64,000 nucleotides of DNA from positions 2,356,001 to 2,420,000 of the forward strand of contig NZ_CP095462.1 in NCBI RefSeq assembly GCF_023022965.1, given 5' to 3'. Below the pieces are notes generated by a model that saw only the letters and a program-made list of their open reading frames with translations, ran no database searches and had not been told where the DNA came from. The position numbers and the translations under genes are program-made. This document shows, in pieces, positions 1 through 64,000 of this stretch. How positions within the stretch are numbered: position 1 is the stretch's first letter; each line of letters opens with the position of its first letter. This stretch comes from Ectobacillus sp. JY-23 (GTDB lineage Bacteria > Bacillota > Bacilli > Bacillales > Bacillaceae_G).

Positions 1-240
1 GATTTTATATTATAATTATTTTCGTATATTTTTTGAGTACATGGAAATTATTTCTTTATTTCTACTACCTTCTTTTTTCATTTTATTAATTAAGTACCTT
101 TACTAACATCGATATGTTCGATTTATTACGAAAACTTAATCGTTATATATTGTTTTTTGAATTTTAAATGAAATTAACCTTTTATATCACGCAACCTTTA
201 AGAGAGGATTCATATCATTTCAAGATAGGAGGTTTATTAT

Positions 241-2784
241 ATGAGAACTAACCAGTATCAATCCTCTTTGAAAAGACACTCGTCTAAACCTTCATTACAA
301 TTTACAATGAATAAAAAAACTGAAATTTTAGACATAAATGAAGATGGTCTTGTCCTACTCGGCTGGGAGCTTCAGGATATTTTAGGATCTTCTTTATTAT
401 CTCTTGCACATTCTGAAGACAGAGAATCAGTTGCTTCCTATTTTCAAAGATGTAGCTCTCATGAATACATTTCATTTCGCATATTAAGTAAACATCAAGA
501 TTACATCCTTATTCAACAATACGCTCGATTAATAGAAGATAGCGAGGGACACCTGCACTTTTTCGCGACCCTCGACAAATTCCATAGACAGACGGACGAT
601 TTATTAAGCGGACAACAGAAGCTTTTAGAATTCATTGCAAAAGGAATGCCGCTTACCCTTATTTTAGAGGAAATTATCTACACTGCAGAACAAATACAGC
701 CTGATATTATAGGATCTATTTTATTACTAAAAGAAGGGCGCTTGTATCATGGCGCCGCATCAAAGTTACCTGATACATACACGCATGCATTGAACGGGGT
801 TCAATTCGGCCCAGGTGTTGGCTCTTGTGGTACTGCTGCTTATCTAAAACAATTAATTATCGTAGAGGATATTGCCACGGACCCTTACTGGGAACATTAT
901 AAAGAGCTCGCATTAAGTCATGACCTTAAATCTTGTTGGTCTCTTCCTATTTTTTCTTCTAACAATGATGTGCTTGGTACGTTTGCAATCTATCATACGT
1001 ATTGTAAGAAGCCATCACAGGAAGATATTGAGTTTTTTTATACTTTCTCTTATTTAGCGGGATTGGCAATCGAACAGACTGAGATTAAACAAGCGCGAGA
1101 TGAGAGTGAGCAGCGATATAAGTCACTTTTTGAGCAAAATATTAATGCTGTTATTTCATTAGATTTAGAAGGACGCTTTCTAGATGTGAACGAAGCAGCT
1201 CTCGCTCTAGGTAGTTTTACAAGACAGCACCTTATAAATACATATTTTACAGATTGGATTGTCAAAGAAGACCTTGCAGCTACATTGGAATTGTTTGAAA
1301 AAACCAAGGACGGATCATCTCAATCTGCATGTTTGCGACTATTAAAAATCGATAAGCAAATCGTTCATCTAAATGTGACTTTTATCCCTATTCTTGTAGA
1401 TCATAAGGTAACTGGTATCTATGTAATGGCTGTCGATATTACAGAACATATAACACAAGAAGAAACAATTCGACATATGGCTTACTATGATGCACTCACA
1501 GCATTACCTAATCGCAGATTATTTTATAAACGTATAGAAGAGGCTGTACTTGCAAAGAATCCGTTCTCTATCCTGTATATGGATGTAGATCGCTTTAAGC
1601 ACATCAATGATTCTTTAGGCCATAATATCGGTGACAAATTGCTTGTGCATGTGGGAGATCGTTTACAACAAAGTATCGGTAAAGATGGAAGCGTATTTCG
1701 ATTAGGGGGAGATGAGTTTACAATATTTACAATCGAATCCGATCATCATGATTCTGCCATTTATTTAGCGAAAAAATTGCTGCAAGCGTTTGAACCTGCT
1801 TTTGTTGTGGATGATTTCACCCTTCATGTCACCCCTAGCATTGGGATATCACGCTATCCGCAGGATGGAACAGATGTAGAAACCTTGCTTAAACACGCTG
1901 ATATTGCTATGTATAACGCCAAAAAAGGTGGTAAAAATCAATATCGTACGTATCAACCAAGTACACAATTGCCTGCTCCCAGCCCATTTTTATTACATGA
2001 TTTATATGAAGCAATTAATCATGATAGTTTAACAGTCTTGTACCAACCTATCATGAATATCACTACACATAGAGTAAAAGCTGCAGAAGCATTAGTGCGT
2101 TGGAAGCACCCTAAGTTAGGACTAATTTCTCCTAATTTATTTATCCCCCTCGCTGAAGAAATGGGGATAATTACAACGATTGATATTTGGATGATTCGAC
2201 AGGCTTGTAAACAAATTGACAGGCTGATGAGACTAAGACTTTCATCTATCCGTATTTCAGTCAATATATCTGTTAAAAGCTTGTATAAACCAAATTTTGC
2301 GAAGTGTGTAATAGCTATATTAGAAGAATTTTCATTACCACCACATTTACTTGTGTTAGAAATCACAGAAGGCGTATTCATGCAAAAAGAAAGCATTGTT
2401 ATATCAAACCTGCAAGAGCTACAGGGATATGACATATCTTTTTCAATTGACGACTTTGGAACAGGCTATTCTTCTCTCGCTTCCTTAGAACAAATTCCAG
2501 CACAAACAATAAAAATTGCAAAATTATTTATCGACTGCCTGCCGAATCCTGGATACGGTACAATTATCACTTCAACGCTGCTTTCTTTGGCACAACAGTT
2601 GAACATGACAGTCATTGCTGAGGGAGTTGAGTCCGTTGAACAGCTTACTTATTTAAAAGAACATGAATGTCAGTATGCACAGGGATTTTTGATTAGCCCA
2701 CCGATTGCTGCATCAAATTTAGAACAAATGCTATCTTATCAATTACAGAACACAGACTTTACACTTCCTACAAACACAACATAA
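241..2784 (+). CDS. PAS-GAF-PAS-GGDEF-EAL cyclic-di-GMP signalling protein
   Basis: Predicted cytoplasmic sensor that makes and/or degrades cyclic di-GMP. Domains in order: PAS-like at about residues 20-115, GAF at about 125-280 (with GSCGTAAY and a WSLPIF core), a second PAS at about 285-405, GGDEF at about 410-575 with an intact RLGGDEF near residue 487, and EAL at about 590-835 with AEALVRW, NISVKS, LEITEG, DDFGTGYSSL and VIAEGVES. No transmembrane segment is evident, so the stimulus is probably intracellular. There is no RxxD inhibitory site just before GGDEF. The usual KID motif of the EAL domain reads KIA, while the metal-binding acidic residues are present. An AGGAGG site lies 10 bases before the ATG. 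The 240 bases upstream are A+T-rich and I see no other gene there. Ligand and net activity cannot be told from sequence. Confidence 0.9.
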   Translation: MRTNQYQSSLKRHSSKPSLQFTMNKKTEILDINEDGLVLLGWELQDILGSSLLSLAHSEDRESVASYFQRCSSHEYISFRILSKHQDYILIQQYARLIEDSEGHLHFFATLDKFHRQTDDLLSGQQKLLEFIAKGMPLTLILEEIIYTAEQIQPDIIGSILLLKEGRLYHGAASKLPDTYTHALNGVQFGPGVGSCGTAAYLKQLIIVEDIATDPYWEHYKELALSHDLKSCWSLPIFSSNNDVLGTFAIYHTYCKKPSQEDIEFFYTFSYLAGLAIEQTEIKQARDESEQRYKSLFEQNINAVISLDLEGRFLDVNEAALALGSFTRQHLINTYFTDWIVKEDLAATLELFEKTKDGSSQSACLRLLKIDKQIVHLNVTFIPILVDHKVTGIYVMAVDITEHITQEETIRHMAYYDALTALPNRRLFYKRIEEAVLAKNPFSILYMDVDRFKHINDSLGHNIGDKLLVHVGDRLQQSIGKDGSVFRLGGDEFTIFTIESDHHDSAIYLAKKLLQAFEPAFVVDDFTLHVTPSIGISRYPQDGTDVETLLKHADIAMYNAKKGGKNQYRTYQPSTQLPAPSPFLLHDLYEAINHDSLTVLYQPIMNITTHRVKAAEALVRWKHPKLGLISPNLFIPLAEEMGIITTIDIWMIRQACKQIDRLMRLRLSSIRISVNISVKSLYKPNFAKCVIAILEEFSLPPHLLVLEITEGVFMQKESIVISNLQELQGYDISFSIDDFGTGYSSLASLEQIPAQTIKIAKLFIDCLPNPGYGTIITSTLLSLAQQLNMTVIAEGVESVEQLTYLKEHECQYAQGFLISPPIAASNLEQMLSYQLQNTDFTLPTNTT

Positions 2785-2808
2785 TCAACATCTTATCGAC
2801 TAAAACAG

Positions 2809-2842
2809 AAAAGCTCAGAGCGCTTTACTCTGAGCTTTTCCT
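2809..2842. terminator. Bidirectional Rho-independent terminator
   Basis: A 12-bp perfect stem (AAAAGCTCAGAG with CTCTGAGCTTTT, 7-base loop) lies between the convergent GGDEF-EAL gene and ybdD. The arms themselves supply an A-run and a T-run, so it can serve both strands. Confidence 0.85.
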
Positions 2843-2857
2843 ATCTTATTAAAATGA

Positions 2858-3049
2858 TCAACAACAGCGAGAAACATTGCCTGCTTTTGTTTCAAACTTG
2901 GCTTTTTGTACATCTGCAAAGAAGGCTTTGCGTGATAAGATTGGCTGCGAGGGCTGCTTTTCCTTCATGTATGCTACATACTTTTCATAGCTTGGAACAC
3001 CAACTAATAAGCTAATAAATTCACGCCATTGTCCCCTTAACTTACGCAT
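2858..3049 (-). CDS. ybdD: YbdD/YjiX family small protein
   Basis: Small (63 aa) protein of the YbdD/YjiX family (DUF466), which in many bacteria is encoded directly after a CstA-type transporter; its biochemical role is unknown. Visible family marks are GVPSYEKYVAYM, a Phe-Phe-x-Asp segment and a terminal Cys-Cys. I chose the ATG at 3049 because a GAGGAAGGG ribosome binding site precedes it. A longer open frame extends upstream to 3082, inside cstA. The gene overlaps the cstA stop by 8 bases, which suggests translational coupling, and the terminator at 2809-2842 ends the unit. Confidence 0.8.
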   Translation of the reverse strand: MRKLRGQWREFISLLVGVPSYEKYVAYMKEKQPSQPILSRKAFFADVQKAKFETKAGNVSRCC

Positions 3050-5117
3050 AATTTCTAGTCCCTTCCTCGTTTCTTGCAACATACGGGGATTCTTTCATTT
3101 CTACTACTTGATTGCGAAGCACCTTAACCCAAATACGAGCTGCGGACAGCAATACTGCCAATACAACAATCATAAAGAATGCACATAACGCGGCATCTAC
3201 ATAATCATTGGTAATAATCTGCTTCATCTGCGCCGTATTTTTCGCTGGTGCTAATACCGTTCCTTTGTCCAAAGCAGTTTGGAATACCTTGGCATGAGAT
3301 AAGAAACCAATCTTAGGATTTTCATGAAACAGCTTTTGATAGCCAGCTGTCATCGTTACAACGAGAATCCAGGTTGTTGGAACAAGCGTCACCCATACAT
3401 AGGCCTTCTTACCCATTTTAAATAGAATTGTTGTACCCACAAGCAAGGCAATACCAGCTAGCATTTGATTTGCAATTCCAAACAATGGCCACAATGTGTT
3501 AATCCCACCAAGCGGATCAATAACGCCTTGATAAAGGAAGTAGCCCCACCCAAATACGCATAGCGCCGTGGCAATAATATTTGATAAGGTTGAATCTGTT
3601 CGACCAAGCGGCTTGTACACATTTCCCATGATATCTTGAATCATAAAGCGTCCTACACGCGTTCCTGCATCGATTGTCGTTAAAATAAACAATGCTTCAA
3701 ACAGGATTGCAAAGTGATACCAAAATGCCATTAATGCTTTTCCGCCAATTACTTTAGAAAAAATAAGTGCCATACCAATTGCCAGGGTTGGTGCCCCTCC
3801 CGTACGAGAAAGAATGGTTTCTTCTCCTACATTCTTCGCCAGATTTGTTAGATCATCCGGTGTGATTGTAAAGCCCCATGACGTTACTGTTTTCGCAGCT
3901 TGCGCCACATCTGTACCAATCAAAGCTGGAGCGCTGTTAATTGCAAAATATGTACCAGGTGTTAGTACACATGCGGCAATGAGAGCCATAATGGCCACAA
4001 AAGATTCCATAAGCATCGCACCGTATCCAATCGGACGAGCGTGTGATTCACGTTCCATCATCTTCGGTGTTGTACCTGAAGAAACCAATGCATGGAAACC
4101 GGAAACAGCGCCACAGGCAATTGTAATGAACAAGAACGGAAACAAGTTGCCAGCAAATACAGGACCGGTTCCATCAATAAACTTGGATACAGCCGGCATT
4201 TCCAAGTTTGGTGCAACAACTAAAATGCCGATTGCTAAACCTACAATGGTACCAATTTTTAAAAAGGTGCTTAAGTAATCACGTGGTGCTAAAAGGAGCC
4301 AAACCGGTAAAGCAGATGCGATAAATCCATATGCGATCAGCATAAGTGCGATGGTTTCACCTTTAAATGTAAACAACTTTGCAAGCTCAGGTGTTTCCGC
4401 GACATATTGCCCGCCTACAATAGATAATAAAAGTAAAATAACACCAATGATAGAGCCTTCCCCAACGCGCCCGGGTCTCATGTAGCGCATGTAAACTCCC
4501 ATAAAGAATGCGATAGGGATTGTGGCTGCGATTGTAAACATTCCCCAAGGACTTCCCACCAATGCTTTTACAACAACCAGCGCCAGTACCGCTAATAAAA
4601 TAATCATAATTCCTAAAATACCCACCATTGCAATCAAGCCGGTTACAGGACCAATTTCCTCTTTAATCATTTCCCCAAGAGACTTTCCATTTCGTCTTGT
4701 AGACGCAAAGAGAATAATAAAATCTTGTACAGCACCTGCCAATACTACGCCGACAACAATCCAAAGTGTGCCAGGTAAATAGCCCATCTGCGCTGCTAAA
4801 ATGGGGCCTACAAGCGGTCCAGCTCCCGCGATTGCTGCAAAGTGATGACCAAATAATACCCATTTATTTGTGGGAACATAATCTTTTCCATCGTTCATTA
4901 GTTCAGCCGGTGTTTTTCGGTTATCATCTAATTGAAAAACTTTTTGCGCGATAAACTTACTATAAAAACGATAGGCAACTGCATAAACAGATACAGCTGC
5001 AACAAGCAACCAAATGGCATTAATACTTTCTCCGCGGTTCAATGCCAATACTGCAAATCCCGCTGCACCAAGTGCAGAAATGATTCCCCATAATACAATA
5101 GACTTTATACTTTTCAA
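3042..5117 (-). CDS. cstA: CstA family carbon-starvation (pyruvate/peptide) transporter
   Basis: Polytopic inner-membrane protein of the CstA family (691 aa, usual family length). Relatives in E. coli (BtsT, CstA) import pyruvate, and peptide uptake has also been proposed. The family signature is seen in the N-terminal part (HHFAAIAGAGPLVGPILAAQ), followed by about 16 hydrophobic segments. Translation appears to start at a TTG (5115-5117), preceded by an AGGGGGGAG ribosome binding site; no ATG fits better. ybdD overlaps its 3' end. A LytTR-type response regulator is encoded just upstream on the same strand, the family that controls the CstA homologue BtsT in E. coli, so pyruvate-linked control is a reasonable inference. 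The exact substrate is not shown by sequence. Confidence 0.9.
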   Translation of the reverse strand: MKSIKSIVLWGIISALGAAGFAVLALNRGESINAIWLLVAAVSVYAVAYRFYSKFIAQKVFQLDDNRKTPAELMNDGKDYVPTNKWVLFGHHFAAIAGAGPLVGPILAAQMGYLPGTLWIVVGVVLAGAVQDFIILFASTRRNGKSLGEMIKEEIGPVTGLIAMVGILGIMIILLAVLALVVVKALVGSPWGMFTIAATIPIAFFMGVYMRYMRPGRVGEGSIIGVILLLLSIVGGQYVAETPELAKLFTFKGETIALMLIAYGFIASALPVWLLLAPRDYLSTFLKIGTIVGLAIGILVVAPNLEMPAVSKFIDGTGPVFAGNLFPFLFITIACGAVSGFHALVSSGTTPKMMERESHARPIGYGAMLMESFVAIMALIAACVLTPGTYFAINSAPALIGTDVAQAAKTVTSWGFTITPDDLTNLAKNVGEETILSRTGGAPTLAIGMALIFSKVIGGKALMAFWYHFAILFEALFILTTIDAGTRVGRFMIQDIMGNVYKPLGRTDSTLSNIIATALCVFGWGYFLYQGVIDPLGGINTLWPLFGIANQMLAGIALLVGTTILFKMGKKAYVWVTLVPTTWILVVTMTAGYQKLFHENPKIGFLSHAKVFQTALDKGTVLAPAKNTAQMKQIITNDYVDAALCAFFMIVVLAVLLSAARIWVKVLRNQVVEMKESPYVARNEEGTRNYA

Positions 5118-5148
5118 ATAACTCCCCCCTTGTTACGCCTTCAGGAGG

Positions 5149-5220
5149 ATTATACTAAATTTTCAGAATAATAAAATAAAATATCCCTTATAATGAAAAT
5201 ATGATGAGGTAAGATGTCAA
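5149..5220 (-). promoter_or_regulatory. Candidate promoter region of cstA
   Basis: Upstream of the cstA start, on the minus strand, there is a consensus -35-like TTGACA (5215-5220) with only a weak -10 at normal distance (CATTAT, 19-base spacer). Closer to the gene is a consensus -10 TATAAT (5149-5154) with no good -35. A weak or activator-dependent promoter at the second site would fit control by the neighbouring LytTR protein. No convincing LytTR direct repeat was found by eye. Confidence 0.3.
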
Positions 5221-5237
5221 AAATTGCCGATAACTTG

Positions 5238-5951
5238 TTATATCTCTAATTTATTTCGCAAAATACGCACATAATTTCGACTGACCGGAATAGGTTCACT
5301 ATAGTATTCCGTATATAAATTGTACGTTCCATTATAGTAAGGCTTTAACGCCTTTATATAGGGCAAGTTAACCAAATAGCTTTTATGCACTCGCAGGAAT
5401 TGGTGTACATGAAGTTTTTCTTCCAACTCCTGTAGCGTATAAGTAGAAGTAAAGTGGCCCTCTTTTGTATAAATGGAAACCGTCTTGTTTTCTTTATTTT
5501 TACTTACATAAATGATATTTTGCGGTGATATATAAGCAATACCGTCCTGTTCTTCAATCGGTAGCTTATGACTAAGAGCACGACACCAACGAAGATGTTC
5601 TTTACGCATTAAATATACGAGATACTCTAGATCGTCCTCATGAAATGGTTGTAGCAAATAATAAAATGCCCGAAGTCGAAAGGCTTCTATTGCATAATCT
5701 ACTTTATTTCCCATTAAAATAATATTTGCCTGTAAATTGAGTTGATGCAGCAACTCAGCAATTTCGAGACCGCTTTCGTCTGAAACATGGACATCTAAAA
5801 ATAGAAAATCCGGTTCATAACGCTTTGCTGCTTTAATAGCTTCTATACCTACCTTCGCTTCCACAAAGCTTGCCTTTACCTCACCGCGTTGAAATGCACG
5901 TTCAATCTCCAACTTATGCTCAGGTACTTCACTTACAACCAAAACCTTCAT
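5238..5951 (-). CDS. Orphan LytTR-family response regulator with atypical receiver
   Basis: 237 aa: an N-terminal CheY-like receiver (about 1-115) and a C-terminal LytTR DNA-binding domain (about 130-237, with FLRVHKSYLVN and VSRNYV). The phosphoacceptor Asp is present (FLFLD, residue 53). However, the acidic pair near the N terminus is reduced to Ser-Glu (VVSEVP), and the conserved Lys of the usual KPF motif is Gln (LLQPF, residue 101). The family normally pairs with a LytS/BtsS-type sensor kinase, but none is encoded in this neighbourhood. It lies 120 bp upstream of cstA on the same strand, and E. coli LytTR regulators BtsR and YpdB control related carbon transporters. I infer that it regulates cstA, perhaps without classical phosphorylation. 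Confidence 0.85.
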   Translation of the reverse strand: MKVLVVSEVPEHKLEIERAFQRGEVKASFVEAKVGIEAIKAAKRYEPDFLFLDVHVSDESGLEIAELLHQLNLQANIILMGNKVDYAIEAFRLRAFYYLLQPFHEDDLEYLVYLMRKEHLRWCRALSHKLPIEEQDGIAYISPQNIIYVSKNKENKTVSIYTKEGHFTSTYTLQELEEKLHVHQFLRVHKSYLVNLPYIKALKPYYNGTYNLYTEYYSEPIPVSRNYVRILRNKLEI

Positions 5952-6092
5952 CCGTCATCCGCCCCTCTTTGCTGTCTATATAACTAGCTTCTGTAAACTG
6001 CACTAATTGCTTTAGCTGTTTCTTGTTATAGATATAATGCTTATCTATCTGCTTCTATTCGTCCCAAAATGACAAATTCCTCCCCTAACATA

Positions 6093-6125
6093 CAAAAATT
6101 CCGCTTTTTATTTAAAAAGCGGAAT
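6093..6125 (-). terminator. Rho-independent terminator after niaP
   Basis: A 12-bp perfect stem (ATTCCGCTTTTT with AAAAAGCGGAAT, 4-base loop, 6098-6125). On the minus strand it is followed by a run of T residues, just past the niaP stop codon. Confidence 0.85.
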
Positions 6126-6142
6126 GTGATGGAGCTTCTTTC

Positions 6143-7339
6143 TTATACAAGCTCTTGTTGTTTCGTTTCCTTCCCTAAAAACAACACAGATAGTGCTCCG
6201 ATTAAAATTGCGATACAGAAGATAGTAAAGATAAAGGTAATTGATGCGTTTCGGGCAACTAAATAACCAATTAAGAGAGGTCCCAATATGCCACCGATTC
6301 GTCCAAAAGAAGCTGCCATACCTGCTCCTGTCCCACGCACAGCTGTAGGATACTGCTCTGGTGTATACGCATATAAAGCGCCCCATGCACCTAAGTTAAA
6401 GAAAGATAAAAATGCTCCTGCTGTAATGAGCATAGCTAGTGATTCCGCGGCACCGAAAAAATAAGCACTTGCAGCTGTACCCAATAAATAAGAAACTAGT
6501 ACAAATTTACGACCAGCACGCTCAATGAGCCAAGCAGCTGTAAAGTAACCAGGAAGCTGGGCAAGTGTCATAATTAAGACATACTCAAAACTCTTAATTA
6601 AGCTAAATCCTTTTAGGACCATAACACTCGGTAGCCACAAAAACATGCCGTAGTAAGAAAACACCACACAAAACCATAGAATCCAAAGCATAATTGTTGG
6701 TCTTACATATGTGGATGACCAAACAATTTGTATCTTTTCCCAGGCAGATTGCTTCTGAACTGCACCTTCAAAGCGCGGAGAGTCTGGCAGGTTCAGCCTT
6801 AAATATAATGCATAAAAGGCTGGCAGCGCACTGATGAGCATAGCTGCCTTCCACCCGTAATGCGGAATAATAAAATAAGCAATTAATGCAGCCACTAACC
6901 AACCGCCCGCCCAAAAGCTTTCTAAAAGGACTACCACTCTCCCGCGCTCACTTGCTTGTACACTTTCCGAAACCAGTGTAGATGCAACTGGTAATTCTCC
7001 GCCAAGCCCCATACCGATTAGAAATCTTAGTACAAGGAAGACAGATAATGTTGGCGCTAGTGCTGATAGACCGCTTCCCACTGAAAACAGCAACAAGGTA
7101 ATAATAAAGACCCCTTTGCGACCAATTTTATCTGCCAATAGTCCAAAGACAAGTGCACCAACAGCCATGCCAATCGAATTGATACTTCCAATCCAGCCCA
7201 TCTGTTGCACACTTAAGTTCCAATCCTTTTGCAGAGCCGCAATAACAAAAGACAAGAGCCCCACATCCATTGCATCAAATAACCAGCCGAGTCCTGCTAC
7301 ACCAAGCAGCTTGCGCTTGGAGATTCCTGTTTGTTTCAT
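6143..7339 (-). CDS. niaP: NiaP-type major facilitator transporter (nicotinate/nicotinamide)
   Basis: 398 aa, 12-helix major facilitator superfamily protein of the sugar-porter-like group. From memory the sequence follows B. subtilis YceI (NiaP) closely along its length, including LGVAGLGWLFDAMDVG, the DKIGRK loop, GMGLGGELPVASTLVSE and YTPEQYPT. YceI/NiaP proteins import niacin; related MFS members carry aromatic acids, so the substrate is inferred. An AAGGAGAA ribosome binding site precedes the ATG. A GntR-type regulator gene lies upstream on the same strand, and an inverted repeat overlaps the leader. In Bacillus niaP is usually controlled by NiaR, so local control by the GntR protein would be unusual. 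Confidence 0.8.
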   Translation of the reverse strand: MKQTGISKRKLLGVAGLGWLFDAMDVGLLSFVIAALQKDWNLSVQQMGWIGSINSIGMAVGALVFGLLADKIGRKGVFIITLLLFSVGSGLSALAPTLSVFLVLRFLIGMGLGGELPVASTLVSESVQASERGRVVVLLESFWAGGWLVAALIAYFIIPHYGWKAAMLISALPAFYALYLRLNLPDSPRFEGAVQKQSAWEKIQIVWSSTYVRPTIMLWILWFCVVFSYYGMFLWLPSVMVLKGFSLIKSFEYVLIMTLAQLPGYFTAAWLIERAGRKFVLVSYLLGTAASAYFFGAAESLAMLITAGAFLSFFNLGAWGALYAYTPEQYPTAVRGTGAGMAASFGRIGGILGPLLIGYLVARNASITFIFTIFCIAILIGALSVLFLGKETKQQELV

Positions 7340-7354
7340 TCTATATTCTCCTTA

Positions 7355-7370
7355 TGTATAGTAAAATACA
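7355..7370 (-). promoter_or_regulatory. Inverted repeat, candidate operator of niaP
   Basis: TGTAT-6 bases-ATACA lies immediately upstream of the niaP ribosome binding site. Spaced repeats of this size are typical of GntR/FadR-family operators, and a FadR-subfamily regulator is encoded next door. Inferred from position and symmetry only. Confidence 0.35.
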
Positions 7371-7507
7371 AGTATTTGTTCTACCAGAACCGTAAAAGCG
7401 CAATTCTCTTCATATCTATACATGCGCTCCTCTTAAGCACTGAACATAACTGTTTTTCATTCCTAGCTAACAAATGCTTATTTTCTAACTCGCACTTATA
7501 TATTTTC

Positions 7508-8185
7508 CTACAAAATATCCTCTAAAGCCTTATATTGCAGTTTATCAATTTCAAGCTCATGCAAACTTGTTTGCAGGTGCATGCGTATTAAATATTGCAA
7601 CGCTTCACCCTCTTTTTGTTCAATAAACGTAATCATTCTCTCATGATCCTGTAAATTTGTAACTTCATCTAGGCTTACATAGTTGAATACACCATACAAG
7701 ATTAAATATATATTTATTTTCCTAAGCAATGTATCTAACGTCTCAATAAGAAACTTGTTTCCTGTTCTTTTTGCAAGGAATAAATGAAATGCTTTATTAA
7801 TTGTAATATATGTTAAAATGTCTTTTTCTTTATAAGCTTCTCTTTCTCCTATCATCATTTCTTTTAACTCCGCAATGTCCTGCTTGGTTACATGCTGCAG
7901 GGCAAGCGGTACTGCCATACACTCTAACTCCGTTCGAAATTCAAACGCTTGCATAATCTCTGCACGTGTAGGCTGCATGACAAAAGCTCCTCGATTGGGA
8001 ACCATTGTCACAAGCCCTTCCTCCTGCAGCTTTTTAATTGCATTTCGAATTGGCGTTCTGCTTACTTTTAATTTATCGGAAATTGTATTCTCAACCAATT
8101 GTGTACCAGGTGCAATCTCTCGAGCTAAGATAGCCGTTTTAATTGTTTCGTACACTACTTGTTCCATGGATTTTCGCTTATTCAT
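7508..8185 (-). CDS. GntR family transcriptional regulator, FadR subfamily
   Basis: 225 aa: an N-terminal winged helix-turn-helix (about 8-72, with VSRTPIRNAIKKLQEEGLV) and a C-terminal all-helical FCD effector domain (about 80-215). FCD-type GntR proteins bind carboxylic-acid ligands and usually repress nearby catabolic or transport genes. The gene lies 168 bp upstream of niaP on the same strand, and a candidate operator sits in front of niaP. The metal-binding His/Asp pattern of FCD domains is only partly clear (Asp and His around LTYITINKAFHLFL). The ligand is unknown. Confidence 0.85.
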   Translation of the reverse strand: MNKRKSMEQVVYETIKTAILAREIAPGTQLVENTISDKLKVSRTPIRNAIKKLQEEGLVTMVPNRGAFVMQPTRAEIMQAFEFRTELECMAVPLALQHVTKQDIAELKEMMIGEREAYKEKDILTYITINKAFHLFLAKRTGNKFLIETLDTLLRKINIYLILYGVFNYVSLDEVTNLQDHERMITFIEQKEGEALQYLIRMHLQTSLHELEIDKLQYKALEDIL

Positions 8186-8305
8186 ATTATGTTACGGCAC
8201 CCCTTCGCACATACTTATCTGTACTATGATATCATAAAGAATTGTTATATCCTAAAAATTTACTTTGCCGTACGCATATATCTTTGAAGCATCCTGTTAA
8301 AGTCT

Positions 8306-8336
8306 AAAAAAAGAACTGACACTATGGTCAGTTCTT
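8306..8336 (-). terminator. Rho-independent terminator overlapping the rmlD stop codon
   Basis: A 10-bp perfect stem (AAGAACTGAC with GTCAGTTCTT, 6-base loop), with seven T residues on the minus strand after it. The rmlD stop codon TGA is part of the 5' arm, so the last ribosome covers the terminator arm. Confidence 0.85.
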
Positions 8337-9179
8337 CTGTCCTGCTTCTTCTAAATAAGCAGCAAGCGCTTGTTGCCATTCTCTAAACGGCGTAAAGCCT
8401 TCACTTGTGATACGCTTCTTGCTCAGCACAGAATACTTCGGACGCTGCGCCGGACGCGGAAATTGCTCCGTAGTAAGCGGAGATACCTTCACATCCATAC
8501 CTGCCTGTCTAAAGATTTCTTGTGCAAACTCGTACCAAGAACATACGCCTTCATTCGTGGCATGGTAAATGCCATAAGCTTCAGATTGCATGAGCTCAAT
8601 CATAAAGCGTGCTAAATCAACTGTATATGTGGGAGAACCTACTTGGTCATGAACAACACCTATCTCACCGCGTTCTTTGCCCAAGCGAATCATCGTTTTC
8701 ACAAAGTTATTCCCTTTTGTGCCAAATACCCATGCAGTACGTACAATAAAATGCTTGTCCGTTATTTGCTGTACAAAGTTTTCACCAGCAAGCTTAGTTT
8801 CCCCATATACACCAAGCGGTGCTGTAGGCTCATCTACTTCATATGGTGCCGTTGCTGTACCGTTAAAAACATAGTCCGTACTTACATATAGTATTTTAGC
8901 ATTATGCCTTTGCGCTGCTTTAGCTAAATATTTTGCACCCAAAGCATTTACACGATATGCATTCTCTTGATCGCTTTCCGCTTGATCGACATTTGTATAC
9001 GCGGCACAGTGCAGAATTACATCAGGCTTTACTTCATCCATATACGTTTGCACAGCCTGTTCATCTGTAATATCAAGAGATTCACGGTCTAATGCGTAAA
9101 TTGTATAATCTCCTTGCTGCAACTGCTCGACTACATCCTGACCTAATTGACCTTTTGCTCCCGTTACAACAACTCTCAT
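8328..9179 (-). CDS. rmlD: dTDP-4-dehydrorhamnose reductase
   Basis: 283 aa, extended short-chain dehydrogenase that carries out the last step of dTDP-L-rhamnose synthesis (NAD(P)H reduction of dTDP-4-keto-L-rhamnose). Visible marks are the N-terminal nucleotide-binding GAKGQLGQDV, the active-site YGETKLAGE (YxxxK) and the RTAWVFG segment. It is the last gene of the rmlA-C-B-D run and overlaps the rmlB stop by one base, so the four genes are one operon. dTDP-rhamnose here presumably feeds the glycosyltransferases encoded upstream. Confidence 0.95.
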   Translation of the reverse strand: MRVVVTGAKGQLGQDVVEQLQQGDYTIYALDRESLDITDEQAVQTYMDEVKPDVILHCAAYTNVDQAESDQENAYRVNALGAKYLAKAAQRHNAKILYVSTDYVFNGTATAPYEVDEPTAPLGVYGETKLAGENFVQQITDKHFIVRTAWVFGTKGNNFVKTMIRLGKERGEIGVVHDQVGSPTYTVDLARFMIELMQSEAYGIYHATNEGVCSWYEFAQEIFRQAGMDVKVSPLTTEQFPRPAQRPKYSVLSKKRITSEGFTPFREWQQALAAYLEEAGQKN

Positions 9180-10201
9180 TACTCAGCCTCTAACTTCTTC
9201 CCATATTGTGTTTCAAAGTACTCTTGATACTCACCGGAGATGATGTTTTCCCACCAGTCTTTGTTATCTAAGTACCACTGAATTGTTTGCTCGATACCTG
9301 TGTCAAAGTTATATTTTGGCTCCCAACCAAGCTCTGTACGCAATTTTGTTGCATCAATTGCATAGCGACGATCGTGACCAAGACGATCTTCTACGAATTT
9401 GATAAGAGATTCAGGTTTGTTCAAGTGTGCCAAAATTGTCTTTACAATCTCAATGTTTGTACGCTCATTGTTACCACCTACGTTGTACACTTCACCATCG
9501 CGGCCTTTGTGAAGAACCAAGTCAATTGCTTGGCAATGATCTTCTACATGTAACCAATCGCGAACGTTTAATCCATCTCCGTAAATAGGAAGCTGCTTGT
9601 CATGAAGCGCATTGATAATCATCAATGGGATCAGCTTCTCTGGGAAATGGAACGGGCCATAGTTGTTAGAGCAACGCGTAATGTTTACCGGCAAGCCGAA
9701 TGTTTCATTGTATGCACGTACTAACAAATCTGCACCAGCCTTACTCGCGCTGTATGGGCTGTTTGCTGCAAGTGGTGTTTCCTCTGTAAAGTAACCTGTT
9801 TCACCTAACGTGCCATATACTTCATCAGTAGAAACCTGTAGATATTTCTTTACACCGATATTTTTCGCTGCATCTAACAATACTTGTGTGCCTTGCACGT
9901 TTGTGCGCACGAAAATATCTGGATTTGTAATACTTCTATCTACATGAGATTCTGCCGCAAAGTTTAATACATAATCAAATTTATACTCTTCAAACAAAGC
10001 GTTGATGAAATCGCGATCTGCGATATCACCTTTAACAAATGTATAGTTTGAAGCATCTTCAATGTCTTTTAAATTCTCTAAGTTACCTGCATATGTTAAC
10101 GCATCTAAGTTCACGATATGATACTGAGGGTATTTATTTACCATATAGCGTACAAAGTTACTGCCGATAAAGCCTGCGCCGCCTGTTACTAGTAATTTCA
10201 T
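9179..10201 (-). CDS. rmlB: dTDP-glucose 4,6-dehydratase
   Basis: 340 aa, extended short-chain dehydrogenase that converts dTDP-glucose into dTDP-4-keto-6-deoxyglucose, the second step of dTDP-rhamnose synthesis. Visible motifs: GGAGFIGSNFVR for NAD binding, STDEVYG with the catalytic Asp-Glu, YSASKAGAD (YxxxK) and TRCSNNYGP. Full length for the family. It follows rmlC by 10 bases and shares one base with rmlD. Confidence 0.96.
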   Translation of the reverse strand: MKLLVTGGAGFIGSNFVRYMVNKYPQYHIVNLDALTYAGNLENLKDIEDASNYTFVKGDIADRDFINALFEEYKFDYVLNFAAESHVDRSITNPDIFVRTNVQGTQVLLDAAKNIGVKKYLQVSTDEVYGTLGETGYFTEETPLAANSPYSASKAGADLLVRAYNETFGLPVNITRCSNNYGPFHFPEKLIPLMIINALHDKQLPIYGDGLNVRDWLHVEDHCQAIDLVLHKGRDGEVYNVGGNNERTNIEIVKTILAHLNKPESLIKFVEDRLGHDRRYAIDATKLRTELGWEPKYNFDTGIEQTIQWYLDNKDWWENIISGEYQEYFETQYGKKLEAE

Positions 10202-10211
10202 TGTAATCCTC

Positions 10212-10769
10212 CTATTTCTCGTATACGAAGTTAATCTCTGCTTCTGCTAATACAGGATGCTTTGTGTCTTTTTCCGATAAAATTGGGTTGCTTGCTGGCC
10301 AATCAATGCTCAGTGCTGGGTCGTTCCAAAGAATGCCTGCATCATGCTCAGGAGAGTAATATTCATCTACCTTGTAGGCAACTGTTGTGTTAGGTACCAA
10401 TGTGCAGAAGCCGTGCGCAAAACCTTTTGGTACAACAAGCTGACGCTTGTTATGCTCACTCAAAATTACACCTACCCATTGACCATAAGTAGGAGAGCCT
10501 TTGCGAATATCAACTGCCACATCATAAATCGCTCCTGTTACACAGCGCACTACTTTTGTCTGTGCCTTCGGATTTAACTGAAAATGCAAGCCACGTAATG
10601 TGCCGACCGGTACAGACAGGGATTGATTATCTTGGATAAAATCCTGGGTCAGCCCTAATTGTTCAAACAGGTCTTTGTTATAGCTTTCCATAAAATAACC
10701 GCGATGGTCACCAAAAACCTTTGGTTCTAAAATGACTACGTCCTCAATTTTTGTTTTGACAATATTCAT
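10212..10769 (-). CDS. rmlC: dTDP-4-dehydrorhamnose 3,5-epimerase
   Basis: 185 aa cupin-fold epimerase, third step of dTDP-L-rhamnose synthesis. RGLHFQ carries the catalytic His region, and VPKGFAHGF and the DVAVDIRKGSPTYG segment are typical. Usual family length. It lies 8 bases after rmlA and 10 bases before rmlB in one operon. Confidence 0.95.
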   Translation of the reverse strand: MNIVKTKIEDVVILEPKVFGDHRGYFMESYNKDLFEQLGLTQDFIQDNQSLSVPVGTLRGLHFQLNPKAQTKVVRCVTGAIYDVAVDIRKGSPTYGQWVGVILSEHNKRQLVVPKGFAHGFCTLVPNTTVAYKVDEYYSPEHDAGILWNDPALSIDWPASNPILSEKDTKHPVLAEAEINFVYEK

Positions 10770-10777
10770 ATTTTCAC

Positions 10778-11650
10778 CTATCTCGTTTGATTTGCAATCT
10801 TAATTAAGTATTGGCCGTATTGATTTTTCTTTAATGGCTCTGCCAATTCCAACAATTTTTCCTTAGAGATATAACCCATTTTATATGCGATTTCTTCTAA
10901 GCAAGCGATTTTTAACGTTTGACGTTTTTCAATTGTTTCAATAAATTGAGAGGCCTCTAGTAAAGATTCATGCGTTCCTGTATCTAACCAAGCATAGCCT
11001 CGACCTAGTAACTCAACATTTAAAGCCCCAAGCTCTAAATATTTTTGGTTAATATCTGTAATTTCAAGTTCTCCACGTGCTGAAGGCTTAATGCTTTTTG
11101 CAATTTCTACTACGCGATTATCGTAGAAATACAAGCCTGTTACTGCGTAATTCGACTTAGGTTCTTCTGGCTTCTCTTCAATAGAAACAGCTTTACCTTC
11201 CGCATCAAATTCAACGACGCCAAAGCGCTCTGGATCATTTACATAGTAACCGAATACGGTAGCACCTTCTTCACGATGTGCTGCATTATGCAATAATTGC
11301 GTCAAGCCATGTCCATAGAAAATATTGTCGCCGAGCACAAGCGCAACACTATCATCCCCAATAAATTCCTCGCCGATTAAGAACGCTTGTGCCAAACCAC
11401 CTGGATGCGGCTGTACAGCATATGTAAGTTGAATGCCAAAATCAGAGCCATCACCTAAAATTTGTTCAAAACGCTCAATGTCCTGTGGTGTAGAAATAAC
11501 AAGAATATCTTTAATGCCCGCTAGCATTAAAACAGAAAGTGGATAGTAAATCATAGGTTTATCGTATACAGGTAACAACTGTTTAGAAACGACCTTTGTA
11601 AGCGGATAAAGGCGTGTACCGCTACCGCCTGCTAATATAATTCCCTTCAT
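10778..11650 (-). CDS. rmlA: Glucose-1-phosphate thymidylyltransferase
   Basis: 290 aa nucleotidyltransferase that makes dTDP-glucose from glucose 1-phosphate and dTTP, the first step of the rhamnose pathway. [11 protein letters not shown], the VLGDNIFYG segment with the metal-binding Asp, and [15 protein letters not shown] are all visible. First of the four rml genes. About 150 bp with a weak hairpin separate it from the upstream glycosyltransferase gene, so it may have its own promoter as well as read-through. Confidence 0.95.
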
Positions 11651-11698
11651 AATTACATCCCATCTCCTTGCAAATTAGTTTACCCTTTTCATGGATAA

Positions 11699-11722
11699 GA
11701 GGTGCTTTATACACCGCACCTC
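11699..11722. terminator. Weak hairpin between glycosyltransferase gene and rmlA
   Basis: A 7-bp stem (GAGGTGC with GCACCTC, 10-base loop) without a clear T-run on the minus strand. It may act as an attenuator or processing site between the two halves of the polysaccharide locus. Confidence 0.35.
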
Positions 11723-11799
11723 ACATTATAATGAAACCACACAAATACGAACAACATATATCTTATATTGTAACCATTTAGTAATAATAACTTAACTTT

Positions 11800-12507
11800 T
11801 TAATGCGTAGCTTTATATTGCATGACTGCTTTAATGGTACCTAGCCTTCCTTTGAGCTGCTCATTGAAAGAACGCTTTCGCATACCTGTTACATTTCCGC
11901 CATGGCGAACATATTTCATCAATGGCTTGCGGATATACACTATTTTACGCTTACTCATCATACAAACCAACGCGATCCATTGGTCATGCATCTCAATAGA
12001 CTTTGGAAACGGTATGATATCCCCAACAATCTCTTTTTTAAAGGCCATGCAGCATCCAGTAAAGCTATTTTTCACGATATTACCGATCAGGCCCTTTTCA
12101 CGATTGTTATTATGGGCATTCCAAGATTCGTGAATGATTTCACCGTCTCCATCAGTTACATATGCGTCATGCACAATAACCGATGCATTTGTAGTTCTAA
12201 ATTCATTTACGACTGTTTCTACCTTATTAGCAAGCCACATATCATCTTGATCGCACAAAAAGATGATATCGCCGCGCGCTTTTGAGATTGCTTTTTCAAA
12301 GCTTTTGATTACACCAGCATTACGCTCATTCACGTAAACCTCGACTCTATTGCCGTAAGTATCTTTGATTACCTGCACTGTATCATCTTTAGAGCCATCG
12401 TCCACCACTACGACCTGATCTTGCTCGCTAAGCTGCGATAGCACAGAATTTAATTGCCGAACAATGAAGCCAGCTCCGTTATATGTTGCTATACATACTG
12501 ATATCAT
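11800..12507 (-). CDS. Family 2 glycosyltransferase
   Basis: 235 aa, soluble GT-A-fold glycosyltransferase. SVCIATYNGAGFI starts the nucleotide-sugar domain, DDGSKDDT is the first acidic motif, and FLCDQDDMW is the DxD-type motif. It resembles the rhamnosyl/glucosyl transferases of polysaccharide loci (alpha-1,3-rhamnosyltransferase-like). An AAAGGA site lies 9 bases before the ATG. It is the last of the glycosyltransferase genes upstream of rmlACBD. Donor and acceptor cannot be told from sequence; dTDP-rhamnose is a natural guess from context. Confidence 0.85.
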   Translation of the reverse strand: MISVCIATYNGAGFIVRQLNSVLSQLSEQDQVVVVDDGSKDDTVQVIKDTYGNRVEVYVNERNAGVIKSFEKAISKARGDIIFLCDQDDMWLANKVETVVNEFRTTNASVIVHDAYVTDGDGEIIHESWNAHNNNREKGLIGNIVKNSFTGCCMAFKKEIVGDIIPFPKSIEMHDQWIALVCMMSKRKIVYIRKPLMKYVRHGGNVTGMRKRSFNEQLKGRLGTIKAVMQYKATH

Positions 12508-12522
12508 GGACAGAAATCCTTT

Positions 12523-13347
12523 CTATACTTTTAATAATGTGCGCAACGTATGCAGAGCGATTTTTTTGTTTTTCACAAACAATAACTGCTTTCCTGCTCG
12601 CATCATTAATTGCAATCTATATCGTTTTAAAACATGACGCTTGTATTTTTTATAAAATTTCAGTTCTGAACCTATGATGCTTTTATATCTGTTCAAGGAA
12701 ACTGTATCATAGTTCATCACAGACAACTCATGCTCGAGAGTCACAGGAGAGACAAGTACTTTATACCCCTCTTCGTACACCTTATAAAAGAACCAATGAT
12801 CTAAAAAATCTAGCGGGAATTCTTGTGTGAAACCGCCAATTTCACTGAGAAACGCCATATTTACAGCCGTTCCGGAATTAATAGCCATAACCGGTTGCTC
12901 CTGCTTACCTGCAACCGGTTTTTTCCCTCTTAAAGGTTGCAACGTATGGCTGAAAACAGGAGAAATCATCGTTCCTTCACACATTACCATCGGTACAACA
13001 GCGGCTATTTCATCTCGATTTATCTCTAACTGAAAAAATGTATCTACGTACTCTGGTGTTAACTCTGTATCATGATCTAATAGCAACAGCCATTCACTAC
13101 CATTTTGTTTTGCCTGCTCCCAAGCATACTGATAAGCCTGTGCAATCCCCAGATTTCGTTCATCATGCACATAAGTTATACCTGCAGTAGCAGGAACTTC
13201 CTGCGGCTTTAAACTGTTGTCATACACGATGAATTCATATTGCCCAGTAAAGCCTTTATTATTGAGTAATATCTGTTCGATTGTGACAAAGGTTTTGCTT
13301 TCCTGTAGCTTTTGATTGTAGAGGACCATTACAATTGTTGTTTTCAT
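12523..13347 (-). CDS. Family 2 glycosyltransferase, rhamnosyltransferase-like
   Basis: 274 aa, GT-A fold. N-terminal IVMVLYNQK, IVYDNS, and LLLLDHDTELTPEY as the metal-binding acidic motif, followed by the acceptor-side WFFYKVYEEGYKV segment. The form of the acidic motif (LDHDT/LDQDS) is common in bacterial rhamnosyltransferases, which fits the rml genes downstream. It is 15 bases upstream of the next glycosyltransferase and about 25 downstream of the polymerase gene. Confidence 0.82.
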   Translation of the reverse strand: MKTTIVMVLYNQKLQESKTFVTIEQILLNNKGFTGQYEFIVYDNSLKPQEVPATAGITYVHDERNLGIAQAYQYAWEQAKQNGSEWLLLLDHDTELTPEYVDTFFQLEINRDEIAAVVPMVMCEGTMISPVFSHTLQPLRGKKPVAGKQEQPVMAINSGTAVNMAFLSEIGGFTQEFPLDFLDHWFFYKVYEEGYKVLVSPVTLEHELSVMNYDTVSLNRYKSIIGSELKFYKKYKRHVLKRYRLQLMMRAGKQLLFVKNKKIALHTLRTLLKV

Positions 13348-13373
13348 ACAAATACCTTCTTTACCTGCATCTA

Positions 13374-14723
13374 TTATGCAGTAGTTTTAATCGATTCCGC
13401 TTTACGCTTAGATAATACTAATACGATTAACAAAAAGCCGATTCCCAATGGATTATTAATGAACGGATTAATATTTGTTAAAAGTCCTAGCGCTGCTATA
13501 CAAGCAAGCAAAGATACATCATTTGTATCAGGAACCCCTTTTTTCACATAATACATATGGTAGTTGTAATATAAAATAAAGCATACATACAGCCAGAGTG
13601 CTAGTCCGATAATTCCTTGCTCCACTAAAATATCCAAGAAGCTCATTTCTATTCCTGTATCACGACCAGCAATTTCTGTTCCATAGCCACTACCAACGAC
13701 AAAATCAGGTACACTTTTAAAAACAAGATCTTTAGACGCCAAAATAAAATCAAGACGTGCATTCACACTGACATCATTAATCTCTTGCTCCGCTTTATCG
13801 CCTTTCGATGATTCTGTGCCTTCCTGCGTAGGAGCCGCGACATCCTGCCCAAAGCGCTCAATCGTCATGTACTTGTACATAAATGGCACAGCAGCGACAA
13901 TCATAAGTGATACCGCGATTTTACGCAGCATAACTTTAGATTGTACAACTGTCAAAAACTTATTTTTCAAGCCACGGATTGCATCTGTAAATGTTTTAAC
14001 ATCAAGGAACACGATGAACATAATGCCAAACATAAGCGCTAATAAAAAGCCCCTTGTCTCTGACCATACAATTGATATCAAACCTAATACAACATTTGCA
14101 ATGTCAAGCTTAGAATATTTTCTGCTTAATAATGCATTCAAAGAAAGGAATACACCCATTAACACAAAGAAATGGCTTTTATAGAACACGCTGTGACTCG
14201 GTCTAAAAAATAAATCATCATTCATTACATCATTTAAAAAGTAGTAATAAGAAGCAAAGTTGCTACTAAATACAGTCTTTCCTAATAGAGAAATAACAAT
14301 TGTAAAAACAGCAACACCTAAAGAAGAATACTTTAAAATGGTAATAATAGTTTCTTTTTCATATCTATCTTTAGAAATGTAATATGCGAGCGGGAAGTAC
14401 AATGCAAAGAATGCAACCCGAAGAAAATCCATTACAATCACTGATAAGGCATTTCCATTAATAGCACCTATCACTGCACTGACTACAAACCATCCCATTA
14501 ACATATAAATCGCGATTGCTGTTCGATCAAATAACAAAAATGTATTTACCTTTTTATCAAAAAAGGCTCTGGTTTTTATAATTCTAAACAAGAAAGTCGC
14601 AACAACCAAAAGGAATAATACCTGACGGATCGATAACACACCAAAGTCAATCAGCCTACCGCCACCGCCGACGAAAAGCTCAATAAAAAACACTGTTAAC
14701 AGCCATTTTTCAAACTTATTCAC
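13374..14723 (-). CDS. O-antigen polymerase/ligase-like membrane protein (Wzy-like)
   Basis: About 449 aa, polytopic (roughly 11 hydrophobic segments) with a large hydrophilic extracellular loop in the second half (around EGTESSKGDKAEQEIND) followed by NARLDF and GSGYGTE, the layout of Wzy/WaaL-type proteins. Such proteins polymerise undecaprenyl-linked repeat units at the outer face of the membrane. I placed the start at a GTG (14723) because GAGAGG precedes it. An upstream in-frame GTG (14735) sits directly on AGGA, too close for a ribosome binding site. Placed among glycosyltransferases and rml genes, with a flippase gene nearby. Confidence 0.75.
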   Translation of the reverse strand: MNKFEKWLLTVFFIELFVGGGGRLIDFGVLSIRQVLFLLVVATFLFRIIKTRAFFDKKVNTFLLFDRTAIAIYMLMGWFVVSAVIGAINGNALSVIVMDFLRVAFFALYFPLAYYISKDRYEKETIITILKYSSLGVAVFTIVISLLGKTVFSSNFASYYYFLNDVMNDDLFFRPSHSVFYKSHFFVLMGVFLSLNALLSRKYSKLDIANVVLGLISIVWSETRGFLLALMFGIMFIVFLDVKTFTDAIRGLKNKFLTVVQSKVMLRKIAVSLMIVAAVPFMYKYMTIERFGQDVAAPTQEGTESSKGDKAEQEINDVSVNARLDFILASKDLVFKSVPDFVVGSGYGTEIAGRDTGIEMSFLDILVEQGIIGLALWLYVCFILYYNYHMYYVKKGVPDTNDVSLLACIAALGLLTNINPFINNPLGIGFLLIVLVLSKRKAESIKTTA

Positions 14724-14771
14724 TAATCCTCTCACTCCTGAAATAAATGTAGCCGAACTTATATTTTATGT

Positions 14772-15554
14772 TTAAAACAGTTTCCAACCCCATTTATCAA
14801 AGAATTTATACATAGATTGCATAAAAATTTTAAATAACTTGGAGTTTTTGTGTGCCCCTCTTTCATAGTAATGAATTACTTCGGAAAACGGAGTATACAC
14901 AACACGCTCGTCTCGCTGTCTAAGTTTTAAGCATAAGTCATAGTCTTCAAAGTACATGAAATAACGATCATCAAAGCCATTTACGCGTTTAAAAGCTTCT
15001 GCCCTAACTAGCATAAAGCAACCTGAACCGATACGAATATCAACATTTCTATCATTAGGTAGGTCTCGGCATTCATATGAATGCAGTCGTTTGCTGAACA
15101 TTTTCTTTACAAACTGGAAAGGGATAAATCTAAGCGCATAATCAAAAACAGAAACACGGTTACGTACTAAATGTTGCGTCGTGCCGTCTGCATTTAATAC
15201 CTTGGGTACTAAAAGAGAAATATCACCTTGCTGCTCCATTATTTCCAACATATTCAATAAATCTTGCTTTTTTAAAATAATGTCTGGATTGAAAACAAGG
15301 AAGTACTTCTCATCTGCATGCATTAAATTATAATTGTGACCGAAACCAAAACCATTATTTTCATGATAAAATGTAAGATCTACGAGGCCCTTATAAGTTG
15401 CTAAACGCTCTTGATATTCTTTTTCTGAATTATTATCAAAGATAACGAACCGAAAACGTTCGTCACCGTCGAACTCTTCTTTAATATTATCTAATACCTT
15501 AAAGATATGTTTACTATTGTATGTTACTATACTAACAGCGACCATTGCACCCAT
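14772..15554 (-). CDS. Family 2 glycosyltransferase, rhamnosyltransferase-like
   Basis: 260 aa, GT-A fold: VSIVTYNSKHI, the NNGFGFGHNYN segment, FLVFNPDIIL as the acidic motif, then RIGSGCFMLVRAEAF and MYFEDYDLCLKLR, all typical of the WbbL-like rhamnosyltransferase subgroup. AAGGAGAG precedes the ATG at 7-8 bases. It is the first gene of the leftward glycosyltransferase operon. The upstream divergent gene encodes an LCP protein. Confidence 0.85.
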   Translation of the reverse strand: MGAMVAVSIVTYNSKHIFKVLDNIKEEFDGDERFRFVIFDNNSEKEYQERLATYKGLVDLTFYHENNGFGFGHNYNLMHADEKYFLVFNPDIILKKQDLLNMLEIMEQQGDISLLVPKVLNADGTTQHLVRNRVSVFDYALRFIPFQFVKKMFSKRLHSYECRDLPNDRNVDIRIGSGCFMLVRAEAFKRVNGFDDRYFMYFEDYDLCLKLRQRDERVVYTPFSEVIHYYERGAHKNSKLFKIFMQSMYKFFDKWGWKLF

Positions 15555-15986
15555 TTTTTCACTCTCCTTATATTGAAGCAGAACCTATGATGCTCCTTTT
15601 CAAATCATATCTCATGTAACTGTAACAAACGATTTAAAACTAAAATCCCTTACTTATCTTGTATATCTTCATACAAATTTATCATCATAACTACTATAGA
15701 GCAGGCGAGTGTTCACCTTACATCCTACATTATGTGAAATACAAATAGAAAACTGTACCTACCCTTTAACAAATTAACATTATAACACTAACTATACCTA
15801 ATTTGTACACAATATTGACAACTCGCAATTTAGTGTTAGACTTAGTTTTAGGCGGGTGATGACGCCTTATCTGATTCAGAATTTTTTTATTTTTAAATGT
15901 CTAATTTTTCAGAATTGGTATATTGATAGTTTAGTAGCTGCTTTTCTAAGTAAGTCATTACAAACAAGCAAAAGGAAGACAATTAT
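15555..15986. other. Divergent intergenic region between glycosyltransferase and LCP genes
   Basis: About 430 A+T-rich bases between divergent genes; it must hold the promoters of both. A small hairpin (AGGCG with CGCCT, about 15851-15868) is visible, but no open frame and no RNA gene that I can support. Confidence 0.5.
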
Positions 15987-17000
15987 ATGAACATTTCAAG
16001 AGAAAACATAAAGAAAAGTAAAAAGAAAACGATTGCACGTATATTATTATTTACTTTGTTTTTTGTAGGGTTATTAGGAGCAGGGTTTGCATATAAGCTA
16101 TATTTAGACGTCGCAAAAGCTACGGATAAGATGCATAGTTCTATATCAAGAACAAAATCCGAAAAGCGTGAAGAAGAACTTGAATTCAAGGAAAAAGATC
16201 CTTTTTCTGTACTTTTGGTTGGTGTAGATGAACGTGAAGGACAAAATTCAAGAACAGATTCCATTCTTGTATTAACTGTAAATCCTCAAATGAAATCAAC
16301 TAAATTGGTCAGTATCCCAAGAGATACTCGGGCAACCATTGTAGGCATGAATAAAAAGGATAAAATTAACCATGCTTATGCGTATGGCGGCATTGAAGGA
16401 TCTATATTGACAATAGAAAATTTCTTAGATATTCCTATTGATTACTATATTAAAGTTAATATGGAAGGGTTTCGTGATATTGTAGACGCGGTAGGAGGAA
16501 TTGACGTCAACAACAAGTTTGCATTCGAACTAGATGGCGTGTATGTCCCGGAAGGAGCTGTTCATTTAGACGGTGAACAAGCTTTGCAGTATGCGAGAAT
16601 GCGTAAAGAAGACCCTAACGGTGATTTTGGTCGTCAAAAAAGACAGCGTGAAGTCATTCAAAAAATACTAGATAAAGGCGCTAGCTTCTCTTCCTTAACG
16701 AAGTATGACAAAGTTCTTAAGGCTTTAGAACAAAACATTAAAACAAACTTAACCTTTAAAGAAATGATGGATATCCAATCTCATTATAAATCTGCCGCCT
16801 TCAACGTTGAGCAGATTGAAATTCCGGGAGAAGGTAAGATTATGAGCGATGAGCTTTGGTACTACAATGTAGAAGAGAAAGATCGCAAAGCACTGTCTAA
16901 TAAGCTTCTTGATCATCTTCACTTAAATAAATCTGTAGCAAATCAGCAAGAAATAAATACAGCTCAAAAGCATACTATCACAAATGAAAAACAACAATAA
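15987..17000 (+). CDS. LytR-CpsA-Psr (LCP) family glycopolymer transferase
   Basis: 337 aa. A basic N terminus, one transmembrane segment (about residues 18-38) and an extracellular LCP domain (about 75-245) with LLVGVDERE, RTDSILVLTV, SIPRDTRA and KINHAYAYGG; the Arg and Asp residues that bind polyprenyl pyrophosphate are present. LCP enzymes move undecaprenyl-linked polymers onto peptidoglycan. It lies alone on the plus strand in the middle of the polysaccharide locus, so it is the likely attachment enzyme for the polymer made there. A GGAAG ribosome binding site precedes the ATG. Confidence 0.9.
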   Translation: MNISRENIKKSKKKTIARILLFTLFFVGLLGAGFAYKLYLDVAKATDKMHSSISRTKSEKREEELEFKEKDPFSVLLVGVDEREGQNSRTDSILVLTVNPQMKSTKLVSIPRDTRATIVGMNKKDKINHAYAYGGIEGSILTIENFLDIPIDYYIKVNMEGFRDIVDAVGGIDVNNKFAFELDGVYVPEGAVHLDGEQALQYARMRKEDPNGDFGRQKRQREVIQKILDKGASFSSLTKYDKVLKALEQNIKTNLTFKEMMDIQSHYKSAAFNVEQIEIPGEGKIMSDELWYYNVEEKDRKALSNKLLDHLHLNKSVANQQEINTAQKHTITNEKQQ

Positions 17001-17031
17001 AAAAGGAATCGGTTGCCCGATTCCTTTTTTT
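17001..17031. terminator. Bidirectional terminator between LCP and flippase genes
   Basis: Stem AAAAGGAATCGG with CCGATTCCTTTT around a TTGC loop, flanked by A and T runs, between two convergent genes. Confidence 0.9.
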
Positions 17032-18283
17032 ATTTTCCCCGCCACTTCCAAACATGAATGCCTTTTTTCCATAAGAAGATTGCCATTAAGCTCGTCGCAA
17101 ACGCCTCCGTCAAAACAGCTGTCCACGCAGTTCCGTATTGTTTGAACTGAGGAATTAACAGAAACATTAATATAACACTGAATATACTGGCCGCAATATA
17201 AATACGAGACAGCTCTTTTTTATAATCAAAATTAATCATTGTTAAAATGGCGAACACATTGGCCCAACCCAATATGAGCGGAAACGCTGCTAAAATTTGC
17301 AAGATAGGTGTAATTTCTTCATACTTGAATACAATTTCAACAATCTGTGCCGCAAAAATTCCAACAAATAAGGATAATGTAGCCATAAGGACTGTAACGA
17401 GCAAGAATACTTTATGCAATAAGGCAATTGCTGCTTCCCTAGACTCTTGTAGCGCCCGGCTTAAATGCGGATAGACGGTTTGAACAAGAGGCGTAATAAT
17501 ACTCAAAACAGCTTTGACCACTTTTTCTGCACTAGAATAATATCCGACAATGGTGTTGCTTGCAAAGAAGCCTAGAATAAAGACGTTGCTTGTCGTATAT
17601 AAGCTTGTCATGATGTTAGATACAAAAATATGCCAGCCCGATTTTAACTGGTACATAATATCTTCTTTAGAAGGCTTTACAAAATGAATACCGTGGTGTG
17701 ATGTAATTACATAAATAGCAATGATACCAATTGCAATATATCCTAACGAGTTAAAGATAGGTACGTACATAAACTTTGATTCGTCTGTCACAAATACAAA
17801 GATACCTAGAGTGAAAATAACCTTAGAAATTGCATTTAAAATTGAGATTGTTTTCATCTTTTCTATTCCTTGAAAAAACCAAATCGGGAACAGAACATTT
17901 CCTAACACCATACCGAAAGTTAAGATGTAAATCATACTGTCCGCTTTAAACTTTGGTACCGTGTAAAGTAAAACTATCAACACAATAAAGCTAATCAGCA
18001 TCAATAGCGTCCGCACTAGCATGACTGTAGAAAAGATAACGGAAAGCTTTTTATTGTCTTCCCTCGCTAGGGAGATATCTCTTGTTGCTACAAATATGAA
18101 GCCATAATCCGTAAATAAAATAAAATACTGAATAAAAGCTTGAGCAAAATTAATTAACCCCACCCTATCAGGTCCTAATACATGAAGCAAGTATGGAATG
18201 GTAATGAGAGGTAGAATAAAATTTAGCCCTTGTACACTTGCTAAGGAAACAAAGTTGGTAACCAATTTCTTTTTAACAGACAT
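17030..18283 (-). CDS. Oligosaccharide flippase, Wzx/MOP family
   Basis: 417 aa polytopic membrane protein (about 12 segments) of the MOP exporter superfamily, polysaccharide-transport group. The N-terminal LVTNFVSLASVQGLNFILPLITIPYLL and GPDRVGLINFAQAF pattern is typical. These proteins flip undecaprenyl-pyrophosphate oligosaccharides for Wzy polymerisation. The Wzy-like protein and glycosyltransferases are encoded nearby, so a Wzx/Wzy pathway is inferred. GGGAG lies 8 bases before the ATG. No initiating sugar-phosphate transferase is encoded in the window. Confidence 0.85.
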   Translation of the reverse strand: MSVKKKLVTNFVSLASVQGLNFILPLITIPYLLHVLGPDRVGLINFAQAFIQYFILFTDYGFIFVATRDISLAREDNKKLSVIFSTVMLVRTLLMLISFIVLIVLLYTVPKFKADSMIYILTFGMVLGNVLFPIWFFQGIEKMKTISILNAISKVIFTLGIFVFVTDESKFMYVPIFNSLGYIAIGIIAIYVITSHHGIHFVKPSKEDIMYQLKSGWHIFVSNIMTSLYTTSNVFILGFFASNTIVGYYSSAEKVVKAVLSIITPLVQTVYPHLSRALQESREAAIALLHKVFLLVTVLMATLSLFVGIFAAQIVEIVFKYEEITPILQILAAFPLILGWANVFAILTMINFDYKKELSRIYIAASIFSVILMFLLIPQFKQYGTAWTAVLTEAFATSLMAIFLWKKGIHVWKWRGK

Positions 18284-18709
18284 TCACTGAACTCCCATAT
18301 GTAGTTTTATTGCAGACTATTGTTACGTAATCTAAAAGATAGCATATAAAGAATCATTTTCCTAATGGCATTACTTTATTTTGCTATCGATAAAGTTCTT
18401 TATCATTGTATAATACGTGCAATAACAAATGCGATAGAAACTTATTGTTCGCTTGATAATAGATGATCTTTTATCCTAGTTTAATTCATTTTAAGACAAT
18501 TATCATATTACAACATATTTCAAATTCATATTCTAAAGATTAGAACTTCAGGCTGCAAATCTACTATAATAAACGCTTTCTTATCATCTTTTACACCATT
18601 TTTTGCATGTCGCAAAACAACGATTGTCATTTGGAATACTTTATTGTATAGTTTCTCTATTCATTAGCAAATCAAGATATAAAGTATGGAATAGAGAGGG
18701 TTACAAGAA
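18284..18709. other. Intergenic region with no recognised gene
   Basis: About 425 A+T-rich bases between the flippase gene and the divergent TRIC-type gene. It must hold both promoters. I see no convincing open frame, RNA or repeat. Confidence 0.5.
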
Positions 18710-19348
18710 ATGCTTTTAATTAATATTTTCGTCTTTATCGGCATCATAGCTGCTGCAGTTTCTGGGACATTGGTAGGAATGAAGAAACGACTAGACTGGT
18801 TTGGAGTGATTTGCTTAGCAGTAGCTACAGCTTTAGGCGGTGGTATCATCCGCGATGTAATGATTGGTCATCTCCCTCCTGTCGCATTTATTAAACCGAT
18901 TTACTTTTTTGTTAGTGTAGGGACGGCTCTTATCACTTGTATTTTTTATGAAAGAATTACGAAATTACAAAATGTTATCATGCTTTCAGATGCAGTAGGT
19001 CTTGGTGTATTCACAGCAGTAGGCGCTAACGCCGCTGTCATGAATCATGTACATGAGCCGTTTTTGGTTGTTTCAATGGGCTTAATTACAGGTATTGGTG
19101 GCGGTATCTTGCGGGATATTTTCGCAAAAGATATCCCTTATGTATTTCGCAAAGAAGTATATGCAATTGCCTCAATCCTAGGCGCAGTAAGCTTTCTCTT
19201 AACATATAATAGTGTATCGCATATATTCGCTCTCTATATATGCTTATTTATCACATTTGTTGTCAGAGTGGTTTCTTTTTATTACAACGTCCATTTCCCT
19301 GTGCTAAAATCAGACCCTGCTATAGGCGAAGAAGTAAAGCATTCATAA
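18710..19348 (+). CDS. TRIC-type (UPF0126) cation channel family membrane protein
   Basis: 212 aa with seven hydrophobic segments built from two related halves. Each half carries a glycine-rich motif followed by Arg-Asp (GGGIIRDVMIG and GGGILRDIFAKD), the mark of UPF0126 proteins. Prokaryotic members of this family form trimeric potassium-type channels (TRIC). Its physiological role in Bacillus is unknown and the neighbours do not explain it. It is transcribed alone and closed by a terminator. Confidence 0.85.
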   Translation: MLLINIFVFIGIIAAAVSGTLVGMKKRLDWFGVICLAVATALGGGIIRDVMIGHLPPVAFIKPIYFFVSVGTALITCIFYERITKLQNVIMLSDAVGLGVFTAVGANAAVMNHVHEPFLVVSMGLITGIGGGILRDIFAKDIPYVFRKEVYAIASILGAVSFLLTYNSVSHIFALYICLFITFVVRVVSFYYNVHFPVLKSDPAIGEEVKHS

Positions 19349-19350
19349 GA

Positions 19351-19380
19351 AGGGTATCCTTTGTCGGGATACCCTTTTCT
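19351..19380 (+). terminator. Rho-independent terminator after the TRIC-type gene
   Basis: Stem AGGGTATCC with GGATACCCT (7-base loop) followed by TTTTC, directly after the stop codon. Confidence 0.85.
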
Positions 19381-19583
19381 TATAGTGTACTTTTTGACGA
19401 ACATTGTAGATTCATGGTTGATATGGTAATCTAAATATCGGATAAAGCTGTTTCCAGCACATGGCAAACATAAGATTTTCATTGGTTTGGAAATTATAAA
19501 TACAGCATTCTTTATTACAAGCTTTGTTATCCGAGCTTTCCAACACCTTGTACCGAACATATTTACTTAATAGGAGGTCTATT

Positions 19584-20285
19584 ATGATGAAGGTTTTGGT
19601 AATTGTCCCCGCATTCAATGAAGAAGAAGGTATTAAACATGTTGTAGAGCAATTTAAGAATATAAATAATGTTGATATATTAGTTGTCAATGATTGCTCC
19701 AAAGACAGAACATCAAAAGTCTGTCGCGAATTCGGGTTAAATGTTGTCGATTTACCTTGTAATTTAGGGATTGGCGGGGCTGTACAAACAGGCTATAAAT
19801 ACGCCAAGCTGCATAACTATGACATAGCTATTCAAGTCGATGGAGATGGACAGCATAACCCTTCCTACATTGAAGGTCTTATACAACCTATTGTAGAAGG
19901 AAAAGCGAATCTAGTAATTGGGTCCAGATATTTAAATAAAGAAGGCTTTCAATCTACATTTATGAGGCGTGTAGGGATTACCTATTTCAGTTTTTTAATC
20001 AAGTTGCTGCAAAAACAAAAAATCACAGATCCCACATCAGGCTTTAGAGCATGTGATCGCGAGGTTATTGAGTTGTTTAGCCAGCGTTACCCGGTCGACT
20101 ATCCAGAGCCAGAATCTATTGTGTATTTGCTTCGCAATAATTATAAAGTAGCTGAAGTACCAGTTATTATGAATGAAAGAATGGGTGGAGAATCCAGTAT
20201 CAACGCATTCAAATCTGTGTATTACATGATCAAAGTTTCATTAGCTATTATTATTGATAATTTGCGTAAATACGGTTTAACATAA
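19584..20285 (+). CDS. Family 2 glycosyltransferase, polyprenyl-phosphate sugar synthase-like
   Basis: 233 aa without transmembrane segments: VLVIVPAFNEEEG, VVNDCSKD, QVDGDGQHNP and DPTSGFRAC are the motifs of dolichol-phosphate-mannose-synthase-like enzymes, which load a sugar onto polyprenyl phosphate. AGGAGG lies 6 bases before the first of two adjacent ATG codons (19584 and 19587). It heads a four-gene unit with DUF2304, a small EamA-like protein and DUF2142. Together these look like a lipid-linked sugar pathway that decorates a surface polymer. Confidence 0.85.
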   Translation: MMKVLVIVPAFNEEEGIKHVVEQFKNINNVDILVVNDCSKDRTSKVCREFGLNVVDLPCNLGIGGAVQTGYKYAKLHNYDIAIQVDGDGQHNPSYIEGLIQPIVEGKANLVIGSRYLNKEGFQSTFMRRVGITYFSFLIKLLQKQKITDPTSGFRACDREVIELFSQRYPVDYPEPESIVYLLRNNYKVAEVPVIMNERMGGESSINAFKSVYYMIKVSLAIIIDNLRKYGLT

Positions 20286-20334
20286 AGGATTTACCAGTAG
20301 ATTTACCTACTTTTCCTATTGAAAGGAGCTTTTT

Positions 20335-20718
20335 ATGATTACAGTAAAACTGCAAATCATCCTATTGATAGCATCGATAATTACTTTCTTTCTTATTATC
20401 AATATGATACGAAAATATAACCTGGAATTAAAGTATTCTCTCCTGTGGTTATTCTTCTGTATTGTAAATATTTTATTGGCTTCATTCTCGAACATCTCAA
20501 CCTTTGTTGCCGATGCACTAAGTATCCAAGAGCCTGTAAATGCTATTTTTCTTCTATCTTTTATGTTTCAGTTCTTTCTAATTTTCAGCCTCACACTTAC
20601 AATTTCACGTATTTCTAATAAGCTTAGTCAATTGTCTCAAGAAGTTGGTATTTTAAAGAATGACTTTGAGGCTTATAAACAAAGCCAAAATCGTGAAAGC
20701 AAGAGGATGGATATATGA
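20335..20718 (+). CDS. DUF2304 family membrane protein
   Basis: 127 aa with three hydrophobic segments and a charged, coiled-coil-like C-terminal tail (about 98-127), the form of DUF2304 proteins. Genes of this family often follow a polyprenyl-phosphate glycosyltransferase, as here. Their role is not established; a scaffold or membrane anchor for the soluble transferase is a reasonable guess. GAAAGGAGC precedes the ATG. The stop overlaps the start of the next gene by 4 bases. Confidence 0.8.
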   Translation: MITVKLQIILLIASIITFFLIINMIRKYNLELKYSLLWLFFCIVNILLASFSNISTFVADALSIQEPVNAIFLLSFMFQFFLIFSLTLTISRISNKLSQLSQEVGILKNDFEAYKQSQNRESKRMDI

Positions 20719-21062
20719 AATATGTATTAATCTTAGTTAACATCTTGTGCCTTGTTTTGGGCCAAACATCATGGAAGCTTGGAATGGAAAATATGCAGCT
20801 GCACGGAAACATTGTACAGAAATTCTTTCAGTTTGTTTTCTCGCCCCTTATCTTTTTAGGCTTTGTATTATACATATTAGCTACCGTGATATGGATGTAT
20901 CTGTTATCTAAACTGCCTTTAAGCTTTTTATATCCATTGCAAAGCTTAGCATATGTATTTTCACTAATCATCGCCTTCCTTATCTTTAAAGAACATATTC
21001 CTATTACAAGGTGGATTGGGACAGGAGTTATATTATTTGGCGTGTATTTAATCGTAAAATAA
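20715..21062 (+). CDS. Small EamA/SMR-like transporter, candidate lipid-linked sugar flippase
   Basis: 115 aa with four hydrophobic segments, of the size and form of small-multidrug-resistance/EamA half-transporters: YVLILVNILCLVLGQTSWKLG at the N terminus and LSFLYPLQSLAYVFSLIIAF in the third segment. ArnE/ArnF-like members move polyprenyl-phosphate sugars across the membrane. It is translationally coupled (ATGA overlap) to the DUF2304 gene. Flippase function is inferred from context. Confidence 0.75.
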   Translation: MKYVLILVNILCLVLGQTSWKLGMENMQLHGNIVQKFFQFVFSPLIFLGFVLYILATVIWMYLLSKLPLSFLYPLQSLAYVFSLIIAFLIFKEHIPITRWIGTGVILFGVYLIVK

Positions 21063-21087
21063 AAACGTAAAGAGGTATGTACTCATT

Positions 21088-23091
21088 ATGTCTAGATTTC
21101 AATCAGTCCTGAAAAGCTATTGGCTTCATGGCCTTTTAATACTACTCACCTTGCTTTCATTTCTACTGTTTATGTACGACCATCGCTCTCTTTTTTTAGT
21201 ACCTAGAGAGATGGATCATACAGTTGTATCCCAAAATGAGAGTAATGCGATTATGGGTGAGCTTGGAAACAATATGCTTGTTTCACAATCTTTTGTTTCC
21301 CCTAAAGATACATTTTCAAAAGTGCAGCTATCTGTCGGTACCTATCAAAGAGAAAATCAAGGCGTTGTTTCTTTCCAATTAAAAGAAGCGGGGCAATCGC
21401 AGCCACTCTTTGAAACAACCATTGAGATACAACAGCTAAAGGATGGTATCAACAGCTTCTCCTTTCCTGCTGTTCAAAACGCAAAAGGAAAAACATATGA
21501 ATTTACTTTAAGAAGTACGAATACTTTACCTGGGAAATCTTTTACTCTTTGGAAAAGCTCTAAAGATTCCTATGCGGATGGTACATTTACAATTGACGGG
21601 ATCAATCGAACAGGGGATTTATACTTTCAGGTCATGTATGTTGAAAATAAGCCCCTTCTTACTAAGCAACAACTTGCTTTTATTACACTTATCTTTTTTA
21701 TCATGTTCGGTGTGTCTTCGTTACTCGTTTTAAAATATAAACATGTACTTCATAAAGCGTTTTTAGCGATTGTTATTCCATTTGGAGTCGTCATGTCTCT
21801 TATTGTTCCTCCTTTTGATCAACTTGACGAGCTTGAACACTATTATAGGGCTTTTGAAGTTTCAGAAGGGAAATTTATCAACCAAATTGTGGACGGTAAG
21901 GTCGGAAATTATATCCCCAAAAGCCTCGTTGACACTGTAACCAGTGTTCGATATATACATCAGGATGGCTACAAATATAGCCTAGTAAAGGAAGCATTGG
22001 ATATTCCGCTACAGTCGGAGGAGAGAATTTTCCTTCGAAATTATGCATCTTCATACCCGCCTTTGGTGTACATCCCACAAAGCTTGGGGTTGATATTGGG
22101 ACGCGTTTTATTTGATTCGCCACTACTTATGCTATTTTTAGGCCGTTTATTTAATTTCGCTGCTTACACAGCGATTGCATACTACAGTTTAAAAATTGTA
22201 CCGGTTAAAAAGCTATTCTTTTTTATATTAGCCATTTTGCCAATGAGCTTAATTCACGCTTCATCCTTGTCAGCAGATGGCATGACAAATGCTTCTGCAT
22301 TGTTATTTGTATGCTATATGCTTTACTTGGCATATGGAAAGCCAGATGCCATACGCACAAAGCATATGATTATTTCTAGTGCTATCGGTATTTTCATTGC
22401 ACTATCAAAAATTGTATATATACCAATTATCTTTATGTTTCTAATTATCCCATTAGCAAAGTTTAAAAATAAGAAAGATTATCTTCAAAAGTTTGTACTT
22501 GTGCTCATTGGATGTTTAATTCCATTTATTATATGGAACCTGCTTAATATGAAAAACATGTCTGTTCCAGATTTACGTGGTTATGCAGGAGTATCTCCAT
22601 CTGACCAGGTTAAGTTCGTGTTAACCAATCCAATTACGTACACGAAAATTTTACTTAGCTCTTTTCTTTCACAAGCCATGCCTTACTTAATGGGGATACT
22701 TGGACAAATCGCTACCAATTACTCTTATGCTACACCGTTATTTGTCGTTGATAGCTTCCTTATATTATTGGTGTTATTTGGTATGATACAAACGGAAGAA
22801 GATGCTCATATGAAGCTAACGGCGCTCAATAAAGTACTATTTGCCTTTATTATTATTGCAGTAGTCGTTTTAACAATGACAGCACTGTACGTTGGATTTA
22901 CAAGTGTTGGAGATCCTGTTATTAAAGGTGTTCAAGGACGTTATTTCGTTCCAATCGCATCATTCTTATTCCTTTTATTATCCAACAACAATTTAGTAAA
23001 CCGCAATCCAAAAACTTCTTCTTGGATTGTAACAATTGGAAATATTTTGATATATACATTACTGATTAACTACATCATACACGTAAATTAA
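21088..23091 (+). CDS. DUF2142 family polytopic membrane protein, candidate GT-C glycosyltransferase
   Basis: 667 aa: one N-terminal transmembrane segment, an extracellular beta-rich domain (about 45-195), then roughly eleven transmembrane segments. DELEHYYRAFEVSEG after the second segment matches the DUF2142 pattern, in which acidic residues at a loop resemble the catalytic loop of GT-C enzymes. I infer that it transfers the flipped sugar onto an extracellular polymer. Last gene of the four-gene unit, closed by the terminator at 23111. Confidence 0.78.
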   Translation: MSRFQSVLKSYWLHGLLILLTLLSFLLFMYDHRSLFLVPREMDHTVVSQNESNAIMGELGNNMLVSQSFVSPKDTFSKVQLSVGTYQRENQGVVSFQLKEAGQSQPLFETTIEIQQLKDGINSFSFPAVQNAKGKTYEFTLRSTNTLPGKSFTLWKSSKDSYADGTFTIDGINRTGDLYFQVMYVENKPLLTKQQLAFITLIFFIMFGVSSLLVLKYKHVLHKAFLAIVIPFGVVMSLIVPPFDQLDELEHYYRAFEVSEGKFINQIVDGKVGNYIPKSLVDTVTSVRYIHQDGYKYSLVKEALDIPLQSEERIFLRNYASSYPPLVYIPQSLGLILGRVLFDSPLLMLFLGRLFNFAAYTAIAYYSLKIVPVKKLFFFILAILPMSLIHASSLSADGMTNASALLFVCYMLYLAYGKPDAIRTKHMIISSAIGIFIALSKIVYIPIIFMFLIIPLAKFKNKKDYLQKFVLVLIGCLIPFIIWNLLNMKNMSVPDLRGYAGVSPSDQVKFVLTNPITYTKILLSSFLSQAMPYLMGILGQIATNYSYATPLFVVDSFLILLVLFGMIQTEEDAHMKLTALNKVLFAFIIIAVVVLTMTALYVGFTSVGDPVIKGVQGRYFVPIASFLFLLLSNNNLVNRNPKTSSWIVTIGNILIYTLLINYIIHVN

Positions 23092-23110
23092 AAGCTATGT
23101 ATATAAGAAA

Positions 23111-23149
23111 GGAAACGTTCTACTCCAAAGAATGTTTCCTTTTGTTTTA
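23111..23149 (+). terminator. Rho-independent terminator after the DUF2142 gene
   Basis: An 11-bp stem (GGAAACGTTCT with AGAATGTTTCC, one G-T pair, 7-base loop) followed by TTTTGTTTT. Confidence 0.9.
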
Positions 23150-23178
23150 TAAAACCTCAAAAAAATAATTTTTTCCTC

Positions 23179-23207
23179 TTGATTTATGAAAGCCCTTTTA
23201 TTAGAAT
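23179..23207 (+). promoter_or_regulatory. Predicted sigma-A promoter of the maltose PTS operon
   Basis: -35 TTGATT (23179-23184), 17-base spacer, -10 TAGAAT (23202-23207). Transcription would start near 23213, exactly where the palindromic operator begins. Confidence 0.6.
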
Positions 23208-23212
23208 AGGAT

Positions 23213-23230
23213 AGTGCAAGCGATTGCACT
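23213..23230 (+). promoter_or_regulatory. Palindromic LacI-family operator / cre-like site
   Basis: AGTGCAAGCGATTGCACT is an almost perfect 18-bp palindrome with the central CG of LacI-family operators. Its core fits the catabolite-responsive element pattern TGNAANCGNWNNCA at every defined position. It lies on the predicted start of transcription, so binding of CcpA or a MalR-like repressor would block the promoter. Confidence 0.65.
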
Positions 23231-23284
23231 TATTTGCACAAAAACTTCACGCTATTATTCTAGTTTTTTATTTTTTCTGCATTA

Positions 23285-23298
23285 TGAGAACGTTACCA
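23285..23298 (+). promoter_or_regulatory. Second cre-like site next to the ribosome binding site
   Basis: TGAGAACGTTACCA matches the cre pattern with one mismatch and has a symmetrical AACGTT core. It ends 5 bases before the AAAGGAGG ribosome binding site of the PTS gene. Confidence 0.4.
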
Positions 23299-23315
23299 TA
23301 AAAGGAGGAACACAT

Positions 23316-24965
23316 ATGTCAAAAATGAAACAATTGATTTCATTCGACTTTTGGCAAAAGTTCGGTAAAGCGCTGCTTGTTGTAGTAGCTGTTATGCCAG
23401 CTGCCGGTCTAATGATTTCTATCGGTAAATTAATTGGAATGTCTGCAGGAGACATTGGTTTTGTACAAACGATTGCACGTATCATGGAGGATATCGGTTG
23501 GGGTATCATTGTTAACCTGCACATCCTGTTCGCTGTAGCAATCGGTGGTTCTTGGGCAAAAGATCGTGCTGGCGGCGCATTCGCTGCACTTATCGCATTT
23601 ATCTTAACAAACCGTATTACCGGAGCAATCTTTGGTGTATCCGGCGATATGCTAACAAAAGAAGGCGCAACGGTTAAATCTTTATTTGGAGCAGAGCTTG
23701 TTGTTAAGGATTACTTCACTTCTGTTCTAGGTGCACCTGCTTTAAACATGGGTGTATTCGTTGGTATTATCTCCGGTTTCTTGGGAGCTTCTCTTTATAA
23801 TAAGTATTACAACTACAATAAGTTACCTAACTCACTTGCATTCTTTAATGGTAAGCGTTTCGTACCATTCGTTGTTATCGTAGGTTCTGTTGCAGCGGCA
23901 CTTATTTTGGCAACTGTATGGCCATTTGTACAAGGTCTATTAAATTCTTTCGGTCGTTGGATTGCGACATCAAAAGATACAGCACCAATTATCGCGCCAT
24001 TTGTATATGGAACATTAGAACGTATTTTACTTCCGTTCGGCTTGCATCATATGTTAACGGTACCAATGAACTACACTGAGCTTGGCGGTACTTATAAAAT
24101 TCTAACAGGTGCAAAAGCAGGTCAAATCGTTGCGGGTCAAGATCCACTGTGGTTGGCATGGATTACAGATTTGAACAACCTACTAGATGCAGGTAAAACA
24201 GCTGCATACGAGGCATTGCTTGGCGATGTTCACCCTGCACGTTTTAAAGCGGGACAAGTTATCGGTTCTACTGCAGCACTAATCGGTGCAGCTCTTGCGA
24301 TGTACATGAATGTTGATAAAGAAAAGCGTCACAAATATAAGCCAATGTTCCTTTCTGCAGGTCTTGCAGTATTTTTAACAGGTGTTACAGAGCCAATCGA
24401 ATTTATGTTCATGTTCGTAGCGCCAGTTCTGTACGTAGTATACGCAATTACAACAGGTTTAGCATTCGCGCTTGCCGATATCATTAACCTTCGTGTTCAC
24501 GCATTCGGTTTCATCGAATTACTAACAAGAACACCGATGATGGTAAAAGCAGGATTAACAAAAGACTTAATTAACTTTGTCTTCGCATCACTTGCATTCT
24601 TTGCCTTAAACTTTGGTGTATTCAGCTTATTAATTAAAAAGTTCAACCTTCCGACACCTGGTCGTAATGGAAACTACATTGAAGATGAGGCACCAGCTGC
24701 ATCTGGCAATAACAATGTAAACGACGGCTCTCTAGCAGCTGACTTAATTCAATTGCTTGGCGGTGCAGATAACATTGAAGATGTAGATGCATGTATGACA
24801 CGCCTTCGTGTAACAGTAAAAGATCCAAGTGCTGTTGGATCTGAGAAGGAATGGAAAGATAAAGGCGCATTAGGCCTAATTCTAAAAGACAAAGGTGTAC
24901 AAGCAATCTACGGTCCAAAAGCAGATGTATTGAAATCTGATATTCAAGACCTTTTAGGAGCATAA
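23316..24965 (+). CDS. malT: PTS EIICB transporter, maltose/alpha-glucoside type
   Basis: 549 aa. The EIIC membrane domain (about 1-445) takes up and phosphorylates the sugar, and the C-terminal EIIB domain (about 465-549) carries the phosphocysteine in DACMTRLRV. PAAGLMISIGKLIGM, LPFGLHHMLTVPMNY and the GVTEPIEFMFMF motif are typical of the glucose/maltose superfamily. No EIIA domain is present, so a separate EIIA (Crr-like) must serve it. I chose the ATG at 23316 because AAAGGAGG precedes it. The next gene encodes a MapP-like phosphatase 4 bases downstream, which points to maltose as substrate and to the MalT type. Two cre-like sites precede it. Confidence 0.88.
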   Translation: MSKMKQLISFDFWQKFGKALLVVVAVMPAAGLMISIGKLIGMSAGDIGFVQTIARIMEDIGWGIIVNLHILFAVAIGGSWAKDRAGGAFAALIAFILTNRITGAIFGVSGDMLTKEGATVKSLFGAELVVKDYFTSVLGAPALNMGVFVGIISGFLGASLYNKYYNYNKLPNSLAFFNGKRFVPFVVIVGSVAAALILATVWPFVQGLLNSFGRWIATSKDTAPIIAPFVYGTLERILLPFGLHHMLTVPMNYTELGGTYKILTGAKAGQIVAGQDPLWLAWITDLNNLLDAGKTAAYEALLGDVHPARFKAGQVIGSTAALIGAALAMYMNVDKEKRHKYKPMFLSAGLAVFLTGVTEPIEFMFMFVAPVLYVVYAITTGLAFALADIINLRVHAFGFIELLTRTPMMVKAGLTKDLINFVFASLAFFALNFGVFSLLIKKFNLPTPGRNGNYIEDEAPAASGNNNVNDGSLAADLIQLLGGADNIEDVDACMTRLRVTVKDPSAVGSEKEWKDKGALGLILKDKGVQAIYGPKADVLKSDIQDLLGA

Positions 24966-24969
24966 AGCG

Positions 24970-25746
24970 ATGAAGCTTTTAACGCTGAATTGTCACTCCT
25001 GGCAGGAAGACAAGCAATGGGAAAAAATTCGTGACATTGCGAAAGCAATACATGAAAAGCAATATGATGTGGTTGCCTTACAAGAAGTAAGCCAATCCAT
25101 TGACCCTAACATCGAAGCGAAAAATTTCGCTTCGGTTTTGCTTGAAGAATTGCAGCAGCTTGGTACTTCTGAATACGAGTATGTATGGGACTTTGCTCAT
25201 ATCGGCTATGATGTGTACGAAGAAGGATTGGCGCTTTTAACAAAGCATCCTATCATTGACCAAGCTTCCTTCTTTATCTCTAAAAGCGAAGATACATCCT
25301 ATTGGAAAACACGTAAAATCGTTGGTATCACTATTGAATATAACGGAAAGCCTATTTCATTCTACAGCTGCCACCTTGGTTGGTGGGAAGATGAAGAAGA
25401 GCCTTTCGTGTATCAAGCGGATCGTTTGCTTGCGCACGTGCAGCAAAACGAAATCTTTTACTTGATGGGCGATTTTAATAACAATGCCTTTATTCGCAGT
25501 GAAGGGTACGACTATTTACTCGAAAAAGGCTTGTATGATACATTTGCCCTCGCAAAGGAAAAAGATAGCGGGATTACCGTAAAAGGCAAAATTGCCGGCT
25601 GGGATCAAAACAAAGCAGACCTTCGCCTTGATTTAATTCTAACGAATAAGCCGGTTGCAGTCGAACGTTCAACAGTTATTTTCAATGAGAATAATCGCCC
25701 GATTGTGTCAGACCATTACGGAGTTGAAGTGATCATTGCAGATTAA
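24970..25746 (+). CDS. mapP: Maltose 6'-phosphate phosphatase-like EEP family hydrolase
   Basis: 258 aa of the endonuclease/exonuclease/phosphatase fold: LLTLNCHSWQED, VVALQEVSQS (catalytic Glu), HIGYDVYEEGLALL, SCHLGWWEDEE, LMGDFNNN and SDHYGVE (catalytic Asp-His). It follows the Enterococcus faecalis maltose 6'-phosphate phosphatase MapP closely in these segments as I recall them. MapP removes the phosphate from maltose 6'-phosphate after PTS uptake, releasing maltose for cleavage. A GGAG within the end of the PTS gene serves as ribosome binding site, so the two genes are coupled. No phospho-alpha-glucosidase gene is present nearby. Confidence 0.85.
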   Translation: MKLLTLNCHSWQEDKQWEKIRDIAKAIHEKQYDVVALQEVSQSIDPNIEAKNFASVLLEELQQLGTSEYEYVWDFAHIGYDVYEEGLALLTKHPIIDQASFFISKSEDTSYWKTRKIVGITIEYNGKPISFYSCHLGWWEDEEEPFVYQADRLLAHVQQNEIFYLMGDFNNNAFIRSEGYDYLLEKGLYDTFALAKEKDSGITVKGKIAGWDQNKADLRLDLILTNKPVAVERSTVIFNENNRPIVSDHYGVEVIIAD

Positions 25747-25778
25747 AAGGCGCTGTGCACATGCACAACGCCTTTTTC
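25746..25778. terminator. Bidirectional terminator between mapP and topB
   Basis: Stem AAAGGCG-C-TGTGCA with TGCACA-A-CGCCTTT (one internal mismatch) followed by TTCTT on the plus strand, between convergent genes. Confidence 0.85.
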
Positions 25779-27959
25779 TTATTTATTAAATTTAAACTTC
25801 GCTAATGCATCTGCTAATGCTGTGTTTACTGGCTCATCATCCTGCTGCTTCAAATACTTGGCCACGTCTTTCTTTGATACGTTCCCTTGCTTGGCCTTAT
25901 TACGGCGCTCTTGGAATGCATTCATTTTTTCACGATGACCGCAGCTGCAGACAAAGATTTGTCCGTCACCTTGACCGCGAAGCTCCATCTTCTTATGGCA
26001 GTTTGGACATCTTGCATTGGTCAGCTTGGCAATATTTTTACGATGACCGCATTCACGATCCTGACATACAAGCATACGGCCCTTTTTACCATTTACCTCA
26101 AGCATCGGCTTGCCGCAATCCGGGCATCTCGTCGCTGTTATATTGTCGTGTTTAAACTTTTGGTCACTATTTTTCACTTCATGTACAGCCGTTTTCGTAT
26201 ATTCACGAATCTCTTTTAAGAAGGTATCCTTCTTTAAGTTTCCCTTCGCAATTGCCTCAAGCTTTTGCTCCCATTCGGCGGTTAACGCCGGCGATTTTAA
26301 ATCCTCTGGAACAAGCTCTAGCAACTGTTTCCCTTTAGAAGTAATATGAATATACTTCCCTTTTTTCTCAAGTGAAAAGCTATTGAACAGCTTCTCAATA
26401 ATATCTGCACGTGTCGCGACAGTACCAAGACCGCCTGTTTTTCCAATCGTTTGAATTAAATCCTTGCTTTCACTGGACATATATTTTGCTGGGTTTTCCA
26501 TCGCAGACAAAAGCGTTCCTTCTGTGAAGCGCTCCGGCGGCTTGGTTTCACCTTTTGTTTGCAAGATATTTAGAATTTCAATTTCTTCTCCTTGCTCAAT
26601 GAATGGAAGAACCTGATCCGATACATCCTCACGTTCCTCTTCTTCAAAGTCATTATCATATACTTCCTTCCAGCCCTGTGAAAGAATTGTTTTCCCTTTG
26701 GCTACAAAGGATTCTTTCCCGATTGTGGCACGAATCGTTACTTGCTCAAACTCAAAGGCTGGTGATAGTACCGCTAAAAAGCGCTTTACAACAAGGTCAT
26801 AAATCTTTCTCTCTTTATCGCTCAAGGAACTAAGCAAGACAGCTTCTTCTGTTGGAATAATCGCATGGTGATCAGAAACCTTGCTGTTATCAACAAAGGA
26901 TTTGCTCGCCTTAATTGGCTTTTGCAGCAACCTTGAAGCAATTTTTGCATAGGGCTTTACATTACAAGCCGCAATGCGATCCTTCAATGTATCTACCATA
27001 TCTGTTGAAAGATAACGGGAATCCGTACGCGGATACGTGACCACCTTATGCTGTTCATACAGCTTTTGCATAATAGACAGCGTTTCTTTGGCAGAATAGC
27101 CGAAAATACGGTTTGCATCGCGCTGTAATTCTGTCAAATCATACAACTGCGGCGCATACGTTTTTTTCAAGGTTTTCTGCACTTCTGTAACCTTCGCTTT
27201 TTGATTGCGTACCGCCTTTACAATCGCATCTCCCGTTTCTTTAGAAAATGTTCTTGTTTCCTTTGTCTTCCCATCCTGCCAGATAAACTTTACATTTTTA
27301 CCGATGGCGGTTACACCATAAAACGGTTTTGGCTGGAAGCTTTTAATCTCTTCTTCACGCTTTGCGATAATTGCGAGCGTTGGTGTTTGTACACGGCCAC
27401 AGGATAGCTGCGCATTATGCTTGCATGTTAAAGCGCGCGTTGCATTAATACCGACGAACCAATCTGCTTCCGCGCGCGCGACCGCAGACGCGTATAAATT
27501 TTCATACTCCTTGCCGTCACGCAACTTACGAAAACCTTCCTGAATCGCTTTATCCGTAACAGATGAAATCCAAAGCCGTTTAATTGGCTTTTTCACCTGC
27601 ACCTTTTCCAAAATCCAGCGTGCGACCAGCTCGCCCTCGCGTCCCGCATCTGTCGCAATCACGATATCTTTTACATCCTTACGAAGCAGCTGCGATTTTA
27701 CCGCCTGAAACTGTTTACCCGTTTGTTTAATAACCACAAGTTTCAAATGAGCTGGAAGCATGGGTAAATCTTCTATTTTCCATGACTTATATTTATCATC
27801 GTAAGCCTCAGGATCGGCAAGTGTCACCAGATGACCAAGCGCCCATGTTACGATATATTGCTCTCCTTCTAAATAACCGTTCCCTTTTTTACCACACTTT
27901 AATACACGTGCCAAATCACGGGCAACAGACGGCTTTTCCGCCAATACAACTGTTTTCAT
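25779..27959 (-). CDS. topB: DNA topoisomerase III (type IA)
   Basis: 726 aa. N-terminal Toprim domain (VLAEKPSVARDLA with the catalytic Glu, then TDAGREGELVARW), and the type IA core with the active-site Tyr in TYPRTDSRYL. The C-terminal region (about 610-690) has four paired-cysteine motifs (CPDCGKPM, CQDRECGHRK, CPNCHKKM, CSCGHREK), read as zinc ribbons. Relaxes negative supercoils and resolves single-strand junctions in replication and recombination. Full length for Bacillus TopB. An independent gene or the second gene after the kinase-fold gene upstream (73 bp gap). Confidence 0.95.
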   Translation of the reverse strand: MKTVVLAEKPSVARDLARVLKCGKKGNGYLEGEQYIVTWALGHLVTLADPEAYDDKYKSWKIEDLPMLPAHLKLVVIKQTGKQFQAVKSQLLRKDVKDIVIATDAGREGELVARWILEKVQVKKPIKRLWISSVTDKAIQEGFRKLRDGKEYENLYASAVARAEADWFVGINATRALTCKHNAQLSCGRVQTPTLAIIAKREEEIKSFQPKPFYGVTAIGKNVKFIWQDGKTKETRTFSKETGDAIVKAVRNQKAKVTEVQKTLKKTYAPQLYDLTELQRDANRIFGYSAKETLSIMQKLYEQHKVVTYPRTDSRYLSTDMVDTLKDRIAACNVKPYAKIASRLLQKPIKASKSFVDNSKVSDHHAIIPTEEAVLLSSLSDKERKIYDLVVKRFLAVLSPAFEFEQVTIRATIGKESFVAKGKTILSQGWKEVYDNDFEEEEREDVSDQVLPFIEQGEEIEILNILQTKGETKPPERFTEGTLLSAMENPAKYMSSESKDLIQTIGKTGGLGTVATRADIIEKLFNSFSLEKKGKYIHITSKGKQLLELVPEDLKSPALTAEWEQKLEAIAKGNLKKDTFLKEIREYTKTAVHEVKNSDQKFKHDNITATRCPDCGKPMLEVNGKKGRMLVCQDRECGHRKNIAKLTNARCPNCHKKMELRGQGDGQIFVCSCGHREKMNAFQERRNKAKQGNVSKKDVAKYLKQQDDEPVNTALADALAKFKFNK

Positions 27960-28032
27960 CTAAACATCCTTTCCGGTTTCTTCTATTCTATATCTTAGAC
28001 GTTTTGTACATAAATGAAAAGCATTCTGATAT

Positions 28033-28929
28033 TTAGACATCATTCGTCAGCGCAAGATACAAGCTGTTCTGCGCTAATTTGACAAGCGCTTCATCGCTTT
28101 TGTCATATCCGTATAGAAGAAGCACAGCATTTGTAAAAATGGCCCGAAATCTCGCCAGCTCTCGTTCATGATATTGGACTGTTCCATATATGTCGAAGAA
28201 CACTCGACGATCTTCCGGTTCAAATAATGTATAAATTGCCGCTAAGTCCACGGAACGGTCCCCCTGATGCATATCACCCCAATCTATCACACCTGATAAA
28301 TTCCCTTCCGTATCCACTATCATATTTCGGATATGAAGATCTCCGTGTACAAGCGTTTCCCGGGCTATATGCTCGCAATGCGGGATATTGATTGCGTATT
28401 CTCTTAAAAAGGTTACGTCATATAGATTTAGGCTTGCGATACGTTCGATATAATCTTGTAGCATAGGCCTCCGCTTTTCAATATGCAAACGATCTCGTTC
28501 ATCAAACGTCACTCCATCAGGCACCGGTACATCATGTAGGGTACGTAAGAACAGGGCAAGCGGCTCAACCATCTTTTTTCGTTGCTTTGAAGATAACTGC
28601 ATAATAGCATGTCCCTTTACTAGCTTATATCCGAGGAAAGGATATGGATACTGCTCTGTTTCTGTTCCATAATAGACTGGTTCCGGCACAGCAAGAGGTA
28701 ACTGCTCAGCGAGGAACGGCAATACTTCTCCTTCTGTCTGTAAAAGCGGGATGGCAATGCCTCGTCTCGGGAAACGAAATACATACATGTTATTGACCAG
28801 GTAAACCGTATTATCAAAGCCCTCTCCTAATAAAGAGAGCTTAACAGGTATCAACTCTTGAAACTGCTCTTCAATTAGGCGTTTTGCCAGTTCTTGTGTG
28901 ACGATATATTCTGGATTCCATATAGCCAT
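28033..28929 (-). CDS. Aminoglycoside-phosphotransferase-fold kinase (APH family)
   Basis: 298 aa with the protein-kinase-like APH fold: LGEGFDNTVYLV (nucleotide loop), VHGDLHIRNMIVD (catalytic Brenner motif with Asp and Asn) and GVIDWGDMHQGDRSVDLA (metal-binding Asp). AGGAGG precedes the ATG. The family includes antibiotic, homoserine and small-molecule kinases, so the substrate cannot be named; a resistance role is possible but nothing in the neighbourhood supports it. Confidence 0.8.
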   Translation of the reverse strand: MAIWNPEYIVTQELAKRLIEEQFQELIPVKLSLLGEGFDNTVYLVNNMYVFRFPRRGIAIPLLQTEGEVLPFLAEQLPLAVPEPVYYGTETEQYPYPFLGYKLVKGHAIMQLSSKQRKKMVEPLALFLRTLHDVPVPDGVTFDERDRLHIEKRRPMLQDYIERIASLNLYDVTFLREYAINIPHCEHIARETLVHGDLHIRNMIVDTEGNLSGVIDWGDMHQGDRSVDLAAIYTLFEPEDRRVFFDIYGTVQYHERELARFRAIFTNAVLLLYGYDKSDEALVKLAQNSLYLALTNDV

Positions 28930-28950
28930 TTATATGCCTCCTTTCCATTA

Positions 28951-29000
28951 CCTAGGAAATAGAATAAGGAAGAGTAATCCTCACTCTTCCTTTACCTAGG
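28951..29000. terminator. Nested inverted repeat between two leftward genes
   Basis: An inner 10-bp stem (AAGGAAGAGT with ACTCTTCCTT, 28966-28992) lies inside an outer pair of CCTAGG hexamers (28951-28956, 28995-29000). It sits after the AlbA_2-less gene. The T-tract is poor, so it may be a weak terminator. Confidence 0.5.
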
Positions 29001-29035
29001 TTTCAATATATAATCCTTAACTATTAATTAGTCCG

Positions 29036-30421
29036 CTATTTTATCACGTATGCTTGCTTTGGATGATTCACCTGATTCGGGTATTTTAACTTAATTTTGC
29101 CTTTATCTAAAAGCTTAGCTAAATAATTGTTTCTCAGACCATCCGGTGTTCGCTCTAGCAGATAAGCAAACTCCTTAAGTCTCAATGGACGCTTGGCACA
29201 AAGCTGCAAAATAATATCTTCCATCACGTCTGGAGACAGGCGTTTTTTCTTCCTGGCTAGCTCAGCTATTTGCCATAGCTCTGCTTCTATATCATCCTCT
29301 AGCACCTCTTCATATATATCTTCAGTACTAGGCACTTCGACAGAATCCTTCATTTTGTTATTTATGGACCTCGTTGATTCACTATTTCCGACAATATCTT
29401 TATTATAGGAGTTGTAATCTTTATTATCGGAGCCAAACTCTTTATTCACGGAGATTACGTCTTTGTTAGCGGAGTTAAAATCGTTATTATAAGAGTTTTT
29501 AACCTTATTATAGGAGTTGTAATCTTTATTATCGGAGTTTCTACCGTTAGTATAGGAGTCCTCATTTTCCTGCCATCCCGACAAAAATGCCTCTTCTATA
29601 GGTACAATCATAGGATATATCTTCAGGGTAAGATTCGTTTTATTATTTTCCGAATCAGATGTAAACCTCATGATCCAATTGAGCTGTTTTGCCGCTACAT
29701 CCATATTGCGTATACCTGAGCCAGCTCTTTTACATAAATCAATCATAATAAACATTTTAAATAGATTGGGATTTCTTAAATTGCTAATGCCGCCCTCAAG
29801 AGCTTGTTCTGCTGCAACACGTGAATAACCAGGGTTAGTGAATATATATGCATCTTGTGTTTTCTCGATTACAATACCGCCCTCTGCATAATAATCTCCA
29901 TGTACAATCGCATTTATAATCGCTTCATGAAAAATAGTAGCTTGTTCAACTCCAAGATCACCAGACATACTATTCCTTATATTATCTAATGTTCGGAAAT
30001 AGAAGTCGTATATGTTTCCAGACCAAGTTCCATCTTGTGAAGTAAATCGATGGGACCAAGATAGATTTTCATTATTTCCCAAACTCTCACGATACTCAAG
30101 AAAGTATTGCGGCAAAACTTCTGTAATCATTCGCTCTTCACTAAACATTAATAAGCCAGCCAAAGTCAGTCCTTCTTTATTTGTATTACGAATCTTTCCC
30201 CAGGCACCGATTTTATAAAGAAACTCCTTTAACTCCAGCGCATTCCACGGATGATCCGGCTTGACCGCCGCAAAGCGCTGCCGGTAGTTTTTTACCGACT
30301 CGAAATTCAGTTCATTGAGGCCATAGTGCTCTAAAATCAAGCTATCGGAGGTCTGGCCGGTATGATCTATTGTATAACTCAATGCATTTCCTCCTTCCAT
30401 ATCCGTTCTTTCACGCAGCAT
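29036..30421 (-). CDS. Schlafen/AlbA_2-family ATP-binding protein lacking the AlbA_2 domain
   Basis: 461 aa. The central part (about 30-260) is the GHKL-like ATP-binding core that normally follows an AlbA_2 (Schlafen-like) DNA-binding domain: LEHYGLNELNFESVKNYRQRF, then GLTLAGLLMF and EAIINAIVHGDYY. The first 20 residues join this core directly, so the roughly 120-residue AlbA_2 domain is absent. Yet AAAGGAG stands well placed before the ATG, which suggests a real gene rather than a truncation product. Residues about 285-345 are a run of seven-residue repeats (S-x-N-K-D-x-N), encoded by 21-bp DNA repeats. A winged-helix-like C-terminal part follows. Family members are often near mobile or defence genes; function unknown. 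Confidence 0.75.
   Translation of the reverse strand: MLRERTDMEGGNALSYTIDHTGQTSDSLILEHYGLNELNFESVKNYRQRFAAVKPDHPWNALELKEFLYKIGAWGKIRNTNKEGLTLAGLLMFSEERMITEVLPQYFLEYRESLGNNENLSWSHRFTSQDGTWSGNIYDFYFRTLDNIRNSMSGDLGVEQATIFHEAIINAIVHGDYYAEGGIVIEKTQDAYIFTNPGYSRVAAEQALEGGISNLRNPNLFKMFIMIDLCKRAGSGIRNMDVAAKQLNWIMRFTSDSENNKTNLTLKIYPMIVPIEEAFLSGWQENEDSYTNGRNSDNKDYNSYNKVKNSYNNDFNSANKDVISVNKEFGSDNKDYNSYNKDIVGNSESTRSINNKMKDSVEVPSTEDIYEEVLEDDIEAELWQIAELARKKKRLSPDVMEDIILQLCAKRPLRLKEFAYLLERTPDGLRNNYLAKLLDKGKIKLKYPNQVNHPKQAYVIK
29396..29563 (-). repeat. 21-bp in-frame minisatellite within the AlbA_2-less gene
   Basis: Eight consecutive 21-bp units at exact spacing, each giving a heptad of the form S-x-N-K-D-[YF]-N with acidic or aromatic variants. 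Two pairs of non-adjacent units (1 and 6, 2 and 7) are nearly identical, which suggests duplication of a five-unit block. Because 21 is a multiple of three, unit gain or loss would keep the frame. Confidence 0.9.
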
Positions 30422-30882
30422 ATTATAAAGTCTCCTTTGACTGCCTCATAAAGTTCATTCCTTTATTTTAACACTTTTTGACGATATATCGTGTGACTGC
30501 AAAGAAAATATATTAACAAAGACCTTCGGGAAATAATGGTACATATATTCATAATTATTGGCTGTTTTCGCAAACTTTGTTGCTATGTAACAAATAATGG
30601 GGAGTGGTTGATTTCCGCTCCAACCAACCTGAAACAAAGAAACCTATCTAAAAACAACAATCTTTTATAAAAGAGCCTAATTATTATATAGATATACAAA
30701 AATCAAAGAGAAGCATATACATATAGTCTGCCGCTTCTTCGTACCTCTCATAAATAAACTGTATGATATAGTTTGTGTTATCTGTACTACATAATTTGCC
30801 CTCTTTAATCCTCCCTGCAACTTCGTTATAATCAATAGAGAAGTTTCAACTACGTCACTATAAAGAAAAGGTGTATGCATAG
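30422..30882. other. Intergenic region with a possible mobile-element remnant
   Basis: 460 bases between divergent genes. The segment 30559-30630 (GCAAACTTTGTTGC followed by a G+C-richer stretch with GGTTG/CAACC arms) differs from its surroundings and recalls short interspersed sequences seen in other Bacillaceae genomes. This is from memory and untested. No gene is visible. Confidence 0.35.
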
Positions 30883-32439
30883 ATGAGTATTTTATCAGTA
30901 AGCAATTTAAGTCATGGCTTTGGCGACCGCGCTATCTTTAATAACGTCTCCTTCCGCCTATTAAAAGGCGAGCATATTGGGTTAGTCGGGGCCAACGGAG
31001 AAGGTAAATCTACCTTTATGAACATTGTTACTGGCAAGCTGCAGCCAGATGAAGGGAAAGTTGAATGGTCTAAGCATATGCGCGTAGGCTATTTGGATCA
31101 GCATGCTGTTTTGTCGCAAGGAATGACAATTCGTGATGCCTTAAAAACTGCTTTTCAATATCTCTTTGATATGGAAGCTGAGATGAACGGTATTTATGAG
31201 AAAATGGGAGAAGCAACTCCTGAAGAGCTAGAGAGAATGCTGGAAGATGTTGGGGTCATTCAAGATACTTTAACTAACAATGACTTCTATATTATTGACT
31301 CTAAAGTAGAAGAGGTAGCGCGCGGACTTGGTTTAGATGATGTCGGCCTAGATCGTGATGTACACGACCTGAGCGGGGGACAACGCACAAAGGTTCTGCT
31401 TGCGAAGCTATTGCTTGAGAAGCCGGATATCTTATTGCTAGATGAGCCTACCAACTACCTAGATGAAAAGCACATTGAGTGGCTGAAGCGCTACCTACAG
31501 GAATATGAGAACGCATTTATTTTGATATCCCATGATATTCCGTTCTTAAATAGTGTAGTTAATCTAATCTACCATATGGAAAACCAAGAATTGAATCGCT
31601 ATGTGGGTGATTATGATAACTTCCTAAAGATTTATGAAGTGAAAAAACAACAACTGGAGTCTGCTTATAAGCGTCAGCAGCAGGAAATTTCCGAGCTAAA
31701 AGACTTTGTTGCCCGCAATAAAGCGCGTGTTTCTACACGAAATATGGCAATGTCCCGCCAGAAAAAGCTTGATAAAATGGAAGTGATTGAGCTAGCGAAG
31801 GAAAAACCGAAGCCGGAGTTTCATTTTAAGGAAGGTCGTACATCCGGCAAGCTGATTTTTGAGACGAAGGATCTTGTTATTGGCTATGACAGCCCACTTT
31901 CTAGACCTTTAAACTTGAAAATGGAGCGCGGTCAAAAAATTGCCTTGATGGGTGCAAACGGTATTGGTAAAACAACACTTCTAAAGAGTATTTTAGGCGA
32001 AATTAAGCCGATTTCTGGCAGCGTTCAGCGCGGTGATTACTTGCAAATCGGCTACTTCGAGCAAGAAATTAAAACATCCAACTACAATACTTGTATTGAA
32101 GAGGTTTGGAACGCGTTTCCTTCCTTTACACAATACGAAGTGCGTGCTGCATTAGCAAAATGCGGCCTTACAACAAAGCATATTGAAAGCAAGGTAGAAG
32201 TCCTGAGCGGGGGAGAAAAGGCGAAGGTACGCCTGTGTAAGCTAGTAAATAGCGAGACAAACCTGCTGGTACTGGACGAGCCTACCAACCACTTGGACGT
32301 AGATGCGAAGGAAGAGTTAAAGCGCGCCTTAAAAGCCTACAAAGGTAGCATCCTACTTATCAGTCACGAACCGGAATTCTATCGTGAGGTTGCGACTGAA
32401 GTATGGAATTGCGAGAGCTGGACAACGAAGTTGTTCTAA
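30883..32439 (+). CDS. yfmM: ABC-F family ATPase, YfmM type
   Basis: 518 aa with two ATP-binding cassettes and no transmembrane part. First cassette: GANGEGKST, LSGGQRTK, LLLDEPTNYLD; second: GANGIGKTT, LSGGEKAK, LVLDEPTNHLD. A charged linker lies between (about 245-310). As I recall the sequence it follows B. subtilis YfmM, including the start MSIL...LSHGFGDRAIF. ABC-F proteins act on the ribosome, either relieving stalled translation or protecting from antibiotics. No leader peptide or attenuator of the antibiotic-inducible type was seen upstream. A terminator follows. Confidence 0.9.
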   Translation: MSILSVSNLSHGFGDRAIFNNVSFRLLKGEHIGLVGANGEGKSTFMNIVTGKLQPDEGKVEWSKHMRVGYLDQHAVLSQGMTIRDALKTAFQYLFDMEAEMNGIYEKMGEATPEELERMLEDVGVIQDTLTNNDFYIIDSKVEEVARGLGLDDVGLDRDVHDLSGGQRTKVLLAKLLLEKPDILLLDEPTNYLDEKHIEWLKRYLQEYENAFILISHDIPFLNSVVNLIYHMENQELNRYVGDYDNFLKIYEVKKQQLESAYKRQQQEISELKDFVARNKARVSTRNMAMSRQKKLDKMEVIELAKEKPKPEFHFKEGRTSGKLIFETKDLVIGYDSPLSRPLNLKMERGQKIALMGANGIGKTTLLKSILGEIKPISGSVQRGDYLQIGYFEQEIKTSNYNTCIEEVWNAFPSFTQYEVRAALAKCGLTTKHIESKVEVLSGGEKAKVRLCKLVNSETNLLVLDEPTNHLDVDAKEELKRALKAYKGSILLISHEPEFYREVATEVWNCESWTTKLF

Positions 32440-32458
32440 TCAGCTATTCACACATTTC

Positions 32459-32495
32459 AGCCTCCTCTTACTGGTAAAGGGGAGGCTGGCTTTTT
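32459..32495 (+). terminator. Rho-independent terminator after yfmM
   Basis: Stem AGCCTCC with GGAGGCT (extended by flanking pairs, about 15-base loop) followed by GGCTTTTTG. Confidence 0.75.
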
Positions 32496-32550
32496 GTTTG
32501 CTTTTGCTCTTATGCTATAATAAGTACTCATCATATATTTTGGAGGCATT

Positions 32551-33015
32551 ATGCTAACTTTTGAAGAAAAACTTGCAATTATCTCATCTTTTTCAGAATT
32601 AGAGCGAAAAAACGTGTCGTTAGGGCGCGTGAATTTCCATTTTGAAGGCAGCGTGAAGGAGAAAAAAGTGGTTGTTTATCACCTGCACCCAAATGGCAAT
32701 GGCTTTGTATATGGGGAATATCTGAATGGGTATGAAATGAACGACAAGGGTATGGTCAATATCCGTGATTTCTCAGCGGATGCGCTTCGCACAATTGTCG
32801 AGCAGTCCATTTTGTCTCTATCAGAAGAAGAGATAGCGGTTCCTGATAAGCCTGCTTTTGAAGAAGAGTGGATCAATGACGAAGGACATACTCTCACGCT
32901 TGTGGAAGAAGACGATTTGTGGAATGTGTATGCTGGTTTAAACCTTGATGGTACATTCAACTCCTATCGAGAAGCAGCTCAATATCTAGATGAGGAAGGC
33001 TTCACTATTAAGTAA
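32551..33015 (+). CDS. Hypothetical acidic protein
   Basis: 154 aa, soluble, acidic (many Glu/Asp), no signal peptide or membrane segment. GGAGG lies before the ATG, and the composition (regular alternation of charged and hydrophobic residues, SYREAAQYLDEEGF near the end) looks like a folded protein. Homologues are common in Bacillus as unnamed proteins to my knowledge, but I do not recognise a family. It runs convergent to a small HTH gene, and its stop is followed by a small hairpin (AAGCC/GGCTT). Confidence 0.7.
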   Translation: MLTFEEKLAIISSFSELERKNVSLGRVNFHFEGSVKEKKVVVYHLHPNGNGFVYGEYLNGYEMNDKGMVNIRDFSADALRTIVEQSILSLSEEEIAVPDKPAFEEEWINDEGHTLTLVEEDDLWNVYAGLNLDGTFNSYREAAQYLDEEGFTIK

Positions 33016-33036
33016 AGCCCTTGCATCGCAAAGGCT

Positions 33037-33267
33037 TCAATCTTCATCCTTAATATCAATATCCTCGGGAAGTGGCTCGCTGTTCCATTCAGCAAGCTGC
33101 TTTTTTGCTTTTTCTACCTGCTTCATATGGTCAGCAAATTGGTCTTTATAGATGAGGTACTGCTCGCCGTCATGAACAGTTCTAATTTTACCCTGTCCAA
33201 CTAATGCACGAATTGTTGCTTCTGGAAGTGATAAATACTCCGCCGTTTCTGCGATTGTCATATACAT
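33037..33267 (-). CDS. Small helix-turn-helix (excisionase/MerR-like) DNA-binding protein
   Basis: 76 aa with an HTH_17-type domain (MTIAETAEYLSLPEATIRAL, then GKIRTVHDGEQYLIYKDQF) and an acidic tail ending in DIDIKDED. I chose the ATG at 33267 since GAGAGG lies 9 bases before it; an earlier in-frame ATG at 33276 would touch that ribosome binding site. Despite the excisionase label of the family, no integrase or attachment site is nearby, so it is probably a small chromosomal regulator. Confidence 0.75.
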   Translation of the reverse strand: MYMTIAETAEYLSLPEATIRALVGQGKIRTVHDGEQYLIYKDQFADHMKQVEKAKKQLAEWNSEPLPEDIDIKDED

Positions 33268-33497
33268 TGATTTCATCCTCTCAGCTCTTTATCCATTTTC
33301 ATTTTATCACTTTTATGTCGCTTAATACGAAATGATGTAGCAAGAAATTGATAACTATTATAAAAAGGGTTATACTTTTTAAGGTACTTACGGCTATTAT
33401 GAAGTTTTTTTGGAAATAGGAGATTGCTTTATTCGGGATTATGTTATTGTTTTGTGGAATAATATTTCTTATAAATTAATAAAGGTGAGGGTTTGTC

Positions 33498-34997
33498 ATG
33501 AACAATCATACATATTGCTCCATGGTTATTTTTGGAGCAACAGGCGACTTAGCGAAACGGAAGCTTTTCCCATCTATATACAATCTGTACAAAAAAGGTA
33601 CGCTAGACAAAAATTTCGCTGTAGTAGGTGTGGCGCGCAGAGAGTGGAGCGATGAAGTTTTTCGTGAAAATGTTACTGCTTCCTTGCAGGATTCCAATAT
33701 TTCTATTGAAGGCGACCTAACGGAATTCCTCTCTCATTTTCGTTATCTTGCGTTTGATGTTACCAATGCAGCTTCTTATCAAGATTTACATGAGCTATTA
33801 AACAGCTTAGAGCAAGAATTTTCTATCCCGGGCAACCGCATGTTTTACATGGCAATGGCACCGGAGTTCTTTGGAACAATTGCTTCCTACTTAAAGTCTG
33901 AAGGTGTAACCAATGAACAAGGCTGGAATCGCCTTATTATTGAAAAACCATTTGGTCATGATTTCGCTTCTGCGCAGAAGCTAAACGAGGATTTAAGACA
34001 AGCGTTTGCGGAGGATGAAATCTACCGTATTGACCATTATCTAGGCAAAGAAATGGTTCAAAATATTGGTGTAATCCGTTTTGCCAATGCGATTTTTGAA
34101 TCGTTATGGAACAATCGCCACATCTCTAATATTCAAATCACTTCCAGTGAATCACTTGGTGTAGAAGACCGCGGTGGTTATTATGATACGTCAGGCGCCT
34201 TGCGCGACATGGTACAAAACCATATGATTCAAATGGTAGCTTTGCTTGCGATGGAGCCACCAATTCGCTTAACAACAGAAGAAATCCGCAGTGAAAAGAT
34301 TAAAGCATTACGTGCTATGCGCCCAATGACAAAGGATGAGGTAAAGCAATATTTCGTTCGCAGTCAGTATGGTCCGGGCTCCATGAATGGAAAAGAAGTA
34401 CCTGGCTACCGCAGTGAGCCTAAGGTAAACCCAGAATCTCGTACAGAGACATTTGTCGCAGGTAAGCTGATGATTGACAACTTCCGCTGGGCAGGTGTAC
34501 CGATTTATATCCGTACAGGGAAGCGTATGCAAGAAAAATCTACAAAGATTGTAGTTGAATTTAAAGAATTGCCAATGAATCTGTACTCTAAATCAGAAAA
34601 TAACGTTCATCCAAATCTTCTTATTATCCATATCCAGCCAGATGAAGGTATCTCACTGATTTTAAATGGTAAAAAGATTGGGATGACTGATAAAACAACA
34701 CCGGCTAAGCTGGATTATTGCAATCATTGCATCGACGGTATCAATACACCGGAAGCATACGAGAAGCTTCTTAACGATGCAATTCACGGTGATGCAACAA
34801 ACTTTACACACTGGGATGAAGTTGCACTATCCTGGAAATTTGTTGATGTAATCTCTGAAGCATGGAAAGAAGATACAAGCAGTGAGTTTGAGCTGTATCC
34901 TGCCGGTTCTATGGGACCAAAGGCTGCTGATGATCTGCTGGCACAAGATGGCTTCCACTGGTGGCCAATCGGAGATGACAGTGACTATTCTATATAA
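33498..34997 (+). CDS. zwf: Glucose-6-phosphate 1-dehydrogenase
   Basis: 499 aa. First step of the oxidative pentose phosphate pathway, giving NADPH. The N-terminal nucleotide-binding FGATGDLAKRKLFPS and the active-site RIDHYLGKEMVQN are visible; full length. GGTGAGG precedes the ATG. It is convergent with gnd, which encodes the third enzyme of the same pathway, with a shared terminator between them. Confidence 0.97.
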   Translation: MNNHTYCSMVIFGATGDLAKRKLFPSIYNLYKKGTLDKNFAVVGVARREWSDEVFRENVTASLQDSNISIEGDLTEFLSHFRYLAFDVTNAASYQDLHELLNSLEQEFSIPGNRMFYMAMAPEFFGTIASYLKSEGVTNEQGWNRLIIEKPFGHDFASAQKLNEDLRQAFAEDEIYRIDHYLGKEMVQNIGVIRFANAIFESLWNNRHISNIQITSSESLGVEDRGGYYDTSGALRDMVQNHMIQMVALLAMEPPIRLTTEEIRSEKIKALRAMRPMTKDEVKQYFVRSQYGPGSMNGKEVPGYRSEPKVNPESRTETFVAGKLMIDNFRWAGVPIYIRTGKRMQEKSTKIVVEFKELPMNLYSKSENNVHPNLLIIHIQPDEGISLILNGKKIGMTDKTTPAKLDYCNHCIDGINTPEAYEKLLNDAIHGDATNFTHWDEVALSWKFVDVISEAWKEDTSSEFELYPAGSMGPKAADDLLAQDGFHWWPIGDDSDYSI

Positions 34998-35000
34998 TAA

Positions 35001-35026
35001 AAAACCGAGCCTCGGCTCGGTTTTTT
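35001..35026. terminator. Bidirectional terminator between zwf and gnd
   Basis: Perfect stem AAAACCGAGCC with GGCTCGGTTTT around a 2-base centre, flanked by A and T runs. Confidence 0.9.
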
Positions 35027-35055
35027 GTTTAGCAGCTAAGCCACATATGCTGTTT

Positions 35056-36462
35056 TTACTTCCATTGTGTATGGAAAGTTCCTTCTTTATCAATACGCTT
35101 ATACGTATGTGCACCGAAGTAATCGCGTTGCGCTTGCAGTAAATTTGCAGGCAGAGTGGCTGTGCGATAGCTGTCGTAGTAAGAAACAGCTGCTGAGAAT
35201 GCTGGCACTGGAATTCCTTGTTGTACCGCAGCTGCGATAATTGTACGTAACCCCCCTTGGTACGCTTCTACAATTTCTTTAAAATATGGGTCAAGAAGCA
35301 GATTTGGCAGGTCTGCTTGACGTTCGTAAGCTTCTTTAATATTTTGTAGGAATGCCGCACGAATGATGCAACCGCCTCTCCAAAGCATAGAAATACTTCC
35401 AAAGTCAAGGTTCCATCCGTACTCTTCAGACGCCGCCTTCAATTGTGTGAAGCCCTGTGCGTAGGAACAAATCTTGCTCATGTATAACGCTTGACGAACA
35501 GCCTCAATTAATTCTTCTTTGCTTAAGCCTAGTGGTAACTTTTCAGGGCCTGCCAACACTGTACTTGCATGAATACGCTCTTCTTTTAAAGCGGAGATGC
35601 AGCGCGCGAATACAGACTCTGTGATAATTGGCAAGGAAACGCCTAAATCAAGCGCACTTTGGCTTGTCCATTTTCCTGTACCTTTTTGACCAGCTTTATC
35701 TAAGATCATGTCAACAAGCGGCTTTCCTGTTTCGTCATCAATCTTTGTAAAGATATCTGCTGTAATTTCAATTAAGTAGCTATTTAACTCACCTTTGTTC
35801 CACTCTGCAAAAATCTCGTGAAACTCTTGCGCACTCAGATTAAGTGTTTGTTTAAGGAAGAAATATGCCTCACAGATAAGCTGCATATCGCCATATTCAA
35901 TACCGTTATGCACCATTTTAACGTAATGTCCCGCTCCGTCTGGACCGATATATGAACAGCAAGCCTCACCATTGACCTTTGCTGCAATGTTCTCAAGCAT
36001 ATCCTTTACTTTTTCATAGGCTTCCTTTTGACCACCAGGCATGATGGAAGGACCTTTTAGAGCGCCCTCTTCACCGCCGGATACACCAGCACCGATGAAG
36101 TTAACACCTTTTTCCGCAAGCTTTTTATTGCGGCGAACCGTGTCTTCAAAGTACGTGTTACCACCGTCGATAAGGATATCGCCCGCATCTAAGTAAGGAA
36201 GTAAAGAATCAATTGCTTTATCTGTAATTTCACCTGCATTTACCATCAATAAAATTTTGCGTGGCAATTCTAAGGAATCGATAAAAGTCTGAACTTCACT
36301 TGTACCTACCAAGTTTTTTCCAGTATTTTCAGCGATAATCGCGTCAACTCTTTCTTTTGAGATATCATAAAGGGCTACGGAATAACCTTTGCTTTCGAAG
36401 TTAAGCGCTAGACTTTTTCCCATAACACCTACACCGACAACTCCAATTTGTTGTTTTGGCAT
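35056..36462 (-). CDS. gnd: 6-phosphogluconate dehydrogenase, decarboxylating
   Basis: 468 aa. Converts 6-phosphogluconate to ribulose 5-phosphate. N-terminal [15 protein letters not shown] binds the cofactor, [21 protein letters not shown] and [11 protein letters not shown] carry the active-site residues. I chose the ATG at 36462, 9 bases after GGAAGG; the in-frame ATG at 36471 sits directly against that site. NADP versus NAD preference cannot be told with certainty. Confidence 0.95.
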
Positions 36463-36567
36463 AATATTCATTCCTTCCTATGTATGTTGTCCCTTATATA
36501 TTATAGTACCATATGGGCTAAAGTGAAATTTAAACTTCGCCACTTACACATTTTCTTCATTTCTTTA

Positions 36568-38796
36568 TTATGCTCTTTCCAATACTTCCTTATCTCGCAA
36601 TAAGAATTTTTTCATTTCTTTGGTATGTAAAGGTGGACTAAAAAAGTAACCCTGTCCCATGGTACATCCATGTTTCATTAAAAACTCAACCTGTTCTTCT
36701 TTCTCAATTCCTTCTGCAATGACTTTGAATTGAAGATTGTGCCCCATATCAATAATTGTTTTAACGATGGCACCCTGATTTTCATGATGAATAATATCAT
36801 CAACAAAAGACTTATCGATTTTTATTTTATCGATTGGAAGGTGCTTGAGATAGCTTAAAGACGAATAACCTGTGCCAAAATCATCAATGGACAGCTTAAC
36901 CCCAAGATCTCTGAGTTTATGTAAAATTACAGTGGAGTTTTCAATATCCTGCACTACACTCTCCGTGATTTCTAAATCTAAAAACTGAGGTGTCAGCTCC
37001 GTGTCATGCAGTACCTGTATCATCCTATCAATAAAGTTTTCTTCCTGCATTTGACGGGCAGATAAGTTTACCGCAACAGGGATACATGCAATTTTCTCTT
37101 CCTGCCATTTTTTATTTTGCTGACAGGCTTGCCTTAAGACCCACTCGCCTAACGGAACGATTAAGCCGCTCTCTTCTGCGATTGGGATAAATTCTAAAGG
37201 AGATATAAAGCCATATTTCTCATGCGACCAACGTAAAAGCGCCTCCATCCCTGTGACGACTCCTGTTTGTAAATCTATTTGTGGCTGATAATATACTTGC
37301 AACTCCTGTTTGCTCAGAGCCTTACGCAAATCATTTTCTAATTCCATTTTACGTGCAGAACGCTCCATTAAATGAGCTGTATAGAATTGATATGTATTTT
37401 TACCTCTTTCTTTTGCCGCATACATTGCAGTATCCGCATGCTTAATGAGCGTTTCTACATTATCTCCATCCTGCGGATACATACTAATTCCGATACTAGG
37501 AGTGATATAGTACTGGTCATCTTCAACATCAATAGGATTCGCAAATGCATGTAAAATGTCTCCTGCTACTTGTTTTGCTTCTTGTATATTTGCATGTTCC
37601 AACAGAACAATAAACTCATCTCCGCCTTGTCTTGACACAATACCGTTACTGGTAATAGATGTATGCAATCGATCTGCTACGCCCTGCAAAAGCTTATCGC
37701 CAACCGTATGTCCCTTGGTATCGTTGATGATTTTAAAACGATCTAAATCTAAAAACATAATTACAAAGCCTTCTGTTTTATGATCTCGTAATAATTCTCC
37801 TAGGTATTTTCGAAATTTATAACGATTAGGCAGACCTGTTAAGGAATCATAATATGCTAACATTTCCATGGATTTTTCAGACTGTTTACGATCTGTTATA
37901 TCTCTACCGATGACTTGTACGGCAGGACGCCCTTCATAAAACAGCTCGCTCATAGACATTTCCATTTGTACTTCTTGTCCCTTGAGATTATGCATAACCA
38001 ACTCCAAACGGTTGACTGGTTCACCTTGCGAACGATGCTCTCTGATTTTTTGTAATGTTGCTTTATCAAGGAAAGCTTCTATTGAAATGCGTTTTAAATC
38101 ATGCTGTGTTTTAGCTCCAAGCAATTGACATCCCGCCTCATTCACATAGTCAATTCGTCCGCCGCTCACAACTGCGATACTGTCAGGTGACATTTCTACT
38201 AAGCTTTGATATAAGCTTTCACTTTCTTTTCTGTCTGTGATATCCATGAGTACACTTGTAAAGTGTACAAAATTCCCTTTCGCATCTAATATTGGAAAGC
38301 CCTTATCTTGAATCCAGCGTACCTCTCCATCAGCACGGCGAATACGATATATGCTTGTTACCGGGTTTCCCTTAAGAAGCTCTGTTTGGCGTTCTAGCAA
38401 CAGGTGTATATCTTCTTGTATAATAACCTTCTTCCATAGGTTTTTATCTTGGTAAAATTGTCGCAGCGAATAACCATACAGCGTTTCTATTTTCGATGTA
38501 ATTAATAATGTATCTTCCACAAGATCATGTGACCAAACTGCTATATCCAGCGCTTGAAATATATTATTCATTTTTTCACGCGATTCTTCTAGCTCTTGGG
38601 CATAGTCTTGTAAATCCTTATGCATAAAATAAAATGTGAATAGCGCTAAAATGAGAATAGTCACACCTATAGCTATATCAAAAAATATACCTATTTGTGT
38701 TTCAATGCCTTGTAATTTTAAAGAAGCTTTTAAAACAATCAGTATTGCTAATAACCAAAACGTATTAGACTTACGTAATTGCTTGAAAATTTTCAT
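36568..38796 (-). CDS. Membrane PAS-PAS-GGDEF-EAL cyclic-di-GMP protein
   Basis: 742 aa. Two N-terminal transmembrane helices (about 12-60), two PAS domains with PAC-like ends (about 80-195 and 195-305), GGDEF (about 310-475, RQGGDEF) and EAL (about 485-735). The EAL motifs are intact: MEALLRW, NLSARQM, LEITESV, DDFGTGYSSL, KIDKSF, VIAEGIE and GQGYFFS. Likely a phosphodiesterase, possibly also a cyclase. Compared with the first such protein in the window, this one is membrane-bound and has no GAF domain. Single-gene unit. Confidence 0.92.
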   Translation of the reverse strand: MKIFKQLRKSNTFWLLAILIVLKASLKLQGIETQIGIFFDIAIGVTILILALFTFYFMHKDLQDYAQELEESREKMNNIFQALDIAVWSHDLVEDTLLITSKIETLYGYSLRQFYQDKNLWKKVIIQEDIHLLLERQTELLKGNPVTSIYRIRRADGEVRWIQDKGFPILDAKGNFVHFTSVLMDITDRKESESLYQSLVEMSPDSIAVVSGGRIDYVNEAGCQLLGAKTQHDLKRISIEAFLDKATLQKIREHRSQGEPVNRLELVMHNLKGQEVQMEMSMSELFYEGRPAVQVIGRDITDRKQSEKSMEMLAYYDSLTGLPNRYKFRKYLGELLRDHKTEGFVIMFLDLDRFKIINDTKGHTVGDKLLQGVADRLHTSITSNGIVSRQGGDEFIVLLEHANIQEAKQVAGDILHAFANPIDVEDDQYYITPSIGISMYPQDGDNVETLIKHADTAMYAAKERGKNTYQFYTAHLMERSARKMELENDLRKALSKQELQVYYQPQIDLQTGVVTGMEALLRWSHEKYGFISPLEFIPIAEESGLIVPLGEWVLRQACQQNKKWQEEKIACIPVAVNLSARQMQEENFIDRMIQVLHDTELTPQFLDLEITESVVQDIENSTVILHKLRDLGVKLSIDDFGTGYSSLSYLKHLPIDKIKIDKSFVDDIIHHENQGAIVKTIIDMGHNLQFKVIAEGIEKEEQVEFLMKHGCTMGQGYFFSPPLHTKEMKKFLLRDKEVLERA

Positions 38797-39092
38797 ATAT
38801 CTTTCTCCTATTTTTAGAAAATGATATCGTATTTAGATTATTATAATGTAAACAATATCCAAAAAACAGAATATTTTTTTATACTTCATATTTTCATGAA
38901 TGAAAAATATAAGATAGGTAAAAATTTAATTGGTAGATATAGAAGGATAAGCAGCAAATTGACGTGATTTTTGTTTACATAGAGAGCCTATAAGATGCCT
39001 ATAATGCGTAAAATTCGCCTTACAGCGCCTTGTATACACAGCATGTAAATTTCCTTACGTTCAACAATTTTAAAAATATATATGCTTTTCCT

Positions 39093-39147
39093 TTGACAAA
39101 GTAATAGGATTTATATAATAATTAATATCGAATTAGAATTATTACAA
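39093..39147 (+). promoter_or_regulatory. ahpC promoter with PerR-like box
   Basis: -35 TTGACA (39093-39098) and -10 TATAAT (39114-39119, 15-base spacer), followed by TTAGAATTATTACAA (39133-39147), which matches the PerR box TTATAATNATTATAA except at two positions. Binding there would block elongation just after the start. Peroxide control by PerR is established for Bacillus ahpCF. Confidence 0.65.
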
Positions 39148-39190
39148 AGTGTTATTGCACTAAAACTTTTTATTTTAGGAGGATTTTCAA

Positions 39191-39754
39191 ATGGCATTAA
39201 TCGGTAAAGAAGTAGCACCATTTTCAGCAAAGGCTTTTCAAAAAGGTGAGTTCATCGACGTTACAGAAGCAAACTTTAAAGGTCAATGGAGCGTTGTTTG
39301 CTTCTATCCTGCAGACTTCACGTTTGTATGCCCTACAGAACTAGAAGATCTTCAAAATCAATATGCAGCTCTTAAAGAACTTGGCGTAGAAGTATACTCT
39401 GTTTCTACAGATACTCACTTCACGCACAAAGCATGGCATGATACTTCTGAAACAATCGGTAAAATTGAGTATATTATGATTGGTGACCCTTCTCATGTAA
39501 TTTCTCGCAACTTCGACGTATTAAACGAAGAAGACGGCTTAGCAGAGCGCGGAACATTCATCATCGATCCAGATGGCGTTATTCAAACAGTTGAAATCAA
39601 CGCAGGTGGCATTGGCCGCGATGCAAGCACACTTGTAAACAAAATTAAAGCAGCACAATACGTGCGCAACAACCCAGGCGAAGTTTGCCCTGCTAAATGG
39701 CAAGAGGGTGGCGCTACACTTAAACCAAGCCTTGACCTTGTAGGTAAAATCTAA
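39191..39754 (+). CDS. ahpC: Alkyl hydroperoxide reductase peroxidase subunit (peroxiredoxin)
   Basis: 187 aa, two-cysteine peroxiredoxin that reduces peroxides. Peroxidatic Cys in [13 protein letters not shown] and resolving Cys in GEVCPAKW near the C terminus. AGGAGG precedes the ATG. It is cotranscribed with ahpF 14 bases downstream, behind a PerR-like box. Full length. Confidence 0.97.
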
Positions 39755-39768
39755 GGAGTTTGATACAA

Positions 39769-41298
39769 ATGTTACTAGATGCAGATATAAAGGCACAGTT
39801 GGCCCAGTACCTCCAATTATTAGAGAGCGATATAATGCTTAAAGTCAGCGCGGGAACGGACGAAGTATCCCGTGACATGCTGACTCTAGTGGACGAACTG
39901 GCCACTATGTCACCTAAAATTAAAGTAGAACACGCAGAACTATCGCGTACACCAAGTTTTAGCGTTAATCGTATTGGAGAAGATACGGGCGTAACATTTG
40001 CCGGTATCCCTCTAGGACATGAGTTTACTTCCCTTGTTTTGGCTTTGCTGCAGGTTAGCGGCAGAGCCCCAAAAGTAGATCAAAAGCTAATTGATCAGAT
40101 TAAAAATATGAAAGGCGAATACCATTTTGAGTCCTATATTAGCTTAAGCTGCCACAACTGTCCTGATGTGGTACAAGCGCTTAATCTAATGAGTATCTTA
40201 AATGAAGGTATTACGCATACCATGATTGACGGCGCAGCTTTCAAGCAAGAAGTTGAAAGCAAAAATATCATGGCAGTACCGACTGTTTTCGTAAACGGCG
40301 AATCCTTCGGCAGCGGCCGCATGACGCTTGAAGAAATTCTGGCGAAAATCGGCAGCGCCCCAGACGCTTCTGAATTTGCGGATAAAGAGCCTTATGATGT
40401 ACTGATTGTTGGCGGTGGTCCGGCAGGCTCCAGTGCAGCAATCTATGCGGCACGTAAAGGCATTCGTACAGGTCTTGTAGCGGAGCGCTTCGGTGGTCAG
40501 GTTATGGACACAATGGCGATTGAAAACTTTATCAGTGTAAAACAAACTGAAGGTCCTAAGCTTGTAGCAGGCTTGGAAGAGCATGTGAAAGAGTATGGCG
40601 TTGATGTCATGAACTTACAACGTGCAAAACGTTTGGAAAAGAAAGATCTTATTGAAGTTGAGCTTGAGAACGGTGCTGTTCTAAAAAGTAAAACTGTCAT
40701 TCTTTCTACAGGTGCACGTTGGCGCAATGTTGGCGTTCCTGGCGAAGCAGAATTCAAAAACAAAGGCGTCGCATATTGCCCACACTGCGATGGTCCTCTG
40801 TTTGAAGGCAAGCGCGTGGCTGTTATCGGTGGTGGTAACTCTGGTATCGAAGCTGCGATTGATCTTGCAGGTATTGTAAAGCATGTAACAGTTCTTGAGT
40901 TTATGCCAGAGTTAAAGGCAGATGCAGTACTACAAGAGCGTCTATATAGTCTTCCTAACGTAACAGTACTGAAAAATGTGCAAACAAAAGAAATTACAGG
41001 TACTGATAAAGTGAACGGTATTAGCTATATGGATCGCGACACAGAGGAAGTTCACCACATTGAACTGGAAGGCGTATTCGTTCAAATTGGCCTGGTACCG
41101 AACACAGAATGGTTAGGCGATACGATTGAACGCACACGCTTCGGTGAAATCATTGTGGACAAGCATGGTGCTACAAGTATCCCTGGCGTATTTGCGGCCG
41201 GCGACTGCACGGACAGCGCCTATAAGCAAATTATTATCTCCATGGGTTCAGGTGCCACTGCAGCACTAGGTGCATTCGACTACCTTATCCGCAATTAA
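39769..41298 (+). CDS. ahpF: Alkyl hydroperoxide reductase flavoprotein subunit
   Basis: 509 aa. N-terminal domain with two thioredoxin folds and the redox pair CHNC (about residue 128), then a thioredoxin-reductase-like part with [17 protein letters not shown] (FAD), CPHC (active disulfide) and [10 protein letters not shown] (NADH). It re-reduces AhpC. I chose the ATG at 39769 with GGAG 10 bases upstream, rather than an in-frame TTG at 39760. An exceptionally long terminator follows. Confidence 0.96.
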
Positions 41299-41321
41299 TA
41301 TATTCTCTTTAATAGAGAATC

Positions 41322-41367
41322 GTATAAACAAAGAGCTCCCAAATGATTGGGAGCTCTTTGTTTATAC
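41322..41367. terminator. Terminator after ahpF, 21-bp perfect stem
   Basis: A perfect 21-bp inverted repeat (41322-41342 with 41347-41367) around an ATGA loop. The core AAGAGCTCCC is flanked by A/T arms, so it can end transcription from both sides. A smaller hairpin (ATTCTCT/AGAGAAT) precedes it. Confidence 0.9.
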
Positions 41368-41384
41368 ATAAGGGATATACACTG

Positions 41385-42083
41385 TTATTTTATATTCTCC
41401 AGCTTTAAGATTTCCTGTGTTTTTCTCAAATCCTCAAGAGAATCAATTTCAAAGCTATCATCGCTTTGAATGCGATGTAGATGTACTTGTAAGGAAGGCA
41501 AATTATGCTTCACTACATCATCCCAATATAAATCTGTGAAATTTCCATCTGCAATAAACTCTTCTAAACTTGCTTGTATCTTCTCTGCGTCTCTTTTTGC
41601 CCAATAGGAAATACCACAAAGGATATAATCCTCAGTTCCATCTCGTACTTCAATATCGTAAATACGATCACTTTCGTCGTATCGTAAAACCCACTCATTT
41701 TTAAAATCAGGTTTTTTCGAACTAAAGTATAATGAAGTCTGTGGATTTTCTAGCAAAAAATTTCGATGCAAGTATACATCCGCATCAATTACATAAGAAT
41801 CCGTTAAATACTCTTTGACTAAATACATAGTGTAAATGTTGTTATACTGATCATATTTATCGTTATGAACAAGCGTAACACCGTATTTCTCAGTTAAATA
41901 GTTAAACTTCTCATGCAAATAGCCTGTCACCACAATGATTTCTTGTATACCTTTTTCACGAAGGAATTCGATTTGCTTTTCTAGCATCGGTTTCCCGTTT
42001 ACTTCAACTAACGATTTTGGCGTAGTCAATGTTAAAGGTCGTAGTCTTGTTCCCATTCCTGCTGCTAGTAATATCGCTCTCAT
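41385..42083 (-). CDS. licC: Choline-phosphate cytidylyltransferase LicC-like
   Basis: 232 aa nucleotidyltransferase: ILLAAGMGTRLRPLT (nucleotide loop), PKSLVEVNGKPMLE, DADVYLHRNF, LYWDDVVK and FEIDSLEDL match pneumococcal LicC from memory over the whole length. LicC makes CDP-choline from CTP and phosphocholine. It overlaps the LicB-like gene by 4 bases (ATGA) and is the last gene of a licA-B-C-type operon, so CDP-choline for phosphocholine decoration of a surface polymer is the likely product. Confidence 0.85.
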   Translation of the reverse strand: MRAILLAAGMGTRLRPLTLTTPKSLVEVNGKPMLEKQIEFLREKGIQEIIVVTGYLHEKFNYLTEKYGVTLVHNDKYDQYNNIYTMYLVKEYLTDSYVIDADVYLHRNFLLENPQTSLYFSSKKPDFKNEWVLRYDESDRIYDIEVRDGTEDYILCGISYWAKRDAEKIQASLEEFIADGNFTDLYWDDVVKHNLPSLQVHLHRIQSDDSFEIDSLEDLRKTQEILKLENIK

Positions 42084-43063
42084 GCCGTTTTCTTTTCTCC
42101 ATTTCTAAAACTAATACCAATGACTTCTTTTGGACTTGCTACTGTTAAAATTGAGCCAACAATAATTCCAATACTGCAAAGCAATAGCTTTGGCGAGAAG
42201 GCTGTTCCTAGTACAATCATACCAATAATAACTGTCCATGCCGCATATGTGATATTGAGTGCCATTGCCTTTGTAGGTCCGATATGATTGATTGCTTTAT
42301 AGTAAAATACATACGATGCTGTACCTGCTAAAGCAATGACTGCAATTAGCGGAAGCTCTTTACTCATCAAAACATCCACTGTTAAGAAATGACCGCCAAA
42401 CACCGGAATAATGATGGCCGCAAAAGTAAGAGCTGATGTAAGCTGTCTGATTTGCAAGGCTTGCTCCGGACTTACTTCATCATCCTTCATACCATATGCA
42501 ATAATAACACACTCTAGTCCCCAACCAACAACACACATTGCTGCAAAGAAAAATCCAAGTAAATAACTTTCAGTTGCTATTCCTTCATTAGAGTAGCCCA
42601 AGAAAAAGATAAAGCCAATACTAATTAATAAACCAAACCAACTTCTAAGACCTAATTTATCTTTTAGGAAGATAAACGCAAACAATGCGCCAACAGCTGG
42701 ATAAACAGCCGAGATAGAAGCTGTATAAGAGGCTCCGATATACTTTACTGCTAACACATAACCAGTCATACCTACAGGACCACCCATTAATGCTGCTAAT
42801 ACAACAAACAAGCCGCTTTTCGTCCTTAGTTTAGAAAATGTTTGTTTGAGTTCACCGCGGAACAACATATAAATTGCCATCCAGATAGCAGACAACATAT
42901 CATGAAGCAAAGTACTTACCAAAGGTGCCAAAAAAATCACTTGCTCGTTTGATAAAAATACGGCTCTTGATAAAACAATTCCAATTAATACGGTATCAAG
43001 TGCCCACAGTATCCCTGAAGATAATCCGAAAAAAATACCTTTTCCTTGCCCCTTGTTCATCAT
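42080..43063 (-). CDS. licB: LicB-like choline transporter (DMT superfamily)
   Basis: 327 aa with ten hydrophobic segments in two EamA halves. The N terminus (GLSSGILWALDTVLIG) and LMGGPVGMTGYVLAVKYIG match LicB-type choline permeases of the drug/metabolite transporter group. It sits between the choline-kinase fusion gene (15 bases upstream) and licC (overlapping). The context makes choline uptake likely. Confidence 0.82.
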   Translation of the reverse strand: MMNKGQGKGIFFGLSSGILWALDTVLIGIVLSRAVFLSNEQVIFLAPLVSTLLHDMLSAIWMAIYMLFRGELKQTFSKLRTKSGLFVVLAALMGGPVGMTGYVLAVKYIGASYTASISAVYPAVGALFAFIFLKDKLGLRSWFGLLISIGFIFFLGYSNEGIATESYLLGFFFAAMCVVGWGLECVIIAYGMKDDEVSPEQALQIRQLTSALTFAAIIIPVFGGHFLTVDVLMSKELPLIAVIALAGTASYVFYYKAINHIGPTKAMALNITYAAWTVIIGMIVLGTAFSPKLLLCSIGIIVGSILTVASPKEVIGISFRNGEKKTA

Positions 43064-43078
43064 ATATCCCCCTCTGTA

Positions 43079-44932
43079 TTAAACGCGCTCAAATAATTGC
43101 GTTAAGTTTGCCTTCGCTCTGTTATAACGATCTATTCCATACGTACCAAAATCATCGCCCTGTGCTTCTTTGATCTGGGTCCAGATAGTCCATAAAAAGT
43201 CTTGAAAAATTTTATTAAGCAATATACGTGTTTTGATTTTCTCTTCTGCCGGCTGACCAAAGTAGAGCTGAAGAAATAATTCTTCTTCTTCAGGAGAGAA
43301 ATTACATTCTAACGAATGAGCCGCTACGTCCCACATCGGATCATTCATACCGCTGTATTCCCAATCAATCAAATACATTCTACCGCTTCCACTTTTCACA
43401 AAGTTTTCAGGTAATGTATCATTATGACAAGGTGTAAGCGTTACGTCTAAAGCTTCATATATATCTTTCATGTACATAATTGCTGCACGTGTTTCCTTAT
43501 AGTCCGAAAAGTTTTCACCGTTTGCCTGTTTTAACAACAGCTCATATTCCTCAATCTTTTCAAATACGTCAAATCTATTCTTCATCACAGCCTGAGAAGT
43601 ATGAAGGGTCCGCAGCAATTCTGCAGTTAAATGCATATGCTCTTGACGCTTTGCGCTCTTTGCATTTAAGGTTTCCGCATCTGGAATCATTTCTGCTACC
43701 TTCACACCTGTATGTTCATTGAAGTAAAGAATAGGTGTATCAATTCCTAAATCACTTGCGATACGAGCGTTAAACTTTTCTTCATATCGATTAATCATGC
43801 TTTCCGTACCATTTCCAGGAATACGCAATACATATTCCTTATTACGCAGCGTTACTTTATAGTTTTTATTTGTCATACCGCCAAACGGCTCAATTACAAA
43901 GTGTTCCTCTTCATTAAGCTGAAGCGCTTCACGTAAAATCTCTTTAATCTGTTGTTTTTGATATTCCGCTTCTTTTCGCTTAAGCCTCGGATAAACAAAG
44001 TTCACTACATTATGGTATTGCTGTGGTGTGTCAATCTCCGCCCAAACCGCATCAGGGACCTTTAAATAACCTAGTTTGTAGTGTCTAGCCGCATCTAACA
44101 ACAAATACTCGTAATTTACATATGGATTGCGATTATCTTTGAATTCTGTTAAGAGCCGCTTAAACATATTGTAGGAAATTTTACTAATACCCACCATTTC
44201 TCCATCTATCTTGTTTAGCTGATGAATATCTTTTGTAATTTTGTATAAATTTCCGTTTCTAATTTCAACAAATGCTTCATCACCCGAGCCACTTTCATTC
44301 GTAATGAGAACGCAATCACGTTCTTCATGCTTTAACAGCTTAGAAATCGCGTACTCTTCAATTAAAATATCTGATTCCCATAATAGGAAGTCATCTGTAA
44401 TATATTTTGCAGCGCACGCTAAAGAAATCATTGTGCCTGTCCATTTATACTGATTGTTTTCTACAATTGTAATAGATTCATCTTCACTAAACCGCGTAAA
44501 TAGTTCCTTTTTATAGCCTGTAACCATAACAATAGTTTCAATACCATTTCTTTTCAGTATCTCGACATTACGTTCAAGTAATACTTGTCCATCTAAATCG
44601 GCTAAGCCGGCCGGATTTTGTAATTCTTTACGCTGGCCCGCCGCCAAGATGACAGCTTGCTTAATTGGTTTAAATGAACGATGATGAATGTTTACTCGGT
44701 TGTCTTGCAGACTGCTGAGTCCTTGTGTTAGTGATTCAATTCCTTTTTCGGTTAAATGATAGCGCGTGCTTTTTCCTACTCGTTTTCTATAAATATACTC
44801 CTGCTCAATTAGTGGATTAATCATATAATTAATCTTACCGACAGATACACCGCACATCTGAGCTATATCCTTCTGACTTACATCTGTTTTATTATTAATC
44901 ACATTTAAAATGCTTAATTCTTCCTGCTTCAT
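43079..44932 (-). CDS. HTH-nucleotidyltransferase-choline kinase three-domain protein (LicA fusion)
   Basis: 617 aa. Residues about 1-70 form a MarR/winged-helix domain (DVSQKDIAQMCGVSVGKINYMI). About 88-320 form a nucleotidyltransferase domain, and about 335-610 a choline/ethanolamine kinase domain with CHNDTLPENF and LIDWEYSGMNDPMWD. The transferase's nucleotide loop is unusual: ILAAGQRKELQNPAG in place of the GxGTRLRPxT form, with the PK pair missing, though LLWESDIL and EIDTPQQY remain. The kinase presumably phosphorylates choline for LicC. The HTH domain and the palindromes upstream suggest autoregulation. First gene of the operon. Confidence 0.85.
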   Translation of the reverse strand: MKQEELSILNVINNKTDVSQKDIAQMCGVSVGKINYMINPLIEQEYIYRKRVGKSTRYHLTEKGIESLTQGLSSLQDNRVNIHHRSFKPIKQAVILAAGQRKELQNPAGLADLDGQVLLERNVEILKRNGIETIVMVTGYKKELFTRFSEDESITIVENNQYKWTGTMISLACAAKYITDDFLLWESDILIEEYAISKLLKHEERDCVLITNESGSGDEAFVEIRNGNLYKITKDIHQLNKIDGEMVGISKISYNMFKRLLTEFKDNRNPYVNYEYLLLDAARHYKLGYLKVPDAVWAEIDTPQQYHNVVNFVYPRLKRKEAEYQKQQIKEILREALQLNEEEHFVIEPFGGMTNKNYKVTLRNKEYVLRIPGNGTESMINRYEEKFNARIASDLGIDTPILYFNEHTGVKVAEMIPDAETLNAKSAKRQEHMHLTAELLRTLHTSQAVMKNRFDVFEKIEEYELLLKQANGENFSDYKETRAAIMYMKDIYEALDVTLTPCHNDTLPENFVKSGSGRMYLIDWEYSGMNDPMWDVAAHSLECNFSPEEEELFLQLYFGQPAEEKIKTRILLNKIFQDFLWTIWTQIKEAQGDDFGTYGIDRYNRAKANLTQLFERV

Positions 44933-44950
44933 CCCATCTCCGCCCTATAG

Positions 44951-44965
44951 ATTCAATTTTTGAAT
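44951..44965 (-). promoter_or_regulatory. Palindrome upstream of the choline-kinase fusion gene
   Basis: ATTCAATTTTTGAAT, a perfect 6-bp inverted repeat around three T's, lies about 20 bases before the start codon. It is a candidate operator for the HTH domain of the gene product. Inferred from symmetry and position. Confidence 0.4.
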
Positions 44966-44997
44966 GTAAGATTATCATGACACAGGGCGTTTAATAT

Positions 44998-45046
44998 GTA
45001 AATATTTTATTTAACTTTTATTAATTTTACGTAAAGTAATATTTAC
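44998..45046 (-). promoter_or_regulatory. Distal inverted repeat upstream of the lic operon
   Basis: GTAAATATT (44998-45006) and AATATTTAC (45038-45046) form a perfect 9-bp inverted repeat separated by 31 A+T-rich bases, in the expected promoter area. Possible paired operator sites. Confidence 0.35.
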
Positions 45047-45066
45047 AAAAAGCTGTTGCTATATAA

Positions 45067-45098
45067 AAAGCACGCAGCTTATATACTGCGTGCTTCTC
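45067..45098 (-). terminator. Rho-independent terminator between flippase gene and lic operon
   Basis: Stem AAGCACGCAG with CTGCGTGCTT (8-base loop) with a T-run on the minus strand, right after the flippase stop codon. It separates the flippase gene from the licA-B-C operon. Confidence 0.88.
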
Positions 45099-45102
45099 AT
45101 AC

Positions 45103-46557
45103 TTAAAAGCGTTTTAATCTAGCTCGAATTTTATTAATGAATAAGTATAAAACTTCATCCTTTACCACAAAGAGAATCATTATATATAAACTAGCATTTA
45201 CAATAACTAACAAACCTATCTCTACAAAGATATTATCTACGAACACTTTAATTGGATAGGAGACAGGCAAAAACGACAAGGAGTAGACAAAGTATTTTAG
45301 TTTGGCCCACTCAAACATTCGATATGCAACTTTTAGCTTTGTTCTTATATACCAATATTCCACACCTACTAGAACAGCATTAGCAAGCACGGTTGTTAAT
45401 ACAGCATATAATGGCGTTAAGTAACCCGATACAACTAAGGAAACATTTAATAGTAGGTTAACTATACCACCAATAAATACAATTCTAACTAATATATGTT
45501 CTTTTTCTTTAATATACATAATTTGATTAGATAAGATAGATTCCATCCCTAATGTAATCATGTATAACGCAAAGGCAGCTAATACAGCTCCCGCAGGCGT
45601 AAACTCAACACCGCCATATAGAACGACCCCCACATCCGAGATGAGGAACAGACCGAATGCGGCCGGAAACAAGGTTGAAAAATATACCTTAGAAACTTGA
45701 TTTAATACGCTGATGTATGCTTCTTCGCCTTCATTTTCAGATAGATAGGAAAGCCTTGGAATTGTGACCTGCACAACACTTAACATTAGCATATTAATAA
45801 TACCCATAATTTGCTGTGAAACTACATAGTATGAAACGTTGCTTGCGCTTGAAAATTCACCAAGCATGAATCGATCTAGCTGCGTGTATAAAATGCTGGC
45901 GTTAGAAAAAATAACCATTAAAAATAAAGGCTTAATATGTTTTTTTAAGATAAGATTTGAAAATGAAAATGGAATATGACGTTTTACATACACAAAGCTT
46001 ACAATATTATTTAAAAACATAAACAACACTAATAAAATGGTGTACTGAGTGTAATCCTCCGCCCCTTGAATAAAGACAATAATTAGTACAGCATAAATTA
46101 AACGTAAGATGACTGTTTTTAATGTAATAAATCCATATCGTTCTAACGCCTCATTCGCCCATTCTACATAGAATATATTAGAAAGAAAGTTAAATGAGAA
46201 TAGTAAAAGAATAGGAAATATATCACGCTCTCCATATCCTGTATATACCACTAAAATATATAACCCTAATGAAAGCAAGCTTGTAATTGTACTAATCGTG
46301 AATAAACTTGTAAATAGCTGACTAACTTTCTGCGGATTTCCTTTAACACGGCTCATTTCCCGCATACCATACTGATATACACCAAACGTTGCAAAAATAA
46401 AGAAGTACATAAAAATGGTTTCGGAAAACTGTACCTTTCCCATTGAGGTAGCCCCTAAGGTACGAGCTACATATGCCCCTACAAAGATTGGCAATACTAA
46501 GTTAAAAGCATTCAGTATGATTTTATAGATGGTATTTTTAAATAATGACGGATTCAT
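45103..46557 (-). CDS. Polysaccharide/teichoic acid flippase (MOP family, TacF-like context)
   Basis: 484 aa, about 14 transmembrane segments, MOP exporter superfamily (NAFNLVLPIFVGAYVARTLG at the start, then GMREMSRVKGN). It lies between LicD-like and lic genes. In pneumococcus the flippase TacF lies with lic genes and exports phosphocholine-decorated teichoic acid chains; a similar role is inferred here from context, not from a close match. The Wzx-like protein at 17030-18283 is a different sequence. Confidence 0.78.
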   Translation of the reverse strand: MNPSLFKNTIYKIILNAFNLVLPIFVGAYVARTLGATSMGKVQFSETIFMYFFIFATFGVYQYGMREMSRVKGNPQKVSQLFTSLFTISTITSLLSLGLYILVVYTGYGERDIFPILLLFSFNFLSNIFYVEWANEALERYGFITLKTVILRLIYAVLIIVFIQGAEDYTQYTILLVLFMFLNNIVSFVYVKRHIPFSFSNLILKKHIKPLFLMVIFSNASILYTQLDRFMLGEFSSASNVSYYVVSQQIMGIINMLMLSVVQVTIPRLSYLSENEGEEAYISVLNQVSKVYFSTLFPAAFGLFLISDVGVVLYGGVEFTPAGAVLAAFALYMITLGMESILSNQIMYIKEKEHILVRIVFIGGIVNLLLNVSLVVSGYLTPLYAVLTTVLANAVLVGVEYWYIRTKLKVAYRMFEWAKLKYFVYSLSFLPVSYPIKVFVDNIFVEIGLLVIVNASLYIMILFVVKDEVLYLFINKIRARLKRF

Positions 46558-46592
46558 TCATTTCATTCCTTATCCATAGTTTACCTAGCATT

Positions 46593-46626
46593 AAAATAAC
46601 CTTAATCTATAGATTAAGGTTATTTT
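46593..46626. terminator. 34-bp palindromic terminator between LicD-like and flippase genes
   Basis: A perfect palindrome built on AATAACCTTAATC arms around TATA, with A and T runs at the ends. It would end or attenuate transcription from the LicD-like gene. Confidence 0.8.
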
Positions 46627-46659
46627 TTCTATGCTTCATTATAACATATATAATTTTGC

Positions 46660-47406
46660 TTATTTGTATATAACTGCCTTAGTTACACCTTGATGATTCA
46701 AAACTTCAAAATTAGAAACAGATGTTGTCCAATCCCAGTTAGCATTCTTAATCATGTATGTTTCACCGTAATTGTCTGTTAAATACTCATGGTAATTAGA
46801 AGGAACAGGGAATGTATGGCCTTTAAAATCAATTGTAGTAGTCCCATTGAAGGATGAGGTAATCTTTTTCACAACTAGATTTGTAATCTCTTCTCGCCCT
46901 TCTGGATACGTATACTTTGTATGTTCACCCGCTTCTAAGGAATAACAACTTACTTTCCCCGGTGCACTACTTTCATAATAAAACAAATCGATATGAACGC
47001 CTTCATAAAGATATGTTTCTTCTACAATACGACCATCTAAGTCAAATGTTCGTGACTTAGAAAAACCTTTAGTAAGCAATTGTTCTTCCAATTGCCTTAC
47101 TTTTTCGTTGTCTATATATAGCACACCAAAATCAATATCAAAGTCATGACCGATAAAATCTTTTTCACGAATTGCGCCCAGTAATGTCCCATAATCTAAC
47201 CAAAACTCATGCTTGGTTGCAAGCAAAGCTTCTTTCATAAGAGCTAGAGCTTGTAATCCATGCTCCTGCAGCTTCTTGCTTTTTTCTTGCGTTTGCTTTG
47301 CGCGATAGCCTGCATTCACTTTTGCTAATAGCGGATTTGCTTTTAACAGCTCGTACACCTTCATATTGCGCAAGTGCTTTTTTAATTGATTAACAATTGC
47401 CTCCAT
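46660..47406 (-). CDS. LicD family phosphotransferase-like protein
   Basis: 248 aa. The LicD/fukutin-type nucleotidyltransferase-fold core is visible as YGTLLGAIREKDFIG and HDFDIDFGVL (metal-binding Asp pair), with a substrate-side SLEAGEHTKYTYPEGR region. LicD proteins move phosphocholine from CDP-choline onto a glycan. I chose the ATG at 47406, 9 bases after AAAGGGG; an in-frame ATG at 47430 has no ribosome binding site. With licA-B-C next door it is the likely phosphocholine transferase, although LicD-like folds are also used for other phosphodiester transfers. Confidence 0.75.
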   Translation of the reverse strand: MEAIVNQLKKHLRNMKVYELLKANPLLAKVNAGYRAKQTQEKSKKLQEHGLQALALMKEALLATKHEFWLDYGTLLGAIREKDFIGHDFDIDFGVLYIDNEKVRQLEEQLLTKGFSKSRTFDLDGRIVEETYLYEGVHIDLFYYESSAPGKVSCYSLEAGEHTKYTYPEGREEITNLVVKKITSSFNGTTTIDFKGHTFPVPSNYHEYLTDNYGETYMIKNANWDWTTSVSNFEVLNHQGVTKAVIYK

Positions 47407-47482
47407 CCAGTTCGTCCCCTTTATATTCATCTATAACTATATTATATCTGTAATATTTGTATACTGCATAAAAATTTATAGA

Positions 47483-48547
47483 TTAAGCAGCTCTCCTTTG
47501 AGATTGAGATTGTTTTTTTACACTAATCCTCCCAAGTATAAAGGGTATATATCGATTGATCACATGTATACAAGGAACTAGTATACAGAGCGAAGCAATA
47601 GTAAAGAAAAGACCTAACATATTAGGATTTTCAATCGATAATCCAATTTTCGGGAAAATCCTCTGTAAAAAGAGCTGATGAACAAGATTGAATCCTACAC
47701 ATATATGCAATGCTAATATGATTAAAGAGTTTTTACCCATGTATGTTATAGGTTTCATAAAAGATAAATAGCTCGAGGCATATATCCAAAAGCTAATCGC
47801 ACATAGCGTCGTTACTATATCGTAAAGGTAAACATTAGCACTATCTGGAAATACACCGTATACAGTAATATCTTTCCACATATTAAAAACGTCTGTAGAG
47901 TTGCAGACAATATACACATGTATCACAGCACCACTTATTAACACATAAGATCTTTTCAACTCATTTCTCATTGGAATTGTTGTTTTTATAAAATATCCAA
48001 TACCAAAGTAAATAAGATAATATAAAGATTGATCTAAGCTCCACGGCAAAACATGAGTACCCGCTAATGGGTTAAAGATAAGAAAAGAATAATAGCTTAC
48101 TAAAATAGCAACTATCATTACGACATATTTTCTTTTTACATACTTATCAAATAGATAATACATAACCTCAATTGTAAATAAAGCCGTTAGAAACCATAAC
48201 GGATCGTTATAATAAATTTCATTTCGTTTTGACATAACAAATGCTTTTATAAAGCTTGTTACATCTATACTTTGATGAACCAGCACCTTCAGTGCGATGA
48301 GCGCAATAATAGAAAAGCTTATATACGGAATGAGTAACGTCTTCGCTTTAGCTGTTAAAAATGCTTTAAAAGTAACATATTTTTTTGTCGAAAACAAATA
48401 ACCTGAAATGAAAAAGAAAAGCGGCATATGAAACGAATAGATATAACTTCTCGCCATACCATCAATCATGGTGTGGCCGAGCACCACGAAAAAAATCCCT
48501 ATTCCTTTACATACATCAATCCACTCAATTCTATTTGAAATGCTCAT
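47483..48547 (-). CDS. Acyltransferase family 3 membrane protein
   Basis: 354 aa, ten transmembrane segments. RIEWIDVCKGIGIFFVVLGH near the N terminus (Asp and His of the acyltransferase-3 family) and SFHMPLFFFISGYLF are characteristic of enzymes such as OatA or OafA without the SGNH part. They acylate exported glycans. I chose the ATG at 48547 behind GGAG; longer frames to 48631 have no better site. Likely O-acetylates the polymer handled by the neighbouring flippase and LicD-like proteins. Confidence 0.82.
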   Translation of the reverse strand: MSISNRIEWIDVCKGIGIFFVVLGHTMIDGMARSYIYSFHMPLFFFISGYLFSTKKYVTFKAFLTAKAKTLLIPYISFSIIALIALKVLVHQSIDVTSFIKAFVMSKRNEIYYNDPLWFLTALFTIEVMYYLFDKYVKRKYVVMIVAILVSYYSFLIFNPLAGTHVLPWSLDQSLYYLIYFGIGYFIKTTIPMRNELKRSYVLISGAVIHVYIVCNSTDVFNMWKDITVYGVFPDSANVYLYDIVTTLCAISFWIYASSYLSFMKPITYMGKNSLIILALHICVGFNLVHQLFLQRIFPKIGLSIENPNMLGLFFTIASLCILVPCIHVINRYIPFILGRISVKKQSQSQRRAA

Positions 48548-48754
48548 ATTTATGTTCTCCATCTTACTGCCTATTTTATAGTGAATTCTCACGTAGTGTA
48601 TACAAGTGTCATATGTATTGTCAACACGCAAAATATAGTAAACCCCTTTACATAGGAAATCCTTATGGAGGCCAATTTTTATTTGTCTTTACGGGCGTTA
48701 TAAATCTAGAGGTTGACTATGCTTGGCGTTTTCTCAAACAAGAATAAAATCAAC

Positions 48755-48785
48755 AGGTACTGTCATCACAGACAGTACCTATTTT
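48755..48785. terminator. Hairpin downstream of the cysteine desulfidase family gene
   Basis: A perfect 10-bp stem (AGGTACTGTC with GACAGTACCT, 6-base loop). The T-run is better on the plus strand, so efficiency for the leftward gene is uncertain. Confidence 0.65.
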
Positions 48786-50086
48786 TAAACGCTCCCCTTT
48801 AAGGCAGATTCCTTTTCCATCATGAGCTGTAAGATAAGCTCATCTGTTTGTCTCGTTCCCTCGTTTCCAAGCTTGCAGAAGCTTTCAATACTTTTCTCGA
48901 CATCATCATGAATAAAACCATCTGTCGACTGAATCCTCTGCTGGTTGATTGCCATAAGAGCGGATTGAACAGCAGCATTAGCACAAGTAGACACCTTCAT
49001 TGCACAACCTGCCTTAGCACCATCACAAATCATACCGGAAACATTACCAATTGTATTCTGAATGGATGACTTTACCTCTTCAAGTCCTCCCCCTAGCAAA
49101 TACACGATGCCTCCGCTCGCTCCCATTCCTGCAGCAGTTACACCACATAGAGCGGAAAGACGACCAAACTTAGATTTAATATGAATGGTAATTAAATGAC
49201 TGAGAGCCACAGCGCGTACCAGCTTTTCCTCAGAAACCTGTAGTCGCTCTGCAACCGCTACAACTGGAAGAGTAACAGCAATCCCTTGATTTCCACTTCC
49301 GCTGTTTGCCATAACAGGTAGAATAGATCCCGCCATTCTCGCATCCGATCCTGCGGCGGCTAATGCCATTGCTGCCGATGCTAAATCATTTGATAGAAAG
49401 CCTTTTTTTACATTTTCCTGTATCGTCCGTCCCACATTTAATCCGTACGTACCAGAAAGGCCTTCCATACCAATTGCTCGATTTAATGTGATGCTTTTTT
49501 GAACGAGCACCAAATCCTCTGGATGTGCCTGCAATACCCAGTCGAAGATTTCATCTATTGTAAGTCCATGTAACACTGTTTGTTCTGATGTAGAAGCTCC
49601 ATCCTCACAACTACCTTGATACCTTACTTCGCCATCTACTTCAATTAAAGATATATTTGTATGATCATCAGAAATTACAACTCTCGAAGTATGTGATTTT
49701 GTTTTGATATACACATCAATATAAAGCCGCTTTGATGTATACGCCTGCGCCGCTGTTACTTTTCCTTCCTCTACTAGCTCTAACGCTTTCATTTCATCCT
49801 CTTGTGTAAGACCATTTAAAATTTCCAGCTGCTTGTCGGGATTGCCTGCTACTGCTCCAAGCGCAGCAACAAACGTGAGGCCTTTTGCCTTCATACCAGG
49901 TATACCTACTGCTTTCGCATTCTTAATAATATTTCCGCTAGCTTCTAAATGAAGAGATTCAATTGCCTCCCCCATCACATAGCTTCTTGCTGTTGCAGCG
50001 GCTAACGCGATTGCTACTGGCTCCGTACACCCCAATGCAACTACTAATTCTTTCTTCAAAATAGCTCGTATTTTTTGCTCCCTCAT
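48785..50086 (-). CDS. cyuA: L-cysteine desulfidase / L-serine dehydratase alpha-like protein (UPF0597)
   Basis: 433 aa, UPF0597/YhaM family. ALGCTEPVAIALAAA at the N terminus, SGSGNQGI in the centre, and the cysteine group CDGAKAGCAMKVSTC that can hold a [4Fe-4S] cluster. Characterised relatives (CyuA, archaeal L-cysteine desulfidase) break down cysteine to pyruvate, ammonia and sulfide; others are annotated as serine dehydratase. Single-gene unit without a CyuP-type transporter next to it, so the symbol is by homology only. Confidence 0.82.
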   Translation of the reverse strand: MREQKIRAILKKELVVALGCTEPVAIALAAATARSYVMGEAIESLHLEASGNIIKNAKAVGIPGMKAKGLTFVAALGAVAGNPDKQLEILNGLTQEDEMKALELVEEGKVTAAQAYTSKRLYIDVYIKTKSHTSRVVISDDHTNISLIEVDGEVRYQGSCEDGASTSEQTVLHGLTIDEIFDWVLQAHPEDLVLVQKSITLNRAIGMEGLSGTYGLNVGRTIQENVKKGFLSNDLASAAMALAAAGSDARMAGSILPVMANSGSGNQGIAVTLPVVAVAERLQVSEEKLVRAVALSHLITIHIKSKFGRLSALCGVTAAGMGASGGIVYLLGGGLEEVKSSIQNTIGNVSGMICDGAKAGCAMKVSTCANAAVQSALMAINQQRIQSTDGFIHDDVEKSIESFCKLGNEGTRQTDELILQLMMEKESALKGSV

Positions 50087-50294
50087 ATCTGCTGCACCTA
50101 TCTTATTTTTTATTTCCTTCAGTGTAACACGTGTTGACTAAAAAAAATTAGGGTTAATTTTAGAAATACTTAGGTGCTCAATCATTTTTTAAGTTTATAT
50201 TATCGTAGTTTGAGGATGGGACAAAAATCTACTCCAATTATAAAACACACGCATAAATATATTGAAGCTGGTTAATACAAAGGAGGAAAAGAAA

Positions 50295-50894
50295 ATGATG
50301 CATCCAGATACAGAAATTCGATATGTAAGTAAAGAAGTAGGGATTGGTATATTTGCAACCAAATTCATTCCACAAGGGACTATCGTTTGGATTAAAGATG
50401 ACTTAGATATGATTCTTAGTGAAGAGTATATTGAAAGTCTTGACGCTATTAGAAAAGAGTTCATATATAAATATGCTTACGAAGATCGTGAGGGGGAGTA
50501 TGTATTATGTTGGGATCATGCGAGATACATGAATCATAGCTTCAATCCAAATTGCGTAGATACTGCATATGACTTTGAATTAGCTGCGAGGGATATCCAA
50601 CCTGGCGAACAATTGACAGCTGATTATGGAGCGATGGGAGAAGACGAGACATTTGAATGCATACCGGAAGAAGGTACATCAAGAATAAGAGTGACTGCCA
50701 ACGATTATTTAACCTATTATACAGTATGGGATGAAATGGCGAGAGAAGCATTTAAATACTTCAACAAGGTAAAACAACCTTTAAAGCATCTAATTGGCGA
50801 GAAATATGTCAATAAAGTAAACGCAGTAGCTAACGGAACTGAAGCATTAGATTCCATTCTAACTATATTTATTAATGATGAAGATGAAATTTAA
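50295..50894 (+). CDS. SET-domain protein
   Basis: 199 aa (198 if the adjacent second ATG is used; AAAGGAGG lies before both). It contains a SET lysine-methyltransferase-like domain: VGIGIFATKFIPQGTIV at the start, RYMNHSFNPNC (the NHSCxPNC motif) and ARDIQPGEQLTADYG (the ELTxDYG motif with the catalytic Tyr), followed by a helical tail of about 65 residues. The post-SET cysteines of eukaryotic enzymes are absent. The family binds S-adenosylmethionine; the substrate in a bacterium is unknown. Short leftward and rightward terminators isolate the gene; it may have been acquired by transfer. Confidence 0.85.
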   Translation: MMHPDTEIRYVSKEVGIGIFATKFIPQGTIVWIKDDLDMILSEEYIESLDAIRKEFIYKYAYEDREGEYVLCWDHARYMNHSFNPNCVDTAYDFELAARDIQPGEQLTADYGAMGEDETFECIPEEGTSRIRVTANDYLTYYTVWDEMAREAFKYFNKVKQPLKHLIGEKYVNKVNAVANGTEALDSILTIFINDEDEI

Positions 50895-50901
50895 ACTAGC
50901 A

Positions 50902-50942
50902 AGAAAAAGAGGGGGCGTTTTTAAAATCCCCCTCTTTTTCTC
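50902..50942. terminator. Bidirectional terminator between SET-domain gene and mqo
   Basis: Stem AGAAAAAGAGGGGG with CCCCCTCTTTTTCT (12-base loop), between convergent genes. Confidence 0.9.
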
Positions 50943-50958
50943 CTATCTACTTCTCAAA

Positions 50959-52470
50959 TTAACTATAAACCAGTTTTTTTTTGCACAGTCCCAAAGTTTC
51001 GGATGTGGAAGTGTCAATCTGTTGAAACAATTCCGGTTTTCCTGTTAATGATATACCGTAAGAAGGAACCATTTCTTTTATTTTAGCTTCCCATGCATGC
51101 ATTTGTTCTGGGAAACATTTTTCTAATACTTCAAGCATAACATGAACTGCAGTAGAAGCTCCTGGAGAAGCACCTAATAATGCCGCGATAGAACCATCTG
51201 CCGCACTAACTACTTCTGTACCAAATTGAAGTGTTCCTTTTCCGCCTGTTTCTGTATCCTTAATAACCTGTACGCGTTGACCAGCTACAATAATATCCCA
51301 ATCCTCACTTTTAGCATTTGGAATAAATTCGCGTAATTCTTCCATACGCTTTTCATTCGATAACATAACCTGTTGAATCAAGTATTTCGTTAAAGCCATC
51401 TCCTTTATACCTGCTGCTAACATTGTAAGGACATTGTTTGGCTTTACGGAACCAATTAAATCAAAATATGAACCTGTTTTTAAAAACTTTGGTGAAAAAC
51501 CAGCGAACGGTCCAAATAATAATGTTTTTTCACCATCGATATATCGCGTATCAAGATGTGGCACTGACATTGGTGGAGCGCCAACCTTCGCTTTACCATA
51601 TACTTTTGCATGATGCATTTCTATAACCTCAGGGTTTTTACATACCATGAATAGACCACTTACTGGGAATCCACCAATTTGTTTGGATTCAGGAATACCT
51701 GTTTTTTGTAGCAACGGCAAGCTTCCGCCCCCGCCCCCAATAAACACAAATTTTGCAGCATGGTGTTCAACCACACCGCTATCTATATTGCGCACTTTCA
51801 ATTCCCATAAGCCATCATTTGCACGTTTAATATTCTCAACACTATGCTTATAGTGAATTTGAACATGTTTACTCTTTAAATGCTTGAACAAAATGCGTGT
51901 TAAAGCACCAAAGTTTACGTCTGTCCCTGAGTCGATTTTAGTAGCTGCCATCGGTTCCTGAGATGTACGTCCTTCCATAATAAGTGGCATCCACTTTTTC
52001 AACTTCTCGGGGTCCGTAGAAAATTCCATTCCTTGAAACAACGGATTTTTTGAAAGCGCTTCAAAACGCTTTTTCAAAAAGGCTACATCTTTTTCTCCTT
52101 GCACTAAACTCATATGAGGTATGGGCATAATAAAATCCTGTGGATTTTGAATCACGTTTTTATTCACAAGATAAGACCAGAACTGCTTTGAAAGCTGAAA
52201 CTGTTCATTAATCTTTATCGCTTTGCTAACATCTACTGATCCATCGGATTTTTCGGATGTATAGTTAAGCTCACACAGTGCAGCATGACCCGTTCCTGCA
52301 TTATTCCATTCATTAGAACTTTCTTCTCCTGCATTTGCAAGTTTCTCAAATACTTTAATTTCCCATTCTGGTGCTAACTCTTTTAGTAATGCGCCCAAAG
52401 TTGCACTCATGACTCCGGCACCTATTAAAATAACGTCTGTGCTTGTTTGTCTGTTACTCATTTTCCCCAT
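50959..52470 (-). CDS. mqo: Malate:quinone oxidoreductase
   Basis: 503 aa FAD enzyme at the inner face of the membrane that oxidises malate to oxaloacetate and reduces quinone. N-terminal [20 protein letters not shown] (FAD), [33 protein letters not shown] and [16 protein letters not shown] are typical. Start codon is either of two in-frame ATGs (52470 or 52461), both with GGGG nearby. Single-gene unit; full length. Confidence 0.95.
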
Positions 52471-52904
52471 CCTTATCCCCTAAGATTTGCAGAAAAGATA
52501 TAGACACTTATGTTTCGGCCTTAAAGCAAAGTAAGAATATAACCTACATGCATATCTTCTCCGAATCATCCATAGCCTCATTATATTATATCAGAAATAT
52601 TTAAAATATTAAAATATCTAATGTTATCATATGCATACCTGAATCGTTCATTATATTATTACATTTTATTGCAAGAACCTTTTACTGTAAAAGCCATTAG
52701 AGAGCAAAAAAGCAGTATCTTACTAAAATAATCCTTAAAGTGTTTGAATAGGTAAACATACCTCAAGCATGAATGGATGCGGAGAACCTATTGGCATAGA
52801 TACCCTCGAATGATATAGTTGGAATGGAAGCTTGTTCTTCAACTTTATATAGGTTTATGAGACTTATACATACTGCAGAATGTAAGGACTGAAAGGATTA
52901 TACA
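52471..52904. other. Intergenic region with no recognised gene
   Basis: About 430 A+T-rich bases between divergent mqo and gtrA-like genes. It holds their promoters; I see no open frame, RNA or repeat that I can support. Confidence 0.5.
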
Positions 52905-53297
52905 TTGAATACTATAAAGATTTTGTTTCAAAAACATGCACAATTTATTAAGTTTTGTATTGTCGGCGTGACAAATACATCTATTTCACTTATTGTATAC
53001 TACTTTTTATTAAACGCTGATGTACCATACCTGCTTGCCAGCACCCTTGCTTATTGTGCAGGTCTTTTAAATGGCTATCTTTTAAGCTCATCCTTCGTTT
53101 TCAAACAAAAGCGAACAGCCGGGCAAGCATTAAAATTTATTAGTGTTTATATTTCGTCTTTGCTAATTAATTTGCTATTACTTTTTTGCTTGGTAGATGT
53201 ATTTATTATATCTGAATTTCCGGCACAAGTAATAGTCACTTTTTTTAATGTTTTTTATAATTTCATCTTAAATAAACTCTGGACCTTTAAATCGTAA
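52905..53297 (+). CDS. GtrA family membrane protein, candidate polyprenyl-sugar flippase
   Basis: 130 aa with four hydrophobic segments. FIKFCIVGVTNTSISLIVYY and the final FFNVFYNFILNKLWTFKS are the GtrA/GtcA signature. These proteins are thought to flip undecaprenyl-phosphate-linked sugar. Translation seems to start at a TTG (52905) with GAAAGG before it. A GtrB-like transferase and a polytopic membrane protein are encoded next to it on the other strand, completing a three-component glycosylation set. Confidence 0.85.
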   Translation: MNTIKILFQKHAQFIKFCIVGVTNTSISLIVYYFLLNADVPYLLASTLAYCAGLLNGYLLSSSFVFKQKRTAGQALKFISVYISSLLINLLLLFCLVDVFIISEFPAQVIVTFFNVFYNFILNKLWTFKS

Positions 53298-53341
53298 CGA
53301 AAATATGTTTCACATGAAACATAAAAAACTTATATGTATAG

Positions 53342-53379
53342 AAAAAGGATGTTCCAAAAGTAACGGAACACCCTTTTTT
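53342..53379. terminator. Bidirectional terminator between gtrA-like and DUF6056-like genes
   Basis: Stem AAAAAGGATGTTCC with GGAACACCCTTTTT (one mismatch) between convergent genes. Confidence 0.8.
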
Positions 53380-53387
53380 CGTCTTAT

Positions 53388-54740
53388 TTAAAGAAATGAA
53401 TTAAAACCGTCTCTAAACCATTTGGAATACATATGAGCAAAGTTTAATAAAGCAAATAAACCAATGAAATATACAGCCATTGAAGTTCTTATCAGTTGAT
53501 TTTCAATTAATATTCCTATTGTTACAAGCGAAAGCAATACAGAGCTGACTGCTAAGGAACGGTTTCCCGAACCGTAAATAGTAGGGGAGAAAAACATAAC
53601 GATTAGACAACACGCTGCAGCAAGTACACATACAAGCACAAAAAATCGACTTCTCGTCACCTGCATCATTACATATAAAAGCAACAACCCATATGCAATC
53701 CAGAATATATAAGGAAGCAATGCAATTAAAAATGCTTGGTCATTAAGAGCCAATATATTAGCACTAATATCAAACTTTTTAATTTCATTGAACATATATA
53801 ATTCCCGCGTGCCCACTTTGCTCATTTGGGCATATACACTAATACTCACCAACAAGATAAGCGTATATGCTGTCCAAATTCCTTTTTTCGTTTCCTTTCT
53901 CATATAAGCCACTAGTACTACGATTGTCAGTAGCAAGACGATAAACTTCATATCAATAAATACACGCTCAAATGCCCAGCTAAAGCCAATATAGAAATGA
54001 TCGCGGATGCTGAGCTCATTAAAACCAGGATACCAGTAGGCCGCCTCTTCAATTGTTCGCACCTTGTTTCCAGGAGAAAATACCAAAATACTCGTTCCCA
54101 TTGCCATAAGGGCAGTAAACAACAATAAACGCTTGCTTTGCTTCTTACGTTGTATGAGTATCGCTACATGAGACAGCACCGCAAATGCTGTCATGCATAA
54201 GGAAATTTGCTCTGTACCCATAGAAGCACAAACTCCTAATATTACACACAGTACAAAGTATCGATTATCCCAATCCTCACGACCGCGTAGCACTTTATCT
54301 GCATACGGAGTAATGGCAAACAAACCTAGCGTAAGGGGCCACAAATAAAACTGCGTGCCTGTAACCCAAAAGAAAGCTGCGCTTAACGTACTTTGTGCAA
54401 AATAACCAATCATTGCGAAAGCGGCAAAAAATGCAAGAATATCAACCTTCTCTTTCCAAATTCTTACGAGACCATATGCAAGCCCCATTAAAAAAAGTGG
54501 GTTTAAGATATACCATATTATTAAAGGAATGTTTAGTGTGATATATTCTAGCGCCTCTGAGAACGCACGCCCTGACCAATCATAATATCTCATATATACA
54601 TACCCAGGTAGAGAATACTGTTGAGTCAGTTTTAGAAAATTCAAATCATCACCAGGCACAAGATAGACGACTTGATGATATACAACCAGAATGATGTAAA
54701 GTAATACAATAGGGATCCATCGGTACATCTTTAAATTCAT
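53388..54740 (-). CDS. DUF6056-like polytopic membrane protein, candidate GT-C-type transferase
   Basis: 450 aa with about eleven hydrophobic segments. After the first, the extracellular loop has VPGDDLNFLKL and the YYDWSGRAFSE motif, acidic and aromatic features of the DUF6056 family and of GT-C catalytic loops. It lies between GtrA-like and GtrB-like genes, so it could be the polymer-specific transferase of that system. No biochemical proof exists that I know of; the family call is from pattern recognition. Confidence 0.65.
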   Translation of the reverse strand: MNLKMYRWIPIVLLYIILVVYHQVVYLVPGDDLNFLKLTQQYSLPGYVYMRYYDWSGRAFSEALEYITLNIPLIIWYILNPLFLMGLAYGLVRIWKEKVDILAFFAAFAMIGYFAQSTLSAAFFWVTGTQFYLWPLTLGLFAITPYADKVLRGREDWDNRYFVLCVILGVCASMGTEQISLCMTAFAVLSHVAILIQRKKQSKRLLLFTALMAMGTSILVFSPGNKVRTIEEAAYWYPGFNELSIRDHFYIGFSWAFERVFIDMKFIVLLLTIVVLVAYMRKETKKGIWTAYTLILLVSISVYAQMSKVGTRELYMFNEIKKFDISANILALNDQAFLIALLPYIFWIAYGLLLLYVMMQVTRSRFFVLVCVLAAACCLIVMFFSPTIYGSGNRSLAVSSVLLSLVTIGILIENQLIRTSMAVYFIGLFALLNFAHMYSKWFRDGFNSFL

Positions 54741-54838
54741 ACTTTAACCTCTTCTTAATATCAGATACTTGGTAGGAACATAACTTACTTGTCTAGCCTA
54801 TGAAAGTACCATAATCACTCATCAGATACTATGTACAT

Positions 54839-55828
54839 TTATTTACTATTCATCAAATGTCTTTCTTGATTTTCTACATAGCTGTTTTTTTCGATCGTAT
54901 ACCTTGGACGCTTCTTCGTCTCTCTAAAAATCTTCCCAATGTATTCACCAATGATGCCTAAAGCAAGAAGCTGTATACCACCAACCATCCAAATAGATAA
55001 CATAAGCGAAGTCCACCCGCTAACTGTTTCTGAAAAAAGCTTAGCAAACAAGGTATAAATCGCAATCCCGATTCCAATTAACACCATAAAGAATCCAAGC
55101 GCTGATACAAAGCGGATTGGGACAATACTAAATGATGTAATACCTTCCCAAGCAAATGCCAGCATCTTTTTTAACGGATATTTTGATTCTCCTGCAAAAC
55201 GCTCTTTTCGATTGTAATATACATTAGTTGCCTTAAAGCCTAATAGCGGTACAATGCCGCGAATGAATACATTCTCCTCCTGATACTTTACAAACTCATC
55301 TAGAGCTCGCTTACTCATCAATCGATAATCAGCATGATTAGGCACCAGCTTAATACCCAGTTTCCCCATTAACCGATAAAAGCCCAAAGCTGTATTTCGC
55401 TTAAAAGCCGTATCGGTATCACGCTTATCACGAACACCATAAACAATCTCATAGCCTTGCTGATACTTCTCTATAAATTCATAAATCACATCTACATCAT
55501 CTTGGAGGTCTGCATCAATTGAAACAACGCAATCAGAGAATTGTCTCGCCGTCTCTAAGCCCGCAATTAACGCCCCTTGATGCCCAAAATTTCGGCTTAG
55601 CTTTAAGCCTTCTACATACTTATGAGAGGCAATTTGCTCTTCAATAATGTCCCATGTCCGATCTGCGCTTCCATCATCAACATATAAGATAATACTTGCG
55701 TCACTAATCTTTTCATCCGTAACTAAACGATTCATTACTCTTGTTAATTCCTTTGTTGTTTCTCCCAATACAGCCTCTTCATTGTAGCAGGGTACCACAA
55801 TGGTCAATAGCGGCGAATTTTTGGACAT
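54839..55828 (-). CDS. GtrB-like undecaprenyl-phosphate glycosyltransferase
   Basis: 329 aa: cytoplasmic GT-A domain (about 1-230) with TIVVPCYNEEAVL, YVDDGSADRTW, SIDADLQDD and the ADYRLMSKRAL segment, then two transmembrane helices (about 240-300), the layout of GtrB/CsbB. It makes undecaprenyl-phosphate-sugar. Located just upstream of the DUF6056-like gene on the same strand and across from the GtrA-like gene. Confidence 0.88.
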   Translation of the reverse strand: MSKNSPLLTIVVPCYNEEAVLGETTKELTRVMNRLVTDEKISDASIILYVDDGSADRTWDIIEEQIASHKYVEGLKLSRNFGHQGALIAGLETARQFSDCVVSIDADLQDDVDVIYEFIEKYQQGYEIVYGVRDKRDTDTAFKRNTALGFYRLMGKLGIKLVPNHADYRLMSKRALDEFVKYQEENVFIRGIVPLLGFKATNVYYNRKERFAGESKYPLKKMLAFAWEGITSFSIVPIRFVSALGFFMVLIGIGIAIYTLFAKLFSETVSGWTSLMLSIWMVGGIQLLALGIIGEYIGKIFRETKKRPRYTIEKNSYVENQERHLMNSK

Positions 55829-56010
55829 CCTTTCACCTCTTTATTTTACGAAAAATCAGTATTATTCCACGATATATTATTGCATAGGAGAAATGAATGT
55901 ACAAGCGTACATATATAGACTGCAATGCCTCTTTATGAAAGAACACATTCTTTTCTTAGCTTGTAGTTTCAACTACAAGTATTCTAATAAAAGTAGTATT
56001 AACCTACATC

Positions 56011-56060
56011 AAAAAAGGCAACTACACAGCTATTAAATAGCTGTGTAGTTGCCTTTTTTT
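56011..56060. terminator. Strong terminator after the PhoX-like gene
   Basis: A perfect stem of about 22 bp (AAAAAAGGCAACTACACAGC on the left with its complement on the right) with poly-T on either strand. Confidence 0.92.
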
Positions 56061-56072
56061 ATTGATTTTAGC

Positions 56073-58004
56073 TTATTTACTTACAGATTTTTTAGATACA
56101 GCATCAGACATCTTTGTAAAAGAAGGTAAACCAGAGATATATCCAATACCACCTGTTTTATTAATTCCAATCTGTTCATCCACGGCCTTCAATAACTCAT
56201 CTTTATTAACCGCTGTAATTGATCTATCAGCAATCTCATCACCAGGGTGTTGGAAATTGCTAAAGATATAAGCGTAGTTATTTCTGTTATCTATAGCATT
56301 CAATCCGGTTGCTTCTGCACCAGCTGGAACAGATAAAATACGCGCTAACTCTTTTGTATCAACATTATAAGCCCAAACATAGTTATTGGTATGGTTTCCG
56401 CTATCCTCACCGATAAAGAGTGTTCTCATTGCTTCAGAATAGCTTAGATTATCTGGGTTAGCTACTTTATCTACATTTGCTGTATTACCATAAGCATCAG
56501 CTTTAGGAAGATCTTCACCTACAATTAAGCCATGCATAGAAGGAGCTACATAGGAGCTATGAATCGCTTTTCCTTTGCTATCTGTTTGACCTTTTTTCAA
56601 CCCTAATTCATACGTTACACCTGATTTAATTTTTGGTAGTTGAATATGGTCGGCCGGATCTTTTCCTGTCGGATCCTTTTCCATACTTTTGCTTTGGTCA
56701 GAAATTGCTAGGTATAGCTTTCTATCTTTTTCGTTTAACGTTACACCTTCCATTTTGTTAAACTCTGTTGTTGCGCCAAGCATAGCTGCATAACGACGTG
56801 TTTCTAGGAAAGCTGCTGCTTTTTCTTTACCAGGCTTTACTTTTAAATACTCTATCTTACCGTATGAATATTGCTTAATGGCTGTAAAACCTTCAGCAGG
56901 GACCTCTGACGTTTCAAAAATATCATTAAACGTGATGCCGCTCTTAATGATATCTTCTACCTCCTTATCCGTCGCATGCCCTAGATTAATCCATTCTAAA
57001 TCACCAGAACCACCATTTTCAGAACCTGTTTGCTTAAATTTAGCTGCATATAGTGTACCTGCTGATAAATCTTTTTCTTTATCGGCTACATACATAAATA
57101 ATCCTGTATTCCCACCATCATCACCAAAATAAACAGTTCTATTATCCGGCATTACCTTAGCTAATTCATGCGAGATACGTCCAGTGCTGTAATGCTTCAC
57201 GACCGAAGCTTTACCTTTTTTATCTACTGTAATTTCTGGCGTAAAGCCATAGTAGTATGGATTTGCTTTTGACTTATCTCCAAAGTAAAACTGAGCAAAC
57301 GTTTCTACTTGGCTTCTTGTTTTAGATTGTGTATCTAAAAATTGACGTGCGTCTGGCTCATACTCTTCAGAGCCTAAGTGCGTATTCCATGGAGACATAG
57401 AGCCATTACAAGGAATCCAAAGGCCGTTTACTGCAGAAAAATCAATTTTTTTAACGGATTTTGCTTTAAGCTCTCCTGTTTTTGAGTTTTGATTCAATTC
57501 CGTTAAAGACATAGAAGCAGGAACTAATCCATAAGCTGATTTCCCGGCAGCATCAACCGTTTGATACTCGTAATGCGTAATCATATATAACTTACCGTTA
57601 ATTGGGTTCAATATTGTATTTGAGTCTGGTGCATCTGAAACAAAGTATTTTTTTTCTGGGCTACTTGGATCAACAATAGGATTTCCATTCACATCAATTG
57701 GTGTACCCGCAGGAACTCGTTCTCCCTTTACTGTTGCTACTTTATCTTCTGATTTAAACAAAGTTTTGTATATTAACGGGAATGTTTTCTCTTTCCCATT
57801 TTGATACTTTACTGTAACTGATGCGTTTGTATATGTTTTTACCATTTCGTCAACAGTAGTAGGTGCCTTCATTCCATTAAACTTAACTGATTCTACTTTA
57901 AATTTATTCTGAGCAGCTACTTCTGCAGGTGCTAGTGCTGGAGCTGTAATAGCTAGGGCAAGCGCTAAAGCTGCTCCCTTTTTTACTAGTTTCTTATTAA
58001 TCAT
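56073..58004 (-). CDS. PhoX-like secreted phosphatase (DUF839)
   Basis: 643 aa. A clear signal peptide (basic MINKKLVKKG, hydrophobic core, ALAPAEVAAQ cleavage region) and a beta-propeller-type DUF839/PhoX domain with PCNGSMSPWNTHLGSEEYEP, YFGDDGG and IGEDSGNHTNNYVWAYN, in which acidic residues can bind calcium and iron. PhoX enzymes are secreted alkaline phosphatases. The C terminus (SDAVSKKSVSK) has no sorting signal, so it is probably released or wall-associated by charge. No PhoB/PhoP box was recognised. Confidence 0.82.
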   Translation of the reverse strand: MINKKLVKKGAALALALAITAPALAPAEVAAQNKFKVESVKFNGMKAPTTVDEMVKTYTNASVTVKYQNGKEKTFPLIYKTLFKSEDKVATVKGERVPAGTPIDVNGNPIVDPSSPEKKYFVSDAPDSNTILNPINGKLYMITHYEYQTVDAAGKSAYGLVPASMSLTELNQNSKTGELKAKSVKKIDFSAVNGLWIPCNGSMSPWNTHLGSEEYEPDARQFLDTQSKTRSQVETFAQFYFGDKSKANPYYYGFTPEITVDKKGKASVVKHYSTGRISHELAKVMPDNRTVYFGDDGGNTGLFMYVADKEKDLSAGTLYAAKFKQTGSENGGSGDLEWINLGHATDKEVEDIIKSGITFNDIFETSEVPAEGFTAIKQYSYGKIEYLKVKPGKEKAAAFLETRRYAAMLGATTEFNKMEGVTLNEKDRKLYLAISDQSKSMEKDPTGKDPADHIQLPKIKSGVTYELGLKKGQTDSKGKAIHSSYVAPSMHGLIVGEDLPKADAYGNTANVDKVANPDNLSYSEAMRTLFIGEDSGNHTNNYVWAYNVDTKELARILSVPAGAEATGLNAIDNRNNYAYIFSNFQHPGDEIADRSITAVNKDELLKAVDEQIGINKTGGIGYISGLPSFTKMSDAVSKKSVSK

Positions 58005-58167
58005 CCTAACTGCCTCCTAGTAATTTGTCTCTCACAACTCTATTAAACACGATAAATTTTAAGTACATGTTAATCTTGCTTAATGATTAGGTATATTTTG
58101 TTACAGTTTGGAAACAGATGTTAGAAGTGCTTTCAGCTTTATTAATGCATATCATTGCTTCTTGCAT

Positions 58168-58198
58168 AAAAAAAGAGAGGATTTGTTGTCCTCTCTTC
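58168..58198 (-). terminator. Rho-independent terminator after the dus gene
   Basis: Stem AGAGAGGA with TCCTCTCT (7-base loop) with a run of seven T's on the minus strand. Confidence 0.85.
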
Positions 58199-58301
58199 TC
58201 TCCTTAACTTTCTTAACCATATACCTTTTATCCCAATCAAATCGGTACACATTTTTTCTCTCACTATTTGAGACTGACATCATCTCACTGTTCTTGCCCC
58301 A

Positions 58302-59264
58302 TCAACATTCTTTTTCAAAGCTATCAAGCAATGCACGCACTTCATCTGTCGATCTCGTGCTCATTAACTTTATTCTTAACTCAGCAGCACCAGGAAACCC
58401 TTTAACGTAGATTTTGAAAAAGCGATGAAGCTTTGTTATCGAACGCGGCACTATTTCCGCATAATGATCCTGCAAATCTAGCTGCAGTCTTAACAAATCA
58501 AGATATTCTTTACTGCTATGCTCTTTCGGCTCTTTTTCAAATGCAAACGGATTTTTAAAAATACCTCGCCCAATCATCACACCGTCAATACCATATTGTT
58601 CAGCCAGCTGCAGCCCTGTTTGACGGTCAGGAATGTCTCCGTTAATGGTTAATAGTGTATGCGGGGCAATACGATCGCGCAATGCTTTAATTTCTGGAAT
58701 GAGCTCCCAATGTGCAGCTACTTCACTCATTTCCTTTCTGGTACGTAAATGAATAGACAGGTTCGCAATATCCTGATTTAAAATATGCGTTAACCACGAC
58801 TCCCACTCACTAACATCCTCAAAGCCAATTCTGGTTTTTACACTAACAGGCAATCCGCCCGCTTTTGCAGCTTGAATCAGCTCTGCCGCAACGTCTGGAC
58901 GCAATATAAGGCCGCTCCCTTTGCCTCTCGATGCCACATTCGGTACGGGGCAGCCCATATTAATATCAATACCTTTGAAGCCTAACTCTGCCATACCAAT
59001 ACTCATTTGACGGAAATATTCGGGATTGTCTCCCCAAATATGTGCCACCATTGGCTGTTCATCCTCTGTAAAAAGCAAACGGCCACGCACGCTATCCTTG
59101 CCATCTGGATGACAATAGCTATCCGAGTTTGTAAACTCTGTGAAGAAAACATCCGGTCGGCCAGCTTTACTTACGACATGACGAAAAACAACATCTGTCA
59201 CATCTTCCATTGGTGCAAGTACAAAGAATGGTCTTGGTAAGTCACGCCAAAAATTATCTATCAT
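58302..59264 (-). CDS. dus: tRNA-dihydrouridine synthase
   Basis: 320 aa TIM-barrel flavoenzyme that reduces uridine in tRNA D-loops. [13 protein letters not shown] at the N terminus, [18 protein letters not shown] (catalytic Cys), SVKTRIG, SIHLRTR and [14 protein letters not shown] chose the ATG at 59264, where Bacillus homologues start; the frame is open to 59306 but begins with an atypical stretch. A GAGAGGA lies 12 bases upstream. Single-gene unit. Confidence 0.92.
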
Positions 59265-59421
59265 TTCAAACTCAAATCCTCTCGTTTTGAATACAACTGC
59301 AAACACTTGGTCAAAAACATAAAGCCAAATTTTTTACTTCTTTTATCTTATATCATGGTTAACAACTTATTTTCAAATATAAATGCAGAAACACAGTACA
59401 CCCGAATTATAAAAATAAGTG

Positions 59422-59506
59422 CACCTTCACGGTACGCAACACAAATAGCCGTATATCATTCATTTTTGCATGAGATATACGGTTATTTTATTTTCCACAT
59501 ATTGTT
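59422..59506. repeat. 85-bp segment, copy A, with internal inverted repeat
   Basis: GCACCTTCAC...CACATATTGT; its inner hairpin pairs CCGTATATC with GATATACGG. A second copy lies at 60688-60772 with about 88-90% identity and one single-base gap (counted by eye). It follows the tnpC remnant in the direction of transcription, so it may be the downstream end of an IS66 element and its terminator. Confidence 0.75.
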
Positions 59507-59537
59507 TGGATATTTTTAGCCCAGGGTATGTATTGAT

Positions 59538-59830
59538 TTAATATTGCTGGATCTCTAGATTGGGAAGATACGTCAGTAACTTCACGAGGTACTGATAGAA
59601 ATCCATTCCATTTGCTTTTGCAGTTTCTACAATGCTCAGACAGATAGCGTTGGCCTCGGCACCAGCTTCACTTACGGAAAACAGCCAGTTTTTTCGACAA
59701 TGATATTCAGACGAATGGTATGTTCAGCCGGATTATTGTCTATTTTAATGCGCCCATCGTTCAAGAATACTTGTATTCCGTTTGTGATGCTTATGATCTG
59801 TGCTGTTTGTAACAGATTGTTTTTACCCAT
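59538..59830 (-). pseudogene. IS66 transposase (tnpC) 3' remnant, frameshifted
   Basis: The upstream frame reads FLNDGRIKIDNNPAEHTIRL (the IS66 C-terminal motif). It then loses frame at an A-run, and a second frame continues RKNWLFSVSEAGAEANA followed by LSIVETAKANGMDFYQYLVK and ends at 59538. Together they give the last 95 or so residues of an IS66 transposase. The first two thirds, with the DDE residues, are gone. Confidence 0.8.
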
Positions 59831-60102
59831 GTTAAATATGCTACACTTTCGCAGAGATAAATATAGCTTCCTCGCGTAATGAATCGTTTCTTTTTTTGAA
59901 ATGCTTCGTACAACAGTATAAAAGGTTGTCTGTTGGTGTTGTTCATATGTGCCACTGAAGAATGTTTCAGTCTTGCCTGTTTTAGTCGTTCTAGTTGATA
60001 TGTATAATTTGGCGGGATCTTTTATTTGTATCAATGGGTGTGTTCATTTTGATAGATCTTATACGTCAATAAACTTAGAATTGCAGGGATGAACAATATT
60101 AC

Positions 60103-60690
60103 GGGACACCTAAACTCAGATTTATACTCTCTCCTGGTCCGCGAGACTCTCTTGCGGGACACCTAAACTCTGATTTATCCTCGCTCGTGGTCCGCGAGAC
60201 CCTCTCGCGGGACACCTAAACTCTGATTTATCCTCGCTCGTGGTCCGCGAGACCCTCTCGCGGGACACCTAAACTCTGATTTATCCTCGCTCGTGGTCCG
60301 CGAGACTCTCTTGCGGGACACCTAAACTCAGATTTACCCTCTCTCCTGGTCCGCGAGACTCTCTTGCGGGACACCTAAACTCAGATTTACCCTCTCTCCT
60401 GGTCCGCGAGACTCTCTTGCGGGACACCTAACTCCAGATTTATACTCTCTCCTGGTCCGCGAGACTCTCTTGCGGGACACCTAAACTCAGATTTATACTC
60501 TCTCCTGGTCCGCGAGACTCTCTTGCGGGACACCTAAACTCAGATTTATACTCTCTCCTGGTCCGCGAGACTCTCTTGCGGGACACCTAAACTCAGATTT
60601 ATACTCTCTCCTGGTCCGCAAGACTCTCTTGCGGGACACCTAGCCTCAGATTTACCCTCTCTCCTGGTCCGCGAGGTGTTCTTCCGGCGC
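60103..60690. repeat. Tandem array of 11 units of 53 bp with conserved hairpin
   Basis: Units start at 60103, 60156, 60209 and so on at exact 53-base steps to 60633, then a broken unit. Each carries GTCCGCGAGA-CTC-TCTTGCGGGAC or a variant that folds into a hairpin with one bulged G. One stem position varies as G-T (eight units), G-C (60156, 60209) and A-T (60580), always pairable; the last unit has lost the right arm. 53 is not a multiple of 3 and the array has no ribosome binding sites, so it is not coding. The three types of unit lie in blocks, which points to duplication by unequal crossing-over or slippage. Confidence 0.92.
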
Positions 60691-60772
60691 ACCTTCACAG
60701 TACGCATCACAAACAGTCGTATATCATTCATTTTTCATGAGATATACGGCTATTCTATTTTCCACATGCTGT
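60688..60772. repeat. 85-bp segment, copy B
   Basis: Diverged copy of 59422-59506 in the same orientation, joining the end of the 53-bp array to the 3' end of tnpB. The inner inverted repeat (CGTATATC/GATATACG) is kept. Confidence 0.75.
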
Positions 60773-60798
60773 ATAGAAGAAATAACGATAAAATTGCT

Positions 60799-61164
60799 TT
60801 AACATACAACTTTCGGTGATTGTGGGATGGCCTTTGGCTGTTGGATGGATAACCCTTCAAGAAGCCAGTGCAGCTTCTGTTGAGACAAATTGCGAACTTC
60901 CTTCTCATCCTTGGGCCATTGAAGCTTCCTACTATCCAAGCGTTTATAAAGCATCGCGAGGCCGTCGCCGTCAAAATACAAACATTTGTAGCGATCTTTA
61001 CTCCATCCAGAAAACAGGAAGATGGAATCACCGTACAGATCAAATTTGAAAGAATCTTGAATCAGTGTTGCCAGGTCATCAATGCCTTTTTCCATATCTG
61101 TCTTGCCGCAAATAATGTATATGTTTTTTACCGCTGTGTAATCGCACTTCACAGAAGCTTCCAC
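60799..61164 (-). CDS. tnpB: IS66 family accessory protein TnpB
   Basis: 121 aa, near the usual TnpB length. TAVKNIYIICGKTDMEKGID, then LFSGWSKDRYKCLYFDGDG and LDSRKLQWPKDEKEV are the IS66 Orf2 (TnpB) signature. TnpB is needed for IS66 transposition along with TnpA and TnpC, neither of which is intact here. The frame is unbroken, so the loss of the element is recent or the gene has not yet decayed. The first five residues (MEASV) are not typical and may come from a joined sequence. Confidence 0.85.
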   Translation of the reverse strand: MEASVKCDYTAVKNIYIICGKTDMEKGIDDLATLIQDSFKFDLYGDSIFLFSGWSKDRYKCLYFDGDGLAMLYKRLDSRKLQWPKDEKEVRNLSQQKLHWLLEGLSIQQPKAIPQSPKVVC

Positions 61165-61364
61165 TGCAAATCAAAGTCATATCTCTATCAGAACGTAAGC
61201 GAGCTATTGAATCAGTTGAATTAGAATTCGACTTTGAAAACCTACACAAATCAAAGTACACTGTCCTCTTGCATGACTTATTTGGCGATTCATCTTGGGA
61301 ACAATTATCTACAATACCCAAAGGTGAAATGAATTTGCCTCTTTATCCTCAAGAGTTTTTACCT
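61165..61364 (+). pseudogene. Possible 3' gene fragment on the plus strand
   Basis: An open frame on the plus strand (in phase with 61164) reads like protein: SLSERKRAIESVELEFDF, then LLHDLFGDSSWEQLS and [12 protein letters not shown]. It has no start codon with a ribosome binding site, since its 5' side is IS66 DNA, and it runs on into the antisense of rlmH. It may be the end of a gene cut by the insertion; I do not recognise the family. Confidence 0.35.
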
Positions 61365-61844
61365 CTACTTATGATATGGTTCCCCCCGATTAATTCGAAA
61401 CGCCCGGTATACCTGCTCCACCAAAATTAACCGCATAAGCTGATGAGGAAATGTCATCTTGGAGAAAGATAGACTATCATTCGCTCGCTTCATTACCTGA
61501 TCACTTAAACCAAGTGAGCCGCCAATAATAAACGCAATCTTACTTTTTCCATACGTGGCAAGACGATCGATTTCCTTTGCCAGCTCCTCTGATGATTTCA
61601 TTTTTCCTTGAATGGCTAAAGCGATAACGTGCGTGTCGTCGGATATCTTTTCGAGAATACGAATACCTTCTTTTTCTTTTACCATTTCCATCTCAGCAGC
61701 ACTTAAATTTTCCGGTGCTTTTTCATCAGCAAGCTCAATAATTTCTATTTTTGCATAAGATGAAAGTCGTTTTACATACTCCTCTATTCCTTGTTTCAGG
61801 TACTTTTCTTTCAATTTTCCAATCGTTATAATGGAAATATTCAC
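61365..61844 (-). CDS. rlmH: 23S rRNA (pseudouridine-1915-N3) methyltransferase RlmH
   Basis: 159 aa SPOUT-family methyltransferase acting on helix 69 of 23S r[23 protein letters not shown] at the start, [19 protein letters not shown] (the knot glycine motif) and [20 protein letters not shown] at the end. Full length. It is preceded by the CxxH protein and htrC as in other Bacillus chromosomes. Candidate DnaA boxes lie 27-57 bases upstream of its start. Confidence 0.97.
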
Positions 61845-61870
61845 AGCTTGGACCTTCCTTTACAAACAAA

Positions 61871-62004
61871 TTATCCACAGAAGTTATCAACATATCCACA
61901 ATTCATAACGCTTTATTCTTCTTTTTGTGGATTACATACTACATACATCGCCTTATTTTGACAATATTCACAAGTTGTTGATGAGTTTTCCACATTGTGT
62001 ATAA
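61871..62004. promoter_or_regulatory. Group of DnaA-box-like sites
   Basis: Exact TTATCCACA at 61871-61879. Near matches are TTATCAACA (61884-61892), ATATCCACA (61892-61900), TAATCCACA on the minus strand (61925-61933), and TTATACACA on the minus strand (61996-62004, fits TTATNCACA). They span the rlmH upstream region and the short CxxH gene. oriC-proximal DnaA-box clusters are known in B. subtilis. Confidence 0.5.
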
Positions 62005-62080
62005 CAGGAGCAGCCTCAAATTCGTCCACAATAATATCAAGAGCCAGCTCTACGTGCTCTAAGCAACAGGCAATTTTCAT
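61913..62080 (-). CDS. CxxH/CxxC small protein
   Basis: 55 aa gene, shorter than most ORF cut-offs. It begins MKIACCLEHVELALDIIVDE and ends TTCEYCQNKAMYVVCNPQKEE in part, with a CCLEH group (CxxH-like), a CEYC pair and a third Cys near the end, suggesting metal binding. The same small gene is found between htrC and rlmH in B. cereus relatives to my knowledge. GGAGAG-type ribosome binding site before the ATG. Function unknown. Confidence 0.8.
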   Translation of the reverse strand: MKIACCLEHVELALDIIVDEFEAAPVIHNVENSSTTCEYCQNKAMYVVCNPQKEE

Positions 62081-62109
62081 TTACATCTCTCCTCATTATC
62101 CTATGTTAC

Positions 62110-62138
62110 GGTTGACTATTCATTATCAATAGTTAACC
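62110..62138. other. Hairpin upstream of the CxxH gene
   Basis: GGTTGACTATT pairs with AATAGTTAACC (one G-T) around a 7-base loop, between the htrC terminator and the CxxH start. Possibly an operator or a second, weak terminator. Confidence 0.4.
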
Positions 62139-62142
62139 AACC

Positions 62143-62169
62143 AAAAAACAGGAGAGTCACCTCTCCTGT
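62143..62169 (-). terminator. Rho-independent terminator after htrC
   Basis: Stem ACAGGAGAG with CTCTCCTGT (4-base loop) followed by TTTTTT on the minus strand. Confidence 0.88.
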
Positions 62170-62172
62170 GAA

Positions 62173-63348
62173 TTAATAATTTTCACCACTTAGTGTAACC
62201 GTCGTCGTTTCCTTCTTTGTACCTCGGTAAAATACCAATTTCATCTTATCATTTACTTTTTTGCCGTATAAAAGCGTTCGGAATTCGATAATATTTCGAA
62301 CTGGCTTTCCATCTATCTCTGTAATTACATCGTATTCTCGTAAGCCTGCTTGTGCTGCAGGAGAAGGACTGCGAACATCTAGTACACAAACCCCTTCTAC
62401 CACATCTCTTGGAAGCCGCAGAGTCTTTTCAAAGTAGTAGCTTGGAATTTCATTAAGTGAGCGTAATTCTACACCTAAATATGGTCTGCTTATTTTACCG
62501 TTCTTCTCAAGCTCGGCAACAATAGGAAGTGCTCTAGCAATTGGAATTGCAAGACCAATACCTTCTACTTCTTTAGCCGCAATTTTCATCGTGTTGATAC
62601 CAATCAGTTTTCCATCTATATTGACTAAAGCACCGCCGCTATTGCCAGGGTTGATGGCAGCATCCGTTTGTAATACTTCTACCTGCCAGTCGTAATGCTG
62701 ATCATTGTTTAAATCAACAGGTACAATACGTTCATTAGCGGATATAATACCTTGCGTCACAGTTCCTGAAAACTCAAGACCAAGCGGGTTCCCAATAGCA
62801 ATTACCGGCTCGCCGCGCTTTACTGTATTGCTGTCTCCAATTTCTATCACTTTCTCGGCGAACTTTTCATCAATTTGAAGAACAGCCAAGTCCATGACTT
62901 TATCTCCGCCTAGTAGCTCAGCGGGCACTTTTTTTCCGTTGCTTAAGCTGACCTCAATACGATTAGCACCCTCAATTACGTGATAATTTGTAACAATATG
63001 CGCTTTTCCGTTTCCTTTTTTATAAATAACACCTGATCCTGTGCCTGCTTCTGCATCAGATTCAGAAAAGCTGTCTTGTTGAATATTAATAACGCCTACT
63101 ACTGCATCAGATGCTTTATCAACAGCACTTACAAAGTCAAAACGAACATCACTTGCAGATTCGTCTTTTGCCTGTGCCACGTAATGCCGCGTTTGCCTTG
63201 CTTCTGCGTCACCCTCTTGAATAAGACCAAACTTATGAAACGTTGGTATCGCAAAAGCAAATAAAGTAGCGCCTACCAATGCTCCTGCGACACCGGAGAA
63301 AATAATTTTTTTATGTCCATCCTTATCATTTCTACGATTAAAATCCAT
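62173..63348 (-). CDS. htrC: HtrA-like serine protease, HtrC type
   Basis: 391 aa. Short cytoplasmic N terminus, one transmembrane segment (about 15-37), trypsin-like domain with His in VTNYHVIEG, Asp in DLAVLQID and Ser in NPGNSGGALVN, then one PDZ domain (about 290-385). A membrane-anchored quality-control protease facing outside. It follows walJ by 58 bp, and the order walJ-htrC is the standard one after the wal operon in Bacillus, so the HtrC (YycK/YyxA) assignment rests on context as well as sequence. Confidence 0.92.
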   Translation of the reverse strand: MDFNRRNDKDGHKKIIFSGVAGALVGATLFAFAIPTFHKFGLIQEGDAEARQTRHYVAQAKDESASDVRFDFVSAVDKASDAVVGVINIQQDSFSESDAEAGTGSGVIYKKGNGKAHIVTNYHVIEGANRIEVSLSNGKKVPAELLGGDKVMDLAVLQIDEKFAEKVIEIGDSNTVKRGEPVIAIGNPLGLEFSGTVTQGIISANERIVPVDLNNDQHYDWQVEVLQTDAAINPGNSGGALVNIDGKLIGINTMKIAAKEVEGIGLAIPIARALPIVAELEKNGKISRPYLGVELRSLNEIPSYYFEKTLRLPRDVVEGVCVLDVRSPSPAAQAGLREYDVITEIDGKPVRNIIEFRTLLYGKKVNDKMKLVFYRGTKKETTTVTLSGENY

Positions 63349-63364
63349 TACGATATCACCTATC

Positions 63365-63400
63365 CTTTTGGCAAACCTTTTTTATAGTGTTTGCCAAAAG
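63365..63400. other. Hairpin between walJ and htrC
   Basis: A perfect 12-bp stem (CTTTTGGCAAAC with GTTTGCCAAAAG, 12-base loop). No T-run follows on the minus strand, so it may be a processing or attenuation site rather than a full terminator. Confidence 0.5.
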
Positions 63401-63406
63401 AGCTAA

Positions 63407-64000
63407 TTATACGTATTGAATTTTTGTGGCTTCTTTTGGGTCTGTATCATGCACAAATAAAGAGCGTCCTACATCGATCCCTTTACTTTGTAGTACCTGA
63501 GACACAGACATGTTTGCCAGCTCTTTCATATTGTTATCTAAGCTTAAATGCGCCAAATAAATATGCTTTGTTTGATCCGTAATTACATCGTACATGGCCA
63601 AAGCAGCATCTTCATTGGATACATGGCCAACATCACTTAAAATTCTTCTTTTAACGCTCCATGGATAGCGACCCATTCGCAGCATTTCTACATCATGGTT
63701 ACTTTCAAAAATGAACACATCAGAGCCTTTAATAACACCCTTCATCCTGTCGCTCACATATCCTGTATCTGTAATGATAGTGAGCTTTTTATTATCATGA
63801 TGAAAAACATAAAACATAGGCTCCGCAGCATCGTGAGATACGCCAAAGGATTCTACATCAATATCACCAAATGTTTTTATGGTACCTGTTGGAAAGATAA
63901 ACTTTTGTTCGGTTGGAATGTTTCCAATTAAGTGTTCCATAGCGCGCCACGTTTTTTCATTCGCATATATCGGGAGCTTATATTTTCTAGCAAGTACCCC
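63407..64000 (-). CDS. walJ: WalJ (YycJ) metallo-beta-lactamase family protein, 5' end outside the window
   Basis: The C-terminal 197 residues of a gene that continues past the right edge. The frame stays open from 63940 (an internal Met) to 64000, reading [42 protein letters not shown] and HVSNEDAA with HLS near the end are the later metal-binding and structural motifs of YycJ. The HxHxDH motif must lie outside the window. WalJ is linked to the essential WalRK cell-wall system and has DNA exonuclease activity in some species. Confidence 0.92.

Follow-up and report, generated by a model that had tools for sequence, protein, structure and literature searches.

In the REP/REPIN and RAYT systems a nuclease-type gene of the chromosome stands beside palindromic repeats which are also scattered through the genome, while in type III toxin-antitoxin systems a repeat array precedes the toxin gene. 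Repeated sites, some of them at helical spacing, are also found in parS clusters and in iterons. In addition, a minisatellite carried by a MITE has been described from Porphyromonas gingivalis (PMC4596501).

The tandem array described here lies in a stretch of 64,000 nucleotides from Ectobacillus sp. JY-23 (contig NZ_CP095462.1, positions 2,356,001 to 2,420,000; the window), whose genome, G000, is one contig of 3,893,080 bases. A first-pass annotation, made from the letters alone, had proposed an array of 53-bp units with a hairpin kept by matched base changes, placed in degraded IS66 DNA near the replication origin, and had considered a structured RNA, a site for a hairpin-binding protein or transposase of the REP/Y1 kind, or a copy-number-variable satellite. 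The reading we favour, with confidence about evenly balanced, is that the array of the window represents one scattered copy of a DNA satellite belonging to a gene for a nuclease-like NERD-domain protein. The linkage and co-occurrence of NERD genes and arrays are strong, a point on which we have hardly any doubt.

The window array and its setting

The array is real: Tandem Repeats Finder placed it at 60102-60675, with an exact period of 53 bp, 10.8 copies, 95% matches and 0% indels, the period being, as noted on the first pass, not divisible by three. The units follow directly on one another at 53 bp and resemble each other along their whole length, and hence do not have the CRISPR-like layout of unique spacers between repeats. 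According to the unit listing, each is composed of an imperfect dyad core and a variable linker. The array starts and ends inside the dyad and, relative to the sense of the partner NERD gene described below, lies on the minus strand.

Pfam matches bear out the degraded IS66 setting, with the array between tnpC and tnpB remnants (Table 1), and dnaA, about 31 kb further on, the origin-proximal position. In a second genome of the genus, G001 (locus L212), segments matching the IS66 remnant to the left and right of the array stand 1.35 kb apart, without an array.

Table 1. Features of the window around the array (window coordinates)
Feature	Position	Strand	Basis
53-bp tandem array (~10.8 units)	60102..60690	+	Tandem Repeats Finder, unit listing, ends in phase
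First complete dyad core, unit positions 8-36	60134..60162		Two imperfect half-sites around a 5-base centre, every 53 bp
Array flank resembling the flank of a NERD-linked array	60074..60102		Window 60079-60251 vs L026 4418-4246, 80%
TnpC, C-terminal remnant of IS66 transposase	59672..60034	-	PF03050, 23.2 bits vs cut-off 23.1
IS66 TnpB	60799..61164	-	PF05717

Linkage of arrays with NERD genes

The partner NERD gene lies 259 kb from the window array, at 2,675,276-2,676,223 of the genome, between two arrays of the 53-bp unit. Both in G000 and in G001 it has 316 codons, is enclosed by two arrays and stands downstream of a gene read as groEL. A pattern scan of named genomes for the unit returned three contigs, all from Ectobacillus antri, and G001 very probably belongs to that species. 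In G036, which is of a different family of the same order, the NERD gene is 79% identical and its end is 40 bp away from an array, an array being found directly 3' of the gene in all three genomes.

Array and gene also occur together. Among 397 genomes of the order, an array query taken from G036 matched only three, G000, G001 and G036, while the NERD protein query matched 303 of the 397 at E 0.001 and reached 79-100% identity in the same three only, the other NERD matches being at most 42% identical among the matches listed. In the other two genomes of the genus, G002 and G003, both the array and full-length relatives of the protein are missing. A second array family was found in 6 of the 397 genomes, and the same six hold its NERD protein at 78-100% identity, the next value being 51%. 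Since all six are of one genus, shared descent contributes to this pattern; the first family spans two bacterial families.

Linkage was then counted at 47 loci (46 distinct) of NERD relatives, picked by protein similarity and not by repeats, using a tandem-repeat search. An array stood just 3' of the gene at 43 of the 46 distinct loci, in every case on the 3' side, with a period of 52 bp at 27 loci, 53 at nine and 51 at six, and one called at 104. These arrays (class 1) have a median of about 8 copies, the largest having about 24, and their units are mostly different between the 43 loci. At the three loci without a called array (L089, L090 and L100), the best self-similarity lags were 52 for L100 and 53 for L089, which ends 109 bp after the match, and none stood out for L090. 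The remaining two full-length NERD genes of G036 and a second one of G098 have 52-bp arrays too. As a control, 400 kb of stretches placed at round coordinates in five of these genomes together with the 64-kb window, 464 kb in all, held nine such arrays, the window's own included, which means that a random 1-kb segment touches one in 2.7% of cases. Moreover, arrays distant from NERD genes are in some cases members of a NERD family of the same genome: in G153 the array of locus L105 has five further strong matches, each at its own place, and a weak one. Regarding the earlier proposal of a hairpin-binding protein or REP/Y1 transposase, a dedicated protein partner seems right, but its kind was wrong, the partner being a NERD-domain protein.

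The partner protein

The protein of locus L026 scores 54.5 bits against PF08378, for a cut-off of 22.1, and all 39 aligned NERD proteins match this family at E 0.1 or better. In these 39 relatives no variation was seen at D91, K106, E59 and three of the zinc-ribbon cysteines, and E104 and the fourth cysteine are kept in at least 90%. The D...ExK motif of the partner protein is intact and its zinc-ribbon cysteines are present, the protein being a putative nuclease. In the tail, W287 and C288 are likewise invariant over the 39, and the last ~55 residues, read by eye from the alignment, possibly form a winged helix-turn-helix; the Pfam matches of the 39 proteins include no helix-turn-helix family and leave the C-terminal part unnamed. 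The dN/dS values, 0.12 between G000 and G001 and 0.06 with G036 (where dS is saturated), indicate that the gene is under purifying selection. No promoter shared between gene and array was seen by eye in the 46 loci. In a draw of 299 genomes of the phylum, which held few of the window's order, three passed E 1e-30, namely G000, a second genome of its order, and a member of the same class that has 49- and 82-bp arrays nearby.

A protein of this kind could also be a stored defence nuclease, the arrays acting as a sink which holds a toxic or antiviral NERD nuclease until needed and the dispersed arrays adding sink sites. In fact, the NERD domain is also present in BREX PglW and MADS MAD6, to which the partner protein has weak sub-threshold profile matches, and the several NERD paralogs per genome (8 full-length in G342), together with several broken copies, fit the turnover of defence genes. 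Nevertheless, defence genes often ride on plasmids and phages, and among 72,556 plasmid records and 50,697 phage records no match for the NERD protein was found; viral contigs, scanned on the basis of short peptide patterns, gave no match for the protein and the alignment either. Furthermore, the PADLOC matches are weak, the best being to PglW with E 0.00016, and in the neighbourhood surveyed, that of G000, the NERD gene adjoins a gene read as groEL. We consider a defence role unlikely.

A second class of pairs and the helical period

A 385-residue NERD protein from G001 was used as the query for a second class, being matched in 25 of 42 relatives and returning 30 loci. With an array score limit laxer than that of class 1, arrays of period 19-21 or 40-42 bp were found within 900 bp at 23 of the 30 loci (13 on the 5' side only, five on the 3' side only and five on both), as against 1.4% of random 1.8-kb control segments touching a 19-21/40-42-bp array. 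The remaining seven loci have no array of the expected period, one of them having a 61-bp array which is off the rule. With a DNA helical repeat of about 10.5 bp per turn, 21, 42 and 52.5 bp correspond to two, four and five helical turns. Periods near these values, dyads without RNA-type pairing (see below) and the possible C-terminal helix-turn-helix suggest, taken together, phased sites for the cognate protein.

Three repeats of similar period may be mentioned here. At G001:C45 26536-27492 (L206) a class-2 NERD gene is followed immediately on its 3' side by about 21 copies of a 21-bp repeat, and at G000:C1 2050807-2051957 such a gene, interrupted by stops, still has a 20-bp array beside it. 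At window positions 29396-29559, a 21/42-bp tandem repeat lies within a minus-strand reading frame (29036-30421) and codes for a repeated SYNKDYN-like stretch; because it sits inside a reading frame, it was not counted as a second NERD array.

The matching of unit and protein was assessed over 946 locus pairs, by a comparison of units that allows no gaps. Six pairs had a same-orientation unit identity above 0.60, all six with a NERD identity of at least 79%, while five of the 11 pairs with a NERD identity of at least 60% did not exceed 0.60 in this measure. L108 and L114 combine a NERD identity of 79% with a unit identity of 0.42, at the shuffled level, and for pairs with a NERD identity below 60% the mean unit identity also equals that of shuffles, 0.39. 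That similar NERD proteins may have dissimilar units means that the unit changes faster than the protein.

Dispersed copies, movement and orientation

The copies elsewhere that the first-pass annotation had proposed to look for do exist: 19 arrays of the 53-bp unit (one being a single unit) were extracted from G000, 11 from G001 and 10 from G036, the latter two counts coming from the part of the candidates that was scored. At five loci, arrays stand at matching places in G000 and G001. Copy numbers vary at such places (10 at L031 and 11 at L046; 7 at L036 and 6 at L048), the array being, as allowed for on the first pass, a copy-number-variable satellite, and something beyond slippage holds it. 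Of the outcomes that the same annotation had named as speaking against it, the lack of covariation was observed, but dispersed and orthologous copies were found. Phage and plasmid records held no match for the window array DNA.

Fragments of the last ~28 codons of the NERD gene lie near the arrays at L022, L023, L028, L030, L034 (twice) and L043. Since the dispersed arrays fetched from G153 and from the second family tested have no recognisable NERD 3' end, this Ectobacillus feature is not general. One locus could be compared with a clean empty site: relative to L214 in G001, L022 in G000 has some 1.2 kb inserted, with a direct repeat of 10 bp, a candidate target-site duplication, that contains one mismatch. 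In this insert lie the 3' end of the NERD gene, the array and a segment of 362 bp between inverted repeats of 27 bp. In addition, segments of the flanks of the window array recur at the arrays L024, L029, L042, L044 and L047. From the transposon-like insert at L022 and the window copy in IS66, at least some array copies in Ectobacillus are probably passengers of insertion sequences; as the L022 array lies within such an insert, with its 10-bp repeat, mobility there need not come from the NERD protein. At L035/L045 the sequences had diverged too far for an empty site to be interpreted. The 362-bp segment itself (L022 3547-3908) is MITE-like and abuts the array, and its ends match in L023, L028, L030, L032 and L035, among others.

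Composite arrays were found in G036, where type-A units stand beside, or run into, units with TATACC/GGTATA half-sites, the period still being 53; type-A arrays join or adjoin this repeat at L051, L052, L053, L054, L055, L057 and L058. Among the three full-length NERD genes of G036, only that of L051 adjoins TATACC/GGTATA arrays, and a NERD array of another genome (L091) has a similar half-site. Tandem repeats of 123 bp were also observed at L052 (13088-13355), L132 (14664-14926) and L135 (6501-6888), the stretch GATGTCTAGCTCCA being common to those of L052 in G036 and L135 in G204, genomes of different families.

The arrays are oriented with respect to their surroundings. The gene on the NERD-upstream side is co-oriented with the array in 31 of 39 cases (p = 0.0003), neighbours being uncurated reading frames of at least 120 codons and matching places in two species counting twice, and there is no bias for the gene on the downstream side (21 of 37). 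In G000, 16 of 19 arrays face the same way relative to the replication fork, and one replichore carries 16 of the 19, as counted by hand from the array places and dnaA with the terminus assumed opposite dnaA. These two counts in G000, as well as the helical phasing, would suit arrays that are chromosome-organising sites, that is, NERD-bound platforms for anchoring or segregation like parS clusters. A housekeeping function of this type is poorly compatible with the patchy distribution (3 of 397 genomes), the rapid change of the unit and the conserved nuclease motif, and it appears improbable.

The unit: DNA site or RNA hairpin

The first-pass claim of a hairpin kept by selection was based on one stem pair occurring as G-T, G-C or A-T in different units. 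These states are indeed present in the window (G-C in the units starting at 60155 and 60208, A-T in that starting at 60579), but they differ by one-sided changes around a G-T pair, and not by both arms changing together. In 353 units extracted from G000 (161), G001 (99) and G036 (93), this pair (17/27) was G-T in 234, A-T in 38, G-C in 30, T-T in 23, A-C in 13 and T-C in 10, the next variable pair (15/29) being G-C in 244, G-T in 51, A-C in 39 and A-T in 6. A formal covariation count on 100 of the 289 distinct units, one row being misaligned in the stem, gave 0.097 versus 0.103 in shuffles, with 436 of 500 shuffles at least as high: the hairpin is not kept by covariation. Of the cells of this set, 92.5% were paired. 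Moreover, a mutual-information ranking of unit positions placed no stem pairs among the top 40. What is conserved in the dyad is its sequence rather than its pairing. Successive spacings in the window's family are exactly 53 in 306 of 313 cases, while two random units agree on average in 70% of bases: exact spacing, rather than pairing, is the strict feature of this family.

Over the class-1 loci, some of which are related pairs, the dyad was stronger than in shuffles (p <= 0.05) at 22 of 43 and was not significant at 21. The 2362 pair cells of these 22 loci included 104 A-C, 77 G-T and 132 other breaks and 9 double changes, counted in the sense of the NERD-gene strand, and the consensus units of 42 loci folded with a mean z of -3.35 on one strand and -3.02 on the other (p = 0.35). 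Equal folding of the strands and the types of broken pairs are better explained by a DNA site composed of two half-sites than by an RNA. An array transcribed behind the NERD gene into a structured repeat RNA, e.g. the antidote of a type III toxin-antitoxin system, would agree with the 3' position of class-1 arrays, with the tendency of dispersed arrays to follow co-oriented genes (31 of 39) and with consensus units folding better than shuffles, but given the absence of a strand difference, of a G-T preference among broken pairs, of covariation and of any Rfam match at gathering score in the window, it is quite improbable. Passive satellites, that is, slippage products beside NERD genes by chance or tolerated there, of which copy-number differences at matching places and copies riding in insertion sequences might be a sign, are contradicted by the linkage counts (43 of 46 loci versus 2.7% of control segments), by a period nearly fixed over different units and by a presence that tracks one NERD clade, which leaves them very little probability.

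Proposed mechanism and implications

We therefore return to the satellite of a NERD gene as the preferred explanation. The unit is likely to be the binding site of the cognate NERD protein, whose putative C-terminal winged helix-turn-helix would read it, each unit providing one site, often as a dyad of two half-sites. A period of about five turns would put all the sites on one face of the DNA, where the protein molecules could assemble side by side. The NERD nuclease may then act at its own array, and the repair of breaks there could lengthen, homogenise and copy the array, in this way keeping the pair going as a chromosomal couple of nuclease and satellite. This maintenance of the array by nuclease action is the least certain part of the proposal and is put forward tentatively. 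Insertion sequences would carry copies of the array along as well, which the position of the window copy in IS66 suggests. Several results go against this explanation: 21 of 43 loci have no significant dyad, five of the 11 locus pairs with similar NERD proteins do not have similar units, 3 of 46 class-1 and 7 of 30 class-2 loci have no called array with the expected period, and a symmetric site does not explain the orientation bias of the arrays.

In general terms, we lean towards a general and apparently undescribed class of chromosomal protein-DNA pairs, in which a NERD nuclease that has a zinc ribbon and reads DNA with its tail is coupled to a private tandem array, the period being near a whole number of turns (two, four or five); a Bacillales genome would contain several such pairs, with their arrays scattered as satellites. 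Were this the case, the anonymous satellite repeats of many Bacillales genomes would become predicted targets of a named gene family, and a widespread and poorly understood nuclease domain would gain a candidate substrate. The private pairs of one genome would, in turn, constitute a natural set of DNA-recognition modules, as well as a direct means of testing how tandem DNA is built and maintained in bacteria.

Comparison with known systems

With parS clusters and iterons the likeness is one of description, the partner here being a NERD protein and not ParB or Rep. The P. gingivalis minisatellite shares with L022 the position of a tandem repeat in a mobile insert, although no linked nuclease family was seen in the accessible part of that paper (PMC4596501). 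Type III toxin-antitoxin systems (ToxIN, CptIN) also have a nuclease gene beside a tandem repeat array; in the present case, however, all 43 called class-1 arrays are 3' of the gene, class-2 arrays occur on both sides, and arrays are dispersed with no sign of selection on RNA structure. Known NERD-domain proteins share with those described here the PF08378 match, the conserved D and ExK and the zinc-ribbon cysteines. In the open-access literature searched, no description of tandem arrays with NERD genes was found: arrays beside these genes are a feature of the present loci, and the pairing of NERD protein and array DNA is, within that scope, apparently undescribed. As to REP/REPIN and RAYT, the 25 Pfam families listed for 39 NERD proteins include no Y1 (HUH) transposase. 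The resemblance consists in a partner gene standing beside palindromic repeats that are dispersed in the genome (in G000, two of the 19 arrays adjoin the NERD gene), with the difference that here the repeats form long tandem arrays with a helical period.
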